A stretch of 64,000 bases of DNA, taken from the NCBI RefSeq assembly GCF_030294945.1, contig NZ_AP018448.1, forward strand, positions 9,520,501-9,584,500. Reading direction: 5' to 3'. A program made the translations under genes and the position numbers. Position 1 is the first letter of the stretch, and every line of letters begins with the position of its first letter. The notes under the pieces were generated by a model that saw only the letters and a list, made by a program, of their open reading frames with translations, did not search any database and was not told the origin of the DNA. The stretch is from Streptomyces graminofaciens (GTDB lineage Bacteria > Actinomycetota > Actinomycetes > Streptomycetales > Streptomycetaceae). Positions 1 to 64,000 of the stretch are shown piece by piece.

Positions 1-546
1 CTCACCGAACAGCGCCGCTTCGGCGGCTCGCTCGCCGACCTGGAGGCCGTGCGGGCCCGGGTGGACATCCCCGTCCTGCGCAAGGACTTCATCGTCACCT
101 CGTACCAGCTGTGGGAGGCCCGCGCGTACGGCGCCGACCTCGCCCTGCTGATCGTCGCCGCCCTCGACCAGCCGGCCCTGGAGTCGCTGATCGAGCGCGC
201 CGAGTCCATCGGGCTCACCCCGCTCGTCGAGGTGCACGACGAGGACGAGGTGGAGCGGGCGGTCGACGCCGGCGCCCGCGTCATCGGCGTGAACGCGCGC
301 AACCTCAAGACCCTCGAGGTCGACCGCTCCACCTTCGAGCGGGTCGCCCCCGAGATCCCCGACAGCATCGTCAAGATCGCCGAGTCCGGCGTCCGCGGCC
401 CGCACGACCTCATCGCGTACGCCAACGCCGGCGCCGACGCCGTCCTCGTGGGCGAGTCCCTCGTCACCGGCAAGGACCCGAAGACCGCGGTCGCCGACCT
501 GGTGGCGGCGGGCACGCACCCGGCACTGCGGCACGGGCGCAGCTGA
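1..546 (+). CDS. trpC: Indole-3-glycerol-phosphate synthase, C-terminal part (5' end outside window)
   Basis: TrpC closes the indole ring: it converts carboxyphenylamino-deoxyribulose phosphate to indole-3-glycerol phosphate in the cytoplasmic tryptophan pathway. Frame 1 is open from base 1 and ends with TGA at 544-546, leaving 181 residues. The family is usually about 260-270 residues, so roughly the first 85-90 are missing. Visible TIM-barrel landmarks are VLRKDF with the active-site lysine, the [11 protein letters not shown] strand, and AESGV before the phosphate-binding [10 protein letters not shown] segment. The first in-window GTG (49) is internal and not a start. trpM, trpB and trpA follow on the same strand, so this is the trp operon. 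Confidence 0.95.
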
Positions 547-554
547 CCGCCCGC

Positions 555-560
555 TAGGCT
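555..560 (+). promoter_or_regulatory. Candidate -10 box (TAGGCT) for trpM
   Basis: TAGGCT lies 8 bases before the ATG at 569, close to the position expected of a Streptomyces -10 hexamer for a nearly leaderless transcript. I see no convincing -35. It could give a secondary promoter for trpM-trpB-trpA inside the operon. This is inference from position and sequence only. Confidence 0.35.
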
Positions 561-568
561 TGGCCCCG

Positions 569-799
569 ATGACGCTCACGACCACCATGACGGCCACGGA
601 CCGGTACGCCCGCCTCGCACGCGGCTGCCGCCCCCGTGGCTGTCGCGCGCCGGCGCGCAGGGTGCATGGCCGCAGGGTGCGGTACGTCATCGGTGACGAG
701 CCGGGCCAGGTGAACGGCATGCGATGGCAGCGCCCCGTCAGGGGCGCGGGGCTCTGTTTGATTCGCGGCCACCGCCGCACGGGCGCGACCGGCCACTGA
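569..799 (+). CDS. trpM: TrpM-like small protein between trpC and trpB
   Basis: A small basic protein of 76 residues from ATG 569, or 70 from the in-frame ATG at 587. Its position between trpC and trpB and its Arg/Cys-rich core (RGCRPRGCRAPARR, then RYVIGDEPGQVNGMRW) match TrpM (TrpX) of Streptomyces, reported as a modulator of tryptophan synthesis and differentiation in S. coelicolor, where it is about 63 residues. The last 20 or so codons here, from about base 730, run through a copy of a dispersed Streptomyces intergenic repeat, so the C-terminus is probably not conserved. No Shine-Dalgarno is clear for either start. Function is taken from the named family, not from visible catalytic residues. 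Confidence 0.7.
   Translation: MTLTTTMTATDRYARLARGCRPRGCRAPARRVHGRRVRYVIGDEPGQVNGMRWQRPVRGAGLCLIRGHRRTGATGH
730..795 (+). repeat. Dispersed Streptomyces intergenic repeat, copy 1 (inside trpM 3' end)
   Basis: GC-rich element of the form GCGCCCCGTCAGGGGCGCGG, then a variable middle, then GGGCGCGACCGGCCAC. The same architecture occurs in reverse at 5108-5187 and 37500-37575, with a degenerate copy at 31741-31800. These elements normally sit between genes in Streptomyces. Here the reading frame of trpM passes through it to the stop codon. Confidence 0.65.
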
Positions 800-875
800 A
801 CGGCCGGCAGCCGACCGACACATCCCCGCCCCACGGCGATCAGTGCCCAACACACACTCACCGTGAGGTTTCCGC

Positions 876-2155
<1,280 letters not shown>

Positions 2156-2159
<4 letters not shown>

Positions 2160-2974
2160 GCGGGAACATTCAGCTGCTGTCGGACACCCTCGCCGCCGCC
2201 AAGGCCGAGGGCCGCTCCGCGCTCATCGCCTACCTCCCGGCCGGGTTCCCGACCGTGGACGGCGGCATCGAAGCGATCAAGGCCGTCTTCGACGGCGGCG
2301 CCGATGTCGTCGAGGTCGGGCTGCCGCACAGCGACCCGGTCCTCGACGGCCCCGTCATCCAGACCGCCGACGACATCGCCCTGCGCGGCGGCGTCAAGAT
2401 CGCGGACGTCATGCGTACGGTCCGCGAGGCCTTCGAGGCCACGGGGAAGCCGGTGCTCGTGATGACGTACTGGAACCCCATCGACCGCTACGGCGTCGAG
2501 CGGTTCGCCGCCGAGCTGGCCGAGGCGGGCGGTGCCGGGTGCATCCTGCCCGACCTGCCCGTCCAGGAGTCGGCGCTGTGGAGGGAGCACGCCGAGAAGC
2601 ACGGGCTCGCCACCGCCTTCGTCGTCGCCCCCAGCAGCAAGGACGCCCGGCTCGCCGAGATCACCGCGGCGGGCTCCGGCTTCGTCTACGCGGCCTCCCT
2701 GATGGGGGTCACGGGGACACGCGAGTCGGTCGGCGCCCAGGCGCAGGACCTCGTGCAGCGCACCCGGGCCACGGGTTCGGGCCTGCCGGTCTGCGTCGGC
2801 CTGGGCGTCTCCAACGCCGTGCAGGCCGCCGAGGTCGCCGGGTTCGCCGACGGTGTGATCGTCGGGTCCGCGTTCGTGAAGCGGATGCTCGACGCGCCGG
2901 ACGAGCAGGCCGGCCTGGACGCCGTACGGGAGCTCGCGGGCGAGCTGGCGAAGGGTGTGCGCGCGGGCGTGTGA
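2156..2974 (+). CDS. trpA: Tryptophan synthase alpha chain
   Basis: Retro-aldol cleavage of indole-3-glycerol phosphate to indole and glyceraldehyde 3-phosphate; indole is channelled to TrpB. The protein has 272 residues. The acid-base pair is E53 in [10 protein letters not shown] and D64 in VLDGPVIQ, and the later GVTGTRES and GLGVSNAVQ segments are the phosphate-binding loops of the barrel. The start is GTG, overlapping the trpB stop. It is the last gene of the trp operon; a small hairpin follows. Confidence 0.98.
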
Positions 2975-2981
2975 CCCGCAG

Positions 2982-3001
2982 CGGGTGGCGTTCACCCGTT
3001 T
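2982..3001 (+). terminator. Possible trp operon terminator
   Basis: CGGGTG-GCGTT-CACCCG, a 6-bp stem with a 5-base loop followed by TTT, lies 7 bases after the trpA stop. It is short, so termination may be weak. Confidence 0.45.
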
Positions 3002-3102
3002 GTCGTACGGCGTGACGCTACGTGACGCCAGAACCGCCACTCGAACGGGTGGAACTGGGGCCGGGGAGGCGCTGTGTGCCTCCCCGGTTCGTTCTGCGGG
3101 AT

Positions 3103-3876
3103 GTGAGCGAGAAGAACCGTGAGGGAAAGCGCACCGCCCGTGAGCGGCTGGCGGAGGAACGCGCGAAGCAGAAGACCGTCGAGAAGCGCCGACGCGCGCT
3201 GATCGTGGGCGCGTCGGTGGTGTGCGTCCTGGGCCTGGCCGCAGTGATCGGCATCGTGGCGGCGAACGCGGGCAAGGACGACACCGAGAGCTCGGGCCCG
3301 GTGATCGTGCCCTCGGGGGCCAATGGCGAGGACAGCCTCGCGATCCCTGCCGGGAAGACGGGCGCCAAGTCCACCCTCACAGTCTGGGAGGACTTCCGCT
3401 GTCCGGCGTGCAAGTCCTTCGAGGACGCGTACCGCTCGACGATCCATGAGCTGACCGACGCCGGTCAGCTGAAGGTCGAGTACCACCTGGCGACCCTGAT
3501 CGACGGGAACATGGGCGGCAGCGGATCCCTCAAGGCCGCGAACGCCGCCGCGTGCGCACAGGACGCCGGTAAGTTCACCGCGTACCACGACACGCTGTAC
3601 GAGAACCAGCCCGCCGAGACCGACGACGCCTTCGCCGAGGACGCCAAGCTGATCGACCTGGCCAAGAAGGTGGACGGCCTCGACACCCCGGCCTTCCGTT
3701 CCTGCGTCGAGGACGGCACGCACAACAGCTGGGTCGTGAAGTCGAACGAGGCCTTCCAGAAGGGCGGCTTCTCGGGCACGCCGAGCGTCCTCCTCAACGG
3801 CAAGAACATCTACCAGGACCAGACGATGACCCCGGCGAAGCTGAAGCAGCTGGTGCAGGAGAACGCCAAGGGGTGA
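3103..3876 (+). CDS. Membrane-anchored DsbA/thioredoxin-fold protein
   Basis: Predicted extracytoplasmic thiol-disulphide oxidoreductase of 257 residues. The N-terminus is a charged cytoplasmic stretch (SEKNREGKRTARERL), then one membrane helix at about residues 31-55, then a thioredoxin-fold domain with the active-site motif C100-P-A-C103 in EDFRCPACKSF. The cis-proline region is GFSGTPSVLLNG near the C-terminus. I chose GTG 3103 because it gives the basic SEKNREGK start common in Streptomyces members; earlier in-frame starts add a non-conserved stretch. It sits between trpA and lgt on the same strand. By family it oxidises or isomerises exported proteins; the substrate is unknown. Confidence 0.85.
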   Translation: MSEKNREGKRTARERLAEERAKQKTVEKRRRALIVGASVVCVLGLAAVIGIVAANAGKDDTESSGPVIVPSGANGEDSLAIPAGKTGAKSTLTVWEDFRCPACKSFEDAYRSTIHELTDAGQLKVEYHLATLIDGNMGGSGSLKAANAAACAQDAGKFTAYHDTLYENQPAETDDAFAEDAKLIDLAKKVDGLDTPAFRSCVEDGTHNSWVVKSNEAFQKGGFSGTPSVLLNGKNIYQDQTMTPAKLKQLVQENAKG

Positions 3877-3999
3877 GGCACGGCCGGTGTCGTGGTGGGG
3901 CCGGTGGGGTCCGCGGGGCACATGGGGCGTCAATGTCTGTGTGGTACGGCGTTATCGAGCCGTTGTCGGGCTGCCGGCCGTGGGCCGGGCCCGGCAAGG

Positions 4000-4005
4000 T
4001 AGCGT
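4000..4005 (+). promoter_or_regulatory. Candidate -10 box (TAGCGT) for lgt
   Basis: TAGCGT lies 10 bases before the lgt ATG at 4016, implying a very short 5' leader. No clear -35 is visible. Confidence 0.3.
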
Positions 4006-4015
4006 CGACCTTGCC

Positions 4016-5011
4016 ATGGAACTTGCCTACATTCCCAGCCCGTCGCGCGGAGTGCTGTACCTCGGCCCCATCCCGCTGCGCGGCTACGCCTTCTGCATCA
4101 TCATCGGTGTCTTCGTAGCCGTCTGGCTCGGCAACAAGCGCTGGATCGCCCGGGGCGGGCGGGCCGGTACGGTCGCCGACATCTCGGTCTGGGCCGTGCC
4201 CTTCGGCCTCGTCGGCGGACGTCTCTACCACGTGATCACGGACTACGAGCTGTACTTCAGCGAGGGCCGTGACTGGGTCGACGCCTTCAAGGTCTGGGAG
4301 GGCGGCCTCGGCATCTGGGGCGCGATCGCGCTCGGTGCCGTGGGCGCGTGGATCGGGTGCCGCCGTCGTGGCATCCCGCTTCCCGCGTACGCCGACGCCG
4401 TCGCGCCCGGTATCGCGCTCGCCCAGGCCATCGGGCGCTGGGGCAACTGGTTCAACCAGGAGCTGTACGGCAAGGAGACGACCCTGCCGTGGGCCCTGAA
4501 GATCACGTCCTCCACGGACGGGCGGATGCCGGGCACGTACCACCCGACGTTCCTGTACGAGTCGCTGTGGTGCATCGGCGTCGCGCTGCTCGTCATCTGG
4601 GCCGACCGCCGGTTCAAGCTCGGGCACGGGCGGGCGTTCGCGCTGTACGTCGCCGCGTACTGCGTCGGGCGGTTCTGGATCGAGTACCTGCGGGTCGACG
4701 ACGCCCACCACATCCTCGGGCTGCGGCTGAACAACTGGACCGCGCTGTTCGTGTTCATCCTGGCCGTGGTCTACATCGTGCTGTCGGCCCGGAAGCGGCC
4801 GGGGCGCGAGGAGATTGTGGAGCCGGGGGCCTCCGACGGGGACGGGGATGTCGTGGACCTTGAGAAGGACGGGGACGCGGAGGCCTCGGAGAAGAAGGCG
4901 GAGTCGTCGGACGAGAAGGCGGAGGCCGCGGAGTCGTCGGACGAGAAGGAGCCCGAGGCTTCTGAGGCCGCCGAGAGCGAGAAGCAGGCCTCGTCCGCCG
5001 AGAAGAGTTGA
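4016..5011 (+). CDS. lgt: Prolipoprotein diacylglyceryl transferase
   Basis: Integral membrane enzyme that transfers diacylglycerol from phosphatidylglycerol to the lipobox cysteine of prelipoproteins, the first step of lipoprotein maturation. From ATG 4016 the protein has 331 residues. The Lgt signature region is GRWGNWFNQELYG, with HPTFLYES downstream, set among about seven membrane segments. The last 65 or so residues are an acidic, low-complexity tail (Glu/Ala/Ser/Asp/Lys) absent from short Lgt proteins but usual for actinobacteria. An earlier in-frame start at 3887 would overlap the promoter region and lacks support. A strong terminator follows at 5063. Confidence 0.95.
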   Translation: MELAYIPSPSRGVLYLGPIPLRGYAFCIIIGVFVAVWLGNKRWIARGGRAGTVADISVWAVPFGLVGGRLYHVITDYELYFSEGRDWVDAFKVWEGGLGIWGAIALGAVGAWIGCRRRGIPLPAYADAVAPGIALAQAIGRWGNWFNQELYGKETTLPWALKITSSTDGRMPGTYHPTFLYESLWCIGVALLVIWADRRFKLGHGRAFALYVAAYCVGRFWIEYLRVDDAHHILGLRLNNWTALFVFILAVVYIVLSARKRPGREEIVEPGASDGDGDVVDLEKDGDAEASEKKAESSDEKAEAAESSDEKEPEASEAAESEKQASSAEKS

Positions 5012-5062
5012 GGTAGCGCTTCGGGTTCTCTGAAGCGTCGCTTCACGACGGATGTTCCCCCA

Positions 5063-5094
5063 CCCACCCGCCCTTTCAGGGCGGGTGGGTTTTT
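5063..5094 (+). terminator. Rho-independent terminator after lgt
   Basis: Perfect 11-bp stem CCCACCCGCCC / GGGCGGGTGGG (5063-5073 and 5079-5089) with loop TTTCA, followed by TTTTT. A textbook intrinsic terminator, 50 bases after the lgt stop. Confidence 0.9.
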
Positions 5095-5107
5095 GGTGTG
5101 GTTCGTC

Positions 5108-5187
5108 GGCTGCGGGTCTGTGGGGGGCTGGTCGCGCCCACGCGGCGGAGCCGCGTATGTCACAGCCCCGCGCCCCCTACGGGGCGC
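5108..5187 (-). repeat. Dispersed Streptomyces intergenic repeat, copy 2
   Basis: Reverse-orientation copy of the element seen at 730-795: on the minus strand GCGCCCCGTAGGGGGCGCGG leads into GGGCGCGACCAGCC. The TAG inside it is the stop codon of the CitE-like gene at 5177-5179, so the element supplies that gene's end. Confidence 0.65.
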
Positions 5188-6007
5188 TTCTGCGGGCCAG
5201 AGCCATGGTGCGGTGGGCGCCTGCCACCACCGCCGGGTCGATGAAGTGGCCGTCGGGGAGAGCCTGGGCGCCGGGAGCGAGGGCCGCGGCGTCGATGATT
5301 TTCTCGGCCGACTCGATCTCTTGCTGGGTGGGGGCGTAGGTCTGTGCGATGAGAGGGAGCTGGCGGGGGTGGATCGCCGTGCGGCCGAGGAAGCCCAGGG
5401 CGCGGCCGTGGGCGCAGGAGTGGGCCAGGCCTTCCAGGTCCCGCACGTTCGGGTAGATCGACTGGGGCGGTGGCGGGAGAGCCGCGGCTCGGGCGGCCAC
5501 GATCACCCGGGCGCGGGGCCAGTCCAGGGCCGCGTCGTCGCGTGCGCCGAGGTCGGCGCGGAGGTCCGCCTCGCCGAGGGCGATGCCTCGCAGGGCCGGG
5601 TGGCAGGAGGCGATGTCGTAGGCCCGTTCCACGCCCAGGGCCGATTCGAGGAGGGCGTAGAGGGGCATGGCGCCGCCCTCGACGGGGGCGGACCGCTCCG
5701 CGACACGTACGACTTCGGCGGAGGTCGTGATCTTCGGGAGGCGGAGGCCCGAGAGGCCGGGGAGGGGGGAGAGGGCCTTGAGATCGGCCTCCGCGTGCGG
5801 GGTGTCCAGGGCGTTCATCCGTACGTGGACCGGGACGGGGGGAATGGTGGTGAGGAGTTCGGCTGTGGCCGCGCGGGCGTACTCCTTGCGGGCCGGCGGT
5901 ACCGCGTCCTCCAGGTCGACGATCACCACGTCGGCGCCGGATGTCAGGGCCTTGGCCACCACCTCCTGGCGGTCGCCGGGGGCGTACAGCCAGGTCAGCG
6001 GGATCAC
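5177..6007 (-). CDS. HpcH/HpaI-type CoA-ester lyase (CitE-like)
   Basis: Predicted TIM-barrel lyase of the CitE/citramalyl-CoA lyase superfamily, 276 residues. Family marks are VDLEDAVPPARK near the N-terminus (metal-site acidic residues and CoA contact), LLESALGV, GEADLRADLG, and RTAIHPRQ late in the barrel. These enzymes cleave or form C-C bonds of (hydroxy)acyl-CoA esters with Mg2+. It starts with GTG at 6007, overlapping the CoA-transferase stop by four bases, so it is the last gene of the minus-strand operon that also holds the ADPRH-family genes. Pairing with a CoA-transferase suggests activation of a carboxylic acid to its CoA ester followed by cleavage; the substrate is unknown. Confidence 0.85.
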   Translation of the reverse strand: MIPLTWLYAPGDRQEVVAKALTSGADVVIVDLEDAVPPARKEYARAATAELLTTIPPVPVHVRMNALDTPHAEADLKALSPLPGLSGLRLPKITTSAEVVRVAERSAPVEGGAMPLYALLESALGVERAYDIASCHPALRGIALGEADLRADLGARDDAALDWPRARVIVAARAAALPPPPQSIYPNVRDLEGLAHSCAHGRALGFLGRTAIHPRQLPLIAQTYAPTQQEIESAEKIIDAAALAPGAQALPDGHFIDPAVVAGAHRTMALARRSAP

Positions 6008-7203
6008 AGGGCGCCCTCCTCGCGGAGGGCCGCGATGTCCGTGTCCGTCAGGCCCAGTTCGGTGAGGATCGTGTCGGTGTCCGCGCCGTGCGCGCGGCCC
6101 GCCCAGCGGATGGCGCCGGGGGTGGCGGAGAGCCGGAAGAGGACGTTCTGCATGCGCAGCGGGCCGAGGTCGGGGTCGTCGACCGTGGTGATCGTGTCCA
6201 GGGCGCGGTACTGCGGGTCCGCCATCACGTCCCGTACGTCCTGGATGGGGGCGACCGCGGCCTCCGCCTTCTCGAACGCCTCGATGACCTCCTCACGGGT
6301 GTGACGGGCGATCCACGCGCCGACCGCCTCGTCCAGGACGTCCGTGTGGCGGGCCCGGTCCGCGCCCGTGGCGAACCACGGTTCGTCGATCAGCTCCGGT
6401 CTGCCCACCAGGCGCATCACCCGTTCCGCGATCGACTGCGCGGAGGTGGAGACCGCGACCCAGGTGCCGTCGGCGGTGCGGTACGTGTTGCGCGGCGCGT
6501 TGTTCGCGGAGCGGTTGCCCGTGCGGGGCTGGACGTGGCCGAGCTGGTCGTACCAGAGGGGCTGGGGGCCGAGGACCATGAGCATCGGCTCGATGATGGC
6601 CATGTCGACGACCTGGCCCTCGCCGGTGCGGTCGCGGGCGGTCAGGGCCGCCAGCACCGCGTACGCCGTCGTCAGGCCGGCGATCGAGTCGGCGAGGCCG
6701 AAGGGCGGGAGGACGGGCGGGGCGTCCGGTTCGCCGGTGATCGCGGCGAAGCCGCTCATCGCCTCGGCGAGCGTGCCGAAGCCGGGGCGGTGGGAGTACG
6801 GGCCGAACTGGCCGAAGCCGGTGACGCGGGCCAGGACCAGGCGGGGGTTCGCGGCGGAGAGTTCCTTCCAGCCGAGGCCCCACTTCTCCAGGGTGCCGGG
6901 GCGGAAGTTCTCGATGACCACATCGGCGGTGGTCGCGAGGCGGAGGAGGGTGTCGCGTCCGCCGGGGGTGGAGAGGTTCAGCGTCAGTGTGCGCTTGTTG
7001 CGGGCCAGCAGTTTCCACCACAGGCCCACACCGTCCTTCGACGGGCCGTGGCCCCGGGACGGGTCCGGCTTCGTGGGGTGCTCGACCTTGATGACCTCCG
7101 CGCCGAAGTCGCCGAGCATCGTGGCGGCGAGGGGGCCGGCGAAGAGGGTGGCGAGGTCCAGGACGCGGAGGTGGGTGAGCGGGGGGTCGTACACCTGAGT
7201 CAT
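6004..7203 (-). CDS. CaiB/BaiF family (class III) CoA-transferase
   Basis: Predicted CoA-transferase of 399 residues. The N-terminal motif LRVLDLATLFAGPLAA and GDFGAEVIKVEHP are the family CoA-binding start, and ENFRPGTLEKWGLGW is a typical class III segment. Such enzymes move CoA between carboxylic acids through aspartyl anhydride/thioester intermediates. ATG 7203 overlaps the stop of the upstream ADPRH-family gene (ATGA at 7200-7203), and its own stop overlaps the start of the CitE-like gene. This tight coupling argues that the three proteins act on one pathway. No sequence feature tells the acid substrate. Confidence 0.88.
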   Translation of the reverse strand: MTQVYDPPLTHLRVLDLATLFAGPLAATMLGDFGAEVIKVEHPTKPDPSRGHGPSKDGVGLWWKLLARNKRTLTLNLSTPGGRDTLLRLATTADVVIENFRPGTLEKWGLGWKELSAANPRLVLARVTGFGQFGPYSHRPGFGTLAEAMSGFAAITGEPDAPPVLPPFGLADSIAGLTTAYAVLAALTARDRTGEGQVVDMAIIEPMLMVLGPQPLWYDQLGHVQPRTGNRSANNAPRNTYRTADGTWVAVSTSAQSIAERVMRLVGRPELIDEPWFATGADRARHTDVLDEAVGAWIARHTREEVIEAFEKAEAAVAPIQDVRDVMADPQYRALDTITTVDDPDLGPLRMQNVLFRLSATPGAIRWAGRAHGADTDTILTELGLTDTDIAALREEGAL

Positions 7204-8711
7204 GAGTGGAGGCTCTCCCGGAAGGTGAGTCGGGCCAGCGCGTCGAAGCCGATGCCGTTGAAGTCGGCGATCGAGGTGGACAGGCGGTTCTTCAGGGGTG
7301 TCGTCCAGTGGTCCGGGAGTTTCTGCGGGGCGCCGGCGAGGATGCCCGCGATGCTGCCCGCCGTCGCGCCGTTGGAGTCGGTGTCCCAACCGCCCGACAC
7401 CGCGCGGCAGATGGAGGCCGTGAAGTCGCCGTCGGCGTGGGTGAGGGCGGCGGTGAGCAGGGCCGTGTTGGGGATGGCGTGGACCCAGTGGTGGTCGGCG
7501 TAGGTGGTGTGGAGTTCGTCGACGACCGTGTCGAAGTCGGTGTGGTCGCGGGCGAGCCGGAGGGCGTGGGCGACGGCCCTGGCCAGGCGGGAGTTCGGGG
7601 GGACGACGGTCAGGCCGGTGCGCAGGCAGTGGTGGATGTCGTGGGTGCCGGTGGCCGCCTCGGCGATGGTGGCGGCGATGTACATCGCCGCGTAGACGCC
7701 GTTGGCGGTGTGGGTGAGCGTGGCGTCCCTGTGGGCCTGCTCGGCCGCGGCCGCCGGGTCGCCGGGGTTGGTCCAGCCGTGGACGTCGGCGCGGATCAAG
7801 GCGCCGATCCATTCGCGGAAGGGGTTGCGGTGGCGGGCGGTGTGCGGGGGGTCGATGCCGGTGAGGAGGTTGCGGTAGGCGATGCGTTCGGCGGTGAAGG
7901 TGCGGCCGGCGGGGAGCTCGTCCAGCCAGAGGCGGGCCACGTCCGTGGTGGTGAAGCCGGGGCCGTGGCGTTGGAGGAGGAGGAGGTTGAGGAGGGGGTA
8001 GTTGAGGTCGTCGTCCTCGGGCATGCCGTCGATGTTCTCGGCGAGGGAGGTCTGTGCCGAGCGGCGGTTCCAGGGGTGGGCGTCCAGGAGCTCCGCGGGG
8101 ACGCCTCGGGCGGTGAACCAGGTGGTGAGGGGCCAGTTGCCGGTGGCCTGGGCGAGGTGGCGGATGGCGGTGAGGGGGAGTTTTTCCACGGGTTTGCCGA
8201 GGAGGCAGCCTGCGGCTCGGCCCAGCCAGGCGGCTTCCAGGCGCGCGAGGTGGGTGGCTGGGGTGGGTGGGTTCTCTTCGCCGAGCCCACCCCTTCCCGA
8301 AGCCGGGGGCTCCGCCCCCGGGGCCCCGGGGGGCGTGCTCACCGGCGGTGACAAGGTGCCGTCTCTCTTCGGGACGGGAGCCGGCCCGGCTGCACGACTG
8401 CCCGCGGACTGAGCAGCGGGGTCCGGCCAGGCTGGGCACAGTGCCCGGATCCTGTTCAGTTCCGTCGGCTCGGCGTCCGCCAACCCGCTCGGCAGGTCCG
8501 CCAGTTCGTCCAGCAGGTCCTCGGCCAGCTGGCGGAGGTAGCGGGAGGCCGGGCGGGGGGACGCGCCGGCGCGGAGGGGGGCCGGGGGGCCGCCCGCCGT
8601 CCGCCAGCGGGCTGCGATCGCCGAGGGCTCGCGGCCGTCCTGGGACGCCTGGTGGAGTTCGTGGCCCAGCAGGTCCTCCGGCTGGACCCAGGTGAGGCGC
8701 AGCCGGGTCAC
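7200..8711 (-). CDS. ADP-ribosylglycohydrolase family protein with N-terminal extension (paralogue A)
   Basis: 503 residues from GTG 8711, which overlaps the stop of the preceding gene (GTGA). Residues about 1-97 are an extra N-terminal region not present in the other paralogues; 98-152 are a Pro/Ala/Gly linker; 155-503 are the ADPRH (DraG/ARH) domain. The binuclear metal site looks intact: EDDD at 232-235 takes the place of the usual TDDT, and GGWDTDSNGATAG is the C-terminal Asp pair. The family hydrolyses ADP-ribose from proteins or small molecules, or related N-ribosides, with Mg2+. Part of the linker (near residues 131-137) is coded by a palindromic intergenic-type repeat. Substrate unknown. 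Confidence 0.82.
   Translation of the reverse strand: MTRLRLTWVQPEDLLGHELHQASQDGREPSAIAARWRTAGGPPAPLRAGASPRPASRYLRQLAEDLLDELADLPSGLADAEPTELNRIRALCPAWPDPAAQSAGSRAAGPAPVPKRDGTLSPPVSTPPGAPGAEPPASGRGGLGEENPPTPATHLARLEAAWLGRAAGCLLGKPVEKLPLTAIRHLAQATGNWPLTTWFTARGVPAELLDAHPWNRRSAQTSLAENIDGMPEDDDLNYPLLNLLLLQRHGPGFTTTDVARLWLDELPAGRTFTAERIAYRNLLTGIDPPHTARHRNPFREWIGALIRADVHGWTNPGDPAAAAEQAHRDATLTHTANGVYAAMYIAATIAEAATGTHDIHHCLRTGLTVVPPNSRLARAVAHALRLARDHTDFDTVVDELHTTYADHHWVHAIPNTALLTAALTHADGDFTASICRAVSGGWDTDSNGATAGSIAGILAGAPQKLPDHWTTPLKNRLSTSIADFNGIGFDALARLTFRESLHS
8303..8321. repeat. Palindromic Streptomyces repeat within the ADPRH-A linker
   Basis: CCGGGGGC-TCC-GCCCCCGG, an 8-bp perfect inverted repeat of a kind common between Streptomyces genes. 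Here it is in frame inside the low-complexity linker of the ADPRH-family gene at 7200-8711. Confidence 0.6.
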
Positions 8712-9878
8712 CGGGAGGCCGCCAGGGTGGTGAAAGCCGCCTCGTGGGCCCGGCGGCGGGCCACGTCCTGTGCGTGGATCTCGCGGGCGACCTCCGTCAG
8801 GGTCGCCGCCGGGGCGTGCAGGTCGAGGCGGCTCGCCTCCGCCACCGTCTTCGCCCAGTCCGCCGGGATCTCCGAGCCCAGCGCGCCCGCGACGGCGCCG
8901 GACATCGTGGCGATGGAGTCGCAGTCGCGGCCGTAGTTCACCGAGCCGAGGACCGCGTGGCGGTAGTCGCCGCGGGCCACCAGCAACATGCCCAACGCGA
9001 TGGGGAGTTCCTCGATCGCGTGGACGCGGGAGGGGCGGCGGGCGCCCAGCGACGGGGCTCGGTAGTCGGGGCCCACCGTGTCGTACGCCGCCACCGCCTC
9101 GCGGAGCGGCCGCAGTGCCGACTCGAAGTCCGAGTAGCGGGACGCCACTTCGCACACCGTCTCGATCGCCGCGCGCGTGCCGTCCTTCGCCAGCGCCACG
9201 CAGGTCTCGATCACCGACTCCGCCGTCGCCCCCGGCACGCACGCCGCCGCCACCGCCGCCGCGAAGACACCGGCCGCCTCCCTGCCGTACGACGACTGGT
9301 GGGCGCCCGCGAGGTCGAGGGCCTCGGCGTACGCGCCCGCCGGGTTGGCCGCGTTGACCAGGCCGACCGGGGCCATGTACATCGCGGCGCCGCAGTTGAC
9401 GATGTTTCCGGTGCCGGCCTCGCGGGGGTCGATGTGGCCGTAGTGGAGACGGGCCACGAGCCACTTCTCGGCGAGGAACACCCGGTGCAGGGGGAGGGCT
9501 TCCGCCTCCAGCTCCGGGATCCAGCGCGGGGTCGTCATCATGTCCGGCACCAGGTGCTCGGCGATCGCGTACGCGTCCAGGTGGTCGCGGACGCGGTCGT
9601 AGACCCGTACCAGCGCATGGGTCATCAACGTGTCGTCGGTGACGTGGCCGTCGCCCTTGTGGTACGGGGCGATGGGGCGGGCCGTGCGCCAGTCGTCGCC
9701 GTTCCAGGGGCCGACGACGCCGTGGACGCGGCCGCCGTGGCGCTCGGCGATCTGGTCGGGGGAGTAGCCCTCGACGGGGCCGCCGAGCGCGTCGCCGACG
9801 GCGGCCCCGACGAGGGCGCCGGTGATGCGTTCCTCGAGAGTCGCGGAGGAAGTTGTTAGTTTGTTCGGATTTGCTCAC
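8708..9878 (-). CDS. ADP-ribosylglycohydrolase family protein (paralogue B), start unresolved or frameshifted
   Basis: The conserved reading frame is open from 9874 down to the stop at 8708 and codes a full ADPRH domain: GALVGAAVGDALGG, then GHVTDDTLMTH (first metal site), and VNYGRDCDSIATM (second metal site). However, between the upstream in-frame TGA (9875-9877) and TTG 9626-9628/ATG 9625 there is no ATG, GTG or TTG. Starting at ATG 9625 would delete both the N-terminal helix and the TDDT site. A GTG at 9878 opens a short frame (SKSEQTNN) that joins the conserved frame only after a +1 shift near 9845-9860. So the gene is either disrupted by one base, misassembled, or read through recoding. 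The interval given includes GTG 9878. The family assignment is secure; the integrity is not. Confidence 0.7.
9852..9878. promoter_or_regulatory. AT-rich repeats, possible operator at the paralogue C/B junction
   Basis: An unusually AT-rich patch with three loosely repeated T-rich units (GTTGTTAG, TTTGTTCG, ATTTGCTC) lies exactly where paralogue B lacks a clean start. Direct repeats of this kind resemble DeoR-type operators, but I cannot assign a regulator. It may mark a promoter internal to the operon. Confidence 0.25.
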
Positions 9879-9898
9879 ATAGGAGTATCATGCCCGAA

Positions 9899-11134
9899 TC
9901 ACCCATCGGGCGTGGCGAGTTCTGTCGCAGCGAGCAGTTCGGCGAGGTGTACGAGGTCGGTGCCCGTGAGGCGGGGGAGGGCGCAGCCGGAGAGGGTGCG
10001 GCAGGCTTCCCGCCAGGTGTCGGGGATCGCGGCGCCGCCGCCGAGCGCGCCGGTCAGGGCGCCGGCGAGGGCCGGGGCGGAGTCGGCGACCCGGGAGAGG
10101 CAGGCGGCGGCGGGGACGGCCTCGGCGATCCGGCCGCGGGCGGCGGTGGCGAGCGCCAGGGCCACGGGGACGGTCTCGGCGGCCGCGATGCCATAGCTGT
10201 AGACGTGGTCGACGATCTGGTGTTCGAGGAGGGGGATGAGGGCGAACGTGCCTTCCTTCCGGTGCCGTTGGGCGAGGTCCAGCGCGTGGCGGGCGTTGCG
10301 GCCGATCTCCGTCTCCTCGGGGAGTTCGGCGAGCGCCGCCGCCGCGCAGTCGTCGACGTCCGCGCCCGCGAGGGCGAGCGCGAGGGCCGCCGCCATCGCG
10401 CGGGCGCCGTGCACACCGTCGCCGTCCTGGGTGTAGCGGGCGTCGAACTCGGCCAGCTCGGCGGCCAGTCGCGGGTCGCCGGGGTGGGCGATGGCCAGCA
10501 CACAGGCCCGTACGCAGGCCGCGTCGTCGAAGTAGTGCGGGTTGTCGTGGCCGGTGGCGGGCGGGCGCAGCCCGGTGGCGAGGTTGCCGAGTCCGGCGCG
10601 TACGGAGATCCGGGCGCGCAGCGGCAGTACGGCGGACTCGACCTCGGGGGCGCGTTCGGCGGCCGCCGCGATCTCGCTGGCCACGGCGTTCCAGGAGAGG
10701 TCGATCGAGGCGCGGGTGCGGCGCTCCAGGCTCAGGTCGCCGAGCGCCGCCGCGTCCCCGGCGCGCAGTACGGCCTCCGCCGCGAACGCCGCCCACTCCG
10801 CGTCGTCGGACGGGCCGAGCCGCAGAGGCTCGGGCGGCTGGTTGAGGGCGATCGGCACGGGGAGTGTCGTGGTCGCGTTCTGCTCGGCGAAGGTGTCGAG
10901 TTCGCGGGTGAGGCGCCGGGTCCACTCCGGCATGCGTGCGGCCCGGTGCCGGCCGGCCGGCCACCCGGCGGCGTCGCCCGCCGCGAGCCCGAGGAGGAGG
11001 CCCTCGATACGGCGGGGGTGAGGGGTCTTCGCATCCTCGCCTCTGGGCAACAGCCCTTCGGCCGCCGGGATTTCCAGGGGCGCGGGTCCGCCCGACTCGT
11101 ACTCGGACAGCTCGCCCGTCAGCGCCGGATTCAC
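9899..11134 (-). CDS. Degenerate ADP-ribosylglycohydrolase family protein (paralogue C)
   Basis: 411 residues from GTG 11134, which overlaps the stop of paralogue D (GTGA at 11131-11134); a GGAGG-like site lies upstream. The fold is recognisable: RRIEGLLLGLAAGDAAGWPAG at the N-terminus, SDDAEW in place of TDDTEY, and ALAGALTGALGG at the C-terminus. The second metal motif, GRDADT in the sibling protein D, reads SRVADS here, so one of its two aspartates is a valine. The protein may bind one metal only, or be a non-catalytic partner of the other paralogues. About 20 bp separate its stop from the GTG at 9878. Confidence 0.75.
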   Translation of the reverse strand: MNPALTGELSEYESGGPAPLEIPAAEGLLPRGEDAKTPHPRRIEGLLLGLAAGDAAGWPAGRHRAARMPEWTRRLTRELDTFAEQNATTTLPVPIALNQPPEPLRLGPSDDAEWAAFAAEAVLRAGDAAALGDLSLERRTRASIDLSWNAVASEIAAAAERAPEVESAVLPLRARISVRAGLGNLATGLRPPATGHDNPHYFDDAACVRACVLAIAHPGDPRLAAELAEFDARYTQDGDGVHGARAMAAALALALAGADVDDCAAAALAELPEETEIGRNARHALDLAQRHRKEGTFALIPLLEHQIVDHVYSYGIAAAETVPVALALATAARGRIAEAVPAAACLSRVADSAPALAGALTGALGGGAAIPDTWREACRTLSGCALPRLTGTDLVHLAELLAATELATPDG

Positions 11135-12228
11135 GGCCGTACCTCCTCCTCTTCGTTCACGGTCAGTGCGTACGCGGCCGGATCCCGGCCTGCCCGGTCG
11201 CCGGTCGGCGGGCCCGTGACCCACTTGCCGGACTCGTCGGGGGTGAGCAACTCGGCGACGTCCAGGACGTGATGGCCCGCCATGGAGGGCAGGCAGCTGC
11301 CTCGCGCCGGGCCGATCGCGGCGGTCCACTCGGGCGGGATGGACGATGCGCCCCGGGTCGCGCCGGCCAGGGCGCCCGCGACGGCGGCGGTCGTGTCGGC
11401 GTCGCGGCCCATGTTCACCGCCGTGAGGACCGACTCGGTGAAGTCGCCGTCGGCCGCCGCGTACGCGCCGAAGGCGAGGGCGACGGCCTCGGGGGCCAGG
11501 TCGGTCCAGGGGTAGCCGCCGACGACGACCGCGGAACGGACCGCGCGTTCGCCCCGGTGGGCGACGGCCACCGCGCGGCGCAGGGAGCGGGCCGTCCAGG
11601 AGTCGTCGGGGACGACGGCGAGGGCGGAGGCCACCACCGCGATCGTCGGCGCGCCCGCCATGGCCGCCGCCACGCCCGCGGCGACCGCCTGGCCGCCGTA
11701 GATGCCCTCGCCGTCGTGGCTCACCGAGCCGTCGACGGCGACCAGCCGTGCCGCCTCCGCCGGGCGGCCGGACGCGAAGACGCCGAAGGGGGCCGCGCGC
11801 ATGGCCAGGCCGTCGCTCCAGGCGTGGCGGTGCTGGGCGGAGATGGGAGCGGCGAGACCCCGGCGCAGGTTCTCCAGCGTGCCGCGCTCGCTGAAGCCCG
11901 CCCCTCGGAACGGGCCCTCGTCGAGGTCCGCGATCCACTGGTGCCAGGCCGTCTCCACATGCGCGACCGTGAGCGCCGAGCCGTGCCGGGCCAGCAGCAG
12001 CCCCGAGAAGATGGCGTACTCGGTGTCGTCCGTGCCCGACGGGTGCTCGGCCACGTACCCGGTGATGCGCCCCCAGCGCGCCCGGATCTCGGACGGTTTC
12101 ATGTTCTCCGCGGGCGCCCCCAGCGCGTCCCCGACGGCGAGCCCGAGCATGGCCCCGCGTGCCCGCTCGCGGAGATCGGCGGCGTCCCCCGGCGCCGGGG
12201 TCGAGGGAATGCAGGCGATGGAAGGCAT
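11131..12228 (-). CDS. ADP-ribosylglycohydrolase family protein (paralogue D)
   Basis: 365 residues, first gene of the minus-strand operon. The domain fills most of the protein: RARGAMLGLAVGDALGAPAE at about residues 22-41, GTDDTEYAIF as the first metal site, and VNMGRDADTTAAVAGAL as the second, so all expected Mg2+ ligands are present. ATG 12228 has an AGAGG ribosome-binding site. It is divergent from the VIT-type gene, with 267 bp between them holding the presumed operon promoter. It is the most canonical of the four paralogues and the best guess for a working hydrolase. ADP-ribosyl-arginine, O-acetyl-ADP-ribose or an N-riboside are possible substrates by family; none can be chosen from sequence. 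Confidence 0.85.
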   Translation of the reverse strand: MPSIACIPSTPAPGDAADLRERARGAMLGLAVGDALGAPAENMKPSEIRARWGRITGYVAEHPSGTDDTEYAIFSGLLLARHGSALTVAHVETAWHQWIADLDEGPFRGAGFSERGTLENLRRGLAAPISAQHRHAWSDGLAMRAAPFGVFASGRPAEAARLVAVDGSVSHDGEGIYGGQAVAAGVAAAMAGAPTIAVVASALAVVPDDSWTARSLRRAVAVAHRGERAVRSAVVVGGYPWTDLAPEAVALAFGAYAAADGDFTESVLTAVNMGRDADTTAAVAGALAGATRGASSIPPEWTAAIGPARGSCLPSMAGHHVLDVAELLTPDESGKWVTGPPTGDRAGRDPAAYALTVNEEEEVRP

Positions 12229-12477
12229 ACGGTCGCCTCTCTGGCCCTGGAGCCTGTCCGGCTCCGGGGGCTCTCCGGCCCTATGGACAGTTGATCCGCT
12301 CTGAGGATTTCTCTGTGAAGATCTCTGCCACATCGGGCGCCCCACCGGCCCCCGGAACGCCCTCGTATCACCCGGTCGACATCTGTGCAGGGTCATGTAC
12401 GAATGAGCGGCAACGGTTTCTCGAACAGCTGTGAACCCAGGTAAGTACGGCCTTCCTTGCTGGCAGAAGCGATTTTC

Positions 12478-12491
12478 CGAGCGTACGTTCG
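12478..12491. promoter_or_regulatory. Imperfect palindrome just before the VIT-type gene
   Basis: CGAGCGTACGTTCG, matching its reverse complement at 12 of 14 positions, ends 4 bases before the ATG at 12496. Its position would block initiation if bound by a repressor. The rest of the 12229-12495 intergenic space shows nothing else I can name. Confidence 0.35.
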
Positions 12492-12495
12492 AGAT

Positions 12496-13224
12496 ATGGC
12501 ACTCATCGACACCGAAGCCCCACTGCACGAGGCGCACCGCGACAACCACACCCACCGTGATGTGAACGGTGGTTGGCTGCGGCCCGCCGTCTTCGGAGCG
12601 ATGGACGGGCTCGTGTCCAACCTGGCGCTGATGACCGGTGTCGCGGGCGGGGCGGTCGGACGGCAGGGGATCGTCATCGCCGGGCTCGCGGGCCTCGCCG
12701 CCGGGGCCTTCTCCATGGCGGCCGGCGAATACACCTCCGTGGCCTCGCAGCGCGAACTCGTGGAGGCCGAACTCGACGTCGAACGACGGGAGTTGCGTAA
12801 GCACCCGAAGGACGAGGAGAAGGAACTGGCCGCGCTCTACGTGTCCCGCGGCGTCGAGCCGAAGCTCGCCCGTGAGGTCGCGCGGCAGCTCTCCCACGAT
12901 CCCGAGCAGGCCCTGGAGATCCATGCCCGCGAGGAGCTGGGCATCGATCCCGGCGACCTGCCCTCGCCGGCCGTCGCCGCCGTCTCCTCCTTCGGCGCGT
13001 TCGCGCTCGGCGCGCTGCTGCCCGTGCTGCCGTATCTCCTCGGCGCGGGCGCGCTGTGGCCCGCCCTGCTGGTGGCGCTCGTCGGGCTGTTCCTGTGCGG
13101 CGCGCTCGTGGCCCGGGTGACGGCGCGCACCTGGTGGTTCAGCGGGCTGCGACAGCTCGCCCTCGGAGGTGCGGCGGCGGGTGTGACGTACGCCCTGGGC
13201 ACGTTGTTCGGTGCGGCCGTATGA
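12496..13224 (+). CDS. VIT1/CCC1-type iron/manganese transporter family protein
   Basis: 242-residue membrane protein of the vacuolar-iron-transporter family. The signature DGLVSNLALMTGVAGG in the first helix pair and MAAGEYTSVASQRE at the end of the second are clear. A soluble acidic middle (VERRELRKHPKDEEKELAAL to LGIDPGDLPSP) fits the metal-binding domain, followed by three C-terminal membrane segments. ATG 12496 was chosen over an upstream TTG because it starts the conserved region; the ribosome-binding site is weak. In bacteria the family exports Fe2+ or Mn2+; direction and metal are inferred. It is alone on the plus strand, divergent from the ADPRH operon. Confidence 0.85.
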   Translation: MALIDTEAPLHEAHRDNHTHRDVNGGWLRPAVFGAMDGLVSNLALMTGVAGGAVGRQGIVIAGLAGLAAGAFSMAAGEYTSVASQRELVEAELDVERRELRKHPKDEEKELAALYVSRGVEPKLAREVARQLSHDPEQALEIHAREELGIDPGDLPSPAVAAVSSFGAFALGALLPVLPYLLGAGALWPALLVALVGLFLCGALVARVTARTWWFSGLRQLALGGAAAGVTYALGTLFGAAV

Positions 13225-13382
13225 TGGATCGGATGGCTACGTATGCGAGGGACCGCATAAGTAGCCGTTACTACGCGGTTTCGAATGCTTAACCGCTGGG
13301 CATGAGCCGTAAGCGCTGTGGGCAATGACGCCCGCACCGCACCTCCGTGGCGGGCGACCTGGCCCTCCTGCGCCCCGGGTCG

Positions 13383-13405
13383 ACGGACAATGATCTGTCC
13401 GTTTT
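13383..13405 (+). terminator. Terminator-like hairpin after the VIT-type gene
   Basis: ACGGACA-ATGATC-TGTCCGT, a 7-bp perfect stem followed by TTT, lies 158 bases after the stop. The spacing is long, so it could belong to the gltB leader instead. Confidence 0.45.
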
Positions 13406-13502
13406 CCCTCCTGCTTCCATCGCCGTGCCGTACCCCTGCGGCATGTCGCGATGTCCGCATGATGGAACGAACTATCCCGGTTCCCGAGAATCGCTCCATC
13501 AT

Positions 13503-13518
13503 GTAACCTGCACGAAAT
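13503..13518 (+). promoter_or_regulatory. Candidate GlnR box upstream of gltB
   Basis: GTAAC-N6-GAAAT matches the actinomycete GlnR half-box pattern gTnAc-n6-GaAAc with one change. It lies 75 bases before the gltB start, in a 368-bp intergenic region. Glutamate synthase is a natural nitrogen-control target. Only one clear a/b pair is seen, so this remains a candidate. Confidence 0.4.
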
Positions 13519-13592
13519 TTTGCACTCCGCGCAGAGGGCCAGCGTCGTCCCTCGGCAATTGCATATGCCAGATGACGACGACGGGAGAGCCG

Positions 13593-18180
<4,588 letters not shown>

Positions 18181-18188
<8 letters not shown>

Positions 18189-19641
18189 CCCGAAGGGCTT
18201 TTTGAACCACGGCCGCGAGGTCGCCAAGTCCCGCCCCGTCGACGTACGCCTGAAGGACTGGAACGAGGTCTACGTCCCCGGCTCCCTGCTGCCGATCATC
18301 AGCAAGCAGGCGTCGCGCTGCATGGACTGCGGCATCCCGTTCTGTCACAACGGCTGTCCGCTCGGGAACCTGATCCCCGAGTGGAACGACTACGCCTACC
18401 GCGAGGACTGGGCGGCGGCGTCGGAGCGGCTGCACGCGACGAACAACTTCCCGGAGTTCACGGGCCGCCTGTGCCCCGCTCCGTGCGAGTCGGCGTGTGT
18501 GCTCGGCATCAACCAGCCGGCTGTCACCATCAAGAACGTCGAGGTCTCGATCATCGACAAGGCGTGGGACAGCGGCGATGTCGCGCCGCAGATCCCGGAG
18601 CGCCTGTCCGGCAAGACCGTCGCGGTCATCGGCTCGGGCCCGGCGGGCCTGGCCGCCGCCCAGCAGCTGACGCGGGCCGGCCACACGGTCGCGGTGTACG
18701 AGCGCGCGGACCGCATCGGCGGTCTGCTCCGCTACGGCATCCCCGAGTTCAAGATGGAGAAGCGGCACATCAACCGCCGTATCGAGCAGATGCGCGCGGA
18801 GGGCACCCGCTTCCGTACAGGCATCGAGATCGGCCGCGACCTCAAGGCCACGGACCTGAAGAAGCGGTACGACGCCGTCGTCATCGCCGCGGGCGCCACC
18901 ACCGCCCGTGACCTGCCGGTCCCCGGCCGCGAGCTGGCCGGTATCCACCAGGCCATGGAGTACCTGCCCCTGGCCAACAAGGTCCAGGAGGGCGACTTCG
19001 TGGCGCCCCCCATCACGGCCGAGGGCAAGCACGTCGTCGTCATCGGCGGCGGTGACACGGGCGCTGACTGCGTGGGCACGGCCCACCGCCAGGGCGCGGC
19101 CTCCGTGACGCAGCTGGAGATCATGCCCCGCCCGAGCGAGGACCGGAACGCCTCGCAGCCGTGGCCGACCTTCCCGATGCTGTACAAGGTCACGTCGGCG
19201 CACGAGGAGGGCGGCGAGCGGGTCTACTCCGTCTCGACGACCCACTTCGAGGGTGACGAGGACGGCAACGTCCAGTTCCTGCACCTCACCGAGGTCGAGT
19301 TCATCGACGGCAAGCTGACGCCGAAGCCGGGCACGGAGCGCAAGATCCCCGCCCAGCTGGTCACGCTGGCGATGGGCTTCACGGGCACCGACCGTGAGAA
19401 CGGTCTGGTCGAGCAGTTCGGCCTGGAGCTGGACGAGCGCGGCAACATCGCCCGTGACGCCGACTTCCAGACCAATGTGCGGGGTGTGTTCGTGGCGGGC
19501 GATGCCGGCCGCGGCCAGTCGCTCATCGTCTGGGCGATCGCGGAGGGCCGCTCGGCCGCCCGCGGCTGCGACCGCTTCCTGACCGGCGCGAGCGAGCTGC
19601 CGGCGCCGATCCGTCCGACGGACCGTTCGCTGATGGTCTGA
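18181..19641 (+). CDS. gltD: Glutamate synthase (NADPH), small subunit
   Basis: 486-residue flavoprotein that feeds NADPH electrons to GltB. The N-terminal iron-sulphur region is [17 protein letters not shown] plus CPAPCESAC. The FAD site is [13 protein letters not shown], the NADPH site is GGGDTGADC, and the final FAD loop is [15 protein letters not shown] 18181 lies inside the last codons of gltB (8-base overlap), ensuring equal synthesis. A long hairpin at 19696-19741 ends the operon. Confidence 0.97.
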
Positions 19642-19695
19642 ACCGGCTGACGGTTCAGCAAAAGACGTCCCGTACAACGGCGTACGGAACACAGA

Positions 19696-19741
19696 CGGCG
19701 CCTGCCCGCCAGTCCCCGACCGGACGACTGGGCAGGCGCCG
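19696..19741. terminator. Hairpin between gltD and the rhomboid gene (convergent)
   Basis: Perfect 12-bp stem CGGCGCCTGCCC / GGGCAGGCGCCG with a 22-base loop, 54 bases after gltD. There is no T tract on either side, as often in Streptomyces, but its place between convergent genes suits a two-way terminator. Confidence 0.65.
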
Positions 19742-19802
19742 CCGCATGTTCGGGTGCCGGTGGGTTTCTGCCGGCGGGCGGCGGGACGAGAATCCTCGGT
19801 CG

Positions 19803-20732
19803 TCAGCCCGTCAACGCCGAAACCTTGCCCACCACCAACACCACCAACAACCCCAGCACCAGCACACAGACCCCCGCCTGCACCAGCGCCCTCCACCGGT
19901 CCCTGGGCGCGTACGCGAAGGCCAGTGCCACCAGCCCGCCCGTCAGCAGGCCGCCCAGGTGGCCCTGCCAGGACGTGACCGCCGCCGAGATGACCAGCCA
20001 CAGCAGCAGCCCCGCCATGAAGCGGTTGACCGCGCGGGGGTCGGCGCCCAGGCGGCGGGCCAGGACGTAGTACGCGGTGCTGATGCCGAAGATCGCGCCG
20101 GAGGCGCCGACCGTGGTCGTGTCGGGGGCGAGCAGCAGGACGAGGACCGAGCCGCCCAGGGCCGACAGCAGATAGAGGGCCAGGTAGCGGGCGCGGCCCA
20201 GCTGGGATTCCACGATCCTGCCGACGTTCCACAGCGTCAGCATGTTCATCACGATGTGGAGGATGCCGAAACCGCCGCCGACGGGCGGGAGATGGAGGAA
20301 CGCACCGGTGAGGAGCCGCTCCCATTCGCCGTGGGCCACCCCCTCCGCGCTGAAGTCGGCCGGGTACGAGTCCTGCCACAGATAGCGGCCGCCGTCCGGG
20401 CCGACCAGGCCCTGACCGAGCATCGAGAACCGGTCCACGATCTCCGGGCGCACCAACTCGCCCAGGTAGGCGAGGACGTTGAGACCGATCAGGACGTACG
20501 TGACCAGCGGCACCGTCGAGATCCGGCCACCGAAGGCCGTACGGGCCTGCCGTACGCTCCGCACGCCCTCCTTCACGCACTCGGGGCACTGGTGGCCCAC
20601 GGACGCCGCGTGCATGCAGTCCGGGCAGATGAACCGGTCACAGCGGGTGCAGCGGACGTACGACTCCACCTTCGGGTGGCGGTAGCAGGACGTGACGGCG
20701 GACTCGGGGGTTCCGGGGGACTCGGGTTCCAC
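19803..20732 (-). CDS. Rhomboid family intramembrane serine protease with N-terminal zinc-binding domain
   Basis: 309 residues from GTG 20732, with GGAG upstream. The first 45 residues hold a B-box-like zinc module (CYRHP, CTRCDRFICPDC, HQCPEC). About six or seven membrane segments follow with the rhomboid catalytic dyad: serine in GASGAIFG and histidine in WQGHLGG, plus the HIVMN motif of the oxyanion region. It cleaves membrane proteins within or next to the bilayer; substrates are unknown. Upstream, 20733-20999 holds an 8-bp inverted repeat and short CTCGGCTCCTG repeats. It faces gltD across a terminator. Confidence 0.88.
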   Translation of the reverse strand: MEPESPGTPESAVTSCYRHPKVESYVRCTRCDRFICPDCMHAASVGHQCPECVKEGVRSVRQARTAFGGRISTVPLVTYVLIGLNVLAYLGELVRPEIVDRFSMLGQGLVGPDGGRYLWQDSYPADFSAEGVAHGEWERLLTGAFLHLPPVGGGFGILHIVMNMLTLWNVGRIVESQLGRARYLALYLLSALGGSVLVLLLAPDTTTVGASGAIFGISTAYYVLARRLGADPRAVNRFMAGLLLWLVISAAVTSWQGHLGGLLTGGLVALAFAYAPRDRWRALVQAGVCVLVLGLLVVLVVGKVSALTG

Positions 20733-20910
20733 GGCCGGCTCCTTCTCGGAAGTACGGGGTTGACGGTGAGCCGGTGAGGGCGACGGCGAACAAAATAGCG
20801 AACCGGTGGGAGTGGGTGGGCGGTGGCCTGGTGCAGGAGAAGCGCGCGAGGCCGACTGGCTCGGCTGGGCCAAGCTCCTGCTCGGCTCCTGGTCGGCTCC
20901 TGCTCGGCGT

Positions 20911-20933
20911 GGTAACCGCTTTGACCGGTTACC
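20911..20933. promoter_or_regulatory. Inverted repeat upstream of the rhomboid gene
   Basis: GGTAACCG-N7-CGGTTACC, a perfect 8-bp inverted repeat in the 267-bp gap between the acyl-CoA dehydrogenase stop (21000) and the rhomboid start (20732). It may be an operator or the dehydrogenase operon's terminator; there is no T tract. Confidence 0.35.
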
Positions 20934-20999
20934 GCGCCGAACGACCTGCTCTCCGGCACCGGCATCCGCTTCGCGCAGGGTGCCAGGAGTACAGGCAGG

Positions 21000-21968
21000 T
21001 CACCGACGGCGGGGGCCGCCACTGACGACCTCGGCCCGGCACTCGCCCGGGCTGCCCCACGCCGTCCGCAGGGCCCGCGCCTTGGTCAGCCACAGCGACA
21101 GGTCGTACTCCGCCGTGTAGCCGATCGCGCCGTGCAGTTGCAGCGCCGTGCGGGCCGTCCCGTACGCCGCCTCGCAGGCCGTGACCTTCGCGGCGGCCAC
21201 GTCGGCCGGGGCCAGGGTGAGCGCAGCCCCGAGCACCAGCGGACGCGCGAACTCCAGCGCCACCTTGGCGTCGGCCAGGCGGTGCTTCACCGCCTGGAAC
21301 GAGCCTACGGGCACCCCGAACTGGGTGCGCTGCTTGACGTACGCCACCGTGCGGTCGAGGAGGGCCAGGCCGACACCCAGAGCCTGGGCGGCGACCGCGA
21401 GCCGCGCCCAGGTGAGGGCGGTGGCGAGGGGCGGGTCCGTGGCGAGGCGTTCACCCCCGGCTGCGAGGGGGGTCAGGCGGCGGGCCGGGTCCAGGGAGGG
21501 GCGGATCGGGCCGTGGCCGGGGGCCAGCCGCAGCTCGCCCCCGTCGTACGACAGCAGGGTCGTCGCCGCGTCCCCGTCCAACGCGTACGACCCCGGGCCC
21601 GCGAGCGTGGCCATGGCCTCCCCGGACACCAGCGCCGGCAGCAGGCGCTTCGCAGGGCCCGGGTCGTCCAGTCCCGCGAGGAGCACCGCCGCCGCGACCG
21701 TCTCCGCCAGCGGGCCCGGCACGGCGTGTCTGCCCAGCTCCACAAAGGCTGCGGCGAGTTCGACGGGCAGGGGGCCCACCCCTTCGTACGCCTCCGGAAC
21801 GGCGAGCGCGAACACCCCGGCCCGCGCGATACGGGACCACAGCGCACGCCCGGCCGCATGCTCGCCCCGCCCCCAGTCCCGTACGACCGACGGTGTGTCG
21901 GCGGCCCTCAGCAGCGCGTCCAGCGACTCGGTGAACGCCCGCTGTTCGGTGTCCAGGAGGAAACGCAT
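21000..21968 (-). CDS. Acyl-CoA dehydrogenase, short form (FadE32/FadE33-like subunit)
   Basis: 322-residue acyl-CoA dehydrogenase fold: N-terminal helical domain (DTEQRAFTESLDALLR), a reduced middle beta domain, and a C-terminal helical domain with LHGAIGYTAEYDLSLWL. It overlaps the longer dehydrogenase by one base (TGATG). In mycobacteria, steroid-catabolic dehydrogenases work as unlike pairs of about 377 and 318 residues (FadE31 with FadE32 or FadE33); the lengths here, 379 and 322, fit that pattern. It probably binds FAD together with the upstream partner and oxidises a ring-derived acyl-CoA. The exact FadE match is inferred from context and length. Confidence 0.78.
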   Translation of the reverse strand: MRFLLDTEQRAFTESLDALLRAADTPSVVRDWGRGEHAAGRALWSRIARAGVFALAVPEAYEGVGPLPVELAAAFVELGRHAVPGPLAETVAAAVLLAGLDDPGPAKRLLPALVSGEAMATLAGPGSYALDGDAATTLLSYDGGELRLAPGHGPIRPSLDPARRLTPLAAGGERLATDPPLATALTWARLAVAAQALGVGLALLDRTVAYVKQRTQFGVPVGSFQAVKHRLADAKVALEFARPLVLGAALTLAPADVAAAKVTACEAAYGTARTALQLHGAIGYTAEYDLSLWLTKARALRTAWGSPGECRAEVVSGGPRRR

Positions 21969-23107
21969 CAGCGACGCCCCTTCGGCAGCCCCAGCAGACG
22001 CTCGGCGATGATGTCCCGCTGGATCTCGTTCGTGCCCGCGTAGATGGGGCCGGCAAGGGCGAAGACGTAACCCTCCGCCCACGCGGTGTCCGTCGACTCG
22101 CCCTCCTCGCCGAGGAGATCGAGCGCCGTCTCGTGCAGCGCGATGTCGTACTCCGACCAGAAGACCTTGTTCAGGCTGGACTCAGGGCCGACCGACGAGC
22201 CCTCCAGGAAACGCGAGGCCGCCGCATAGGTGAACAGCTGGTACGCGCGGGCACCCATCAGCGCGTCGGCGACCCGGTCGCGCTCGGACACCGGGCCGCC
22301 CCGCGCCTCCCAGAGGCCGAGCAGCCGGTCGGCGGAGGCCAGGAAACGGCCGGGGGAGCGGAGCATCAGGCCGCGTTCGTTGCCCGCCGTCGACATCGCG
22401 ATCCGCCAGCCCTGCCCCGGCTCGCCGATCACGTCCTCGTCCGGCACGAACACCTCGTCCAGGAACAGCTCCGCGAAGGCAGGCTTGCCGTCGAGGCGGC
22501 CTATGGGGCGGACCGTGACACCGGGGGCGCGCAGATCGAACATGACGTACGTCAGCCCCTGATGGGGTCTCGGCGCGTTCGGCTCGCTGCGGAACAGTCC
22601 GAAGGCGCGGTCCGCGAAGGCCGCGCGCGACGACCAGGTCTTCTGGCCGCTCAGCAGCCAGCCGCCGTCCGTACGGACCGCTCCGGACCGGAGCGCGGCG
22701 AGGTCCGAGCCGGCCTCGGGCTCCGACCAGGCCTGGGCCCAGATCACCTCGCCGCGGGCCATGGGCGGCAGCACCCGCGCCCGCTGCTCCCGCGTGCCGT
22801 GGTCGAACAGGGTCGGGGCGAGGAGGCTGACGCCGTTCTGACCGACCCGGCCCGGGGCGCCCGCCGCGTAGTACTCCTCCTCGAACAGCAGCCAGCGCAG
22901 CAGGCCCGCGTCCCGGCCGCCGTACTCCTCCGGCCAGTTCACCACCGACCAGCGGTCCGCGGACAGCTCCGCCTCCCAGGCGCGATGGGCCGCGAAGCCC
23001 TCCTCGGTCTCCAGGGAGGGGAGCGGCTCGGGTGGGACATGGGTGCGCAGCCAGTCCCGGGCCTCGGCGCGGAACGCCTCGTCGGCGGGGGAGTGGGTGA
23101 GGTCCAC
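21968..23107 (-). CDS. Acyl-CoA dehydrogenase, long form (FadE31/FadE30-like subunit)
   Basis: 379 residues from GTG 23107 with a strong GGAGG site. The FAD and substrate loops are WAQAWSEPEAGSDLAALRS and GQKTWSSRA; NERGLML and the C-terminal GTNEIQRDIIAERLLGLP are conserved. It is the first gene of a two-gene minus-strand operon, with the short-form dehydrogenase coupled behind it, and is divergent from ipdF across 48 bases holding an operator. It should form an alpha2-beta2 complex with its neighbour and dehydrogenate an acyl-CoA in HIP (steroid C/D ring) degradation. FadE30 and FadE31 cannot be separated by eye. Confidence 0.8.
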   Translation of the reverse strand: MDLTHSPADEAFRAEARDWLRTHVPPEPLPSLETEEGFAAHRAWEAELSADRWSVVNWPEEYGGRDAGLLRWLLFEEEYYAAGAPGRVGQNGVSLLAPTLFDHGTREQRARVLPPMARGEVIWAQAWSEPEAGSDLAALRSGAVRTDGGWLLSGQKTWSSRAAFADRAFGLFRSEPNAPRPHQGLTYVMFDLRAPGVTVRPIGRLDGKPAFAELFLDEVFVPDEDVIGEPGQGWRIAMSTAGNERGLMLRSPGRFLASADRLLGLWEARGGPVSERDRVADALMGARAYQLFTYAAASRFLEGSSVGPESSLNKVFWSEYDIALHETALDLLGEEGESTDTAWAEGYVFALAGPIYAGTNEIQRDIIAERLLGLPKGRR

Positions 23108-23125
23108 GGTCGTCCTCCCTTCCCT

Positions 23126-23139
23126 AACAAGTGTTTGGT
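23126..23139. promoter_or_regulatory. KstR2-like operator, site 1 (fadE/ipdF divergent promoter)
   Basis: AACAAG-TG-TTTGGT fits the mycobacterial KstR2 consensus AnCAAGnnCTTGnT with one mismatch. It is centred between the divergent dehydrogenase (GTG 23107) and ipdF (ATG 23156) genes. The same core, AAC-N3-TGTTTGGT, recurs at the other divergent promoter (29950-29963). The flanks extend the match to CTAAC-N3-TGTTTGGT at both places. Confidence 0.65.
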
Positions 23140-23155
23140 AGGTTAGCTTGCCGTC

Positions 23156-23944
23156 ATGAAGAACGTCGAGGGTCCGGCGTACGTTCCCGGGCACGGCCTG
23201 CTCCGCGGACGCACCGCCGTCGTCACCGCGGCGGCCGGCGCGGGCATCGGTGGAGCGACCGCGCGGCGCTTCCTGGAGGAGGGCGCCCGCGTCCTCATCA
23301 GCGACGCCCACGCCCGCCGCCTCAAGGAGTACGAGGCCGAGCTGGCCGGGGCGTTCACCCCGGACGCCGTCGCCGCGCTGCCGTGCGACGTCACCGACGA
23401 GGGGCAGGTGCGGGCACTCTTCGACACGGCCGTACGGCTGCACGGCCGCCTCGACATCGTCGTCAACAACGCCGGGCTCGGCGGCACCGCACCCCTCGTC
23501 GACATGACCGACGACCAGTGGACCCACGTCCTGGACGTCACCCTCAACGGCACCTTCCGGTGCACCCGCGCGGCCCTGCGGCTGATGAAGGAGAGCGGCG
23601 GCGGGGTCGTCGTCAACAACGCCTCGGTCGTCGGCTGGCGCGCCCAGCCAGGCCAGGCGCACTACGCCGCCGCGAAGGCGGGCGTGATGGCGCTGACCCG
23701 GTGTGCGGCGGTGGAGGCCGCCGAGTTCGGGGTGCGGGTCAACGCCGTCTCGCCGAGCCTCGCCATGCATCCGCACCTCGTGAAGGTGACGACCGCCGAG
23801 CTGCTGGAGGAGCTGACCGCACGCGAGGCCTTCGGGCGGTACGCCGAGCCCTGGGAGGTGGCCAACGTGATCGTGTTCCTCGCGTCGGACTACTCCTCGT
23901 ACATGACCGGCGAGACCGTGTCGGTCAGCAGCCAGCGGGCCTGA
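23156..23944 (+). CDS. ipdF: Short-chain dehydrogenase, IpdF-like (5-hydroxy-HIP-CoA dehydrogenase)
   Basis: 262-residue Rossmann-fold dehydrogenase, the same length I recall for M. tuberculosis IpdF (Rv3559c). Shared landmarks are HGLLRGRTAVVTAAAGAGIG at the cofactor loop, NNASVVGWRAQPGQAHYAAAKAG with the Tyr-Lys pair, AVEAAEFGVRVNAVSPS, and the ending ASDYSSYMTGETVSVS. IpdF oxidises the 5-hydroxyl of the propionyl-indane CoA ester (5OH-HIP-CoA) early in steroid ring C/D breakdown. It leads the plus-strand operon ipdF-kstR2-fadA6, 13-19 bp apart, and its promoter carries the KstR2-like site. Similarity is judged from memory of the family, so the exact step is inferred. Confidence 0.82.
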   Translation: MKNVEGPAYVPGHGLLRGRTAVVTAAAGAGIGGATARRFLEEGARVLISDAHARRLKEYEAELAGAFTPDAVAALPCDVTDEGQVRALFDTAVRLHGRLDIVVNNAGLGGTAPLVDMTDDQWTHVLDVTLNGTFRCTRAALRLMKESGGGVVVNNASVVGWRAQPGQAHYAAAKAGVMALTRCAAVEAAEFGVRVNAVSPSLAMHPHLVKVTTAELLEELTAREAFGRYAEPWEVANVIVFLASDYSSYMTGETVSVSSQRA

Positions 23945-23959
23945 GGCGGGGGCGAGAAT

Positions 23960-24652
23960 GTGCGTGTGCCTATCAAGAAGAAGCCCCCGGCGACCGCTGC
24001 CGCGAAGCCCCCGGCGACTACGGCGAAACAGGCCCCGGTGACCGCCCCGAAGAAGCCCGCGCCCGTGGGGGCCGCCCCGGCCCGGCGTCGTGAACTCCTC
24101 GACACCGCCGCCGAGGTCTTCGCCGAGCAGGGCTACAACGCCACCACCGTGCGCAAGATCGCGGACCACGCGGGCATGCTCGCCGGCAGCCTCTACTACC
24201 ACTTCGACTCCAAGGAATCGATGCTGGAGGAGATCCTGCGGACCTTCCTCGACGAGCTCTGGGAGGGCTACGACACCGTCCTCGACGCCCAACTGGGCCC
24301 CCGGGAGACTTTGCGGGCCCTGGTCACCGAGTCGTTCCGGGAGATCGACCGGCACCGCGCCGCCGTCGCGATCTACCAGAAGGAGAGCAAGCAGCTCGTC
24401 GCGCAGGAGCGGTTCGGCTTTCTCGTCGAGTCGCAGCGCAGGTTCGAGAAGGCATGGCTGTCCACGCTGGAGCGCGGGGTCGCCGCCCGGGTCTTCCGGG
24501 CCGACCTCGACATGAGGCTCACCTACCGCTTCGTCCGCGACACCGTGTGGGTCGCCGCCTCCTGGTACCGGCCCGGCGGACAGCACAGCCCGGAGGAGAT
24601 CGCCCGGCAGTACCTGTCGATGGTGCTGGACGGGATCGCCGTACGCGAATAG
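23960..24652 (+). CDS. kstR2: TetR family regulator, KstR2-like
   Basis: 230 residues. After a 42-residue Lys/Ala/Pro-rich tail comes a TetR helix-turn-helix: RRRELLDTAAEVFAEQGY, then ATTVRKIADHAG and LAGSLYYHFDSKESM. The ligand domain keeps KstR2 hallmarks: AIYQKESKQLV, FRADLDMRLTYRFVRDTVWV and WYRPGGQHSPEEIARQYL. KstR2 represses HIP-catabolic genes and is released by HIP-CoA. It lies among its presumed targets, 15 bases after ipdF, so it is probably autoregulated. The start could be GTG 23960 or 23966. The basic tail is unusual and may add non-specific DNA binding. Confidence 0.82.
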   Translation: MRVPIKKKPPATAAAKPPATTAKQAPVTAPKKPAPVGAAPARRRELLDTAAEVFAEQGYNATTVRKIADHAGMLAGSLYYHFDSKESMLEEILRTFLDELWEGYDTVLDAQLGPRETLRALVTESFREIDRHRAAVAIYQKESKQLVAQERFGFLVESQRRFEKAWLSTLERGVAARVFRADLDMRLTYRFVRDTVWVAASWYRPGGQHSPEEIARQYLSMVLDGIAVRE

Positions 24653-24675
24653 CCCTTTGATGCGAGGGAGTTGGC

Positions 24676-25833
<1,158 letters not shown>

Positions 25834-25860
25834 TCAGCGGCTCCGGTCAGCGCCCTCCGG

Positions 25861-26502
25861 TCAGCGGCTCAGCGAGAAGCCCAGCACCACACCCGCGGAC
25901 ACCTCCACCATGCCGGGCGCGAGATCGCCGGACGAGCTGCCGCCCCCGCCGCCGTGCCCCCGGTGCTGGCGGAACTGGTACGACTCCGCGTCCACGTCCT
26001 GGATGTGGATCACCGCGCCGAGCGGCACGCCCGCCGCCTCCGCATAGACCTCGGCCTTGCGGCGGGCGGCCGCCACCGCACTGCGGCGCGCCTCGTCCCG
26101 CAGCGCGGGCTTGTCCCGTACGTCGAACTCCACGCTGTCGATCTGGTGCGCCCCGGCCTCGACGGCGTCCACGATCAGCTGCTGAAGGTCGTCGAGCGCC
26201 TCCGTCTCGATGACGTACGAGGCACGGCAGCGGTAGCCGAGGAACTTGCGGTCACCGCCGTAACCGTCGTGGTCCGAGCTGAGTTTGAGCCGGGAGCCGG
26301 ACACCGACGCGTCGGGTATGCCGTGCCCGCGCAGCACCTCGCGCAGCCGTGCCACCGAGGCGCCCGCCTCCTGGAACGCCTTGTCCGGCAAGGGCTCCAG
26401 CACGTCCACCGTCAGCTTCACCCGTACCAGCTGCGGCTCCACACGCACACTGCCCGCACCAAGAACACTGAGCCCCCAGGGCTCGTTGATCGTCTCCGTC
26501 AT
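25861..26502 (-). CDS. SIMPL (DUF541) domain protein, first copy
   Basis: 213-residue SIMPL/DUF541 protein, named for similarity to a mouse signalling protein; bacterial members are often periplasmic. No signal peptide or membrane segment is visible here. The N-terminal strand SVLGAGSVRVEPQLVRVKLTVDV and the repeat region DEARRSAVAAARRKAEVYAEAAGV are typical. The start ATG 26502 overlaps the ipdC stop (ATGA), so it is coupled to the HIP operon although it has no known role there. A second SIMPL gene lies at 43731. It converges on fadA6 with only 27 bp between. Function unknown. Confidence 0.75.
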   Translation of the reverse strand: MTETINEPWGLSVLGAGSVRVEPQLVRVKLTVDVLEPLPDKAFQEAGASVARLREVLRGHGIPDASVSGSRLKLSSDHDGYGGDRKFLGYRCRASYVIETEALDDLQQLIVDAVEAGAHQIDSVEFDVRDKPALRDEARRSAVAAARRKAEVYAEAAGVPLGAVIHIQDVDAESYQFRQHRGHGGGGGSSSGDLAPGMVEVSAGVVLGFSLSR

Positions 26503-27563
26503 GCGCGCATTGAAGCACCGCCCGCCGACAACGCGCCGACGATTTCCACAGCCTCGGCCATTACCCGCTCCACCAGCTCCGCGCACGACGGCAGGTCGTC
26601 GATCACCCCGGCGACCTGCCCGGAGGCCATGACCCCCAGATCCGTACGGCCGTCCACCATCGCCGACCTGAGCAGCATGGGCGTGTTGGCGGCGAGCAGC
26701 ACCTGGCTCCAGGTGAGGTCCTTGCCGTGCCGCATGGCGAGCCCGTCGCGGACCATACGACCCCAGGTCAGCCCGAACAGCCGGCGGAAGCCCGCCGCCC
26801 GGCGCACGGCGTGCAGCAGCGCGCGTGTGCGGCCGGCCGCCTCCAGGGCGTTCACGAACTCCGTACGCAGCATGCGGTGCGGCAGCCCGTCCACCGCCCG
26901 CGTCACCGTGACGTCCTTGACCGTGGCCGCCAGATACTCGGCCTTCACCGCCTCCGGCACGGTCGAGTCCGAGGTCAGCAGAAACCGCGTACCCATGGCG
27001 ACGCCCGCCGCCCCGTACGCCAGCGCCGCGACCAGGCCCCGCCCGTCGAAGAAGCCGCCCGCCGCCACCACCGGTATGTCGACGGCGTCCACGACCTGCG
27101 GCAGCAGTACGGTCGTCGCCACCTCCCCGGTGTGCCCGCCGCCCTCACCGCCCTGCACGATCACCGCGTCCGCACCCCACCCGGCCACCTTCTCGGCGTG
27201 CCGCCGGGCGCCGACGGACGGGACGACGACCACACCCGCGTCCTTCAGCTCGGCGATCAGCTCCCTGGACGGGGCGAGCGCGAAGGACGCCACACGCACG
27301 CCCTCCTCGACGATGATCCGGACGCGCTCACGGGCATCGGCCGCGTCCGCCCGCAGATTGACCCCGAACGGCGCGTCCGTCCGCGACCTCACCTCCCGTA
27401 CGGCGTCCCGCAGCTGGGCGGGTGTCATGGTCGCGGACGCCAGGATGCCGAGGGCGCCGGCGTTCGCCGTGGCGGAGACCAGGCGGGGCCCCGCGACCCA
27501 GCCCATGCCGGTCTGCACGATCGGATGGCGGACGCCCACGAGCCGGGTGAGGGCGGTGTCCAT
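26499..27563 (-). CDS. ipdC: Nitronate-monooxygenase-fold flavoprotein, IpdC-like
   Basis: 354-residue FMN-dependent TIM-barrel enzyme of the 2-nitropropane dioxygenase family. The match to mycobacterial IpdC (Rv3553) is strong by eye: VQTGMGWVAGPRLVSATANAG, FGVNLRADAAD, VIVQGGEGGGHTG, AAGGFFDGRGLVAALAYGAAG, MRHGKDLTWSQVLLAANTPML and GVIDDLPSCAELVE. IpdC acts on an indane-dione CoA intermediate in HIP degradation; I leave the exact redox step open. It overlaps ipdB by one base (TGATG at 27561-27565) and is overlapped by the SIMPL gene at its 3' end. Confidence 0.87.
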   Translation of the reverse strand: MDTALTRLVGVRHPIVQTGMGWVAGPRLVSATANAGALGILASATMTPAQLRDAVREVRSRTDAPFGVNLRADAADARERVRIIVEEGVRVASFALAPSRELIAELKDAGVVVVPSVGARRHAEKVAGWGADAVIVQGGEGGGHTGEVATTVLLPQVVDAVDIPVVAAGGFFDGRGLVAALAYGAAGVAMGTRFLLTSDSTVPEAVKAEYLAATVKDVTVTRAVDGLPHRMLRTEFVNALEAAGRTRALLHAVRRAAGFRRLFGLTWGRMVRDGLAMRHGKDLTWSQVLLAANTPMLLRSAMVDGRTDLGVMASGQVAGVIDDLPSCAELVERVMAEAVEIVGALSAGGASMRA

Positions 27564-28348
27564 CAGCCCTGGACCTCCCGGCCCCGGGCGCCCGCCGGAT
27601 CGATCACCTCACGGATCAGCCGCAGCTCCTCGGCCGTCGGCTCTCGCGTGTACGGCACCTCGTCCGGGACGGCGAGATCGAAACCGGTCGCCTCCTCGAC
27701 CTGGCCGACCGTGACGCCCGGGTGCAGGGAGGCCAGCCGCATCGTGCGGTCGGGGCCGGCGAAGTCGAACACCCCGAGGTCGGACACCACACAGGGGATG
27801 CGGTGGAAGCGGGCGGTCCCGGGATGCTCGGCGGCACGGTCGTAGCCCACCCCGCACACCATGTCGACCTTCTCGACGAACACCCGCCGGGAGTGCCTCG
27901 GTACCCAGTAACTGGTCGGATTGTTCAGAGTGTTGACCGGCGCGCCCCGCACCCCGAGCAGTTGCCGCTTCGGCTGCGCCCAGTCGCCGATGCACGAGAT
28001 GTTCTGGTTGCCGTACCGGTCGATCTGGCTCGCGCCCATCATCACGTGCCGCCGCCCGCTTGTGACCAGGGTGAGATGCTGTCGGTACGGCAGCCAGCCC
28101 TCAGGTGTCCCGTCGAGGCCGACGAGCAGCGCCTCGCCGTCGGTGAGCAGCAGATCCGGGGCGAAGGTCCGCTTGGCGAGCCGCGCGCCCAGCGACGGGA
28201 TCAGACCCATGGGGCTCGCCAGGATCTCCCCGCCGTCCCGCCACGCCTCGGCACAGGCCACCACGCAGTACTCGGCGCGCGTGACGCCACTCACGCCACT
28301 CACGCCAGTCACGCCACTCACGCCACTCACGGCATTCACGCCACTCAC
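27563..28348 (-). CDS. ipdB: CoA-transferase-fold ring hydrolase, beta subunit (IpdB-like)
   Basis: 261 residues. IpdA and IpdB form a heteromeric protein of the class I CoA-transferase fold that hydrolytically opens steroid ring C in mycobacteria. Conserved segments are CVVACAEAWRDGGEILASPMG, LLTDGEALLV, GRRHVMMGASQIDRYGNQNIS, NNPTSYWVP, VSDLGVFDFAGPDRTMRLASLHPGV and LRLIREVIDP. The start is GTG 28348, overlapping the ipdA stop (GTGA). The first 21 residues are coded by seven 9-bp repeats, each beginning with GTG, and have no counterpart in the mycobacterial protein; translation could start at any of them. Confidence 0.85.
   Translation of the reverse strand: MSGVNAVSGVSGVTGVSGVSGVTRAEYCVVACAEAWRDGGEILASPMGLIPSLGARLAKRTFAPDLLLTDGEALLVGLDGTPEGWLPYRQHLTLVTSGRRHVMMGASQIDRYGNQNISCIGDWAQPKRQLLGVRGAPVNTLNNPTSYWVPRHSRRVFVEKVDMVCGVGYDRAAEHPGTARFHRIPCVVSDLGVFDFAGPDRTMRLASLHPGVTVGQVEEATGFDLAVPDEVPYTREPTAEELRLIREVIDPAGARGREVQG
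28286..28348 (-). repeat. Seven-copy 9-bp tandem repeat at the ipdB start
   Basis: Units of GTGAGTGGC on the coding strand, seven in a row: five exact, one GTGAATGCC and one GTGACTGGC. Each is in frame with ipdB and begins with a potential start codon, coding SGV/SGV-like steps. The most upstream GTG overlaps the ipdA stop codon. Confidence 0.9.
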
Positions 28349-29181
28349 GCGCCCTCCCTGACCGCCGACCGGTACGCCTGCTCGTCCCCGCCGAGATACC
28401 GCGCCGCGAACTCCGGCCACGGGGTCGTCGCGTACACCTTCTGGAAGGCCTCGTCCCGGTCGTAGTCGGGCGCGCAGGAGGTGAAGTGCGCCCCGTTCGG
28501 GGCCTCGACGACACCCGTCACCACATGCCGCTTGATCAGCAGCGACTGCGGTGGTGCCTCCTTCGTCAGCTCGGCCGTGTCGACGACCCGTTCGCACGAG
28601 ACGTACGCCGTGTCCGCCGCCTCGCAGAACAGGTCGTCGAAGTACGGGTCCGGGCCCAGATACTGGCCGTTGCCCAGCCGGTCGGCGCGGTTGACGTGCA
28701 CGAACGCCGCGTCCAGGCGCAGTGCGGGCATGGCGACGAAGGTCTCCCCGTCCTCGTACGGCGAAGTGACCGTCCGCAGGCCGGGGTTGACGCGCATGAC
28801 GTCAGAGCCGATGCCGGCGCGCACCGGCAGGAACGGCAGGCGGTTCGCCGCCGCGTGCAGCCCCCACATGAACATCGCCTCGTCGACCTCCGTCAGCTCG
28901 AAGGCCCCGGCCTCGCGGGCCGCGCGGTAGTGCGGTTCGAGGGGGATCGAGTCGAGGGTGGCGAACGCGGCGACCAGCTTCCGTATGCGTCCGGCGGCGG
29001 CGAGCATGCCGACGTCCGGACCGCCGTACGAGACGACCGTGAGATCGGTGATCTCGGACCGGAGCAGTGCTCTCACCAGCGCCATCGGTTTGCGGCGCGA
29101 GCCCCAGCCGCCGATGCCGAGGGTCATGCCGCTCTCCAGCCGCCCGACGGCCTCCTCGGCCGTCATCGTCTTGTCACTCAC
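28345..29181 (-). CDS. ipdA: CoA-transferase-fold ring hydrolase, alpha subunit (IpdA-like)
   Basis: 278 residues of the class I CoA-transferase alpha fold. TLGIGGWGSRRKPMALVRAL is the N-terminal glycine-rich loop; LTVVSYGGPDVGMLAAAGRIRKLV and FVHVNRADRLGNGQYLGPDPYFDDLF are as in mycobacterial IpdA. With IpdB it should hydrolyse the cyclic beta-diketone CoA thioester formed after ring D opening. GTG 29181 directly abuts the echA20 stop codon (TAG-GTG), and the stop overlaps ipdB. Order echA20-ipdA-ipdB-ipdC is the same as in the mycobacterial KstR2 regulon. Confidence 0.86.
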   Translation of the reverse strand: MSDKTMTAEEAVGRLESGMTLGIGGWGSRRKPMALVRALLRSEITDLTVVSYGGPDVGMLAAAGRIRKLVAAFATLDSIPLEPHYRAAREAGAFELTEVDEAMFMWGLHAAANRLPFLPVRAGIGSDVMRVNPGLRTVTSPYEDGETFVAMPALRLDAAFVHVNRADRLGNGQYLGPDPYFDDLFCEAADTAYVSCERVVDTAELTKEAPPQSLLIKRHVVTGVVEAPNGAHFTSCAPDYDRDEAFQKVYATTPWPEFAARYLGGDEQAYRSAVREGA

Positions 29182-29925
29182 CTACGCCCCCTTCTCCCCG
29201 AAGGTGTCCCGGACCCGGTCGGCCAACCCGCTGAGGTTGGCCTCGAAGGTGAAGCCCTGTTCGAAGCGGTAGCTGCGGCGCACGTCGACGGGGTCGATGC
29301 CGTTGATCGCGGCCTTGGCCAGCCGGAGCAACTGCCCGTCCTTGGCGGCGATCTCCCGCGCCAGCTCCACGGCGGCGGCCCGCAGCCCGGCACGCGGTAC
29401 GACCCGCCACACCGAGCCGTGCGCGTGCAGCTCGGCCGCCGTCGCCGTACGCGAGGTGTAGTACAGCGCGCGCATCAGATGCTGGGGCACGAGCCGGGCC
29501 AGATGCGTGGCCGCGCCGAGAGCACCCCGGTCCAGCTCGGGCAGCCCGAACGTGGCGTCGTCGCTCGCCACGATCGCGTCCGCGTTGCCCACCAGGCCGA
29601 TCCCGCCGCCCAGACAGAAACCGTGCACCGCCGCCACCACCGGCACCTCGCACTCGTACACGGCGGCGAACGCCTCCGCACAGCCGTGGTTGGCGCCGAT
29701 CAGCGCGCGCTGCCCCGCCGCCTGGATCTCCTTGATGTCCACGCCCGCGTTGAACCCGCGCCCGTCCGCCGCCAGCACCACACACCGCACCGACGGATCA
29801 CGCCCCGCCCCGCGCACGGCGTCGGCCAGCTCGAACCAGCCGCGCACCGGCAGCGCGTTCACCGGCGGGAAGTCGACCGTGACAACGGAAATCCCCTTTT
29901 CGGGGGACGAGGTGGAGACACCCAT
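29182..29925 (-). CDS. echA20: Enoyl-CoA hydratase/isomerase family ring hydrolase, EchA20-like
   Basis: 247-residue crotonase-fold protein. FNAGVDIKEI and VHGFCLGGGIGLVGNADAIVAS form the CoA-binding and oxyanion regions; GLPELDRGALGAATHLARLVPQHLMR and YRFEQGFTFEANL resemble M. tuberculosis EchA20, which opens steroid ring D by hydrolysis rather than hydrating a double bond. It starts at ATG 29925 and is first of the minus-strand operon echA20-ipdA-ipdB-ipdC-SIMPL. Sixty-six bases separate it from the divergent dehydrogenase, with the second KstR2-like site between. Confidence 0.86.
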   Translation of the reverse strand: MGVSTSSPEKGISVVTVDFPPVNALPVRGWFELADAVRGAGRDPSVRCVVLAADGRGFNAGVDIKEIQAAGQRALIGANHGCAEAFAAVYECEVPVVAAVHGFCLGGGIGLVGNADAIVASDDATFGLPELDRGALGAATHLARLVPQHLMRALYYTSRTATAAELHAHGSVWRVVPRAGLRAAAVELAREIAAKDGQLLRLAKAAINGIDPVDVRRSYRFEQGFTFEANLSGLADRVRDTFGEKGA

Positions 29926-29949
29926 GGGCGCATCAGCTACCTTCCACCT

Positions 29950-29963
29950 AACGTTTGTTTGGT
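29950..29963. promoter_or_regulatory. KstR2-like operator, site 2 (echA20/SDR divergent promoter)
   Basis: AACGTT-TG-TTTGGT shares with site 1 the core AAC-N3-TGTTTGGT and the flank CTAAC. The left half-site is weaker against the mycobacterial consensus. It lies between the starts of echA20 (29925) and the first short-chain dehydrogenase (29992). Confidence 0.6.
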
Positions 29964-29991
29964 GACTCTTACTGGGGGAAGGTAGCAGCGG

Positions 29992-30774
29992 ATGGAGCTC
30001 GACGGGAAGCTCGCCGTCGTCACCGGCGGCACGCGCGGCGTCGGCGCCGGCATCGCCCGCGCCTTCGTGGACGCGGGCGCCGAGGTCGTCATCTGCGCCC
30101 GCACACCGCCCGAAGCACCGCTCAAGGGCGCCGAGTTCGCGTCGCTGGACGTACGGGACCCCGATGCCGTGGAAGGTTTCTTCGACGCCCTGCCCCGCCT
30201 GGACATCCTGGTCAACAACGTGGGCGGCACCCCGTACCGGACGCTCGCCGAGGGCGACGCCCGCCGCCACGCCCGAGTCCTCGAACTGAACCTGACGGCC
30301 CCCCTGACCGTCTCCCTCGCCGCGTACGCGCACCTGCGGCGCGCCCGGGGCGCGATCGTCATGGTCGGCAGCGTGAGCGGCAGCCGCCCCTCGCCCGGCT
30401 CGGCGGCGTACGGCGCGGCCAAGGCGGGCCTGGAGCACCTGGCCCGCTCGATGGCGGTGGAATGGGCCCCGGAGATCCGCGTCAACACCGTCGTCCCCGG
30501 CATGGTCCGCACCGAGCGCGCCCACCTCCACTACGGCGACGAGGACGGCATCGAGGCCGTCGCCCGCACGGTCCCGCTGGGCCGCCTCGCCCGCCCGGCC
30601 GACATCGGCGCGGCGGCCGTCTTCCTCGCCTCCGACGCGGCGGCGTACATCACCGGGGCCGCACTCCTCGTCCACGGCGGCGGTGAGCGCCCCGCCTTCC
30701 TCGACGCGGCGACAGTCAACAACGGCAGCGGAAGCAGCGGAAGCAGCGGAACAGGCGAAGGAGGCATGGCATGA
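29992..30774 (+). CDS. Short-chain dehydrogenase of the HIP cluster (Rv3549c-like)
   Basis: 260-residue SDR: cofactor loop TGGTRGVGAG, NNVGG after the fourth strand, active site SVSGSRP with AYGAAKAG, and VNTVVPGMVRT. In mycobacteria two SDR genes, Rv3549c and Rv3548c, lie next to echA20; the same pair and orientation is kept here. The substrate step is not known to me. The C-terminus ends in a Gly/Ser repeat coded by three copies of GCAGCGGAA (30725-30751). ATG 29992 has a purine-rich AGGTAGCAGCGG stretch upstream. It overlaps the next gene by ATGA at 30771. Confidence 0.82.
   Translation: MELDGKLAVVTGGTRGVGAGIARAFVDAGAEVVICARTPPEAPLKGAEFASLDVRDPDAVEGFFDALPRLDILVNNVGGTPYRTLAEGDARRHARVLELNLTAPLTVSLAAYAHLRRARGAIVMVGSVSGSRPSPGSAAYGAAKAGLEHLARSMAVEWAPEIRVNTVVPGMVRTERAHLHYGDEDGIEAVARTVPLGRLARPADIGAAAVFLASDAAAYITGAALLVHGGGERPAFLDAATVNNGSGSSGSSGTGEGGMA
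30725..30751 (+). repeat. Three-copy 9-bp repeat in the SDR 3' end
   Basis: Three exact copies of GCAGCGGAA, coding Gly/Ser, 20 bases before the gene junction at 30771. Confidence 0.75.
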
Positions 30775-31742
30775 GGCCTGGCGAGAGCACACAACGACTC
30801 AGCACGCAACGGCTCAGCGCACAACGACTCAGCACCCAACGGCTCTGCGAGGGGCGCGTGGTCATCGTGACCGGCGCGGGACGCGGACTCGGCCGCGCCC
30901 ACGCCCTCGCGTACGCCGCCGAGGGCGCCCGTGTCGTCGTCAACGATCTCGGCGTCGGCCTCGACGGCACACCGGACCCCGACAGCCCGGCGGCCCGGGT
31001 GGCCGACGAGATCAGGGCCGGAGGAGGGGAGGCGGTCGCCCACGGCGGCGACATCGCCACGACCGAAGGCGCCGCATCCCTGGTACAAACCGCCCTGGAG
31101 ACGTACGGCCGCCTCGACACCCTCGTCAACAACGCCGGGTTCCTGCGCGACCGCATGCTGGTCAACCTCGACGAGGACGACTGGGACGCCGTCGTCCGCG
31201 TCCACCTCAAGGGCCACTTCCTGCCCCTGAAGCACGCCGCCGCCCACTGGCGCGCCGAGACCAAGGCCGGCCGGACCCCGGTCGCGCGGATCGTCAACAC
31301 CAGCAGCGGAGCGGGCCTGCTGGGCTCGGTCGGCCAGGGCAACTACAGCGCGGCCAAGGCCGGGATCGTGGGCCTGACCCTGGTCGCGGCGGCCGAGCTG
31401 GCCCGGTACGGCGTCCAGGTCAACGCCATCGCACCGGCGGCCCGGACACGGATGACCGAGCGCACCTTCGTCCAGACGATGACCGCCCCCGAGACCGGCT
31501 TCGACACGATGGCCCCGGAGAACGTCTCACCCCTGGTGGTCTGGCTGGGATCGGCGGCGAGCACGGGTGTCACCGGCCGGGTGTTCGAGACGGAGGGCGG
31601 CCGGATCACCGTGATGGAGGGATGGCGGGCAGGGCCCGGCGTCGACAAGGGGGCACGCTGGAGCCCGGAGGAGGCGGGCGAGGCGGTACTGAAGCTGCTC
31701 GCGGGTGCGGAGAAACCAGGGCAGGTGTACGGCGCCCTCTAG
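30771..31742 (+). CDS. Short-chain dehydrogenase of the HIP cluster (Rv3548c-like)
   Basis: 323-residue SDR, longer than classical 250-residue members, like the Rv3548c/MaoC-type hydroxyacyl-CoA dehydrogenases. The cofactor loop is TGAGRGLGRAH, followed by NDLGVGLDG, NNAGFLRDRM, then the active site SSGAG with NYSAAKAGIVG, and NAIAPAARTRMTE. The first 25 residues contain four copies of a five-residue repeat (STQRL/SAQRL) from a 15-bp tandem repeat. The start overlaps the previous stop (ATGA). Its TAG stop lies in a degenerate intergenic repeat. Probable role: beta-hydroxyacyl-CoA oxidation in HIP catabolism, inferred from context. Confidence 0.82.
   Translation: MRPGESTQRLSTQRLSAQRLSTQRLCEGRVVIVTGAGRGLGRAHALAYAAEGARVVVNDLGVGLDGTPDPDSPAARVADEIRAGGGEAVAHGGDIATTEGAASLVQTALETYGRLDTLVNNAGFLRDRMLVNLDEDDWDAVVRVHLKGHFLPLKHAAAHWRAETKAGRTPVARIVNTSSGAGLLGSVGQGNYSAAKAGIVGLTLVAAAELARYGVQVNAIAPAARTRMTERTFVQTMTAPETGFDTMAPENVSPLVVWLGSAASTGVTGRVFETEGGRITVMEGWRAGPGVDKGARWSPEEAGEAVLKLLAGAEKPGQVYGAL
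30786..30845 (+). repeat. Four-copy 15-bp tandem repeat at the SDR start
   Basis: Four units of the form AGCACACAACGACTC, each with one to three changes, coding STQRL or SAQRL. They follow the fifth codon and precede the conserved Rossmann start. Confidence 0.9.
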
Positions 31743-31800
31743 CGGCGCGGGGAACTGCGCGAACAACGACAAACCGCAGTCGCCTGCGGTCGCCAGGGCA
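31739..31800 (+). repeat. Degenerate dispersed intergenic repeat, copy 3
   Basis: CTAGCGGCGCGGGGAACTGCGCG followed by a variable tail, a shortened relative of the repeats at 730, 5108 and 37500. Its TAG is the stop codon of the preceding dehydrogenase. The rest of the 31743-31828 gap holds nothing else recognisable. Confidence 0.5.
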
Positions 31801-31828
31801 CCCCCCGTCCCTAGCTCTCGGGCGCCCG

Positions 31829-32728
31829 TCACGTGTCACACTCCAGCACCGTCCGGCACAACCCACACCGAGCCCGCACCCGCCCTTTCACCGGCACCCT
31901 GATCCGCTGATGACAGGTAGGGCAAGGAAACGAAACCCTCAGCGGCCCCCGACCATCAGGACTGAAGGCGTACCCCACTTCGGGCGGCCCCTCGGACGGA
32001 CCCGCGTGATCCTGCGCATACCGCCGATCCCTCGCGTACCGCCGCCGCCCGACCCAGCCGGCGGCCACGAGCGGCGGCTGCCGCTCGTCGAGCCGCGCCC
32101 GCCCCCGCCCCGCCGTGTACGCCGTGTACGCCTGCGGACTCGTGAACCACACCGAGGGGTCCTCACCGAAGACCTGCGCCCGCTTGGCCAGCACATACCC
32201 GAACTCCTCCGGCGTCAGATAGCCCAGCTTCTGCGAGGAGGCGGCGTCCTCCCGGTACGCGTCGAGGAGCAGCCACCCCGCGCCCAGATACGTAGCGGCG
32301 GTGTCGGTGAGGATCTCGTTGTCGCGAGTGCTCGGGAAGGAGAGGCCGAGGCGGTGCAGATACACATGCGTCACCTCGTGGGCCAGGGCCGCCCCGATGT
32401 CCCTGCGATGGTTGCGGAACCGGTCGTTCAGCTCGATGAAGTACTCCGGACCGGCGGCGAGTTCGACATTGGCCGCGTGCGTCATCTCACGGAAGCTGAT
32501 GACCAACCGGGCGTCCGGCAGCCGATAGTGCCGCACCAGCTCACGGGCCACGCGCTGGGCGCCCAGATGGAGGTCGTCGGTGTCGGCGAAGGTGACGTCG
32601 ACCGGGAGCACGCTGGCGCCGAAGGCGTGGACGGTGTCGTACGACAGCCGCTTGTAGAGCGCGGTGATCGACGCCCGCACGGTGTCCAGGTGCGGGTAGC
32701 CGTGCACCACGGGTCCGCCGTCCGCCAC
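31829..32728 (-). CDS. Predicted zinc metallopeptidase-like protein with C-terminal zinc ribbon
   Basis: 299 residues; I do not recognise a named family. An HExxH motif is present as H117-E118-V-T-H121 in ALAHEVTHVYLH, followed 17 residues later by E138 in DNEILTDTAATYLG, a gluzincin-like spacing for a third zinc ligand. The C-terminus carries CPTCHQRIRVP and CGLCRTVLEC, two CxxC knuckles of a zinc ribbon. No signal peptide or membrane helix is evident, so it is probably cytoplasmic. GTG 32728 starts the frame. An IS element sits 52 bases upstream and may have separated it from its promoter. Confidence 0.6.
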   Translation of the reverse strand: MADGGPVVHGYPHLDTVRASITALYKRLSYDTVHAFGASVLPVDVTFADTDDLHLGAQRVARELVRHYRLPDARLVISFREMTHAANVELAAGPEYFIELNDRFRNHRRDIGAALAHEVTHVYLHRLGLSFPSTRDNEILTDTAATYLGAGWLLLDAYREDAASSQKLGYLTPEEFGYVLAKRAQVFGEDPSVWFTSPQAYTAYTAGRGRARLDERQPPLVAAGWVGRRRYARDRRYAQDHAGPSEGPPEVGYAFSPDGRGPLRVSFPCPTCHQRIRVPVKGRVRARCGLCRTVLECDT

Positions 32729-32780
32729 GTCCGCACCCCCTCGCGACGCCTCGACGCGCCTCGGTACCCATCCACTCTAA

Positions 32781-33631
32781 GACGTCGTCTCATTTGGAGT
32801 GCTGGGTAGTCTGCACGATGTGGTGATGGTCGAGCGCATGGTGCCGGACGAGTTGTGGGAACTGTTCCAGTGGGTGGTCCCGCCTGCTCCATCGCGGCCG
32901 CAGGGCGGCGGTCGGCGGCGGTACGGGGATCGTGAGGTGCTGGCCGCGATCATCTTCGTGGCCACGACGGGTTGCACCTGGCGGCAGTTGCCGCCGGTCT
33001 TCGGCCCCTCGGGGCCGACCGCGCACCGGCGCTTCACCGAGTGGACCGCCGCCCGGGTCTGGGCGAAGCTGCACCGCGTCATCCTCGACGAACTGGGCTC
33101 GCGCGGAGAGTTGGACTGGTCACGTTGCGCGATCGACTCGGTGAACATGCGGGCCCTGAAAGGGGGGACCTGACAGGTCCGAATCCTGTAGACCGGGGCA
33201 AGAAGGGCTCGAAGGTCCACTTGATCACCGAGCGGACCGGTTTACCCCTCTCGGTCGGGATCTCCGGCGCGAACCTGCATGACAGCCAGGCACTCGAGCC
33301 GCTGGTGCGCGGCATCCCGCCGATCCGCTCCCGCCGCGGCCCGCGCAGACGCCGGCCGGCCAAGCTGCACGCGGACAAAGGCTACGACTACGACCACCTG
33401 CGCCGATGGCTACGCAAGCGAGGTATCCGGCACCGCATCGCCCGCAAGGGCATCGAGTCCTCCACGCGACTCGGCCGACACCGTTGGACTATCGAGCGCA
33501 CGATGTCATGGCTGGGCGGCTGCCGCCGTCTGCACCGCCGCTACGAACGCAAGGCCGAACACTTCCTGGCCTTCACCGCCATTGCCTGCAGCCTCATCTG
33601 CTACCGCAGACTCGCCAAATGAGACGACGTC
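32781..33631 (+). mobile_element. IS5-family (IS427 group) insertion sequence, complete, 851 bp
   Basis: Terminal inverted repeats begin GACGTCGTCTCATTTGG, 17 bp perfect at both ends. The element is flanked by a 3-bp direct repeat TAA (32778-32780 and 33632-33634), the duplicated target. It carries one transposase in two overlapping frames. The insertion lies between the divergent peptidase-like gene and chorismate mutase, 49 bases before the latter's -10 box. Intact ends and target duplication suggest recent arrival. Confidence 0.93.
32826..33622 (+). CDS. IS5-family transposase, two frames joined by -1 frameshift
   Basis: The first frame runs from ATG 32826 to TGA 33171-33173 and holds the DUF4096-type N-terminal domain (ELWELFQWVVP, GCTWRQLPPVFGP, TAHRRFTEW) and the first catalytic aspartate in AIDSVNMRA. 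The second frame, in -1, continues to 33622 with KKGSKVHLITERTGLPL, the second aspartate in LHADKGYD, and the glutamate in WTIERTMSWLGG, followed by FLAFTAIACSLICYRRL. The switch point is the AAAGGGGGG run at 33159-33167, typical of programmed frameshifting in this group. Both halves appear intact, so the element could be active. Confidence 0.88.
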
Positions 33632-33680
33632 TAAGTCGGTCCGGACCCTGGGCGGCGACGGTCGTCCCCCACCCGCCCCG

Positions 33681-33686
33681 TAGGGT
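33681..33686 (+). promoter_or_regulatory. Candidate -10 box (TAGGGT) for chorismate mutase
   Basis: TAGGGT ends 7 bases before ATG 33694, the spacing expected of a leaderless Streptomyces transcript. The right end of the IS lies 49 bases upstream, so the core promoter is untouched. Confidence 0.45.
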
Positions 33687-33693
33687 GACGACC

Positions 33694-34068
33694 ATGACCA
33701 CCAGCAACACCAACGAGGCGAACACCGGCAGGGCTGCCGCGGCCGGCGAGGTCGACGCGGACGTGCGGGAGGAGCTCGCACGGCTGCGGGACAGCATCGA
33801 CAACATCGACGCCGCCGTCGTCCACATGCTCGCCGAGCGCTTCAAGTGCACCCAACGGGTCGGCCACCTCAAGGCCGCGCACCAGCTCCCGCCCGCCGAC
33901 CCGACCCGTGAGTCCCAGCAGATCTCCCGGCTGCGCGGCCTCGCCGAAAGCGCCAAGCTGGACCCGGCCTTCGCCGAGAAACTCCTCAACTTCATCATCG
34001 CCGAGGTCATCCGCCACCACGAACGCATCGCGGACGACACCCTGAACGGCACGACGGAAACGGCCTGA
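33694..34068 (+). CDS. aroQ: Chorismate mutase (AroQ type)
   Basis: 124-residue all-helical AroQ-fold enzyme that rearranges chorismate to prephenate for phenylalanine and tyrosine. Active-site segments are LARLRDSIDNIDAAVVHMLAERF, KCTQRVGHLKA (catalytic basic residues) and LLNFIIAEVIRHHERIA. ATG 33694 starts a non-conserved 25-residue head; an in-frame upstream start would run into the IS. A TAGGGT box immediately upstream suggests a leaderless mRNA. A minisatellite follows the stop. Confidence 0.9.
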   Translation: MTTSNTNEANTGRAAAAGEVDADVREELARLRDSIDNIDAAVVHMLAERFKCTQRVGHLKAAHQLPPADPTRESQQISRLRGLAESAKLDPAFAEKLLNFIIAEVIRHHERIADDTLNGTTETA

Positions 34069-34074
34069 CGACAG

Positions 34075-34265
34075 CCTCGGCCGAGCCCCGGCAGCACCCC
34101 CGGCCGAGCCCCCCACGCGGCGTACCCCGGCCGAGCCCCCCACGCGGCGTACCTCGGCCGAGCCCCGGCAGCACCCCCGGCCGAGCCCCCCCACGCGGCG
34201 TACCCCGGCCGAGCCCCCCACGCGGCGTACCTCGGCCGAGCCCCCCAGCGGAGCGCATCGGCCGA
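34075..34265. repeat. Intergenic minisatellite, 77/78-bp period built of ~26-bp units
   Basis: CCTCGGCCGAGCCCC begins at 34075, 34152 and 34230 (periods 77 and 78). Each long unit contains three CGGCCGAGCC-headed subunits, two of them followed by CCACGCGGCGTACC. Two full long units and part of a third fill most of the space between chorismate mutase and the response regulator. Confidence 0.9.
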
Positions 34266-34384
34266 GAACCACGGCGGCACATGACTCCGGCATGCACAGG
34301 GGAGTGACATCCGCCCCTCCAGCGAGCATCCTGCGTGAGCACTCCTCGTCAGGCCAAGAGCACACGCAGTGAGGACATCTGGCC

Positions 34385-34852
34385 ATGCCGTCGGAAGCCA
34401 AGATCCTCATCGTCGACGACCATGAGGACACGCTGTACGCCCTGGAGAGCGCCCTGGCCCCGCTGGGCCACCGGCTGACCCGCGCCACCAGCGGTGACGC
34501 GGCCCTCAAGGAGGTGCTGCGCGGCCGGATCGGGCTACTCCTCCTCGACGTGCGCATGCCCGGGGTCAGCGGCCTCGACGTCGTGCGCCACATGCGACGA
34601 GTGGAGCAGACCCGGCACATTCCGGTCGTCCTCCTCACCGGCTTCGGCCCCGACACCGAACTCACCACAACCGCCTTCCGGCTGGGCGTCGCCGACCTCG
34701 TCATGAAACCCGTCGACCCCTGGGCCCTGCGCACCAAGGTCCGCTACCTCTACGACACCCACGAACGCTCCCACGCCCTGCAACGCGAGGTCCGAGACCT
34801 CCGCGCCCGCCTCGGCAACCACCAGAGGGACGGCGCGGGAGGCCGGGCATAG
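34385..34852 (+). CDS. Stand-alone response-regulator receiver protein
   Basis: 155 residues, a single CheY-like receiver: acidic pocket D11-D12 in ILIVDDHED, phospho-acceptor D55 in LLLDVRMPG, threonine in VVLLTGFG and lysine in VMKPVD. After the receiver there is only a short helical, charged tail (SHALQREVRDLRARL), which may be a coiled coil, and no DNA-binding domain. No histidine kinase gene is adjacent. ATG 34385 has GAGGA upstream. It may act by protein contact; the partner is unknown. Confidence 0.85.
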   Translation: MPSEAKILIVDDHEDTLYALESALAPLGHRLTRATSGDAALKEVLRGRIGLLLLDVRMPGVSGLDVVRHMRRVEQTRHIPVVLLTGFGPDTELTTTAFRLGVADLVMKPVDPWALRTKVRYLYDTHERSHALQREVRDLRARLGNHQRDGAGGRA

Positions 34853-34951
34853 GTCGCATACGACCGGGCACGGGGCGCGTACTACCGGACATAGGTCGCG
34901 TACCCGGCCCGGCCCTGTCCCGTGCCTGTGTCATCAGGCAGCATGTCCCCC

Positions 34952-37450
34952 ATGTCCGTACTGACGCGCGACGAAGCGCAAGCTCGTGCAAAGCTCCTCG
35001 ACGTCCACCGCTACCAGATCGCACTCGACCTGACGCGCGGCGACGAGACCTTCGACTCCCGTACCGTCATCCGCTTCACGGCACGCGGCAAGAAAAAGGG
35101 CACGGACACCTTCGTCGAGCTGAAGCCGGCCGAACTCCGCTCGGTCACCCTCGACGGCAACCACCTCGACCCCGACACCCTCACCGGCAACCGCCTGCCC
35201 CTCAAGAACCTCACCGAGGGCGAGCACGAACTGGTCGTCGACGCCGTCATGCGATACTCCCGCACCGGCGAGGGCATGCACCGCTTCACCGACCCCACCG
35301 ACGACGAGACGTACGTCTACACCCAGCTCTTCATGGACGACGTCCAGCGCGTCTTCGCCGCCTTCGACCAGCCCGACCTGAAGGCCGCCTTCGAGCTGAC
35401 CGTCACCGCCCCCGAAGGCTGGACCGTCCTCGCCAACAGCGTCACCGAGCAGCAGGACGACGGCAGCTGGCACGCCGCGCCCACCCCACCGATCTCCACC
35501 TACCTCGTCGCCGTCGCCGCCGGCCCCTGGCACTCCCTTCGCACCGAGCACCGCGGCCTGCCCTTCGGCATCCACTGCCGCCGCTCCCTCGCCCCCTACC
35601 TCGACGCCGACGCCGACGAGATCCTCGACGTCACCCGCGCCCTCTACGACCGCTACCACGAGAAGTTCGAGGAGCCGTACCCCTTCGACTCCTACGACCA
35701 GGCCTTCGTCCCCGAGTTCAACGCGGGCGCCATGGAGAACCCCGGCCTCGTCACCTTCCGCGACGACTTCGTCTACCGCTCCGCCGTCACCGACACCGAG
35801 CGGCAGACCCGCGCCATGGTCATCGCCCACGAGATGGCCCACATGTGGTTCGGCGACCTCGTCACCCTCAGGTGGTGGGACGACATCTGGCTGAACGAGT
35901 CCTTCGCCGAGTACATGGGCTACCAGACCCTCAGCGAAGCCAGCCGCTTCACCGACACCTGGACCGACTTCGGCATCGCCCGCAAGGCCTGGGGCTACGA
36001 CGCCGACCAGCGCCCCTCCACCCACCCCGTCGCCCCCGAGAACGTCGACGACACCGCCGCCGCCCTCCTCAACTTCGACGGCATCTCCTACGCCAAGGGC
36101 GCCTCCGCCCTGCGCCAGCTGGTCACCTGGCTCGGCGAGAAGGACTTCCTCGAAGGCATCAACACCCACTTCGCCCGCCACCGCTTCGGCAACGCCACCC
36201 TCGCCGACTTCATCGACTCCCTCGCCGACGCCACCGAACGCGACGTCCACGCCTGGGCCGACGCCTGGCTGCGCACCACCGGAGTCGACACCCTCACCCC
36301 CAAGGTCACCCGAGGCACCGACGGCACCTACACCCTGACCGTCGACCACACCGGAAGCCGCCCCCACCGCATCGCCGTCGGCGTCTACGACCAGGACCTC
36401 ACCGACGACCAGGGCAGCCACCTCACCCTGCGCGAACGCGTCGAACTCGACGTCCCCCAGACCGCCGAACAGCCCATCGGCAAGCGCCCCGCCCTGCTCC
36501 TCCTCAACGACGGCGACCTCACCTACGCCAAGGTCCGCTTCGACGCTGACTCCTTCACCACCGTCACCAACAGCCTCTCCGGACTCCCCGACCCGCTCAC
36601 CCGAGCCGTCGTCTGGAACGTCCTCCGAGACGCCGTACGCGACGCCGAACTCCCCCCCACCGCCTACCTCGACGCGGCCCGCACCCACCTCCCCCGCGAA
36701 ACCGACCTGGCCGTCGTCGAAGGCGTCCTCACCTTCGCCACCGCCCAGATCGCCGGCCGCTACCTCACCCCCGAGCAGCGCCCCGCCGCCCTCACCACGC
36801 TCACCGCCCTCTGCCGCGACCTCATCCGCCGCACCGAGGACGGCGACAACCCCGGCCTGCGCCTGATCGCCGTACGCCACTACATCGACGTCGCCGCGCA
36901 CCCCGACACCATCGCCACCTGGCTCGCCGACGGCACCGTCCCCGGCGGACCCGAACTCGACCCCGAGCTGCGCTGGCGCGTCCTCGCCCGGCTCGCCGTC
37001 CTCGGCGCCACCGACGAGACCACGATCGCCGCGGAACTCGACCGTGATCCCAGCGCCGCCGGCCAGGAGGGCGCCGCCCGCTGCCGCGCCGCCCTGCCCG
37101 ACCCGCAGACCAAGGCCAAGGCCTGGGAGGAGATGTTCGCCTCCGACCACCTCTCCAACTACCTCTTCATCGCCACCGCGCAGGGCTTCTGGCAGCCGGA
37201 ACAGACGGAGATCCTGGGGGAGTACCTGGAGCGCTACTGGGCCGACGCGGTGGCACTCGCCGCCAGGCGAGGACCGGCGATCGCCGACGCCGCCGGGCGG
37301 TGGGCGTTCCCGGTGTACGCCGTGGACCCGGAGACACTTCGCTTGGGGGAGCGGTGCCTGGGCCAGGAGGACCTGATTCCCGCGTTGCGGCGGAAGCTGG
37401 CGGATCAATTGGATGATCTGGGGCGGGCGTTGAAGGTGCGCGAAGGGTAG
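34952..37450 (+). CDS. pepN: Aminopeptidase N (M1 family)
   Basis: 832-residue zinc aminopeptidase. The substrate loop is G259-A-M-E-N; the zinc site is H293-E294-x2-H297 with E316 in LNESFAEY; all are intact. The N-terminal beta domain begins LTRDEAQARAKLLDVHRYQIALDL and the C-terminal ERAP1-like helical domain ends RKLADQLDDLGRAL. It releases N-terminal residues from peptides in the cytoplasm. ATG 34952 matches the usual SVLTRDEA start; ATG 34943 is an alternative. Streptomycetes commonly have more than one M1 gene. Confidence 0.95.
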   Translation: MSVLTRDEAQARAKLLDVHRYQIALDLTRGDETFDSRTVIRFTARGKKKGTDTFVELKPAELRSVTLDGNHLDPDTLTGNRLPLKNLTEGEHELVVDAVMRYSRTGEGMHRFTDPTDDETYVYTQLFMDDVQRVFAAFDQPDLKAAFELTVTAPEGWTVLANSVTEQQDDGSWHAAPTPPISTYLVAVAAGPWHSLRTEHRGLPFGIHCRRSLAPYLDADADEILDVTRALYDRYHEKFEEPYPFDSYDQAFVPEFNAGAMENPGLVTFRDDFVYRSAVTDTERQTRAMVIAHEMAHMWFGDLVTLRWWDDIWLNESFAEYMGYQTLSEASRFTDTWTDFGIARKAWGYDADQRPSTHPVAPENVDDTAAALLNFDGISYAKGASALRQLVTWLGEKDFLEGINTHFARHRFGNATLADFIDSLADATERDVHAWADAWLRTTGVDTLTPKVTRGTDGTYTLTVDHTGSRPHRIAVGVYDQDLTDDQGSHLTLRERVELDVPQTAEQPIGKRPALLLLNDGDLTYAKVRFDADSFTTVTNSLSGLPDPLTRAVVWNVLRDAVRDAELPPTAYLDAARTHLPRETDLAVVEGVLTFATAQIAGRYLTPEQRPAALTTLTALCRDLIRRTEDGDNPGLRLIAVRHYIDVAAHPDTIATWLADGTVPGGPELDPELRWRVLARLAVLGATDETTIAAELDRDPSAAGQEGAARCRAALPDPQTKAKAWEEMFASDHLSNYLFIATAQGFWQPEQTEILGEYLERYWADAVALAARRGPAIADAAGRWAFPVYAVDPETLRLGERCLGQEDLIPALRRKLADQLDDLGRALKVREG

Positions 37451-37499
37451 TTCGTTTGCGAGGCGCGCCGTTGGGGTGCGCCGTTGGGGTGCGGGTTGG

Positions 37500-37575
37500 G
37501 GTGGCGGGCGTCTGCGGGCTGACGGCCGTCTGTGGCTGGTCGCGCACTTCCCCGCGCCCCTTCGCGGCGCGGCTC
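37500..37575 (-). repeat. Dispersed Streptomyces intergenic repeat, copy 4
   Basis: Read on the minus strand, GCGCCGCGAAGGGGCGCGGG leads to GTGCGCGACCAGCCACAGAC, the same plan as the copies at 730 and 5108. It occupies the middle of the 37451-37669 gap between pepN and the decarboxylase gene. GCGCCGTTGGGGT is also repeated just before it. No iron-box palindrome is visible in this gap. Confidence 0.65.
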
Positions 37576-37669
37576 CCGTACCCCCTTTGGTTGTAATCGG
37601 TGGGCTTTTGGGGATGTGGCACCCCAATGGCCTACAAGATGGGACTCCCCGTGTCTTCGGAGGCCCGTC

Positions 37670-39034
37670 ATGCCCACCCCACCCCTCGCCTCAGGCCCCC
37701 AAGGGCCCGACGCGCTACGGCCGTTGCTCGACACCGTGCTCGACGCGCTCGGCACGGGGGCGGCCGCACGCGGTGGACCCCTCCCCGCCGACGGCCCGGA
37801 GGCGGTCGCCGCACGGATGCGGGACGCACTCGGCGACCCGCTCCCCGCCGAAGGCGACCCGCACGCCCTCCACCGCCTCGTCCACGCCCTCGCCGCCGGC
37901 TCCGCGGACCCCGCCGACCCCCTGTGCGCGGCCCACCTCCACACCCCGCCCCTGGCCGTCGCCACCGCCGCCGACCTCGCGGCCTCCATCCTGAACCCGT
38001 CCCTCGACTCCTGGGACCAGGCCCCGGCCGCCTCCACCCTGGAAAGCCTCGTCACCAAGGCCCTGGCCGCCGAACTGCACTGCGCGGACGCCCTCGTCAC
38101 CACCGGCGGCACCGAGTCCAACCAACTCGCCGTCCTCCTGGCCAGAGAGGCCCACGGCGGCGCGCAACTCGTCGTCGGCGCCAACGCCCACCACTCCCTC
38201 CACCGTGCCGCCTGGCTCCTCGGCCTGCCCGAACCCGTCACCGTCCCCGCCCCCGCCGGAACCCTCGACCCCGCCGCCCTCGACGCCGCCCTCACCCACC
38301 TCCAAGGGCCACGCGGCTCCCTCGTGGTAGCCGCCACCGCGGGCACCACCGACGCCGGACTCATCGACCCCCTCCCCGACATCGCCGACCTCTGCGAAGC
38401 CCACGGCGCCCGCCTCCACATCGACGCGGCCTACGGCGGCGGCCTCCTCCTCAGCGACCGGCACCGCGCACTCCTCGACGGACTCGACCGCGCCCACACC
38501 ATCACCCTCGACCTGCACAAACTCGGCTGGCAGCCGGTCGCCGCCGGCCTCCTCGCCGTACGCGACGCACAAGACCTCACCGCACTGAACCACCGAGCCG
38601 ACTACCTCAACGCCGACGACGACACCGAAGCCGGACTCCCCGACCTCCTCGGCCGCTCACTGCGCACGACCCGCCGCCCCGACATCCTCAAGATCGCCGT
38701 CACCCTCAAAACCCTCGGCCGCACCGGACTCGGCGCCCTCGTCGACCAGGTCTGCGCACTCGCACAGGACTTCGCCGACCTCGTCGAGACACACCCCCGC
38801 TTCGAGCTCTACGACCGGCCCACCATCAGCACCGTCCTGTTCCGGCCCACCGACGCCCCCGACGACACCGTGGCCGCCGTACGCCGAAACCTCCTCCATG
38901 ACGGCCGAGCCGTCATGGGCCGCGCTCGACTCGACGGGCGCCTGTGGCTCAAGACCACCCTCCTCAACCCCCACACCCGGCCGGACGACCTGGCAGCGCT
39001 GCTGAAACTCGTGGAAGGAACCACCCCCCGATGA
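37670..39034 (+). CDS. PLP-dependent (diamino acid) decarboxylase
   Basis: 454-residue group II PLP decarboxylase. The Schiff-base lysine is K284 in LDLHKLGW; the cofactor aspartate is D252 in HIDAAYGGG; the stacking histidine lies in NAHHSLHR, and TTGGTESNQLA is the phosphate loop. The group includes decarboxylases of tryptophan, tyrosine, glutamate, 2,4-diaminobutyrate, lysine and ornithine. ATG 37670 has GGAGG six bases upstream. ATGA overlap with a lysine/ornithine N-monooxygenase argues for a diamine precursor of a hydroxamate, but the order and substrate cannot be read from sequence. It is not the usual DesA by N-terminal sequence. Confidence 0.82.
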   Translation: MPTPPLASGPQGPDALRPLLDTVLDALGTGAAARGGPLPADGPEAVAARMRDALGDPLPAEGDPHALHRLVHALAAGSADPADPLCAAHLHTPPLAVATAADLAASILNPSLDSWDQAPAASTLESLVTKALAAELHCADALVTTGGTESNQLAVLLAREAHGGAQLVVGANAHHSLHRAAWLLGLPEPVTVPAPAGTLDPAALDAALTHLQGPRGSLVVAATAGTTDAGLIDPLPDIADLCEAHGARLHIDAAYGGGLLLSDRHRALLDGLDRAHTITLDLHKLGWQPVAAGLLAVRDAQDLTALNHRADYLNADDDTEAGLPDLLGRSLRTTRRPDILKIAVTLKTLGRTGLGALVDQVCALAQDFADLVETHPRFELYDRPTISTVLFRPTDAPDDTVAAVRRNLLHDGRAVMGRARLDGRLWLKTTLLNPHTRPDDLAALLKLVEGTTPR

Positions 39035-40497
39035 GCTCCACCCCCGACGCCCCACAACCCCCTCACCACGAGACCACCGAAAACCAAACGGACCACCACG
39101 AACCCGACGCCCCCCGCGACCTCATCGGCATCGGCATCGGCCCCGCCAACCTCTCCCTCGCCGCCCTCGCCCACCCCCTCGCCGAACTCGACGCCGTCTT
39201 CTACGAACAACGCCCCGCCTTCGACTGGCACCCCGGCCTGCTCATCGAGGGCAGCACCGTCCAAGTCCCCTTCCTCGCCGACCTGGTGACCCTCGCCGAC
39301 CCCGCAAGCCCCTGGTCCTTCCTCACCTACCTCCGCGCCCGCGACCGCCTCTTCCCCTTCTACTTCGCCGAGCGCTTCCACATCCAGCGCGCCGAATACG
39401 ACGCCTACTGCCGCTGGGTCAGCGAGAACCTCCCCGGGCTGCACTTCGGCCACCAGGTCGACTCCGTCCGCTGGAACCCCGAACGCGACCTGTTCGAAGT
39501 CGACCACACCCAACCCGACGGGGAGGGCGGAGCCGAAACCCTCGGCCGTACCTACGCACGCAACGTCGTCCTCGGGGTCGGCACCGAACCGTACGTCCCC
39601 GAACCCCTCAAGCCGCTCGTCGAGGCACCCGGCGTGCCCGTCGTCCACGCCGCCGACTACCTCGCCGAACGCGACCGCCTCCGCGCCGCCGAACACGTCA
39701 CCGTCATCGGCGCCGGACAGTCCGGCGCCGAAGTCTTCCTCGACCTGCTCCGCCACCGGCCCACCGGACGCGAACGACTGCACTGGCTCGGCCGCACGGA
39801 GGCGTTCGCACCCATGGAGTACAGCAAGCTCGGCCTGGAACACTTCACGCCCGACTACACCCGCTACTTCCACGCCCTCGCCGAACCCACCCGCGACCGG
39901 CTCGTCCCCGCCCAGTGGCAGCTCCACAAGGGCATCGCCGCCGCCACACTCGCCGCCATCCACGACGAGCTGTACCGCCGCACCCTCGACGGCCGCTGGC
40001 CCGACGCCGTCCTCACCCCCGGCGTCCACGTCCGCACCGCCGGCCGCCTCGCCACCACCAAGGTCGAACTCCACCTCGAACACATCCAGCAGGGCACCCG
40101 CTCCCGCCTCACCACCGACGCCGTCGTCCTCGCCACCGGCTACCGCGAACGCCCCCTCGACCGCATCCTCGCCGGCCTCGACCCCTACATCCGCCGCGAC
40201 AGCCGCGAACGACCCCGCGTCGACGAACAGTTCCGCATGGTCCTCGACCCCTCCGTCACCGCCTCCGGCTGCCACGTCTACGTCCAGAACGCCGAACGGC
40301 ACACCCACGGCGTCGGCACCCCCGACCTCGGCCTCACCGCCTGGCGCAGCGCCACCATCCTCAACACACTCACCGGCAAGGAGCCCTACCCACTCCCCGG
40401 CCGCACCGCCTTCACCACCTTCGGCCTCGAACCCCGCCCGCAGATCCCGGCCGCCCGACAGGAGAGAACCCTCACCCCACTCACCGACGCAAGGTAA
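39031..40497 (+). CDS. L-lysine/L-ornithine (or diamine) N-monooxygenase
   Basis: 488-residue flavin N-hydroxylase of the IucD/SidA/DesB family. After a His/Glu/Thr-rich 30-residue head come the FAD loop GIGIGPANLSLAAL, substrate segment FDWHPGLLIEGSTVQVPFLADLVTLADP, NADPH loop VIGAGQSGAEVF, and the ATGYRERPL motif. It hydroxylates a primary amine with O2 and NADPH, the first step to siderophore hydroxamates or N-N bond formation. It is coupled to the upstream decarboxylase (ATGA). No acyltransferase or NIS synthetase follows; the next gene is an SGNH hydrolase. Confidence 0.85.
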   Translation: MSSTPDAPQPPHHETTENQTDHHEPDAPRDLIGIGIGPANLSLAALAHPLAELDAVFYEQRPAFDWHPGLLIEGSTVQVPFLADLVTLADPASPWSFLTYLRARDRLFPFYFAERFHIQRAEYDAYCRWVSENLPGLHFGHQVDSVRWNPERDLFEVDHTQPDGEGGAETLGRTYARNVVLGVGTEPYVPEPLKPLVEAPGVPVVHAADYLAERDRLRAAEHVTVIGAGQSGAEVFLDLLRHRPTGRERLHWLGRTEAFAPMEYSKLGLEHFTPDYTRYFHALAEPTRDRLVPAQWQLHKGIAAATLAAIHDELYRRTLDGRWPDAVLTPGVHVRTAGRLATTKVELHLEHIQQGTRSRLTTDAVVLATGYRERPLDRILAGLDPYIRRDSRERPRVDEQFRMVLDPSVTASGCHVYVQNAERHTHGVGTPDLGLTAWRSATILNTLTGKEPYPLPGRTAFTTFGLEPRPQIPAARQERTLTPLTDAR

Positions 40498-40549
40498 TGG
40501 AAAGACAAAGAAGTAGGGCAAGAGTGGTGACGGCTGCAAGAAAACTGCC

Positions 40550-40555
40550 TACCTT
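40550..40555 (+). promoter_or_regulatory. Candidate -10 box (TACCTT) for the SGNH hydrolase
   Basis: TACCTT lies 6 bases before ATG 40562 in an AT-richer 64-bp gap, consistent with a leaderless transcript. TGACGG about 17 bases further upstream could act as a -35. Confidence 0.4.
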
Positions 40556-40561
40556 TCGGCC

Positions 40562-41725
40562 ATGACCAGCACCCGCGCAGGCAACACCTGGATCGCCGCT
40601 CACCGCTCCGCCGTGATCGACCCCCACGAAGCCTTCAAACTCTTCGAGGTCCGAGGCTTCACCGACCAGACCGTACGCCAGACCCTGCGCCCCGCCGGCG
40701 GCGGCGAGGCACTGCGCGTCCGCCTCAGCAACCGGTACGGCAGAACCCCGCTGGAGATAGGCGGCGCCCACCTCGCCCGCCGCACCGAAGGCAGCGCAAT
40801 AGCCCCCGACTCGGACATCACCCTGCTCTTCGCGGGCGCCGAGACCGTCACCATCCCGGCCGGCGAGGACATCGTCAGCGACCCGGTCGAAACAGCCGTC
40901 ACCGCCGGCGAGGAACTCGCCCTCAGCCTCTACCTCCCGGGCGACACCGGCCTGTCCACCTACTCCGCCATCCCCTACGACATCGGCCACACCGTCCCCG
41001 GCAACCAACTCACCGCCGAGACCCTCGACGAATCAGAAGAGCTGATCACCGGCCACTACATCACCGGCATCGACGTCCTCGCCCCCGAGAACACCCACAT
41101 CGCCGTAGCCTTCGGCGACTCCTGGATCGAGGGCATGGCCACCACCCCCGGCACCGGCAACAGCTTCCCCGCCCAACTCGACCGCCGCCTCACCAACGGC
41201 TGGATCGTCGCCCCCGGCATCTCCGGCAACCGCCTCCTCGCCGACGAGATCGGCGCCCACCTGCTCACCCGGATCGAACGCGACGTCCTCAGCGTCCCCG
41301 GCGCCACCCACGTCATCGTCCACGTCGGCCTCAACGACCTCGGCCTGCCCGGCGCCATCGCCTTCCCCGAACCCGCCAAACTCCCCACGGCCGCCGACCT
41401 CATCACCGGCCTCACAACCCTCGCCGACCGCCTCCACACCGCCGGACTCACCGTCATCGGCTCCACGATCGGCCCCTACGCCGGCACGGTCTACCCCGGC
41501 TACGACACCGAAGAGGGCCAGACCGTACGCGCCGAGGTCAACACCTGGCTCCTCGGCGACACCCACCCCTTCGACGCGATCATCGACGTCGCCGCCGCCG
41601 TCGCGGACCCGGACCACCCCACCCGAATCCGCGACGAGTACAACAGCGGCGACGGCCTCCACGTCAACGACGCCGGCGCGAAAGCCATCGCCGACGCCGT
41701 CGACCTCGGTCTGCTGAACCTCTAG
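40562..41725 (+). CDS. SGNH/GDSL-type hydrolase
   Basis: 387 residues. The first ~165 residues form a beta-rich domain (LRVRLSNRYGRTPLEIGGAHLA) seen in several actinobacterial SGNH enzymes; the hydrolase follows. Block I is AFGDSW with the nucleophilic serine, block II glycine is in PGISGNRLL, block III is HVGLNDLG, and block V is DGLHVNDAG with the catalytic Asp-His. No signal peptide is seen. It is an esterase/lipase or deacetylase of unknown substrate. The nearby N-hydroxylase could be unrelated, since this gene seems to have its own promoter. Confidence 0.85.
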   Translation: MTSTRAGNTWIAAHRSAVIDPHEAFKLFEVRGFTDQTVRQTLRPAGGGEALRVRLSNRYGRTPLEIGGAHLARRTEGSAIAPDSDITLLFAGAETVTIPAGEDIVSDPVETAVTAGEELALSLYLPGDTGLSTYSAIPYDIGHTVPGNQLTAETLDESEELITGHYITGIDVLAPENTHIAVAFGDSWIEGMATTPGTGNSFPAQLDRRLTNGWIVAPGISGNRLLADEIGAHLLTRIERDVLSVPGATHVIVHVGLNDLGLPGAIAFPEPAKLPTAADLITGLTTLADRLHTAGLTVIGSTIGPYAGTVYPGYDTEEGQTVRAEVNTWLLGDTHPFDAIIDVAAAVADPDHPTRIRDEYNSGDGLHVNDAGAKAIADAVDLGLLNL

Positions 41726-41739
41726 AGAACCTTGAAGCC

Positions 41740-43548
41740 CTAGAAGACAGGCGTACCGTTCCGCGTCAGCTTCCAGTCCACCGAAGCGAACGCCGCCGGG
41801 TCGATCGACCCCTTCGCCTTCACCCACGCGATCATCGTGTTACGAATCTCGTCCGAGTTCGACCACAACAACTGGGCCGCGGCGACATGCGGGAAGTTCC
41901 CGCCACCGTTGGCCCGGTAGTTGTTCACCGCGAACACGAACTTCTTGTCGTCCGCCAACGGCGCACCCTCGAACCGCACATTCGTCACCCGCGAACCCGC
42001 CGGCTTCGCGATGTCGATCTCGTACGACAGACCACTCACCGCGTCGTAGTTGTAGTCCGGCGTACCGTTCGCATTCGTCAGCTTCGCCGGATCGATCACC
42101 GCGTCCGCCGCCGTCTGCACGAAGTAGTTCGCCGAGTACTCCAGATACGCCTTCATCTGCGCACCCGTCATCAGACGCGCCTCCAGCGTGTTCTCGAAGA
42201 CATACAGACCAGCGACATCCCGAATGGTGACATTCCCCGCAGGAATCACCGCACTGCGCGAAAACGCCGCAGCCTGTGACAACACCGGCAGCGACGCATA
42301 CTCACCCGACGCCAGCGCCTGCTTCACCGTGTCCGCCTGGATGTGGTTGATCAGATCGATGATCGCCACATCCTTGTACGGCGCCTCCACCGACGTCATC
42401 TCGGCCGCGTTCGTACCGATGATCTGGTTGACGTACGCCACGACCTTCGTGTGCTCGTCCCCCAGCATCTTGACGATCTTCGGGTCCTCCTCCACCGCGT
42501 TGGAGTTCAGAACCTTGGCCGCCACCTTCTCGACCTTCCAGCAACCCTTGGCCCACACCAGCTCGAAGTCGAACAGCGTCAGCCGCTGACCCCACTTCAG
42601 CGGCTCCGACAACACGACCTGCTTGCCGGTCTCCTTGTTGGTGACGAAGTACTCCGGGATCTCCGTGTGCGCGTGCCCCACGAGAATCGCGTCGATGCCC
42701 GGCACCTGCTCGGCCACCAGCCCGGCCGCGTTCTCGATGTACGGCAACTGGTCACCGTACGAGGACGTACCCGAAGAACCGCTGTGCGCCGACACGATCA
42801 CGACGTCCGCACCCATCGACCGCAGCTTCGGCACCCACTTCGCCGCCTGCTCCTCCAGCCCCGGGAACGTCATCTTCCCCTGCACGTTCGCCTTGTCCCA
42901 GATCGCGATGCCGGGGTTGGTCAGCCCGAGAACAGCCACCTTCACATCACGGCCGTGCGGGGTGCACAGCCGGTGCATGCTGTACGGCGGGAACGCCGGC
43001 CGCAGCGTCTTCGCGTCCAGCGCGTTGGCACCCAACAGCGGGAAACGACACTGCTCCTGGAACTTCCGCAGCACCGGAATGCCGTAGTTGAACTCGTGGT
43101 TGCCGAGCGCGGCCGCGTCGTAGTCGATCGCGTTCATCGCCTGCGCCATCGGGTGCACCGGGCCGCCCTTGGCGGTGATCGGGTCGACCTTGGCGTAGTA
43201 GTACGACAGCTGCGTGCCCTGAATGGTGTCGCCCGCGTCGATCAGCAGCGTGTTCCGCCGCCCCTTCTCCTTACGGATCTGGTTGACGAGCGTGGAGATC
43301 TTCGCCAGACCCACGTCGTTGTGCGCCTTGTCGTCGAACTCCTTGTCCGTGAAGTAGTCCCAGTTGAAGACGTTGCCGTGCAGGTCGGTCGTCCCCATCA
43401 CGGTGAACTTGTACCGCTTCGGATCCTTCGCCTTGCTGTCGACCGCCTCGGCCGCCTGGGCGCTCGGCGCCGCGGCAGCACCGGCGATGGCCACCCCCGC
43501 ACCGGTCACGGCGGACTTCTTCAGGAACTTCCGGCGGTTCAAGGGCAT
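41740..43548 (-). CDS. Tat-exported bifunctional metallophosphatase/5'-nucleotidase
   Basis: 602 residues. The twin-arginine signal NRRKFLKKSAVTGAG and an Ala-rich segment ending at ASAQA-type PSAQAAEA direct Tat export. The calcineurin-like domain has metal ligands in GTTDLHGNV, DAGDTIQG, LGNHEFNYG, SAHSG and VGHAHTE; the C-terminal 5'-nucleotidase domain contains NYRANGGGNFP. It hydrolyses 2',3'-cyclic nucleotides or 5'-nucleotides outside the membrane for phosphate or nucleoside salvage. It converges with the SGNH gene (14 bp) and is divergent from SIMPL copy 2; a pair of direct repeats lies in the divergent promoter. Confidence 0.9.
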   Translation of the reverse strand: MPLNRRKFLKKSAVTGAGVAIAGAAAAPSAQAAEAVDSKAKDPKRYKFTVMGTTDLHGNVFNWDYFTDKEFDDKAHNDVGLAKISTLVNQIRKEKGRRNTLLIDAGDTIQGTQLSYYYAKVDPITAKGGPVHPMAQAMNAIDYDAAALGNHEFNYGIPVLRKFQEQCRFPLLGANALDAKTLRPAFPPYSMHRLCTPHGRDVKVAVLGLTNPGIAIWDKANVQGKMTFPGLEEQAAKWVPKLRSMGADVVIVSAHSGSSGTSSYGDQLPYIENAAGLVAEQVPGIDAILVGHAHTEIPEYFVTNKETGKQVVLSEPLKWGQRLTLFDFELVWAKGCWKVEKVAAKVLNSNAVEEDPKIVKMLGDEHTKVVAYVNQIIGTNAAEMTSVEAPYKDVAIIDLINHIQADTVKQALASGEYASLPVLSQAAAFSRSAVIPAGNVTIRDVAGLYVFENTLEARLMTGAQMKAYLEYSANYFVQTAADAVIDPAKLTNANGTPDYNYDAVSGLSYEIDIAKPAGSRVTNVRFEGAPLADDKKFVFAVNNYRANGGGNFPHVAAAQLLWSNSDEIRNTMIAWVKAKGSIDPAAFASVDWKLTRNGTPVF

Positions 43549-43575
43549 GTCTGACTACTCCTCGGGGAACGGAAC

Positions 43576-43632
43576 ACAACGCGCGTAGACAACCATGCGG
43601 ACAACACCGCCCACATGGACAACGCGCGTAGA
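43576..43632. promoter_or_regulatory. Two 14-bp direct repeats upstream of the nucleotidase gene
   Basis: ACAACGCGCGTAGA occurs exactly at 43576-43589 and 43619-43632, 43 bp apart (about four helical turns), 28-84 bases upstream of the nucleotidase start in a 182-bp divergent region. The spacing suggests cooperative binding of one regulator. The sequence is unlike the GTTCACC PHO box. Confidence 0.55.
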
Positions 43633-43730
43633 TTCTGACGCGTCCATTCCCAACGGCAACAGACCCCGCAGGTTGCGATCTGGTGACCTGCCCACACCCC
43701 AACCGGGTGACTGGTGACAGAGTGGGACGT

Positions 43731-44444
43731 ATGACCGCCAGCCCAGAGGAAGCCGCCCCCGCCGTCCCCTACGGAACCCCCGAAGCCCCCCGCATCGCCG
43801 TCCGCGGCGAAGCCCGCCTCGAAGTCGACCCCGAACTCGCCCGCATCAGCGTCACCGTCGCCGCCCGAGGCAAAGACCGCCGAGCCGCCCTCGACGACCT
43901 CACCCGCCGCAACGGCACCGTCCTCGACCTCATCAAGACATACGGCGACGCGGTGGAGAGACTGGAGACAGGCGCCTTCTCCATCACACCGGAACTGAAG
44001 GAGAAGGGAAGAGGCGAGCGAATCCACGCGTACCACGGCCGAGTCCACATCACAGCGGAGCTGACGGACTTCACGGCACTGGGTGAACTGACGACCCGCC
44101 TGGCGGACCTGGACCTCACGAGAGTCGACGGCCCGTGGTGGTCCCTGCGCCCCGACTCACCGGCACACAGGAAGGCCCGCCAGCAGGCGGTACGGGAAGC
44201 CGTACAGCGCGCGAGGGAGTACGCGGAAGCCCTGGGCACCACACTGGCAGCCCTGGTCGAACTGGCCGACATCGGCGCCGAAGGCCCCGCCAGACCCCTC
44301 GCCCCCGCAGCCCCCGGCGGCCGCATGCGCTCCATGGCAGCCGCCGAGGAAACCGCCGCAGCCCCCCTCGACCTCGAACCCCAACGCCAACGCGTCTACG
44401 CACAAGTCAACGCCCGCTTCACCATGGCACCACCCAAGCTGTGA
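43731..44444 (+). CDS. SIMPL (DUF541) domain protein, second copy
   Basis: 237 residues, same family as the gene at 25861. RIAVRGEARLEVDPELARISVTVAARG is the N-terminal strand pair and ARQQAVREAVQRAREYAEALGTTLAALVELAD the helical centre. No signal peptide is visible. ATG 43731 follows a GTGGGA-type weak ribosome site. It is divergent from the exported nucleotidase and precedes pyk, with 113 bp between. Function unknown. Confidence 0.75.
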   Translation: MTASPEEAAPAVPYGTPEAPRIAVRGEARLEVDPELARISVTVAARGKDRRAALDDLTRRNGTVLDLIKTYGDAVERLETGAFSITPELKEKGRGERIHAYHGRVHITAELTDFTALGELTTRLADLDLTRVDGPWWSLRPDSPAHRKARQQAVREAVQRAREYAEALGTTLAALVELADIGAEGPARPLAPAAPGGRMRSMAAAEETAAAPLDLEPQRQRVYAQVNARFTMAPPKL

Positions 44445-44544
44445 GACATGCGCCCGGCGCACACTTAACGACTTGTCAATTACCTTCCACGCAAAGGCCG
44501 TTGAGTAGTCACGCACCACCAAATCACTACCCACCGGTAAGCCC

Positions 44545-44550
44545 TAGGGT
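44545..44550 (+). promoter_or_regulatory. Candidate -10 box (TAGGGT) for pyk
   Basis: TAGGGT ends 7 bases before ATG 44558, so transcription would begin at or next to the start codon (leaderless). A TTGTCA at 44473 is too far for a standard -35. Confidence 0.45.
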
Positions 44551-44557
44551 CGAAGAC

Positions 44558-45994
44558 ATGCGCCGAGCAAAGATCGTCTGCACCCTCGGGCCCGCCACCG
44601 ACTCATACGACCAGATCAAGGCACTGGTCGAGGCCGGCATGGACGTCGCCCGCTTCAACCTCAGCCACGGCGGCCACGCCGAACACGAGGAGCGCTACCG
44701 CCACGTCAGGAAGGCCGCCGACGAAACCGGCCGCAGCGTCGGCATACTCGCCGACCTTCAAGGCCCGAAGATCCGCCTCGGCCGCTTCACAGAAGGCCCC
44801 GTACTACTCGAACGCGGCGACACCTTCACCATCAGCGTCGAAGAGGGCGTACAAGGCAACGGCGAGATCTGCGGCACGACATACGCCGGCCTGGCAGCCG
44901 ACGTCACCACGGGCGAACGCATCCTCGTGGACGACGGCAAGGTCACCCTGGAGGTCACGGAGGTCGACGGCCCCCGAGTCCACACGAGGGTGGTGGAAGG
45001 CGGGATCATCTCCGACAACAAGGGCCTGAACCTCCCCGGGGTCGCGGTATCGGTCCCCGCACTGTCGGAGAAGGACGAGGACGACCTCCGCTGGGCGCTG
45101 CGCACGGGCTTCGACGTCGTAGCGCTGTCGTTCGTACGGAGCGGCCGGGACATCGAAGCCGTCCACCGCATCATGGACGAGGAAGGCCGCCGACTGCCCG
45201 TCATCGCCAAGGTGGAAAAACCGCAGGCGGTGGAGGCGATCGACGACATCGTGGCCGCGTTCGACGGCATCATGGTCGCGCGGGGAGACCTGGGCGTCGA
45301 AATGCCCCTGGAACAGGTCCCGATCGTCCAGAAGCGCGCGATCAAGCTCGCGAAGCGCAACGCCAAGCCGGTGATCGTCGCCACCCAGATGCTCGACTCG
45401 ATGATCGACAACTCCCGCCCGACACGCGCGGAGGCGAGCGACGTCGCCAACGCCGTCATCGACGGCACGGACGCGGTGATGCTGTCGGGCGAGACGAGCG
45501 TCGGCAAGTACGCGGTGGAGACGGTCCGGACGATGGCGAAGATCGTGACGGCAGCGGAGGAGGACCTCCTCTCGAAGGGCCTCCCACCGCTGACGGAGCG
45601 GAACAAACCCCGCACCCAGGGCGGAGCGGTGGCCCGCGCGGCAGCGGAAATCGGCGACTTCCTGGGGGCGAAGTTCCTGGTCGCGTTCTCCCAGTCCGGC
45701 GACACGGCTCGACGGCTCTCGCGCTACCGGTCCCCGATCCCCCTGCTGGCGTTCACCCCGGCCCCGGCGACGCGGTCGCAGTTGAGCCTGACGTGGGGCG
45801 TGGAGACGTTCTTGGGCCCGCATGTGGACTCGACGGACGCGATGGTCGACCAGGTGGACGAGCTGTTGTTGAAGTACGGCCGCTGCAAGAAGGGTGACGT
45901 CGTGGTGATCACGGCGGGGTCGCCGCCGGGGGTTGCGGGTGGGACGAACATGGTGCGGGTGCATCACATTGGGGAGGACGACAGTCCCAAGTAG
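44558..45994 (+). CDS. pyk: Pyruvate kinase
   Basis: 478 residues, typical bacterial size. It transfers phosphate from phosphoenolpyruvate to ADP, the last glycolytic step. MRRAKIVCTLGPAT opens the A domain, FNLSHG binds the nucleotide, the B-domain lid runs from about residue 68 to 165, and VIAKVEKPQAVEAIDDI with MVARGDLGVEMP and KPVIVATQMLDSMI form the active site. The C-terminal allosteric domain ends in AGSPPGVAGGTNMVRVHHI. ATG 44558 begins the conserved MRRAKIV start. It converges with the LAGLIDADG-type gene. Confidence 0.97.
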   Translation: MRRAKIVCTLGPATDSYDQIKALVEAGMDVARFNLSHGGHAEHEERYRHVRKAADETGRSVGILADLQGPKIRLGRFTEGPVLLERGDTFTISVEEGVQGNGEICGTTYAGLAADVTTGERILVDDGKVTLEVTEVDGPRVHTRVVEGGIISDNKGLNLPGVAVSVPALSEKDEDDLRWALRTGFDVVALSFVRSGRDIEAVHRIMDEEGRRLPVIAKVEKPQAVEAIDDIVAAFDGIMVARGDLGVEMPLEQVPIVQKRAIKLAKRNAKPVIVATQMLDSMIDNSRPTRAEASDVANAVIDGTDAVMLSGETSVGKYAVETVRTMAKIVTAAEEDLLSKGLPPLTERNKPRTQGGAVARAAAEIGDFLGAKFLVAFSQSGDTARRLSRYRSPIPLLAFTPAPATRSQLSLTWGVETFLGPHVDSTDAMVDQVDELLLKYGRCKKGDVVVITAGSPPGVAGGTNMVRVHHIGEDDSPK

Positions 45995-46004
45995 GGGGTG
46001 GGGG

Positions 46005-46751
46005 TCAGTACTTGGGGCCTACGTGGGTGTCGAGTAGGGCGACGGAGGCTTTGCGGGCAACGGAGACGTTGCGCGCATTTGCCATCTTCCAGTCGACCCC
46101 CACCTGGTCGAGCGCCGTAGTGAAGAGACGGATGATGTCGCTCGACAGGTTGGTGAAGAAGTACCGGGGGTACTCGTAGCGCTTCTGCTCGCCTGCGATG
46201 ACGCGAGTAGTCCAGTTGGTGATGCGGCAGCCGTCGGAGTGAATGAGGCCGCGGATGAGCTCCCAAGGGTGCGCGTCGACGATGGTTTGCTGCCAGAGCT
46301 CAAGGTCGATGGTGCGTTCGTGCTTCTTGCCCGGACCGTGCTGAGGGAAGAGAACGGGCCAGTGCCGGAAGTAACTGGTCATCATCGTGTAGCCCTCCTT
46401 TTGAAGGGCGTAGACGCTGATGCCGGGACGCACCTTCACGATGGCCTCGCGACATTGCTGGAGGAGCCCAGGCCACGCATCGGCGCACGCGATCCTGAGG
46501 TAGTACCCGGTGCCGCGCGGGTGGGCACTGATACACCCGTCGCCCAAGTAGAGGCCTAGCAAGTAGGCGTACGCGCTGTTGTCGGCGGGTGGCTCCGGGG
46601 TCGGGATCGCCATGCGGGGTAGCGGCTCAAGGCGGTCTTGCCACGACCGGATGGCGGAGCGTGAGATGCCCGTCTCCCGGCTCACCGAGTTCAGGCTGCG
46701 GCCCTGTGCAAGCAGTGCGAGTGCTCGCTTGCGTGTGCTGATGTCGTACAT
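46005..46751 (-). CDS. Helix-turn-helix protein with LAGLIDADG endonuclease-like domain
   Basis: 248 residues. Residues 6-40 form a transposase-like helix-turn-helix (KRALALLAQGRSLNSVSRETGISRSAIRSWQ). After a Pro-rich linker come two LAGLIDADG-like helices: AYLLGLYLGDGCIS (residues 62-75, acidic D71) and LIRGLIHSDGCRI (165-177, acidic D173). A single-chain homing endonuclease normally has exactly two such motifs with one acid each. It is free-standing, not within an intron or intein, and lies 108 bp downstream of a tRNA gene on the same strand. Lower GC than its neighbours suggests transfer. Active nuclease or domesticated DNA-binding protein: both possible. Confidence 0.75.
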   Translation of the reverse strand: MYDISTRKRALALLAQGRSLNSVSRETGISRSAIRSWQDRLEPLPRMAIPTPEPPADNSAYAYLLGLYLGDGCISAHPRGTGYYLRIACADAWPGLLQQCREAIVKVRPGISVYALQKEGYTMMTSYFRHWPVLFPQHGPGKKHERTIDLELWQQTIVDAHPWELIRGLIHSDGCRITNWTTRVIAGEQKRYEYPRYFFTNLSSDIIRLFTTALDQVGVDWKMANARNVSVARKASVALLDTHVGPKY

Positions 46752-46790
46752 GCGGCCACTGTGTGTTACTGATCGTGTCCGTGTGCAGCA

Positions 46791-46826
46791 AAAAGCGGAT
46801 GTTCACGAGAATGGGAACATCCGCTT
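46791..46826 (-). terminator. Terminator downstream of the tRNA gene
   Basis: Perfect 12-bp stem AAGCGGATGTTC / GAACATCCGCTT with a 10-base loop; on the minus strand the 3' arm runs straight into further Ts. It separates the tRNA from the HTH/LAGLIDADG gene. Confidence 0.85.
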
Positions 46827-46858
46827 CTTAAGATCAACCTTGGAATCGAAGGAAAAAG

Positions 46859-46931
46859 TGCCCCGGGTGGGATTCGAACCCACGCTGTCGGTGGTTTGAG
46901 CACCGTGTCTCTTCCGCTGGACTACCGAGGC
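46859..46931 (-). tRNA. tRNA with CAA anticodon (Leu by anticodon), short variable loop
   Basis: On the minus strand a 73-nt cloverleaf: acceptor GCCTCGG / CCGGGGC (one G-U), D arm with GCGG, anticodon stem CGGTG / CACCG around loop CTCAAAC (anticodon CAA), a 5-base variable loop ACAGC, and T arm GTGGG-TTCGAAT-CCCAC, followed by A. CAA reads the rare Leu codon UUG, but leucine tRNAs normally have a long variable arm, absent here. The CCA end is not encoded. It may be an atypical or specialised tRNA; the amino acid is therefore uncertain. Confidence 0.85.
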
Positions 46932-47034
46932 TTCCTCTAAAACAAAGGCAGGCAACCACCCGCCGTGCCCCCACCTTACCGCAGCTAGGTACGCTCTTGT
47001 CAGCAGTACCCCTGCCCTGAACGAGGAGCCCCCC

Positions 47035-47676
47035 GTGACCGCCGAGTCGCCCCAGCCAGACGACGACAAGTCGCACGTGCCTCCGCTGACGACCCGTGTC
47101 GTCATCGCCGAGGACGAGGCGCTGATCCGTCTCGACCTCAAGGAGATGCTCGAAGAGGAGGGCTACTCGGTCGTAGGCGAGGCCGGTGACGGCGAGCAGG
47201 CGATCGAGCTGGCCCGGGAGCACCAGCCCGACCTGGTGATTCTCGATGTGAAGATGCCGAAGCTCGATGGGATCTCCGCTGCCGAGAAGATCGCCGAGGA
47301 GCGCATCGCGCCCGTGCTGATGCTGACCGCCTTCTCGCAGCGGGATCTCGTCGAGCGGGCCCGTGATGCCGGGGCCATGGCGTACCTCGTGAAGCCGTTC
47401 AGCAAGAGCGACGTCGTACCTGCCATCGAGATGGCTGTTTCGCGGTTCACCGAGCTGAAGGAGCTGGAGAAGGAGGTCGCCGACCTCACCCTCCGCCTGG
47501 AGACCCGCAAGTTGGTCGACCGTGCCAAGTCCATCCTGCAGACGGAGTACGGGCTGACCGAGCCGGCCGCGTTCCGGTGGATCCAGAAGACGTCGATGGA
47601 TCGCCGTATGTCGATGCAGCAGGTCGCGGAGGCGGTCATTCAGGACGCCGACGAGAAGAAGGCCGCCAAGGGCTGA
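47035..47676 (+). CDS. pdtaR: ANTAR-domain response regulator (PdtaR-like)
   Basis: 213 residues: receiver domain with E26-D27, phospho-acceptor D71 in LVILDVKMPK, LTAFSQ and the lysine of VKPFSK; then a coiled-coil linker (ELKELEKEVADLTLRLETRKLVDRAK) and a C-terminal ANTAR RNA-binding domain (LQTEYGLTEPAAFRWIQKTSMDRRMSMQQVAEAVI). PdtaR, when phosphorylated, binds paired hairpins in mRNA to prevent termination. GTG 47035 has GAGGAG upstream. It stands alone; the PdtaS kinase gene is not in this window. A 15-bp-stem terminator follows. Confidence 0.92.
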   Translation: MTAESPQPDDDKSHVPPLTTRVVIAEDEALIRLDLKEMLEEEGYSVVGEAGDGEQAIELAREHQPDLVILDVKMPKLDGISAAEKIAEERIAPVLMLTAFSQRDLVERARDAGAMAYLVKPFSKSDVVPAIEMAVSRFTELKELEKEVADLTLRLETRKLVDRAKSILQTEYGLTEPAAFRWIQKTSMDRRMSMQQVAEAVIQDADEKKAAKG

Positions 47677-47697
47677 CCCCGGCAGTCGTAGAACGAG

Positions 47698-47735
47698 CGA
47701 GGCCCGCACCCCCTTCCAAAGGGGTGCGGGCCTCG
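47698..47735. terminator. Two-way terminator between pdtaR and livF
   Basis: Perfect 15-bp stem CGAGGCCCGCACCCC / GGGGTGCGGGCCTCG with an 8-base loop, between convergent genes. T tracts are short, as usual in Streptomyces. Confidence 0.85.
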
Positions 47736-47759
47736 TCGTGGGTGCTACGGCGTTGGACT

Positions 47760-48476
47760 TCAGTCCTCGCCGAGGTACGCCTTGCGGACCGACTCGTCGT
47801 GGAGCAGGTCCTGGCCCGAGCCGGAGAGGACGATCTTGCCGACCTCCATGACGTGGCCGTGGTCGGCGAGGGAGAGTGCGGCCTGGGCGTTCTGCTCGAT
47901 GAGCAGGATGGTGGTGCCCTGGGACTTGAGTTCCTGGATGGTCGCCATGATCTTCTGCATCATGATCGGCGAGAGGCCCATCGAGGGCTCGTCCAGCATC
48001 AGCAGCTTCGGCTGGGACATCAGGGCGCGTCCCATTGCCAGCATCTGCTGTTCGCCGCCGGAGAGGGTTCCTGCGGCCTGCTTCCTGCGTTCGCCCAGGA
48101 TGGGGAAGAGGTCGTAGGCGCGCTGGATGTCCTTCTCGATGCCTTCCTTGTCGTTGCGGAGGAAGGCGCCGAGGCGGAGGTTGTCCTCGATCGTCATGCG
48201 GGGGAAGATGTGGCGCCCCTCGGGGGAGTGGGCCAGTCCCAGTGCGACGATCTTGTGGGCGGGGATCTTGTTGAGGACTTTGCCCTCGAACTTGATCTGG
48301 CCGCCGAGGGGGGTCAGGAGTCCGGAGAGGGTGCGCAGGGTGGTCGTCTTGCCGGCGCCGTTGGTGCCGATGAGGGTGACGACTTCGCCCGCGTTGACCT
48401 TGAACGAGATGCCCTTGACGGCCTCGATCTTGCCGTAGGCGACCCTGAGGTCGTCGACTTCGAGGAGTGCGGTCAC
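47760..48476 (-). CDS. livF: Branched-chain amino-acid ABC transporter, ATP-binding protein LivF
   Basis: 238-residue ATPase. Walker A is GTNGAGKTTT, the signature is LSGGEQQMLAMGRAL, Walker B is LLMLDEPSMGLSP, and the H-loop region is LLIEQNAQ. GTG 48476 overlaps the livG stop (GTGA). It is the last gene of livK-livH-livM-livG-livF and with LivG powers uptake of Leu, Ile, Val or related amides. Confidence 0.93.
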   Translation of the reverse strand: MTALLEVDDLRVAYGKIEAVKGISFKVNAGEVVTLIGTNGAGKTTTLRTLSGLLTPLGGQIKFEGKVLNKIPAHKIVALGLAHSPEGRHIFPRMTIEDNLRLGAFLRNDKEGIEKDIQRAYDLFPILGERRKQAAGTLSGGEQQMLAMGRALMSQPKLLMLDEPSMGLSPIMMQKIMATIQELKSQGTTILLIEQNAQAALSLADHGHVMEVGKIVLSGSGQDLLHDESVRKAYLGED

Positions 48477-49357
48477 TTCTCGTCCCCTTCCGTGGTGCTG
48501 TGCGCCTCGGCGTGGGCCTCTGCGGCTTCGACTTCGGCGGCTTCCTCCTTGCCGGGTGCGCCTTCGAAGGGGGTGCCGAGGTAGGCGGCGATGACGCGTT
48601 CGTCGGCCTGGACGATTTCGGCGCTGCCCTCGACGAGTTTTTCGCCTTGGACGAGCACGGCGACGCGGTCGCAGAGGTTCATGATGAACCGGATGTCGTG
48701 CTCGATGACGAGGATGGCGATGCCCTTGTCGCGGATGGCGAAGATGAGGTCTTCGGCGGCCCGCGTTTCCTGGGGGTTCATGCCGGCGGTGGGCTCGTCC
48801 AGGAGGAGGAGGCCGGGTTCGCTCGCGAGGGCCCGGGCGATTTCGAGCTTGCGCTGTTCGCCGTAGGGGAGGTTGCGGGCGAGGTGGTCGGCCTTGCTGG
48901 CGAGGCCGGTGAACTCGAGGAGTTCCATGGCTCGTTCGCGGGATTCCGCTTCGGCCTTCTTGAAGCCGGGGAGGCGGAGGAGGGCCGACCAGAGGCCTTC
49001 TTTGGTCCTGGTGTGGCGGCCGACGAGCACGTTTTCCAGGACGGTCATGTTGGCGAAGAGCCGGATGTTCTGGAAGGTGCGGGCGATGCCGGCCTGGGTG
49101 ACCAGGTGGGGCTTGGGCGGCAGGACGGTGTCCTTGTACTTGACCGTGCCGCTGGTGGGGACGTACAGGCCGGTGAGGCAGTTGAAGAAGGTGGTCTTGC
49201 CGGCGCCGTTGGGTCCGATGAGGCCGACGATCTCGCCGCTGTTGACGGTGAGGTCGACGTTGCGTACGGCGGTGAGGCCGCCGAAGCGCATGGTGACGCC
49301 GCCGGCGTCGAGCACCGTTGTGGTGGTGGCGGTGGTTGTGGTGGTCATCGCGGTCAC
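48473..49357 (-). CDS. livG: Branched-chain amino-acid ABC transporter, ATP-binding protein LivG
   Basis: 294 residues. Walker A GPNGAGKTTF, the LivG-type ARTFQNIRLF, signature LPYGEQRKLEIARAL, Walker B LLLLDEPTAGMNP and switch IEHDIRFIM. The first 14 residues are mostly threonine, and a Glu/Ala-rich tail of about 25 residues follows the ATPase. GTG 49357 overlaps the livM stop (GTGA). Confidence 0.93.
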   Translation of the reverse strand: MTAMTTTTTATTTTVLDAGGVTMRFGGLTAVRNVDLTVNSGEIVGLIGPNGAGKTTFFNCLTGLYVPTSGTVKYKDTVLPPKPHLVTQAGIARTFQNIRLFANMTVLENVLVGRHTRTKEGLWSALLRLPGFKKAEAESRERAMELLEFTGLASKADHLARNLPYGEQRKLEIARALASEPGLLLLDEPTAGMNPQETRAAEDLIFAIRDKGIAILVIEHDIRFIMNLCDRVAVLVQGEKLVEGSAEIVQADERVIAAYLGTPFEGAPGKEEAAEVEAAEAHAEAHSTTEGDEK

Positions 49358-51183
49358 GCCCCTGCCTTGGCGACGCCGGTGGCACCTTCGGGCAAGGGCT
49401 TGTCCTCGGGTACGTCGAGCTGTCCGGTCTCGTGGAATTCGAGCTGCTTCCTGCGGTCGGCGACCAGGCCTTCGGGGCGGAAGCGCATGAGGAACATGAG
49501 CGCGACGCCGAAGAGGAGGAGCTGGTAGTCCGCCATGAACTGCAGCTTGGCCGGGATGAGGTAGAGCAGCGCGGCGCCGACGAGGGGGCCGCTGATGGTG
49601 CCCATGCCGCCGAGGATGACCGCGGCGAGCAGGAAGGCCGAGTTGGGCGGTACGGAGCCGGCGAACTGGTACTGCTCGGGGGTCACGCTGTAGGAGACGT
49701 GGGCCTGGACGGTGCCGGCGAGGCCGGCGAGGGAGGCGCCGAGGGCGAAGGCGAGGAGCTTGAGGCGGAAGCCGTTGATGCCCATGGCGGTGGCGGCGGT
49801 CTCGTCCTCGCGGATGGCGACCCAGGCGCGGCCGATGCGGGATTCCGCGCTGCGGCGGAAGACCGTGACGACGACGGCTGTGAAGAACAGCATCAGCAGG
49901 TAGTAGTTGCCGGAGCGGGTGAGCTCGTGGCCGAGGACGTCGTGTGCTATCCCGAGGTTGAACCCGAAGAAGTCGAGGTCGGGGATGTTGGGGATGCCGT
50001 TGGAGCCGTTGGTGACGTCGGGTCCGCTGTTGCCGTTGAGGTTGTTCATGGTGATGCGGAAGATCTCACCGAAGCCGAGCGTCACGATGGCGAGGTAGTC
50101 GCCGCGCAGTCGCAGGGTGGGTGCGCCGATGACCACGCCGAAGATCAGCGAGGCGGCGGCGCCGGTGAGGACGGCGGCCCAGAAGGGGAATTGGACGCCG
50201 ATGCTCGACTGGGGTGAGCCGGAGACCAGGGCGGCGGCGTAGGCGCCGACTCCGAGGAAGGCGACGTAGCCGAGGTCGAGGAGGCCGGCGAGGCCGACGA
50301 CGATGTTGAGGCCGAGGGCGACGGTGGCGAAGATCAGGATGTTCGCGCCGATGAGGGCGAACTGGTCGTTGGTCTGGGTGAAGGGGAAGCAGATCGCGGC
50401 GGCGAAGGCGGCGGCGAGGGTGATGTTGCGGTGTTTGGCGGTGAGTGCCGAGAGTCGCTTGAGGAGTCCGGCGCGGCCGATGGCGGTGAAGCCGAAGGCG
50501 GCGGTGATGAGGAAGCCGATGAACAGCTCGGAGTCCTCGGTGGCGATGCCGTAGGCGAAGACGTACAGGCCGATGCCGAAGCCGGCGGCGATGATCAGGA
50601 TCTCGGCCCAGGCGGGGAGTTCCTTTGCCCTGCTGGGTGCGGGAGCTTTGAAGGGTTGGGTGATCCGTTCCCAGGTGCCGGGGTTGGGGTCGCTGTGGTC
50701 GTACGGCTGGTCGACGGGGAGGCCGAGGGCGCCGATGACGGCGATGAGGGCTCCGATGATGGAGACCCAGGCGCCGGGTTCGAGGTTGACGATGCCGCCG
50801 AGCTCGTAGGAGATGGCGCCGATGGCGTAGCCGGTGGTGCCGAAGACGCCGAGGGCGGTCCAGATGACCGGGCTGTTGGTGCCGCCGGGGGTGAGCCAGC
50901 CGAGGCCCTTGATTCCGTAGCCGGAGAGGGTGAACAGCAGGGTGAGGGCGGCGCCGACGAGGGTGAGGACCTGGAGGCCGCCGGGGTAGCCGGTGACGGT
51001 GAGGTTGCCGGGGAACTCGTCGGTCCAGGTCCAGGCGAGGAAGGTGCCGACGAGGGCGACGGCGGAGCCGCCGGCGGCGAGGGCGCGTGCCGCGGTGGGC
51101 GGCAGGGGGATGAGCGGTGTGGCTTCGGCGGTGTTCACCTTGGTGGTGTCCGCGGTCTGCTGTGCGGGGATCTTGGTGGTCAT
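49354..51183 (-). CDS. livM: Branched-chain amino-acid ABC transporter permease LivM, extended form
   Basis: 609 residues, far longer than the ~320-420 usual. Roughly residues 270-575 are the conserved LivM permease (ATVALGLNIVVGLAGLLDLGYVAFLGVGAY, RLRGDYLAIVTLGFGEI, the EAA-like AWVAIREDETAATAMGIN). The first 270 residues add six or so membrane helices of their own (FLAWTWTDEFPGNL, WTALGVFGTTGYAI, ILIIAAGFGIGLYVF). The start is ATG 51183, or GTG 51192 which overlaps the livH stop. It pairs with LivH in the membrane. Confidence 0.9.
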   Translation of the reverse strand: MTTKIPAQQTADTTKVNTAEATPLIPLPPTAARALAAGGSAVALVGTFLAWTWTDEFPGNLTVTGYPGGLQVLTLVGAALTLLFTLSGYGIKGLGWLTPGGTNSPVIWTALGVFGTTGYAIGAISYELGGIVNLEPGAWVSIIGALIAVIGALGLPVDQPYDHSDPNPGTWERITQPFKAPAPSRAKELPAWAEILIIAAGFGIGLYVFAYGIATEDSELFIGFLITAAFGFTAIGRAGLLKRLSALTAKHRNITLAAAFAAAICFPFTQTNDQFALIGANILIFATVALGLNIVVGLAGLLDLGYVAFLGVGAYAAALVSGSPQSSIGVQFPFWAAVLTGAAASLIFGVVIGAPTLRLRGDYLAIVTLGFGEIFRITMNNLNGNSGPDVTNGSNGIPNIPDLDFFGFNLGIAHDVLGHELTRSGNYYLLMLFFTAVVVTVFRRSAESRIGRAWVAIREDETAATAMGINGFRLKLLAFALGASLAGLAGTVQAHVSYSVTPEQYQFAGSVPPNSAFLLAAVILGGMGTISGPLVGAALLYLIPAKLQFMADYQLLLFGVALMFLMRFRPEGLVADRRKQLEFHETGQLDVPEDKPLPEGATGVAKAGA

Positions 51184-51188
51184 GCTTA

Positions 51189-52118
51189 TCACGCCCGATC
51201 CGCGACGCGTTCGCCGAGCAGGCCTTGTGGCCTGACGAGGAGGACGAGGATGAGCAGGCTGAATGCCCATACGTCCTTCCAGGCGCCGCCGCCGAAGAGG
51301 TCCATGCCGGGGATGTCGCCGACGTAGCCGATGGCGAGGGACTCGGCGACGCCGAGGACGATGCCGCCGAGCATGGCGCCGTAGATGTTGCCGATGCCGC
51401 CGAGGACGGCGGCGGTGAAGGCCTTGAGGCCCATGAGGAAGCCCATGCGGAAGCCGACCTGGCCGTTCTTGAGGCCGTAGGCGACGGCTGCGACGGCGGC
51501 GAACGCGGCGCCGATGGCGAAGGCCATGACGATGATGCGGTCGGTGTTGATGCCCATGAGCTTGGCGGTGTCGGGGTCCTGGGCGGTGGCCTGCATGCCG
51601 CGGCCGGAGCGGGTCTTCGTGACGAAGAGGCCGAGGGCGACCATGCAGAGGGGTGCGGCGATGAGGACGAAGAGGTCGCTGCGCTGGATGTTGGCGCCGA
51701 GGAACTCGATGGGGCCGCCTTCGAACTGCGGGAAGGGGATGTCCTTCTTGGCGTCCGGGTACCACTTCCATACGACCTGCTGGAGGACGATGGAGAGGCC
51801 GATGGCGGTGATGAGGGGGGCGAGGCGTGGTGCGGTGCGCAGGGGCCGGTAGGCGAAGCGTTCCGCTGCGGTGGCGACGCCGACGGATACGAGTACGCCG
51901 CCGAGGATCATGAGGGGTATGGCGGCGCCGAGGGCGAAGCTGTCGGGGAGCCAGACGTGGACGGTGAGGGCCCCGAAGCCCCCGACCATGAAGATCTCGC
52001 CGTGGGCGAAGTTGATGAGCTGGACGATGCCGTAGACCATCGTGTAGCCGATCGCGATGAGTCCGTACATCGCGCCGAGGATGAGTCCATTGGCCAGCTG
52101 TTGCGGCAGTTCGTTCAC
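51189..52118 (-). CDS. livH: Branched-chain amino-acid ABC transporter permease LivH
   Basis: 309 residues, about eight membrane helices. GLILGAMYGLIAIGYTMVYGIVQLINFAHGE is the LivH start, and RGMQATAQDPDTAKLMGIN is the coupling loop to the ATPases. GTG 52118 has GGAGG upstream. A stable hairpin in the 113-bp gap after livK suggests lower expression of livH-F than of the binding protein. Confidence 0.93.
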   Translation of the reverse strand: MNELPQQLANGLILGAMYGLIAIGYTMVYGIVQLINFAHGEIFMVGGFGALTVHVWLPDSFALGAAIPLMILGGVLVSVGVATAAERFAYRPLRTAPRLAPLITAIGLSIVLQQVVWKWYPDAKKDIPFPQFEGGPIEFLGANIQRSDLFVLIAAPLCMVALGLFVTKTRSGRGMQATAQDPDTAKLMGINTDRIIVMAFAIGAAFAAVAAVAYGLKNGQVGFRMGFLMGLKAFTAAVLGGIGNIYGAMLGGIVLGVAESLAIGYVGDIPGMDLFGGGAWKDVWAFSLLILVLLVRPQGLLGERVADRA

Positions 52119-52151
52119 CGCAGGGCCTCCGTGGAGTGGTTCGGATATGGC

Positions 52152-52187
52152 GCCGCGCGGGAGCGCTGGTGGGCACTCCCGCGCGGC
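52152..52187 (-). terminator. Hairpin between livK and livH (attenuator or mRNA stabiliser)
   Basis: Perfect 12-bp stem GCCGCGCGGGAG / CTCCCGCGCGGC with a 12-base loop and no T tract, in the livK-livH gap. Such hairpins protect the upstream binding-protein message and reduce read-through. Confidence 0.65.
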
Positions 52188-52231
52188 CTGGATCAATGTG
52201 GGTGGGAGTTGTTGTCGACTCCCTCCGGGGC

Positions 52232-53461
52232 TCAGCTGACCTTGGTCTCCGCGCTGTACTCGGGGACCCAGGCGTTCTTCTCGACCTTGTAGGCGGTCAT
52301 CATCGTGTTGGTGGTGTCACCGAACTCGTCGAAGGAGATGGTGCCGGTGACGCCGTCGAACTTGACCTTGGCCATGGCGTCCAGGACGGCCTTGCGACCG
52401 TCGGAGGGGAGCTTGCCGTCGTTGGCCTCGACCGCGAGCTTCACGGCCTCGATGATGGCCCAGGTGGCGTCGTAGGTGAGGCCGCCGTAGGCCTCGTAGG
52501 CGTCCTTGTAGCCGGCTGCGTCGTAGGCCTTGATGAAGTCCTTGGCGGAGTCGAGCTGCTCGACGGGCTTGCCGACGGAGGTGGCGAGGTCGCCTTCGGC
52601 CTTCTTGTTGAGCTTGGGGAACTCGCCGGAGTAGATGCCGTCGCCGCCCATGAGCGGGATGTTCTGGCCGCTGTCCTTGAGCTGCTGGCTCAGGGGGGCG
52701 GCGGCGGGGTACTCACCGCCGTAGTAGAGGGCCTTGGCGCCGGTCTTCTTGATCTTGGCGACGACGGCGTTGAAGTCGCGGTCGTCGGGGTTGATGTGGT
52801 CGCTGCCGACGATCTCGCCGCCGAGCTTGGTGTAGTTCGCCTTGAAGGAGGCGGCCAGGCCGGCGCCGTAGGTCTTCTGGTCGTCGATCAGGTACGTCTT
52901 CTTGATGCCGGCCTTGGAGTACAGGTACTCGGCGGCGAAGGCGCCCTGGATCTCGTCCGTGGTGGCGGTGCGGAAGAAGGTCTTGAACTGGCGGACCGAG
53001 TCGCCGGTCTTCCAGCCGTCGCCCTGGGTCAGCTCGGTGCCCGTGTTGGCGGGGGAGACCTGGGTGAGGCCGGCGTCGTTGAAGGGCTTCTGCATCTGCT
53101 GGGAGACGCTGGAGTTCAGGGGGCCGACGACGCCGAGGACGTCCTTGTCGCTGATGAACTTCTGGGCGTTCTGCTGGCCGACGGAGGGCTGCGCCTGGTC
53201 GTCGAGCGCCTCGATCTTGAACTCGACGCCGTCGACGTAGTTCTTCTTGTTGGCCGTCTTGGCGGCCAGGTCGGCGGAGTTCTGGATGCCGAGGCCGAGG
53301 GCCGACAGGTCGCCGCTGAGCGGGGCGTCGACGCCGATGACAACAGTGGTCTTGTCGCCGCTGCTGCCCTTGTTGTCGTCGTCTCGCGACCCGCAGGCGC
53401 TGAGTGTCAGCGATCCCGCCGCGATGGCGGCGGTGATTGCGATGATCGAACGTTGACGCAC
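52232..53461 (-). CDS. livK: Branched-chain amino-acid ABC transporter, substrate-binding lipoprotein LivK
   Basis: 409 residues. The signal peptide ends in a lipobox, LTLSAC23, so Lgt (4016-5011 in this window) should lipidate it. The mature protein is a periplasmic-binding-protein type I fold: VVIGVDAPLSGDLSALGLG, VVGPLNSSVSQQMQKPFNDAG, FFRTATTDEIQGAFAAEYL. GTG 53461 has AAAGGA upstream. First gene of the operon; a possible TAGAGT -10 lies near 53566-53571 on the minus strand. Confidence 0.93.
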   Translation of the reverse strand: MRQRSIIAITAAIAAGSLTLSACGSRDDDNKGSSGDKTTVVIGVDAPLSGDLSALGLGIQNSADLAAKTANKKNYVDGVEFKIEALDDQAQPSVGQQNAQKFISDKDVLGVVGPLNSSVSQQMQKPFNDAGLTQVSPANTGTELTQGDGWKTGDSVRQFKTFFRTATTDEIQGAFAAEYLYSKAGIKKTYLIDDQKTYGAGLAASFKANYTKLGGEIVGSDHINPDDRDFNAVVAKIKKTGAKALYYGGEYPAAAPLSQQLKDSGQNIPLMGGDGIYSGEFPKLNKKAEGDLATSVGKPVEQLDSAKDFIKAYDAAGYKDAYEAYGGLTYDATWAIIEAVKLAVEANDGKLPSDGRKAVLDAMAKVKFDGVTGTISFDEFGDTTNTMMTAYKVEKNAWVPEYSAETKVS

Positions 53462-53902
53462 GAATCAGGTCCTTTCCCTGGCACGGCGGCCCCCCATGGA
53501 ACTCGCCGAGTCGAGCGCCGGTCCGAAGGGTGGCTTCGAATCCGGTGGCGCGGTGACTGGCGGTGACTCTAAGCGGCGCTGGGGAACATGGAGGAGACTC
53601 TGGCCAAGGCTGTGACGCTCTTGTTATGACACGAGGTAATGCAGAGCGGTACTCAGCGGGTGGATGTGCGAATTTTCGGTTGATTCGTCCTGTCCACATA
53701 GTGAGAAACCGCAGGAACGTTGTGCATGACTTCAGGAGTGTCCGGGGTTTTGGTGATGACCCCGGTCGTTGCTGGAGGCGACTTGAAACGCTTGCGTCGC
53801 CTCCGTGGGCGTATTGCATGCGTATTACGCAGAGTTACGCCCGGGAAAGGAAGAGGCCCTTTTCCCGTGATTGGTTGCCCGCGGCGTGAAAGCGGACTCC
53901 GG
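53462..53902. other. Intergenic region with three successive hairpins; no convincing gene
   Basis: This 441-bp gap, clearly lower in GC than its surroundings, has three hairpins in a row: 53742-53765 (CCGGGGT / ACCCCGG), 53774-53804 (GGAGGCGAC / GTCGCCTCC) and 53807-53842 (GGGCGTA / TACGCCC). A 108-codon plus-strand frame across it has no family look or ribosome site. It may hold the livK leader, a small RNA, or the lipoprotein gene's terminators. Confidence 0.5.
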
Positions 53903-54304
53903 TCAGCCCCAGGGCGCTCCTGTCGGTCCGCCGTCGCGGTAGCGCTTCTCGCACAGTGCGCCCGCCCTGGTGTCGATGACCCGTTCCGCCGCCTTCCGGC
54001 CCGCCCGCTTCCGCTCCTCACGGGCCGCGTCCACCACCTCGCGGAGGATCTCGTACTGCCCGTCGGACAGCCCCGTCGACTGGTAGTCGCCGTAGGTGTC
54101 GCCGGTCAGTGTCCGCCGTGACCAGTAGGCGACGAGCCGCGTACAGATCTCCTCGGGCGGTGTGGCCGACGGCGACGGTGAGGCGGAACCGGCCCGCGAG
54201 CCGCTGTCCGGCGAACCCGACTTGCCGCATCCGGTGGCCGGCACGCCGGTCAGGAGCGCCATTGTGAGCACCGCCCCCGCTCGGACGGCTCCCCGTGTTC
54301 CCAT
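53903..54304 (-). CDS. Small putative lipoprotein
   Basis: 133 residues. A short basic start, hydrophobic segment and lipobox-like PATGC26 suggest a lipoprotein, followed by a Ser/Gly/Pro linker. The mature part has two cysteines (EEICTRLVAYW and AGALCEKRYRD) that could form a disulphide, and a charged helix (ILREVVDAAREERKRAGRKAAERVID). ATG 54304 begins the frame. I know no function; family recognition is limited to a Streptomyces-style conserved hypothetical lipoprotein. Confidence 0.7.
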   Translation of the reverse strand: MGTRGAVRAGAVLTMALLTGVPATGCGKSGSPDSGSRAGSASPSPSATPPEEICTRLVAYWSRRTLTGDTYGDYQSTGLSDGQYEILREVVDAAREERKRAGRKAAERVIDTRAGALCEKRYRDGGPTGAPWG

Positions 54305-54398
54305 GCCTCGACGCTATGCCGTCGGGCGTGCGGGTTCAACGCCGTGGAACGGCAGGCGTGTTGGGGGGCGCCGGGGCGTCCGGCATATGGACGCCGCA

Positions 54399-54863
54399 CT
54401 ACGCGCCGATCTTCGCGTCCCGCAGCAGACAGGTCAGCCGCGCGGTGCACACCCGGTTGCCCTCCTCGTCGCTGATGACGATCTCGTACGTCGCCGTCGA
54501 GCGCCCCCGGTGCACCGGCGTGGCCACACCGGTCACCAGGCCGGACCGTACGCCTCGGTGGTGCGTGCAGTTCAGGTCGACGCCCACGGCGATCTTGGTG
54601 CTGCCGGCGTGCAGCATCGAGCCGACGGAGCCCAGGGTCTCCGCCAGCACGGCCGACGCCCCGCCGTGGAGCAGCCCGTACGGCTGGGTGTTGCCCTCCA
54701 CGGGCATTCTGCCGACGACGCGGTCGGCCGAGGCCTCCACGATCTGTACGCCCATGCGGGTGCCGAGGTGCCCCGCGGAGAACATGGCGACCACGTCGAT
54801 GCCGAGGGCCGCGTACTCGTCTATGACCTCTTGCGGGAACTGCACGTGGTGTTGCTCGCCCAT
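54399..54863 (-). CDS. PaaI-type hotdog-fold thioesterase
   Basis: 154 residues. The hotdog core is VEGNTQPYGLLHGGASAVLAETLGS, with the catalytic acid and the LHGG loop, then VGVDLNCTHHRGVRSG and EGNRVCTARLTCLL. It hydrolyses acyl- or aryl-CoA thioesters in the cytoplasm. ATG 54863 has GGAG upstream; an in-frame GTG/CTG region before it overlaps the operator. A perfect palindrome at 54917-54936 suggests repression by a TetR regulator not present here. Confidence 0.87.
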   Translation of the reverse strand: MGEQHHVQFPQEVIDEYAALGIDVVAMFSAGHLGTRMGVQIVEASADRVVGRMPVEGNTQPYGLLHGGASAVLAETLGSVGSMLHAGSTKIAVGVDLNCTHHRGVRSGLVTGVATPVHRGRSTATYEIVISDEEGNRVCTARLTCLLRDAKIGA

Positions 54864-54916
54864 GGGGCTCCGTTCATCGTCGGTCGGTGCGCCGCCGGCG
54901 GTCGCGCCACCGGCCT

Positions 54917-54936
54917 GACTGAGCAAACGCTCAGTC
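54917..54936. promoter_or_regulatory. TetR-type palindrome upstream of the thioesterase gene
   Basis: GACTGAGC-AAAC-GCTCAGTC, a perfect 8-bp inverted repeat, 54 bases upstream of the thioesterase start. It includes the TGA stop of the formate-dehydrogenase-like gene (54931-54933). The TGAGC-N4-GCTCA core is typical of TetR-family operators. Confidence 0.6.
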
Positions 54937-57210
54937 GGTCGGCAATTGTTCCAGACGGACGACGACGGACTTGCTGGCCGGGGTGTTGCTGGTGTCGGCG
55001 GTGGCGTCCAGTGGCACCAGGACGTTGGTCTCGGGGTAGTAGGCCGCCGCGCAGCCGCGGGCCGTCGGGTAGTGCACGACCCGGAAGCCGGGGGCGCGCC
55101 GCTCGACGCCGTCCTTCCACTCGCCGACGAGGTCGACGTAGGAGCCGTCGGCGATCTTCAGCCGCGCCGCGTCCTCGGGGTTGACCAGGACGACCCGGCG
55201 GCCGTTCTTGATGCCTCGGTAGCGGTCGTCGAGGCCGTAGATCGTGGTGTTGTACTGGTCGTGCGAGCGCAGGGTCTGCAGCAGGAGGCGGCCCTCGGGC
55301 AGTTCGGGGTACTCGACGGGGGCGGCCGTGAAGTTGGCCTTGCCGGTGGTGGTGGGGAAGCGGCGTTCGTCGCGCGGGGCGTGCGGGAGGGCGAAGCCGC
55401 TCGGGTCGGCCACGCGCGCGTTGAAGTTCTCGAAGCCGGGGACCACGCGTGCGATGCGGTCGCGGATCGTGGCGTAGTCCTTCTCGAACTCCTCCCAGGG
55501 TGTGCGGCTGTTCTCGCCGAGGACGCGGCGGGCGAGGCGGCACACGATGGCCGTCTCGGACAGCAGTTGCCTGCTCGCGGGCTCCAGGCGGCCGCGTGAG
55601 GCGTGGACCATGCCCATGGAGTCCTCGACGGTCACGGCCTGTTCGCCGCTGCCCTGGAGGTCGCGCTCGGTGCGGCCCAGGGTGGGCAGGATGAGGGCAC
55701 GCGCGCCGGTGACCGCGTGCGAGCGGTTCAGCTTCGTCGACACGTGCACGGTGAGCCGGGCGCGGCGCATCGCGGCCTCCGTCACGTCCGTGTCGGGGGA
55801 CGCCGAGACGAAGTTGCCGCCCATCGCGAAGAAGACCTTCGCCTTGTCGTCGCGCATGGCCTTGATGGCCCGTACGACGTCGTAGCCGTGTTCCCGGGGC
55901 GGAGCGAAGCCGAACTCCTTCTCCAGGGCGTCGAGGAAGGCCGGGGCGGGGCGCTCGAAGATGCCCATCGTGCGGTCGCCCTGCACGTTCGAGTGGCCGC
56001 GCACCGGGCAGACGCCGGCGCCGGGGCGGCCGATGTTGCCGCGCAGCAGCAGGAAGTTGACCACTTCGCGGATGGTCGGCACCGAGTGCTTGTGCTGGGT
56101 GAGGCCCATGGCCCAGCAGACGATGGTCCGCTTCGAGGCGAGGACCATGCGCAGGGCCTCGTCGATCTGCTCTCGCGTGAGGCCGGTCGCGGTGAGTGTC
56201 TCGTCCCAGTCGGCTGCGCGGGCGGCCTCGGCGAACTCCTCGAAGCCGTGTGTGTGCTCGCCGATGAACTCCTCGTCGAGCGCGCCGTCCGTCTCCAGGA
56301 TCAGCTTGTTGAGGAGGCGGAACAGGGCCTGGTCGCCGCCGATGCGGATCTGGAGGAACAGGTCGGTGAGGGCGGCGCCCTTGAGCATGCCCTGTGGTGT
56401 CTGGGGGTTCTTGAACCGCTCCAGGCCCGCCTCGGGCAGCGGGTTGACCGTGATGATCTTCGCGCCGCCGGCCTTCGCCTTCTCCAGGGCGGAGAGCATG
56501 CGCGGGTGGTTCGTTCCCGGGTTCTGGCCGGCGACGACGATCAGGTCGGCCTTGTAGAGGTCTTCCAGGAGGACGCTGCCCTTGCCGATGCCGATGGTCT
56601 CGGAGAGTGCGGAGCCCGACGACTCGTGGCACATGTTGGAGCAGTCCGGCAGGTTGTTCGTGCCGAACTCGCGGGCGAAGAGTTGGTACAGGAACGCGGC
56701 CTCGTTGCTCGTGCGGCCCGAGGTGTAGAAGAGGGCTTCGTCGGGGGAGGCGAGGGCGGTCAGTTCTTCCCCGATGATGTCGAAGGCACGCTCCCAGGAA
56801 ACGGGCTCGTACCGGTCGCCTCCTTCGGGGAGGTACATGGGGTGCGTGAGCCGGCCCTGCTGGCCCAGCCAGTAGCCACTGCGGCCGGCGAGGTCGGCGA
56901 CGGTGTGGGCGGCGAAGAACTCCGGGGTGACCCGGCGGAGCGTGGCCTCCTCGGCGACCGCCTTCGCGCCGTTCTCGCAGAACTCCGCCGCGTGCCGGTG
57001 GTCCGGCTCGGGCCAGGCGCAGCCGGGGCAGTCGAAGCCGTCCTTCTGATTGACCCGGAGCAGGGTCAGCGCGGTCCGCTTCACCCCCATCTGCTGCTGG
57101 GCGATCCGCAGGGTGTGCCCGATGGCGGGAAGTCCGGCGGCCGCGTGCTTCGGTTCCGCGACCTGGGGCGCGTCCTGAACCGGGTCGCTCTTGGGTGGCT
57201 TCGTTGCCAT
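54931..57210 (-). CDS. FdhF/YdeP-type molybdopterin oxidoreductase
   Basis: 759 residues from ATG 57210 with GAGAG upstream. The N-terminal region has CPGC in GFDCPGCAWPEPDHRHAAEFCENGAKAV, the reduced cluster motif of the FdhF/YdeP branch, not the classic four-cysteine 4Fe-4S motif. Molybdopterin segments are YTSGRTSNEAAFLYQLFAREFGTNNLPDCSNMCHESSG, VAGQNPGTNHPRM, NIGRPGAGVCPVRGHSNVQGDRTMG and TGKANFTAAP. By family it is an oxidoreductase alpha subunit linked to formate or acid stress; electron partner unknown. No fdhD or accessory gene is adjacent. Confidence 0.88.
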   Translation of the reverse strand: MATKPPKSDPVQDAPQVAEPKHAAAGLPAIGHTLRIAQQQMGVKRTALTLLRVNQKDGFDCPGCAWPEPDHRHAAEFCENGAKAVAEEATLRRVTPEFFAAHTVADLAGRSGYWLGQQGRLTHPMYLPEGGDRYEPVSWERAFDIIGEELTALASPDEALFYTSGRTSNEAAFLYQLFAREFGTNNLPDCSNMCHESSGSALSETIGIGKGSVLLEDLYKADLIVVAGQNPGTNHPRMLSALEKAKAGGAKIITVNPLPEAGLERFKNPQTPQGMLKGAALTDLFLQIRIGGDQALFRLLNKLILETDGALDEEFIGEHTHGFEEFAEAARAADWDETLTATGLTREQIDEALRMVLASKRTIVCWAMGLTQHKHSVPTIREVVNFLLLRGNIGRPGAGVCPVRGHSNVQGDRTMGIFERPAPAFLDALEKEFGFAPPREHGYDVVRAIKAMRDDKAKVFFAMGGNFVSASPDTDVTEAAMRRARLTVHVSTKLNRSHAVTGARALILPTLGRTERDLQGSGEQAVTVEDSMGMVHASRGRLEPASRQLLSETAIVCRLARRVLGENSRTPWEEFEKDYATIRDRIARVVPGFENFNARVADPSGFALPHAPRDERRFPTTTGKANFTAAPVEYPELPEGRLLLQTLRSHDQYNTTIYGLDDRYRGIKNGRRVVLVNPEDAARLKIADGSYVDLVGEWKDGVERRAPGFRVVHYPTARGCAAAYYPETNVLVPLDATADTSNTPASKSVVVRLEQLPTD

Positions 57211-57497
57211 CGCTGCGCTCTCTTTCGCCGGCGCTTGTGCCTGTGTCTTCGATCCTCGCACGCACGGCTGACAACGAGGGCGGCCGGGGCGTGGAGGACT
57301 GAGGCAATGGTTGCGCATGAAGCAATGGTTGTGGAAGGGGCAACGGGGTGGGGGTCGGCCGGTCCGGCTCTCCGCCGGTGCTGACGCGGGGCGGCGCCGG
57401 GTTCGGTGCCGCCGCTCGCACACTGCGGGGCCCCGGCGTCCACAGGAGGCGCCGGCGGCGTGCCCGACTGTCAGTGGCTCGTGGCAGGATCGGGTCC

Positions 57498-60224
57498 GTG
57501 GCAGAAACAGCATCGAAGACGACCGACAAGACCGCCGGCGGCACGCGGCCCCGCCTGATGCTCATGGACGGGCACTCCCTGGCCTACCGCGCGTTCTTCG
57601 CGCTGCCCGCGGAGAACTTCACGACCGCGTCCGGCCAGCCGACCAACGCGATCTACGGCTTCGCGTCGATGCTCGCCAACACGCTGCGCGACGAGGCGCC
57701 CACGCACTTCGCGGTGGCGTTCGACGTCTCCCGCAAGACCTGGCGCTCCGAGGAGTTCACGGAGTACAAGGCGAACCGTTCCAAGACCCCGGACGAGTTC
57801 AAGGGCCAGGTCGAGCTGATCGGCGAGCTGCTCGACGCGATGCGTGTCTCGCGCTTCGCGATCGACGGCTTCGAGGCCGACGACGTCATCGCCACCCTCG
57901 TCACCCAGGCCGAGGCCGAGGGCTTCGAGGTCCTCATCGTCACCGGCGACCGTGACTCCTTCCAGCTCGTCACCGAGCACACCACCGTGCTCTACCCCAC
58001 GAAGGGCGTCTCGGAGCTGACCCGGTTCACCCCGGAGAAGGTGTTCGAGAAGTACGGCCTGACCCCGGCCCAGTACCCCGACTTCGCGGCGCTGCGCGGC
58101 GACCCGTCGGACAACCTCCCCGGCATCCCCGGCGTCGGCGAGAAGACCGCCGCGAAGTGGATCAACCAGTTCGGGTCGTTCGCCGAGTTGGTCGAGCGCG
58201 TCGAGGAGGTCAAGGGCAAGGCGGGCCAGAACCTCCGCGACCACCTGGAGTCGGTCAAGCTCAACCGCCGTCTCACGGAGATGGTGCGTACGGTCGAACT
58301 GCCCAAGGGCGTCACCGACCTGGAGCGCGCCCCGTACGACCGCAAGACGCTCGCGATGATCCTGGACACCTTGGAGATCCGTAACCCCTCGCTGCGCGAG
58401 CGCCTGCTGGCCGTCGACCCGGGCGCCGAGGAGGCCGACGCGAGCGCGCCGGTCGCCGCGGGCGTCGAGGTGGACGGCTCGGTGCTCGGCTCGGGCGAGC
58501 TGGCTCCCTGGCTCGCCGAGCACGGCACGGAGCTCCTCGGTGTGGCCACGGTCGACACCTGGGCGCTGGGCGCGGGCTCGGTCGCGGAGGTCGCGCTCGC
58601 GGCGGCCCAGGGAGCGGCCGCCTGGTTCGACCCGACGCAGATCGACGAGGCCGACGAGCAGGCGTGGGCGGCCTGGCTCGCCGACGCGGCCCGGCCGAAG
58701 GTGTTCCACAACGCCAAGGGCGCGATGCGGGTCTTCGCCGAGCACGGCTGGTCGGTCGAGGGCGTCGGCATGGACACCGCGCTCGCCGCCTACCTGGTCA
58801 AGCCGGGCCGCCGCTCCTTCGACCTGGACGCGCTGTCCCTGGAGTACCTGGGCCGTGAGCTGGCCCCCGCCGCCACGGCCGACGGACAGTTGGCCTTCGG
58901 CGCGGACGAGGGCGCCGAGGCCGACGCGCTCATGGTGCAGGCCCGCGCGATCCTCGACCTCGGCGAGGCCTTCGGGGAGCGCCTGGCGGAGGTGGGCGCG
59001 GCCGAGCTGCTGCGGGACATGGAGCTGCCCACGTCCGCGCTGCTGGCCCGCATGGAGCGGCACGGCATCGCGGCGGACAAGGCCCATCTGGAGGCCATGG
59101 AGCAGATGTTCGCCGGTGCCGTGCAGCAGGCGGTGAAGGAGGCGCACGCGGCGGCGGGGCACGAGTTCAACCTGGGCTCGCCCAAGCAGCTCCAGGAGGT
59201 CCTCTTCGGCGAGCTGGGCCTGCCCAAGACCAAGCGCACGAAGACGGGCTACACCACGGACGCGGACGCGCTCGCCTGGCTGGCCACGCAGACGGACAAC
59301 GAACTGCCGGTCATCATGCTCCGCCACCGCGAGCAGGCGAAGCTGCGCGTCACGGTCGAGGGCCTGATCAAGACCATCGCCGCGGACGGCCGTATCCACA
59401 CGACCTTCAACCAGACGGTCGCCGCGACGGGCCGCCTCTCCTCCGTCGACCCGAACCTGCAGAACATCCCGGTCCGCACGGACGAGGGCCGCGCCATCCG
59501 CCGCGGCTTCGTCGTCGGCGAGGGCTTCGACTCGCTGATGACGGCGGACTACAGCCAGATCGAGCTGCGCGTGATGGCCCACCTCTCCGAGGACGAGGGC
59601 CTGATCGAGGCGTTCACCTCCGGCGAGGACCTGCACACCACGGTCGCCTCCCAGGTCTTCTCGGTCGAGCGCTCGGCCGTGGACGCGGAGATGCGCCGCA
59701 AGATCAAGGCCATGTCGTACGGCCTCGCGTACGGCCTGTCGGCGTTCGGCCTCTCCCAGCAGCTGAACATCGAGGCGGGCGAGGCGCGGGCGCTGATGGA
59801 CACGTACTTCGAGCGCTTCGGCGGAGTACGGGACTATCTGCGCCGCGCAGTGGACGAGGCGAGGGCGACGGGCTACACGGCGACGCTCTTCGGGCGCCGC
59901 CGCTACCTCCCCGACCTCAACAGCGACAACCGTCAGCGCCGCGAGGCCGCGGAGCGGATGGCGCTGAACGCGCCCATCCAGGGCACGGCCGCCGACATCG
60001 TCAAGATCGCCATGCTCAACGTCGGCCGTGCCCTGGACGAGGCGGGCCTGGCCTCCCGGATGCTCCTCCAGGTCCACGACGAAGTCGTCCTGGAGATCGC
60101 CCCCGGCGAGCGTGAGCGCGCGGAGGAACTGGTCCGCCGCGAGATGGCTGCCGCCGTGGATCTGAAGGCCCCGCTGGACGTCTCGGTGGGCCACGGCGCG
60201 GACTGGGAGTCGGCGGCGCACTAG
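57498..60224 (+). CDS. polA: DNA polymerase I
   Basis: 908 residues. The 5'-3' exonuclease domain begins RPRLMLMDGHSLAYRAFFALP and includes DRDSFQLV and GDPSDNLPGIPGVGEKTA. The 3'-5' exonuclease domain lacks the acidic DxE motif, so proofreading is lost, as in other actinobacteria. Polymerase motif A DYSQIELRVMAHLSED is near residue 684, motif B RRKIKAMSYGLAYG near 732, and motif C LQVHDEVVLE near 856. GTG 57498 starts the protein; a CAGGAT 7 bases upstream could make it leaderless. The preceding 57211-57497 stretch shows no other gene. Role: Okazaki fragment processing and repair. Confidence 0.97.
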   Translation: MAETASKTTDKTAGGTRPRLMLMDGHSLAYRAFFALPAENFTTASGQPTNAIYGFASMLANTLRDEAPTHFAVAFDVSRKTWRSEEFTEYKANRSKTPDEFKGQVELIGELLDAMRVSRFAIDGFEADDVIATLVTQAEAEGFEVLIVTGDRDSFQLVTEHTTVLYPTKGVSELTRFTPEKVFEKYGLTPAQYPDFAALRGDPSDNLPGIPGVGEKTAAKWINQFGSFAELVERVEEVKGKAGQNLRDHLESVKLNRRLTEMVRTVELPKGVTDLERAPYDRKTLAMILDTLEIRNPSLRERLLAVDPGAEEADASAPVAAGVEVDGSVLGSGELAPWLAEHGTELLGVATVDTWALGAGSVAEVALAAAQGAAAWFDPTQIDEADEQAWAAWLADAARPKVFHNAKGAMRVFAEHGWSVEGVGMDTALAAYLVKPGRRSFDLDALSLEYLGRELAPAATADGQLAFGADEGAEADALMVQARAILDLGEAFGERLAEVGAAELLRDMELPTSALLARMERHGIAADKAHLEAMEQMFAGAVQQAVKEAHAAAGHEFNLGSPKQLQEVLFGELGLPKTKRTKTGYTTDADALAWLATQTDNELPVIMLRHREQAKLRVTVEGLIKTIAADGRIHTTFNQTVAATGRLSSVDPNLQNIPVRTDEGRAIRRGFVVGEGFDSLMTADYSQIELRVMAHLSEDEGLIEAFTSGEDLHTTVASQVFSVERSAVDAEMRRKIKAMSYGLAYGLSAFGLSQQLNIEAGEARALMDTYFERFGGVRDYLRRAVDEARATGYTATLFGRRRYLPDLNSDNRQRREAAERMALNAPIQGTAADIVKIAMLNVGRALDEAGLASRMLLQVHDEVVLEIAPGERERAEELVRREMAAAVDLKAPLDVSVGHGADWESAAH

Positions 60225-60337
60225 CTTCCGGCGGGCGGGGGGAGGGGCTGCACCCGGCAGGGAGAAGCCCGCTTTCCGCCCGCCCTTGTCGACCCCCGCT
60301 CAGTGCGGCGCTGCCCGGCGGTGCCGAACCGACCGAG

Positions 60338-60386
60338 CCCCGCCGGAGGCGAGTCTCTCCGGCGGGGCCAGGCCACCCGGCCCCGC
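60338..60386 (+). terminator. Two overlapping hairpins after polA
   Basis: An 11-bp perfect stem CCCCGCCGGAG / CTCCGGCGGGG (60338-60367) and an 8-bp stem GCGGGGCC / GGCCCCGC (60362-60386) share bases, so only one can form at a time. They sit in the 443-bp gap between polA and the convergent DUF4184 gene. The rest of 60225-60667 is GC-rich with no gene I can support. Confidence 0.55.
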
Positions 60387-60667
60387 TGTCACGCCGCTCC
60401 CCTCGGCCGCCCGGCCCCCAGGTCCACCGGCCTTCCCGGGCGCCCCCGCCGGAGGCGTCACCCGCCTGGCCCCCATCAGGGCGCCCCCGGTCGAGCGTCG
60501 GCGCAGGGTTGCCCGCATGGGCATACGCACGCTCCGCCGCCGTACCGCGACAGCTGCCACCCGCCTCCTGTCGGCCCTCCTGACGACGCTGCCCGGCCAC
60601 GTACCGCCGCACGCGCGCGCCGCGACCACCCCCCGTGTCCCCAGCGCGGTGCCCGTGAGACGCCGGG

Positions 60668-61516
60668 TCAGCGCCGCACCGAGCTGTCCTCCGCCACGTC
60701 GGCTCCGCTCGCCGCAGCGGGAGCCGGGCGCCAGACCCTGACCCCGACCGCGTACAGGAGCAGGCCGGGCACCAGCCCCGCGCCCGCCCCGAAGCACACC
60801 GTCGGGATCACCTCGTAGGGCTTGGCCGCCGCACCCCAGTAGGCCCACCACCGGGCCACCCGTTGCACGGCCGCCACCAGTGCGCAGCCCCCGATCACCA
60901 GGGCCGCCACCCACCGGTCGGACGAGGACAGCACGGGCACGCCCACCGGCGCGCTCCCCGGCTGCCGCCGCAGCGCGCGGGTCACGAACACCGCGAGCAC
61001 GACCGCCGCGACCGCCGAGCCGCCGTACTGCAGGTACCAGTACATGGGGAAGCCCGCGATTTTCTCGCCCAGCACGGGGAACGTCCGCATCCCCCACTGG
61101 TCGAGATGCGTGAAGGAGTCCCACACGACGTGGGTCAGTGCGCCGAGGGCGGCGGAGACGTACCACCAGAGCGTCACGGACGGGCTCACCGGGCGCGGCC
61201 GCGTCCCACAGCGCACCAGCGCCGCCGGCCGCTCCTGCCGTGCCCGCGGCAACAGCGCGACCAGTGGTTCGCGCAGGACCAGCCACAGCCCCACCAACCC
61301 CCAGGCGACGAGGACGTCGACACCGAGGACACCGGCGAACGAGTGTGTGACTTCGCCGAATTCCATGGCTCCGGGCAGCACACTCGCCGCGTAGTACGTC
61401 ATATCGGGCGCGAACGACCCGGCGACGAGTACCGACGGCACCAGTGGGCCGCGCCCGGTTCCGTCCCCGCGCAGGGCGGGCAGCACGGCGGCCGCATGGC
61501 TGAGCGTGAACGGCAA
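60668..61516 (-). CDS. DUF4184 family membrane protein
   Basis: 282 residues from TTG 61516, with GGGGGA upstream. The start LPFTLSHAAAVLPAL matches the MPFTLSHP opening of DUF4184 proteins, which supports the rare TTG. About six membrane segments follow, with histidine/aspartate residues at GSFAPDMTYY, THSFAG and ALTHVVWDSFTHLD, where the family may bind metal. ATG codons further upstream lie in a non-conserved stretch. It is divergent from the transglycosylase gene. Function unknown. Confidence 0.75.
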   Translation of the reverse strand: MPFTLSHAAAVLPALRGDGTGRGPLVPSVLVAGSFAPDMTYYAASVLPGAMEFGEVTHSFAGVLGVDVLVAWGLVGLWLVLREPLVALLPRARQERPAALVRCGTRPRPVSPSVTLWWYVSAALGALTHVVWDSFTHLDQWGMRTFPVLGEKIAGFPMYWYLQYGGSAVAAVVLAVFVTRALRRQPGSAPVGVPVLSSSDRWVAALVIGGCALVAAVQRVARWWAYWGAAAKPYEVIPTVCFGAGAGLVPGLLLYAVGVRVWRPAPAAASGADVAEDSSVRR

Positions 61517-61696
61517 GTCGTCCCCCTGTGGCGTGACTCGGTCGTGTGGCCCAGGGGCATGTGACCCATGGGCACCGGCGGCCAGTATGCGTGACTTGTG
61601 CGCGCATACCCGAAGCGCACTCGGCCGACAGCAATCCGATAAGGCCAATCGGCAAATAACGGGCACGAACGGGTGCCCGGGCAACGGAAGTTGTCG

Positions 61697-61702
61697 TAGG
61701 GT
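61697..61702 (+). promoter_or_regulatory. Candidate -10 box (TAGGGT) for the transglycosylase gene
   Basis: TAGGGT about 118 bases before ATG 61820 would give a 5' leader of about 110 bases that contains the pairing described at 61702-61792. Confidence 0.35.
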
Positions 61703-61792
61703 CGCCTGGGTCCCCACGCGGGGGGCGCGGATCGAAACGGACCAACCGGAACCGAGACCGACGGAACCGGACATCCAGGAACGCTCAGGCGA
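61702..61792 (+). promoter_or_regulatory. Possible structured 5' leader
   Basis: TCGCCTG (61702-61708) can pair with CAGGCGA (61786-61792), closing about 77 bases just upstream of the ribosome-binding site of a cell-wall lytic gene. Cell-wall lytic genes in actinobacteria are often under a c-di-AMP (ydaO) riboswitch that has such a closing stem, but I do not see its conserved GGGTGAA core, so the class is unassigned. Confidence 0.3.
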
Positions 61793-61819
61793 TCGACCCG
61801 ACGGGGAGGGGTTCACTCA

Positions 61820-63541
61820 ATGGCGGCGCAGTTCGGCAAGAGGCTCCGCAAGGGGGCGGCGACCACCGCTCTGGCCGCGGCCACGGTGGCGGCACTGGCC
61901 GCTTCGCAGGCCCCGGGAGTGATCACCGACAGCGCGGGCAGAGAGACGGCGGGCGCTCCCACGCCCGACGCCAGCCCCCAGGCCGACGACACCGCGTCCG
62001 GCAACTCGCGCTATTACACGGACCTTCCGCCCCTGGAGAGCCCCAACGCCACCCCGGGCACGGGCGACTCCTCCGGTGCGGCGACGGGCACGGCCGAGCG
62101 CGGCATACCCGCGACCGTCCTCGATGCCTACAAGAAGGCCGAGGCGTCCCTGCGCGACTCCAAGCCCGGCTGCAACCTGCCCTGGCAGCTCCTCGCCGCG
62201 ATCGGCAAGGTCGAGTCCGGCCAGGCCCGCGGCGGCCGCGTCGACGCCGACGGCACGACGTACTCGAAGATCCTCGGCCCCGTCCTCAGCGGCGGCGCTT
62301 TCGCGAACATCAGCGACACCGACAACGGCGCGTACGACGGCGACAGCACGTACGACCGCGCGGTCGGCCCCATGCAGTTCATCCCCTCCACCTGGGAGTG
62401 GGCGGGCCGCGACGGCAACGGCGACGGCGCCAAGGACCCCAACAACATCTACGACGCCGCCCTGGCCGCCGGCAACTACCTGTGCCGCTTCGACTGGGAC
62501 CTGTCCAACTCGGGCAACCTGCGCAGCGCCATCCTCAGCTACAACAACTCGACGGCGTACTACAACCTCGTCATGAGGTGGCTGGACTACTACCGCGAGG
62601 GCGCCCACGAGATCGAGGACGGCACCGGCTCGCTGCCCAACACGCCGAGCGGCGGCGGCAGCGGGAGCGGCAACTCGACGCCGAGCCCCAGCCCGACGCC
62701 GCCGGCGACGGACAAGCCGGGCAACGACAAGCCGGGCGGCGGCGGAGGCGGAGGCGGCTCCACCACCCCGCCCACCCCGCCGCCGACCACTCCGCCGACC
62801 CCTCCGTCCACGCCCACCGACACGGTCCACCACCTGGAGGACGCGGGTACGGACGCGCTCGCCGCGACGGCCGGCGACACCTTCGCCGACAAGGTCTCCG
62901 TCCGCACGGAGACCAAGGCGGGCAAGGCCGTGGCGAAGGTCCGTGTCCGCTTCACCATCGTCGGCGACACGGACACTGTCTTCTCCGGCGGCGAGAGCGT
63001 CGCCACGATCGTCACCGACAAGTCGGGCAAGGCCGTCGCGCCCGCGCTCCTGGCCGGTGAGAAGACCGGCGGCTTCAAGGTCCGCGCCACCGTCGTCGGC
63101 CGTACCGTGACCGCCCTCGACTTCGCGGCGACCGTCACCGCCCGCCAGGCCGACGCCCTCGCCCGTACGACCACCACCGAGCTGACCTGCGTCCCGAACG
63201 GCGAGTTCGCCGAGCAGGTCGAGGTGAAGGCCACCTACAAGGGCGAGCTCGCCGACAAGGTCGCGGCCACCGCCACGCTGATCAAGTCGGCGGAGGACGC
63301 CACCGAGAACGACAAGGGCCCCTACTTCAAGGACGCGAACGGCAAGACCGTACGCACCCTGACGGGACTGCAGACGGACGCGGGCGGCGTGCTCAAGCTC
63401 CCGAAGCTGTACTCGGACGACGCCGTCGGCACGTTCCTGCTCCGCGTCACCACGGAGGGCGGCGCGACCCTGACGGTCGAACTGAAGGTGGAGGCACCGG
63501 CGACCGCGTCGCCGTCGCCGTCACCGAGCCCCAGCGCGTAA
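61820..63541 (+). CDS. Secreted lytic transglycosylase with C-terminal Ig-like domains
   Basis: 573 residues. A signal peptide covers residues 1 to about 35. After a Ser/Thr/Pro-rich linker comes an SLT fold, residues about 95-265: catalytic E132 in IGKVESGQARGG, GPMQFIPSTWEWAGRDGNGDG and AILSYNNSTAYYN. A Gly/Pro/Thr linker follows, then a region with two beta-sandwich repeats (KVRVRFTIVGDTDTVFSGGE; VEVKATYKGELADKVAATATL) and a Ser-Pro tail. It cleaves peptidoglycan to anhydromuropeptides in the wall. ATG 61820 has GGAGG upstream. Confidence 0.88.
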   Translation: MAAQFGKRLRKGAATTALAAATVAALAASQAPGVITDSAGRETAGAPTPDASPQADDTASGNSRYYTDLPPLESPNATPGTGDSSGAATGTAERGIPATVLDAYKKAEASLRDSKPGCNLPWQLLAAIGKVESGQARGGRVDADGTTYSKILGPVLSGGAFANISDTDNGAYDGDSTYDRAVGPMQFIPSTWEWAGRDGNGDGAKDPNNIYDAALAAGNYLCRFDWDLSNSGNLRSAILSYNNSTAYYNLVMRWLDYYREGAHEIEDGTGSLPNTPSGGGSGSGNSTPSPSPTPPATDKPGNDKPGGGGGGGGSTTPPTPPPTTPPTPPSTPTDTVHHLEDAGTDALAATAGDTFADKVSVRTETKAGKAVAKVRVRFTIVGDTDTVFSGGESVATIVTDKSGKAVAPALLAGEKTGGFKVRATVVGRTVTALDFAATVTARQADALARTTTTELTCVPNGEFAEQVEVKATYKGELADKVAATATLIKSAEDATENDKGPYFKDANGKTVRTLTGLQTDAGGVLKLPKLYSDDAVGTFLLRVTTEGGATLTVELKVEAPATASPSPSPSPSA

Positions 63542-63561
63542 CACCTCCTCCGTACGACCTC

Positions 63562-63593
63562 TGCGGCGCTCCTCTTGCGAGAGGGGCGCCGCA
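63562..63593 (+). terminator. Terminator after the transglycosylase gene
   Basis: 14-bp stem with one G-T pair (TGCGGCGCTCCTCT / AGAGGGGCGCCGCA) and a 4-base loop, 21 bases after the stop. No T tract. Confidence 0.75.
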
Positions 63594-63684
63594 GGTGTGT
63601 GTACGACCTGTTCTCATCTCATCCGGCGCTTGCTACGGTGCCGAATCTGACGAGCTATCAGTTTCCGTCGGTCGGGAGGCCCGT

Positions 63685-63819
63685 ATGCGTGCTCTGATCG
63701 CCGCCGCGACCGGTCTCGTCCTCGCGTTCGCCCTGGTGTTCGCGATCACGGCGCTGGGTTCGCAGACGGGAAAAACCTCGCCGAAACCGATGCTGACCAC
63801 GGTCCCCGCACACCCGTGA
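63685..63819 (+). CDS. Small single-pass membrane protein
   Basis: 44 residues from ATG 63685 with a GGGAGG site 5 bases upstream. One membrane helix (ALIAAATGLVLAFALVFAITALG) is followed by a 20-residue polar tail rich in Thr, Lys and Pro. The strong ribosome site and good codon bias support a real gene; I do not know its function. It lies 44 bases before the DUF3068 gene and could be co-transcribed. Confidence 0.7.
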   Translation: MRALIAAATGLVLAFALVFAITALGSQTGKTSPKPMLTTVPAHP

Positions 63820-63862
63820 CTCGTGACTCCGTGACTCCGTGACCTCCGAGAGGGAGGCCGAG

Positions 63863-64000
63863 ATGCGCCGAAGGGCCGGCCTGATCCTGCTCGCGCTCGC
63901 CATGTTCTTCGCGGCGCTGTCCCCACTGCTGCGCTGGTACGCCTTCCCGCGCCTGGCCAAGATCCCGGCGAACGAGTACCAGTCCATGGTCCTCGAAGCG
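63863..64000 (+). CDS. DUF3068 (PorA-like) protein, N-terminal part (3' end outside window)
   Basis: 46 codons from ATG 63863, with GGGAGG five bases upstream, running off the window. RRAGLILLALAMFFAALSPLLRWYAFPRLAKIP followed by EYQSMVLEA is the N-terminal anchor and start of a DUF3068 protein, a secreted or membrane-anchored actinobacterial family related to corynebacterial porin-like PorA. Function unknown. Confidence 0.7.
   Translation, partial: MRRRAGLILLALAMFFAALSPLLRWYAFPRLAKIPANEYQSMVLEA

Follow-up and report, generated by a model that had tools for sequence, protein, structure and literature searches.

What are four genes of one hydrolase family, followed by a CoA-transferase and a lyase, doing side by side in a Streptomyces chromosome? 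In the window, the stretch of 64,000 nucleotides of Streptomyces graminofaciens DNA that was analysed, six genes follow one another on the minus strand between positions 5177 and 12228, as a preliminary description of this DNA had it. These encode the ADPRH-family hydrolase A (11131..12228, 365 aa), the divergent ADPRH-family protein B (9899..11134, 411 aa), the ADPRH-family hydrolases C (8708 to about 9874, an open frame of 388 codons) and D (7200..8711, 503 aa, with an N-terminal extension conserved in an alignment of 10), a family III CoA-transferase, CaiB (6004..7203, 399 aa), and a CitE/RipC-like CoA-ester lyase, CitE (5177..6007, 276 aa). Four of the five junctions are 4-base overlaps (GTGA at A/B, C/D and CaiB/CitE, and ATGA at D/CaiB), with none at B/C, so that the nearly universal overlaps reported earlier are borne out. 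The same holds for the family assignment: with PF03747 scores of 198.4 (A), 121.3 (B), 163.1 (C) and 173.4 bits (D), all four proteins lie well above the gathering score of 26.2 bits, and the locus accounts for four of the nine PF03747 matches in this genome. One point of the earlier reading has to be corrected: in this genome, C is an open frame that lacks a usual start codon. There is no in-frame ATG, GTG or TTG from the stop codon at 9875-9877 to the TTG at 9628, whereas in all 11 Streptomyces relatives inspected C has an in-frame ATG close to where B ends.

That this six-gene block is not a chance assembly follows from its recurrence, in the same gene order, at 41-72% identity and between different flanks, in other actinobacterial families. 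The co-occurrence check that had been proposed for the six genes thus shows them to be conserved together, also outside Streptomyces, and places them within a larger operon. In 71 of 77 loci that hold A-D and were selected through B, genes for a regulator of the LacI type, two ABC permeases and a sugar-binding protein (SBP) lie upstream; downstream, 64 of the 77 have a ribokinase and 36 have CaiB with CitE; all eleven genes are together in 26 loci, including those of Jiangella, Microbispora and Microtetraspora, and gene order and strand are the same throughout the 77. In some loci, a gene for a protein of about 640 aa, here called X, lies between the ribokinase and CaiB. Pfam gives only an FGE-sulfatase domain for it, and readings of X as a glycosidase barrel or an FGE were discounted, since its structure was predicted with low confidence (mean pLDDT 54.5) and the weak structural matches therefore carry no weight. 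Besides X, no further conserved gene class, such as a hydratase, was found in the operon.

How does the window locus relate to this larger operon? It contains no regulator, importer or ribokinase, and it is in the full form elsewhere that importer, regulator, ribosyl-hydrolase family and ribokinase occur together. The ribokinase gene sits at the D/CaiB junction (7200..7203, minus strand) in 19 of 30 Streptomyces loci, and the 11 without it include all three that have both the LacI-type regulator and the SBP, a combination kept in only 3 of 34 Streptomyces loci. The ribokinase is likewise missing from 13 of the 77 A-D loci, five Streptomyces loci being common to the 77 and the Streptomyces set. 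The Streptomyces locus is flanked by a VIT1-family gene (12457..13224, plus strand), a neighbour outside the operon. Two Streptomyces (L125, L126) have kept regulator and importer at this gltB/lgt site, placed between VIT1 and A. The genome of the window does encode a related importer, 5.7 Mb from the locus. The window locus looks like a shortened Streptomyces version of an actinobacterial operon that probably handles a ribose conjugate.

So what might such an operon accomplish? The breakdown of a ribosylated compound fits the ribokinase, the RbsR-nearest regulator and the sugar ABC importer of the fuller versions. In the one locus tested (L074), the ribokinase passes the TIGR02152 cut-off (307.7 vs 299.65), and RbsR is the model nearest to the regulator, although its cut-off is not reached (198 vs 531). 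We give about an even chance to the proposal that the operon serves to take up and split a ribose conjugate, with both the ribose and the acid half being metabolised. Gene content, gene order, conservation, co-occurrence and the conserved catalytic positions are observed, while the nature of the substrate, the sequence of the reactions, a heteromer of A and B and the route into acetyl-CoA are inferred. In the scheme, a LacI-type repressor of the full operon would control the ABC sugar importer, which would take up the ribosylated compound; A, C and D, with B as a probable modified partner of A, would hydrolyse the ribosyl bonds; the ribokinase would convert the ribose to ribose-5-phosphate; CaiB would load CoA onto the released acid; and CitE would split the CoA-ester, most likely that of a hydroxy-dicarboxylate, into acetyl-CoA and a keto acid. 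We know of no natural ribosyl-hydroxyacid that fits the proposed substrate. The preliminary description had the operon either degrading or reversing a ribosylated carboxylate. Degradation gains some support from the conserved operon with its ribokinase, LacI-type regulator and importer, and from the close CaiB that tracks the operon across genomes (see below), but no evidence speaks for reversal.

The sugar is the first element of this scheme that could be otherwise. The A-B pair also occurs in sugar operons with genes for an RpiR regulator, a SIS-domain protein and a BadF-type kinase (L166, L167), so the A-B substrate is not necessarily a riboside; the hydrolases could act on another furanoside or on a conjugate of an amino sugar, and the ribokinase-like enzyme would phosphorylate the sugar in question. 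The solved relatives of the SBP (best 60 listed) bind various sugars and oligosaccharides, an arabino-oligosaccharide among many others, and none is named for ribose. However, the ribokinase equivalog cut-off is passed and the regulator is nearest to RbsR in the locus tested, and we consider a sugar other than ribose improbable.

The hydrolases themselves raise a different issue, given that members of the ADPRH family are commonly interpreted as enzymes that erase ADP-ribosylation. The paralogues differ in the integrity of the metal site, as had been claimed and as the comparison of their Asp-rich motifs, which we take to be the metal-binding motifs of the PF03747 family, confirms. Both motifs of the two-metal site are found in A (TDDT, within TDDTE, and DADT, within GRDADT; invariant in 11 aligned rows), C (TDDT and DCDS, intact in an alignment of 10) and D (EDDD and DTDS, alignment of 10). 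B has SDDA and VADS and is one Asp short, the first of DxD[S/T] having been lost in 12 of 12 aligned orthologs, in which the remaining motif residues are invariant. Could A-D, then, reverse the ADP-ribosylation of proteins or nucleic acids in DraG/ARH-like signalling, their metabolic neighbours being incidental? The DraG-type motifs kept in A and C are compatible with this, DraG structures give the best structure alignments to A, and four consecutive S. coelicolor genes, SCO2028-SCO2031, appear in the available part of one publication as uncharacterised DraG/ARH homologues and possible ADP-ribosyl hydrolases (PMC9411070). Yet the genes that constantly accompany A-D encode an ABC importer, a ribokinase and CoA enzymes, and the TIGR02662 DraG equivalog cut-off of 337 bits is far from reached by A (80.3), C (47) and D (19.7), with no match of B to this model at E 0.001; the Tri1 equivalog cut-off is likewise far from reached. 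Furthermore, purified SCO2028 and SCO2030, presumed equivalents of A and C, are described in the text available as inactive on U-ADP-ribose, the one substrate concerned (PMC13036486). We therefore regard a role in ADP-ribosylation signalling as improbable. A defence role, anti-phage or other, was rejected, a PADLOC search of A-D having given no match at E 0.01.

The altered site of B is perhaps best understood together with A. In a phylogenetic tree, the sequences from different families fall into a single clade each for B, C and D, as they do for A in 10 of 11 rows, and on this sequence evidence each of the four paralogues is ancient. Of the five other PF03747 genes of the window genome, three are missing from the tree and the rows of the other two were disregarded (crudely extracted, very long branches, perhaps wrong frames). 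A and B are sister clades and stay adjacent across different operon types, and B retains an altered but conserved metal site. The earlier idea that the paralogues form a multi-subunit enzyme thus finds some support as far as this pair is concerned: B is probably a modified partner of A.

Does the acid half belong to the same pathway? CaiB combines a PF02515 (CoA_transf_3) match of 418.5 bits with Asp172, presumably the catalytic position, as expected of family III CoA-transferases, and CitE combines a PF03328 (HpcH_HpaI) match of 116.4 bits with Arg63, Glu121 and Asp148, which we assume to be active-site positions, as in the superfamily of CitE-like CoA-ester lyases. With some rows being a single gene fetched twice, Asp172 is present in 75/75 operon-labelled and 25/25 standalone rows, and the three CitE residues in 72/72 and 18/18, the operon-labelled CitE set including one gene (L067) that lies outside the operon. 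The RipC equivalog (153 bits, cut-off 375) and the citE model both place CitE below their cut-offs. The pair is detachable from the operon: in 11 genomes that have the operon without CaiB-CitE, both genes are elsewhere (adjacent in 10), and none of the Nonomuraea loci fetched, among others, has them in the operon. Of the loci with standalone pairs, 10 have a GntR-type regulator next to the pair and three have a DctM-like gene, and related pairs occur in organic-acid clusters, with a GntR-type regulator and TRAP DctM or with PrpD/cyclase/TcuA-like genes. Being separable and having such relatives, CaiB-CitE may act on an unrelated acid, for instance malate or citramalate, so that one operon would house two modules with no common substrate, A-D, ribokinase and importer dealing with a sugar conjugate. 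The distribution of the close CaiB bears on this from both sides. It is found in 11 of 125 B-negative genomes, several times next to PrpD-, cyclase- or amidohydrolase-like genes, but also in all 23 B-positive genomes (Fisher p 5e-19 over the 148 genomes, the species not being independent). Moreover, in a set of 31 genomes that lack a strong B, 7 of which also belong to the 148, it occurs in only 2; one of these shows remnants of the operon, the other an ADPRH fragment at the contig start before CaiB. In several families, CaiB-CitE follows D or the ribokinase in a single order. We hold two unconnected modules to be unlikely, though a reading to be reckoned with.

If the ribose-conjugate scheme is right, the consequences reach beyond this locus. 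The abundance of ADPRH genes in Streptomyces has been taken, in the part of the source available, to suggest a lively ADP-ribosylation metabolism (PMC5087735), an inference that changes if four of the nine such genes of the window genome are catabolic. The full operon of Jiangella, Microbispora and Microtetraspora offers a direct route to the substrate through the ligand of the binding protein and the regulator, and with the conserved pair of A and B the idea of a heteromeric ADPRH enzyme could be put to the test. Going further, one could speculate, rather tentatively, that ribosylated hydroxy-acids are an unrecognised nutrient for many soil actinobacteria, with catabolic ribosidases of the ADPRH fold, the metal-deficient B as obligate partner of A, and CaiB-CitE burning the acid half.

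The literature search, which partly covered titles and abstract openings, revealed no operon with this gene combination among the matches listed; the operon looks widespread in actinobacteria yet unstudied. A close counterpart is SCO2028-SCO2031, a run of four ADPRH genes like A-D, matched by count and numbering only; three of the four are listed in the accessible part of PMC5087735, the published accounts, in the portions available, mention no operon, importer or ribokinase, and no mention of SCO2032 or SCO2033 was found in the literature searched. With DraG, ARH1 and ARH3, the paralogues share PF03747, both Asp-rich motifs in A, C and D, and the predicted fold, a model of one B ortholog (L079) matching DraG/ARH3; they differ in their distance from the DraG and Tri1 equivalogs, in the missing Asp of B and in their setting within importer/kinase operons. 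The coupling of a CoA-transferase to a lyase resembles the pairs of citramalate/malate CoA-transferase and citramalyl-CoA lyase, and itaconate (Rip) degradation, as far as the available text of the sources goes (PMC8307300, PMC4682846). In contrast to Rip, the operon described here has no conserved hydratase gene, and its lyase falls short of RipC, as noted above. Finally, rbs and the Bacteroides rus are operons for the utilisation of ribose and ribosides, and the full operon has in common with them the LacI-type regulator, the ABC importer, the ribokinase and the presumed hydrolases of ribosyl bonds. It differs from rbs in that the importer is of the SBP_bac_1 type, which we take to be CUT1, rather than RbsABC, and in that four ADPRH paralogues and CaiB-CitE have been added.

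All six genes are encoded on the minus strand (5177-12228) of an 11.6 Mb single-contig genome and exceed the profile cut-offs of PF03747 (the ADP-ribosylglycohydrolase (ADPRH) family paralogues A, B, C and D), PF02515 (the family III CoA-transferase, CaiB) and PF03328 (the CitE-like CoA-ester lyase, CitE). The preliminary description of a minus-strand run of six genes with mostly overlapping ends is borne out: adjoining genes overlap by exactly 4 bases at four of five junctions, all but B/C. The top relatives of window B come from Streptomyces, with S. adelaidensis first (97%). The frame of window C (8708-9877) is open from a stop codon at 9875-9877 to the gene end, with the first in-frame ATG, GTG or TTG not before 9628; all 11 inspected Streptomyces relatives have an in-frame ATG close to the end of B. 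The difference may come from a genuine change, an atypical start or an error in the sequence.

In a class-wide sample of 148 genomes, relatives of D at 57-62% identity, plus weaker ones, are found in other families. The complete series A-B-C-D-RK-CaiB-CitE, where RK is a ribokinase, occurs in this order in 10 of 13 loci outside Streptomyces (L070-L082); L076 and L082 are truncated by contig ends, and L071 has A-D and is missing RK, CaiB and CitE. Wherever the contig extends upstream of A, there is a LacI regulator, two permeases (PermF, PermG) and a solute-binding protein (SBP); family models identify them in L074, and their place in the gene order does so in other loci. A profile built from ten non-Streptomyces B proteins was used for a further search, from which the best 80 of 100 loci (five Streptomyces) were taken; several are contigs already in the earlier locus set, so the two sets cannot be treated as independent. 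Counting any match, distant ones in L166 and L167 and fragments included, these best 80 of 100 loci contain A in 80, B in 80 (by construction, the loci having been selected through B), C in 78, D in 77, LacI in 72, PermF in 75, PermG in 75, SBP in 74, RK in 66, CaiB in 37, CitE in 36 and X, a gene of about 640 aa, in 9. A stricter recount, requiring at least half of each gene and based on the 77 loci with A-D, gives LacI, PermF, PermG and SBP together in 71, RK in 64 (65 before the recount; L133 holds a fragment), both CaiB and CitE in 36, X in 8 and all eleven operon genes in 26, with no exception to gene order or strand among the 77. CaiB-CitE was seen in no Nonomuraea locus, some of these contigs being short, and L116 has CaiB without CitE. 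The 640-aa gene (L074, 6687-8609, and relatives) lies between the ribokinase and CaiB in Jiangellaceae-type loci; in L074 its only Pfam match is an FGE-sulfatase domain at the C-terminus, none covering the N-terminal part. Because a regulator, an importer, a ribosyl-bond hydrolase family and a ribokinase occur together, the operon suggests ribose-conjugate catabolism.

A 47-row tree resolves B (100/100), C (100/99) and D (100/100) each as a single clade; its A clade holds 10 of 11 A rows (100/98), and A and B group at 95/92. Among aligned rows, GTDDTE and GRDADT are invariant in A, TDDT and GRDxDS in C, and PEDDD and GGWDTDS in D. B retains DDAE and ADS and lacks the first Asp in 12 of 12 rows; since GHDNPH-(H/Y)-FDDAA and HVYSYG are nonetheless invariant in these rows, B is a protein under constraint rather than in decay. 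For the L079 ortholog of B, structure prediction gives a fold that matches DraG and ARH3, at modest confidence (pLDDT 76, TM about 0.5-0.6). An A-B pair without C stands next to other sugar importers in L166, L167 and L084; in the first two, where the pair occupies L166 8973-11038 and L167 8907-11035, the operon comprises a different ABC importer together with genes for an RpiR regulator, a SIS-domain protein and a BadF-type kinase.

Strong B (E 1e-170 or better) was present in 26 of 37 same-genus genomes of the first sample, the window genome counted, and absent from all 24 genomes outside Streptomyces in that sample. In most Streptomyces loci the block is flanked by VIT1/gltB on one side and lgt on the other. 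D and CaiB are both present in 30 of 34 Streptomyces loci (32 genomes, L049, L068 and L069 belonging to a single one), with RK between them in 19 of the 30 (gap 0.9-1.3 kb) and missing there in 11, as in the window locus. LacI and SBP are kept by L059, L125 and L126, none of which has RK; in L125 and L126 the space between VIT1 and A holds the regulator and importer. Given this variable presence of RK and of LacI and SBP, the window locus is most plausibly a trimmed form of the operon. The closest RK in the window genome is 44% identical and belongs to an rbs-type cluster; the closest SBP, 62% identical to that of L125, adjoins PermF and PermG 5.7 Mb away. One Streptomyces genome has the operon in three places (L069, L049, L068): A next to gltB/VIT1, B-C 1.7 Mb from A, and D-ribokinase 38 kb from B-C. 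In L065 (genome G010) D is split into two matches in different frames, the CitE match is partial and B was not found.

In a sample of 148 genomes, B occurs in 23; close CaiB occurs in 34, among them every one of the 23 B-positives (Fisher p 5e-19, a value that exaggerates the association, since related species are not independent samples). Among the 11 genomes with close CaiB and no B, the operon of G065 is truncated by a contig end; the remaining 10 count against strict linkage. Close CaiB was found in only 2 of 31 genomes examined from the 35 without strong B in the first sample (7 also among the 148): G010, where the operon is decaying, and G032, with an ADPRH-family fragment ahead of CaiB at a contig start. 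The co-occurrence of the genes that the preliminary description proposed to seek holds as to the single fixed order and the 23 B-positive genomes, but CaiB-CitE is separable.

CaiB-CitE was sought in 15 genomes, 11 without it in the operon and four with it. All 11 encode CaiB (60-67% identity) and CitE (42-56%) elsewhere, adjacent in 10 and apart in a Streptosporangium genome. A homologous regulator adjoins ten standalone pairs (the one examined is GntR/FCD), and a DctM-like gene lies beside three. Where B is missing from the genome, several close CaiB genes neighbour genes labelled by BLAST as PrpD-, cyclase-, TcuA- or amidohydrolase-like; a Jiangella cluster that includes a copy of CaiB has a gene scoring 474 against one TcuA cut-off of 369 (above) and 231 against the other, 373 (below). 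Such surroundings favour a role in organic-acid metabolism and could be accommodated by two modules, CaiB-CitE acting on an unrelated organic acid, a reading that we consider rather unlikely. The acid branch is tied to the operon by order and co-occurrence, yet separable. We give about even chances to a ribose-conjugate catabolic operon with a linked acid branch, odds that the recount of ribokinases leaves as they were. In actinobacteria without B, CaiB recurs in clusters with cyclase- and PrpD-like genes and, in most cases, amidohydrolase- and CitE-like ones (L193, L195, L199, L201, L202), which perhaps represent another organic-acid pathway.

When aligned to solved relatives, operon and standalone copies of CaiB and CitE keep the residues at catalytic positions. 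The closest models, succinate-glutarate and formyl-CoA transferases for CaiB and RipC/citE for CitE, are matched below equivalog cut-offs. As no hydratase gene was found alongside CaiB-CitE in the operon, the gene content suggests an acid that is already hydroxylated. With regard to known systems, the S. coelicolor ADPRH genes are termed uncharacterised (PMC9411070), and two of them are reported without activity on U-ADP-ribose (PMC13036486); a CoA-transferase and lyase pair acting on malate or citramalate is already described (PMC4682846, PMC8307300).
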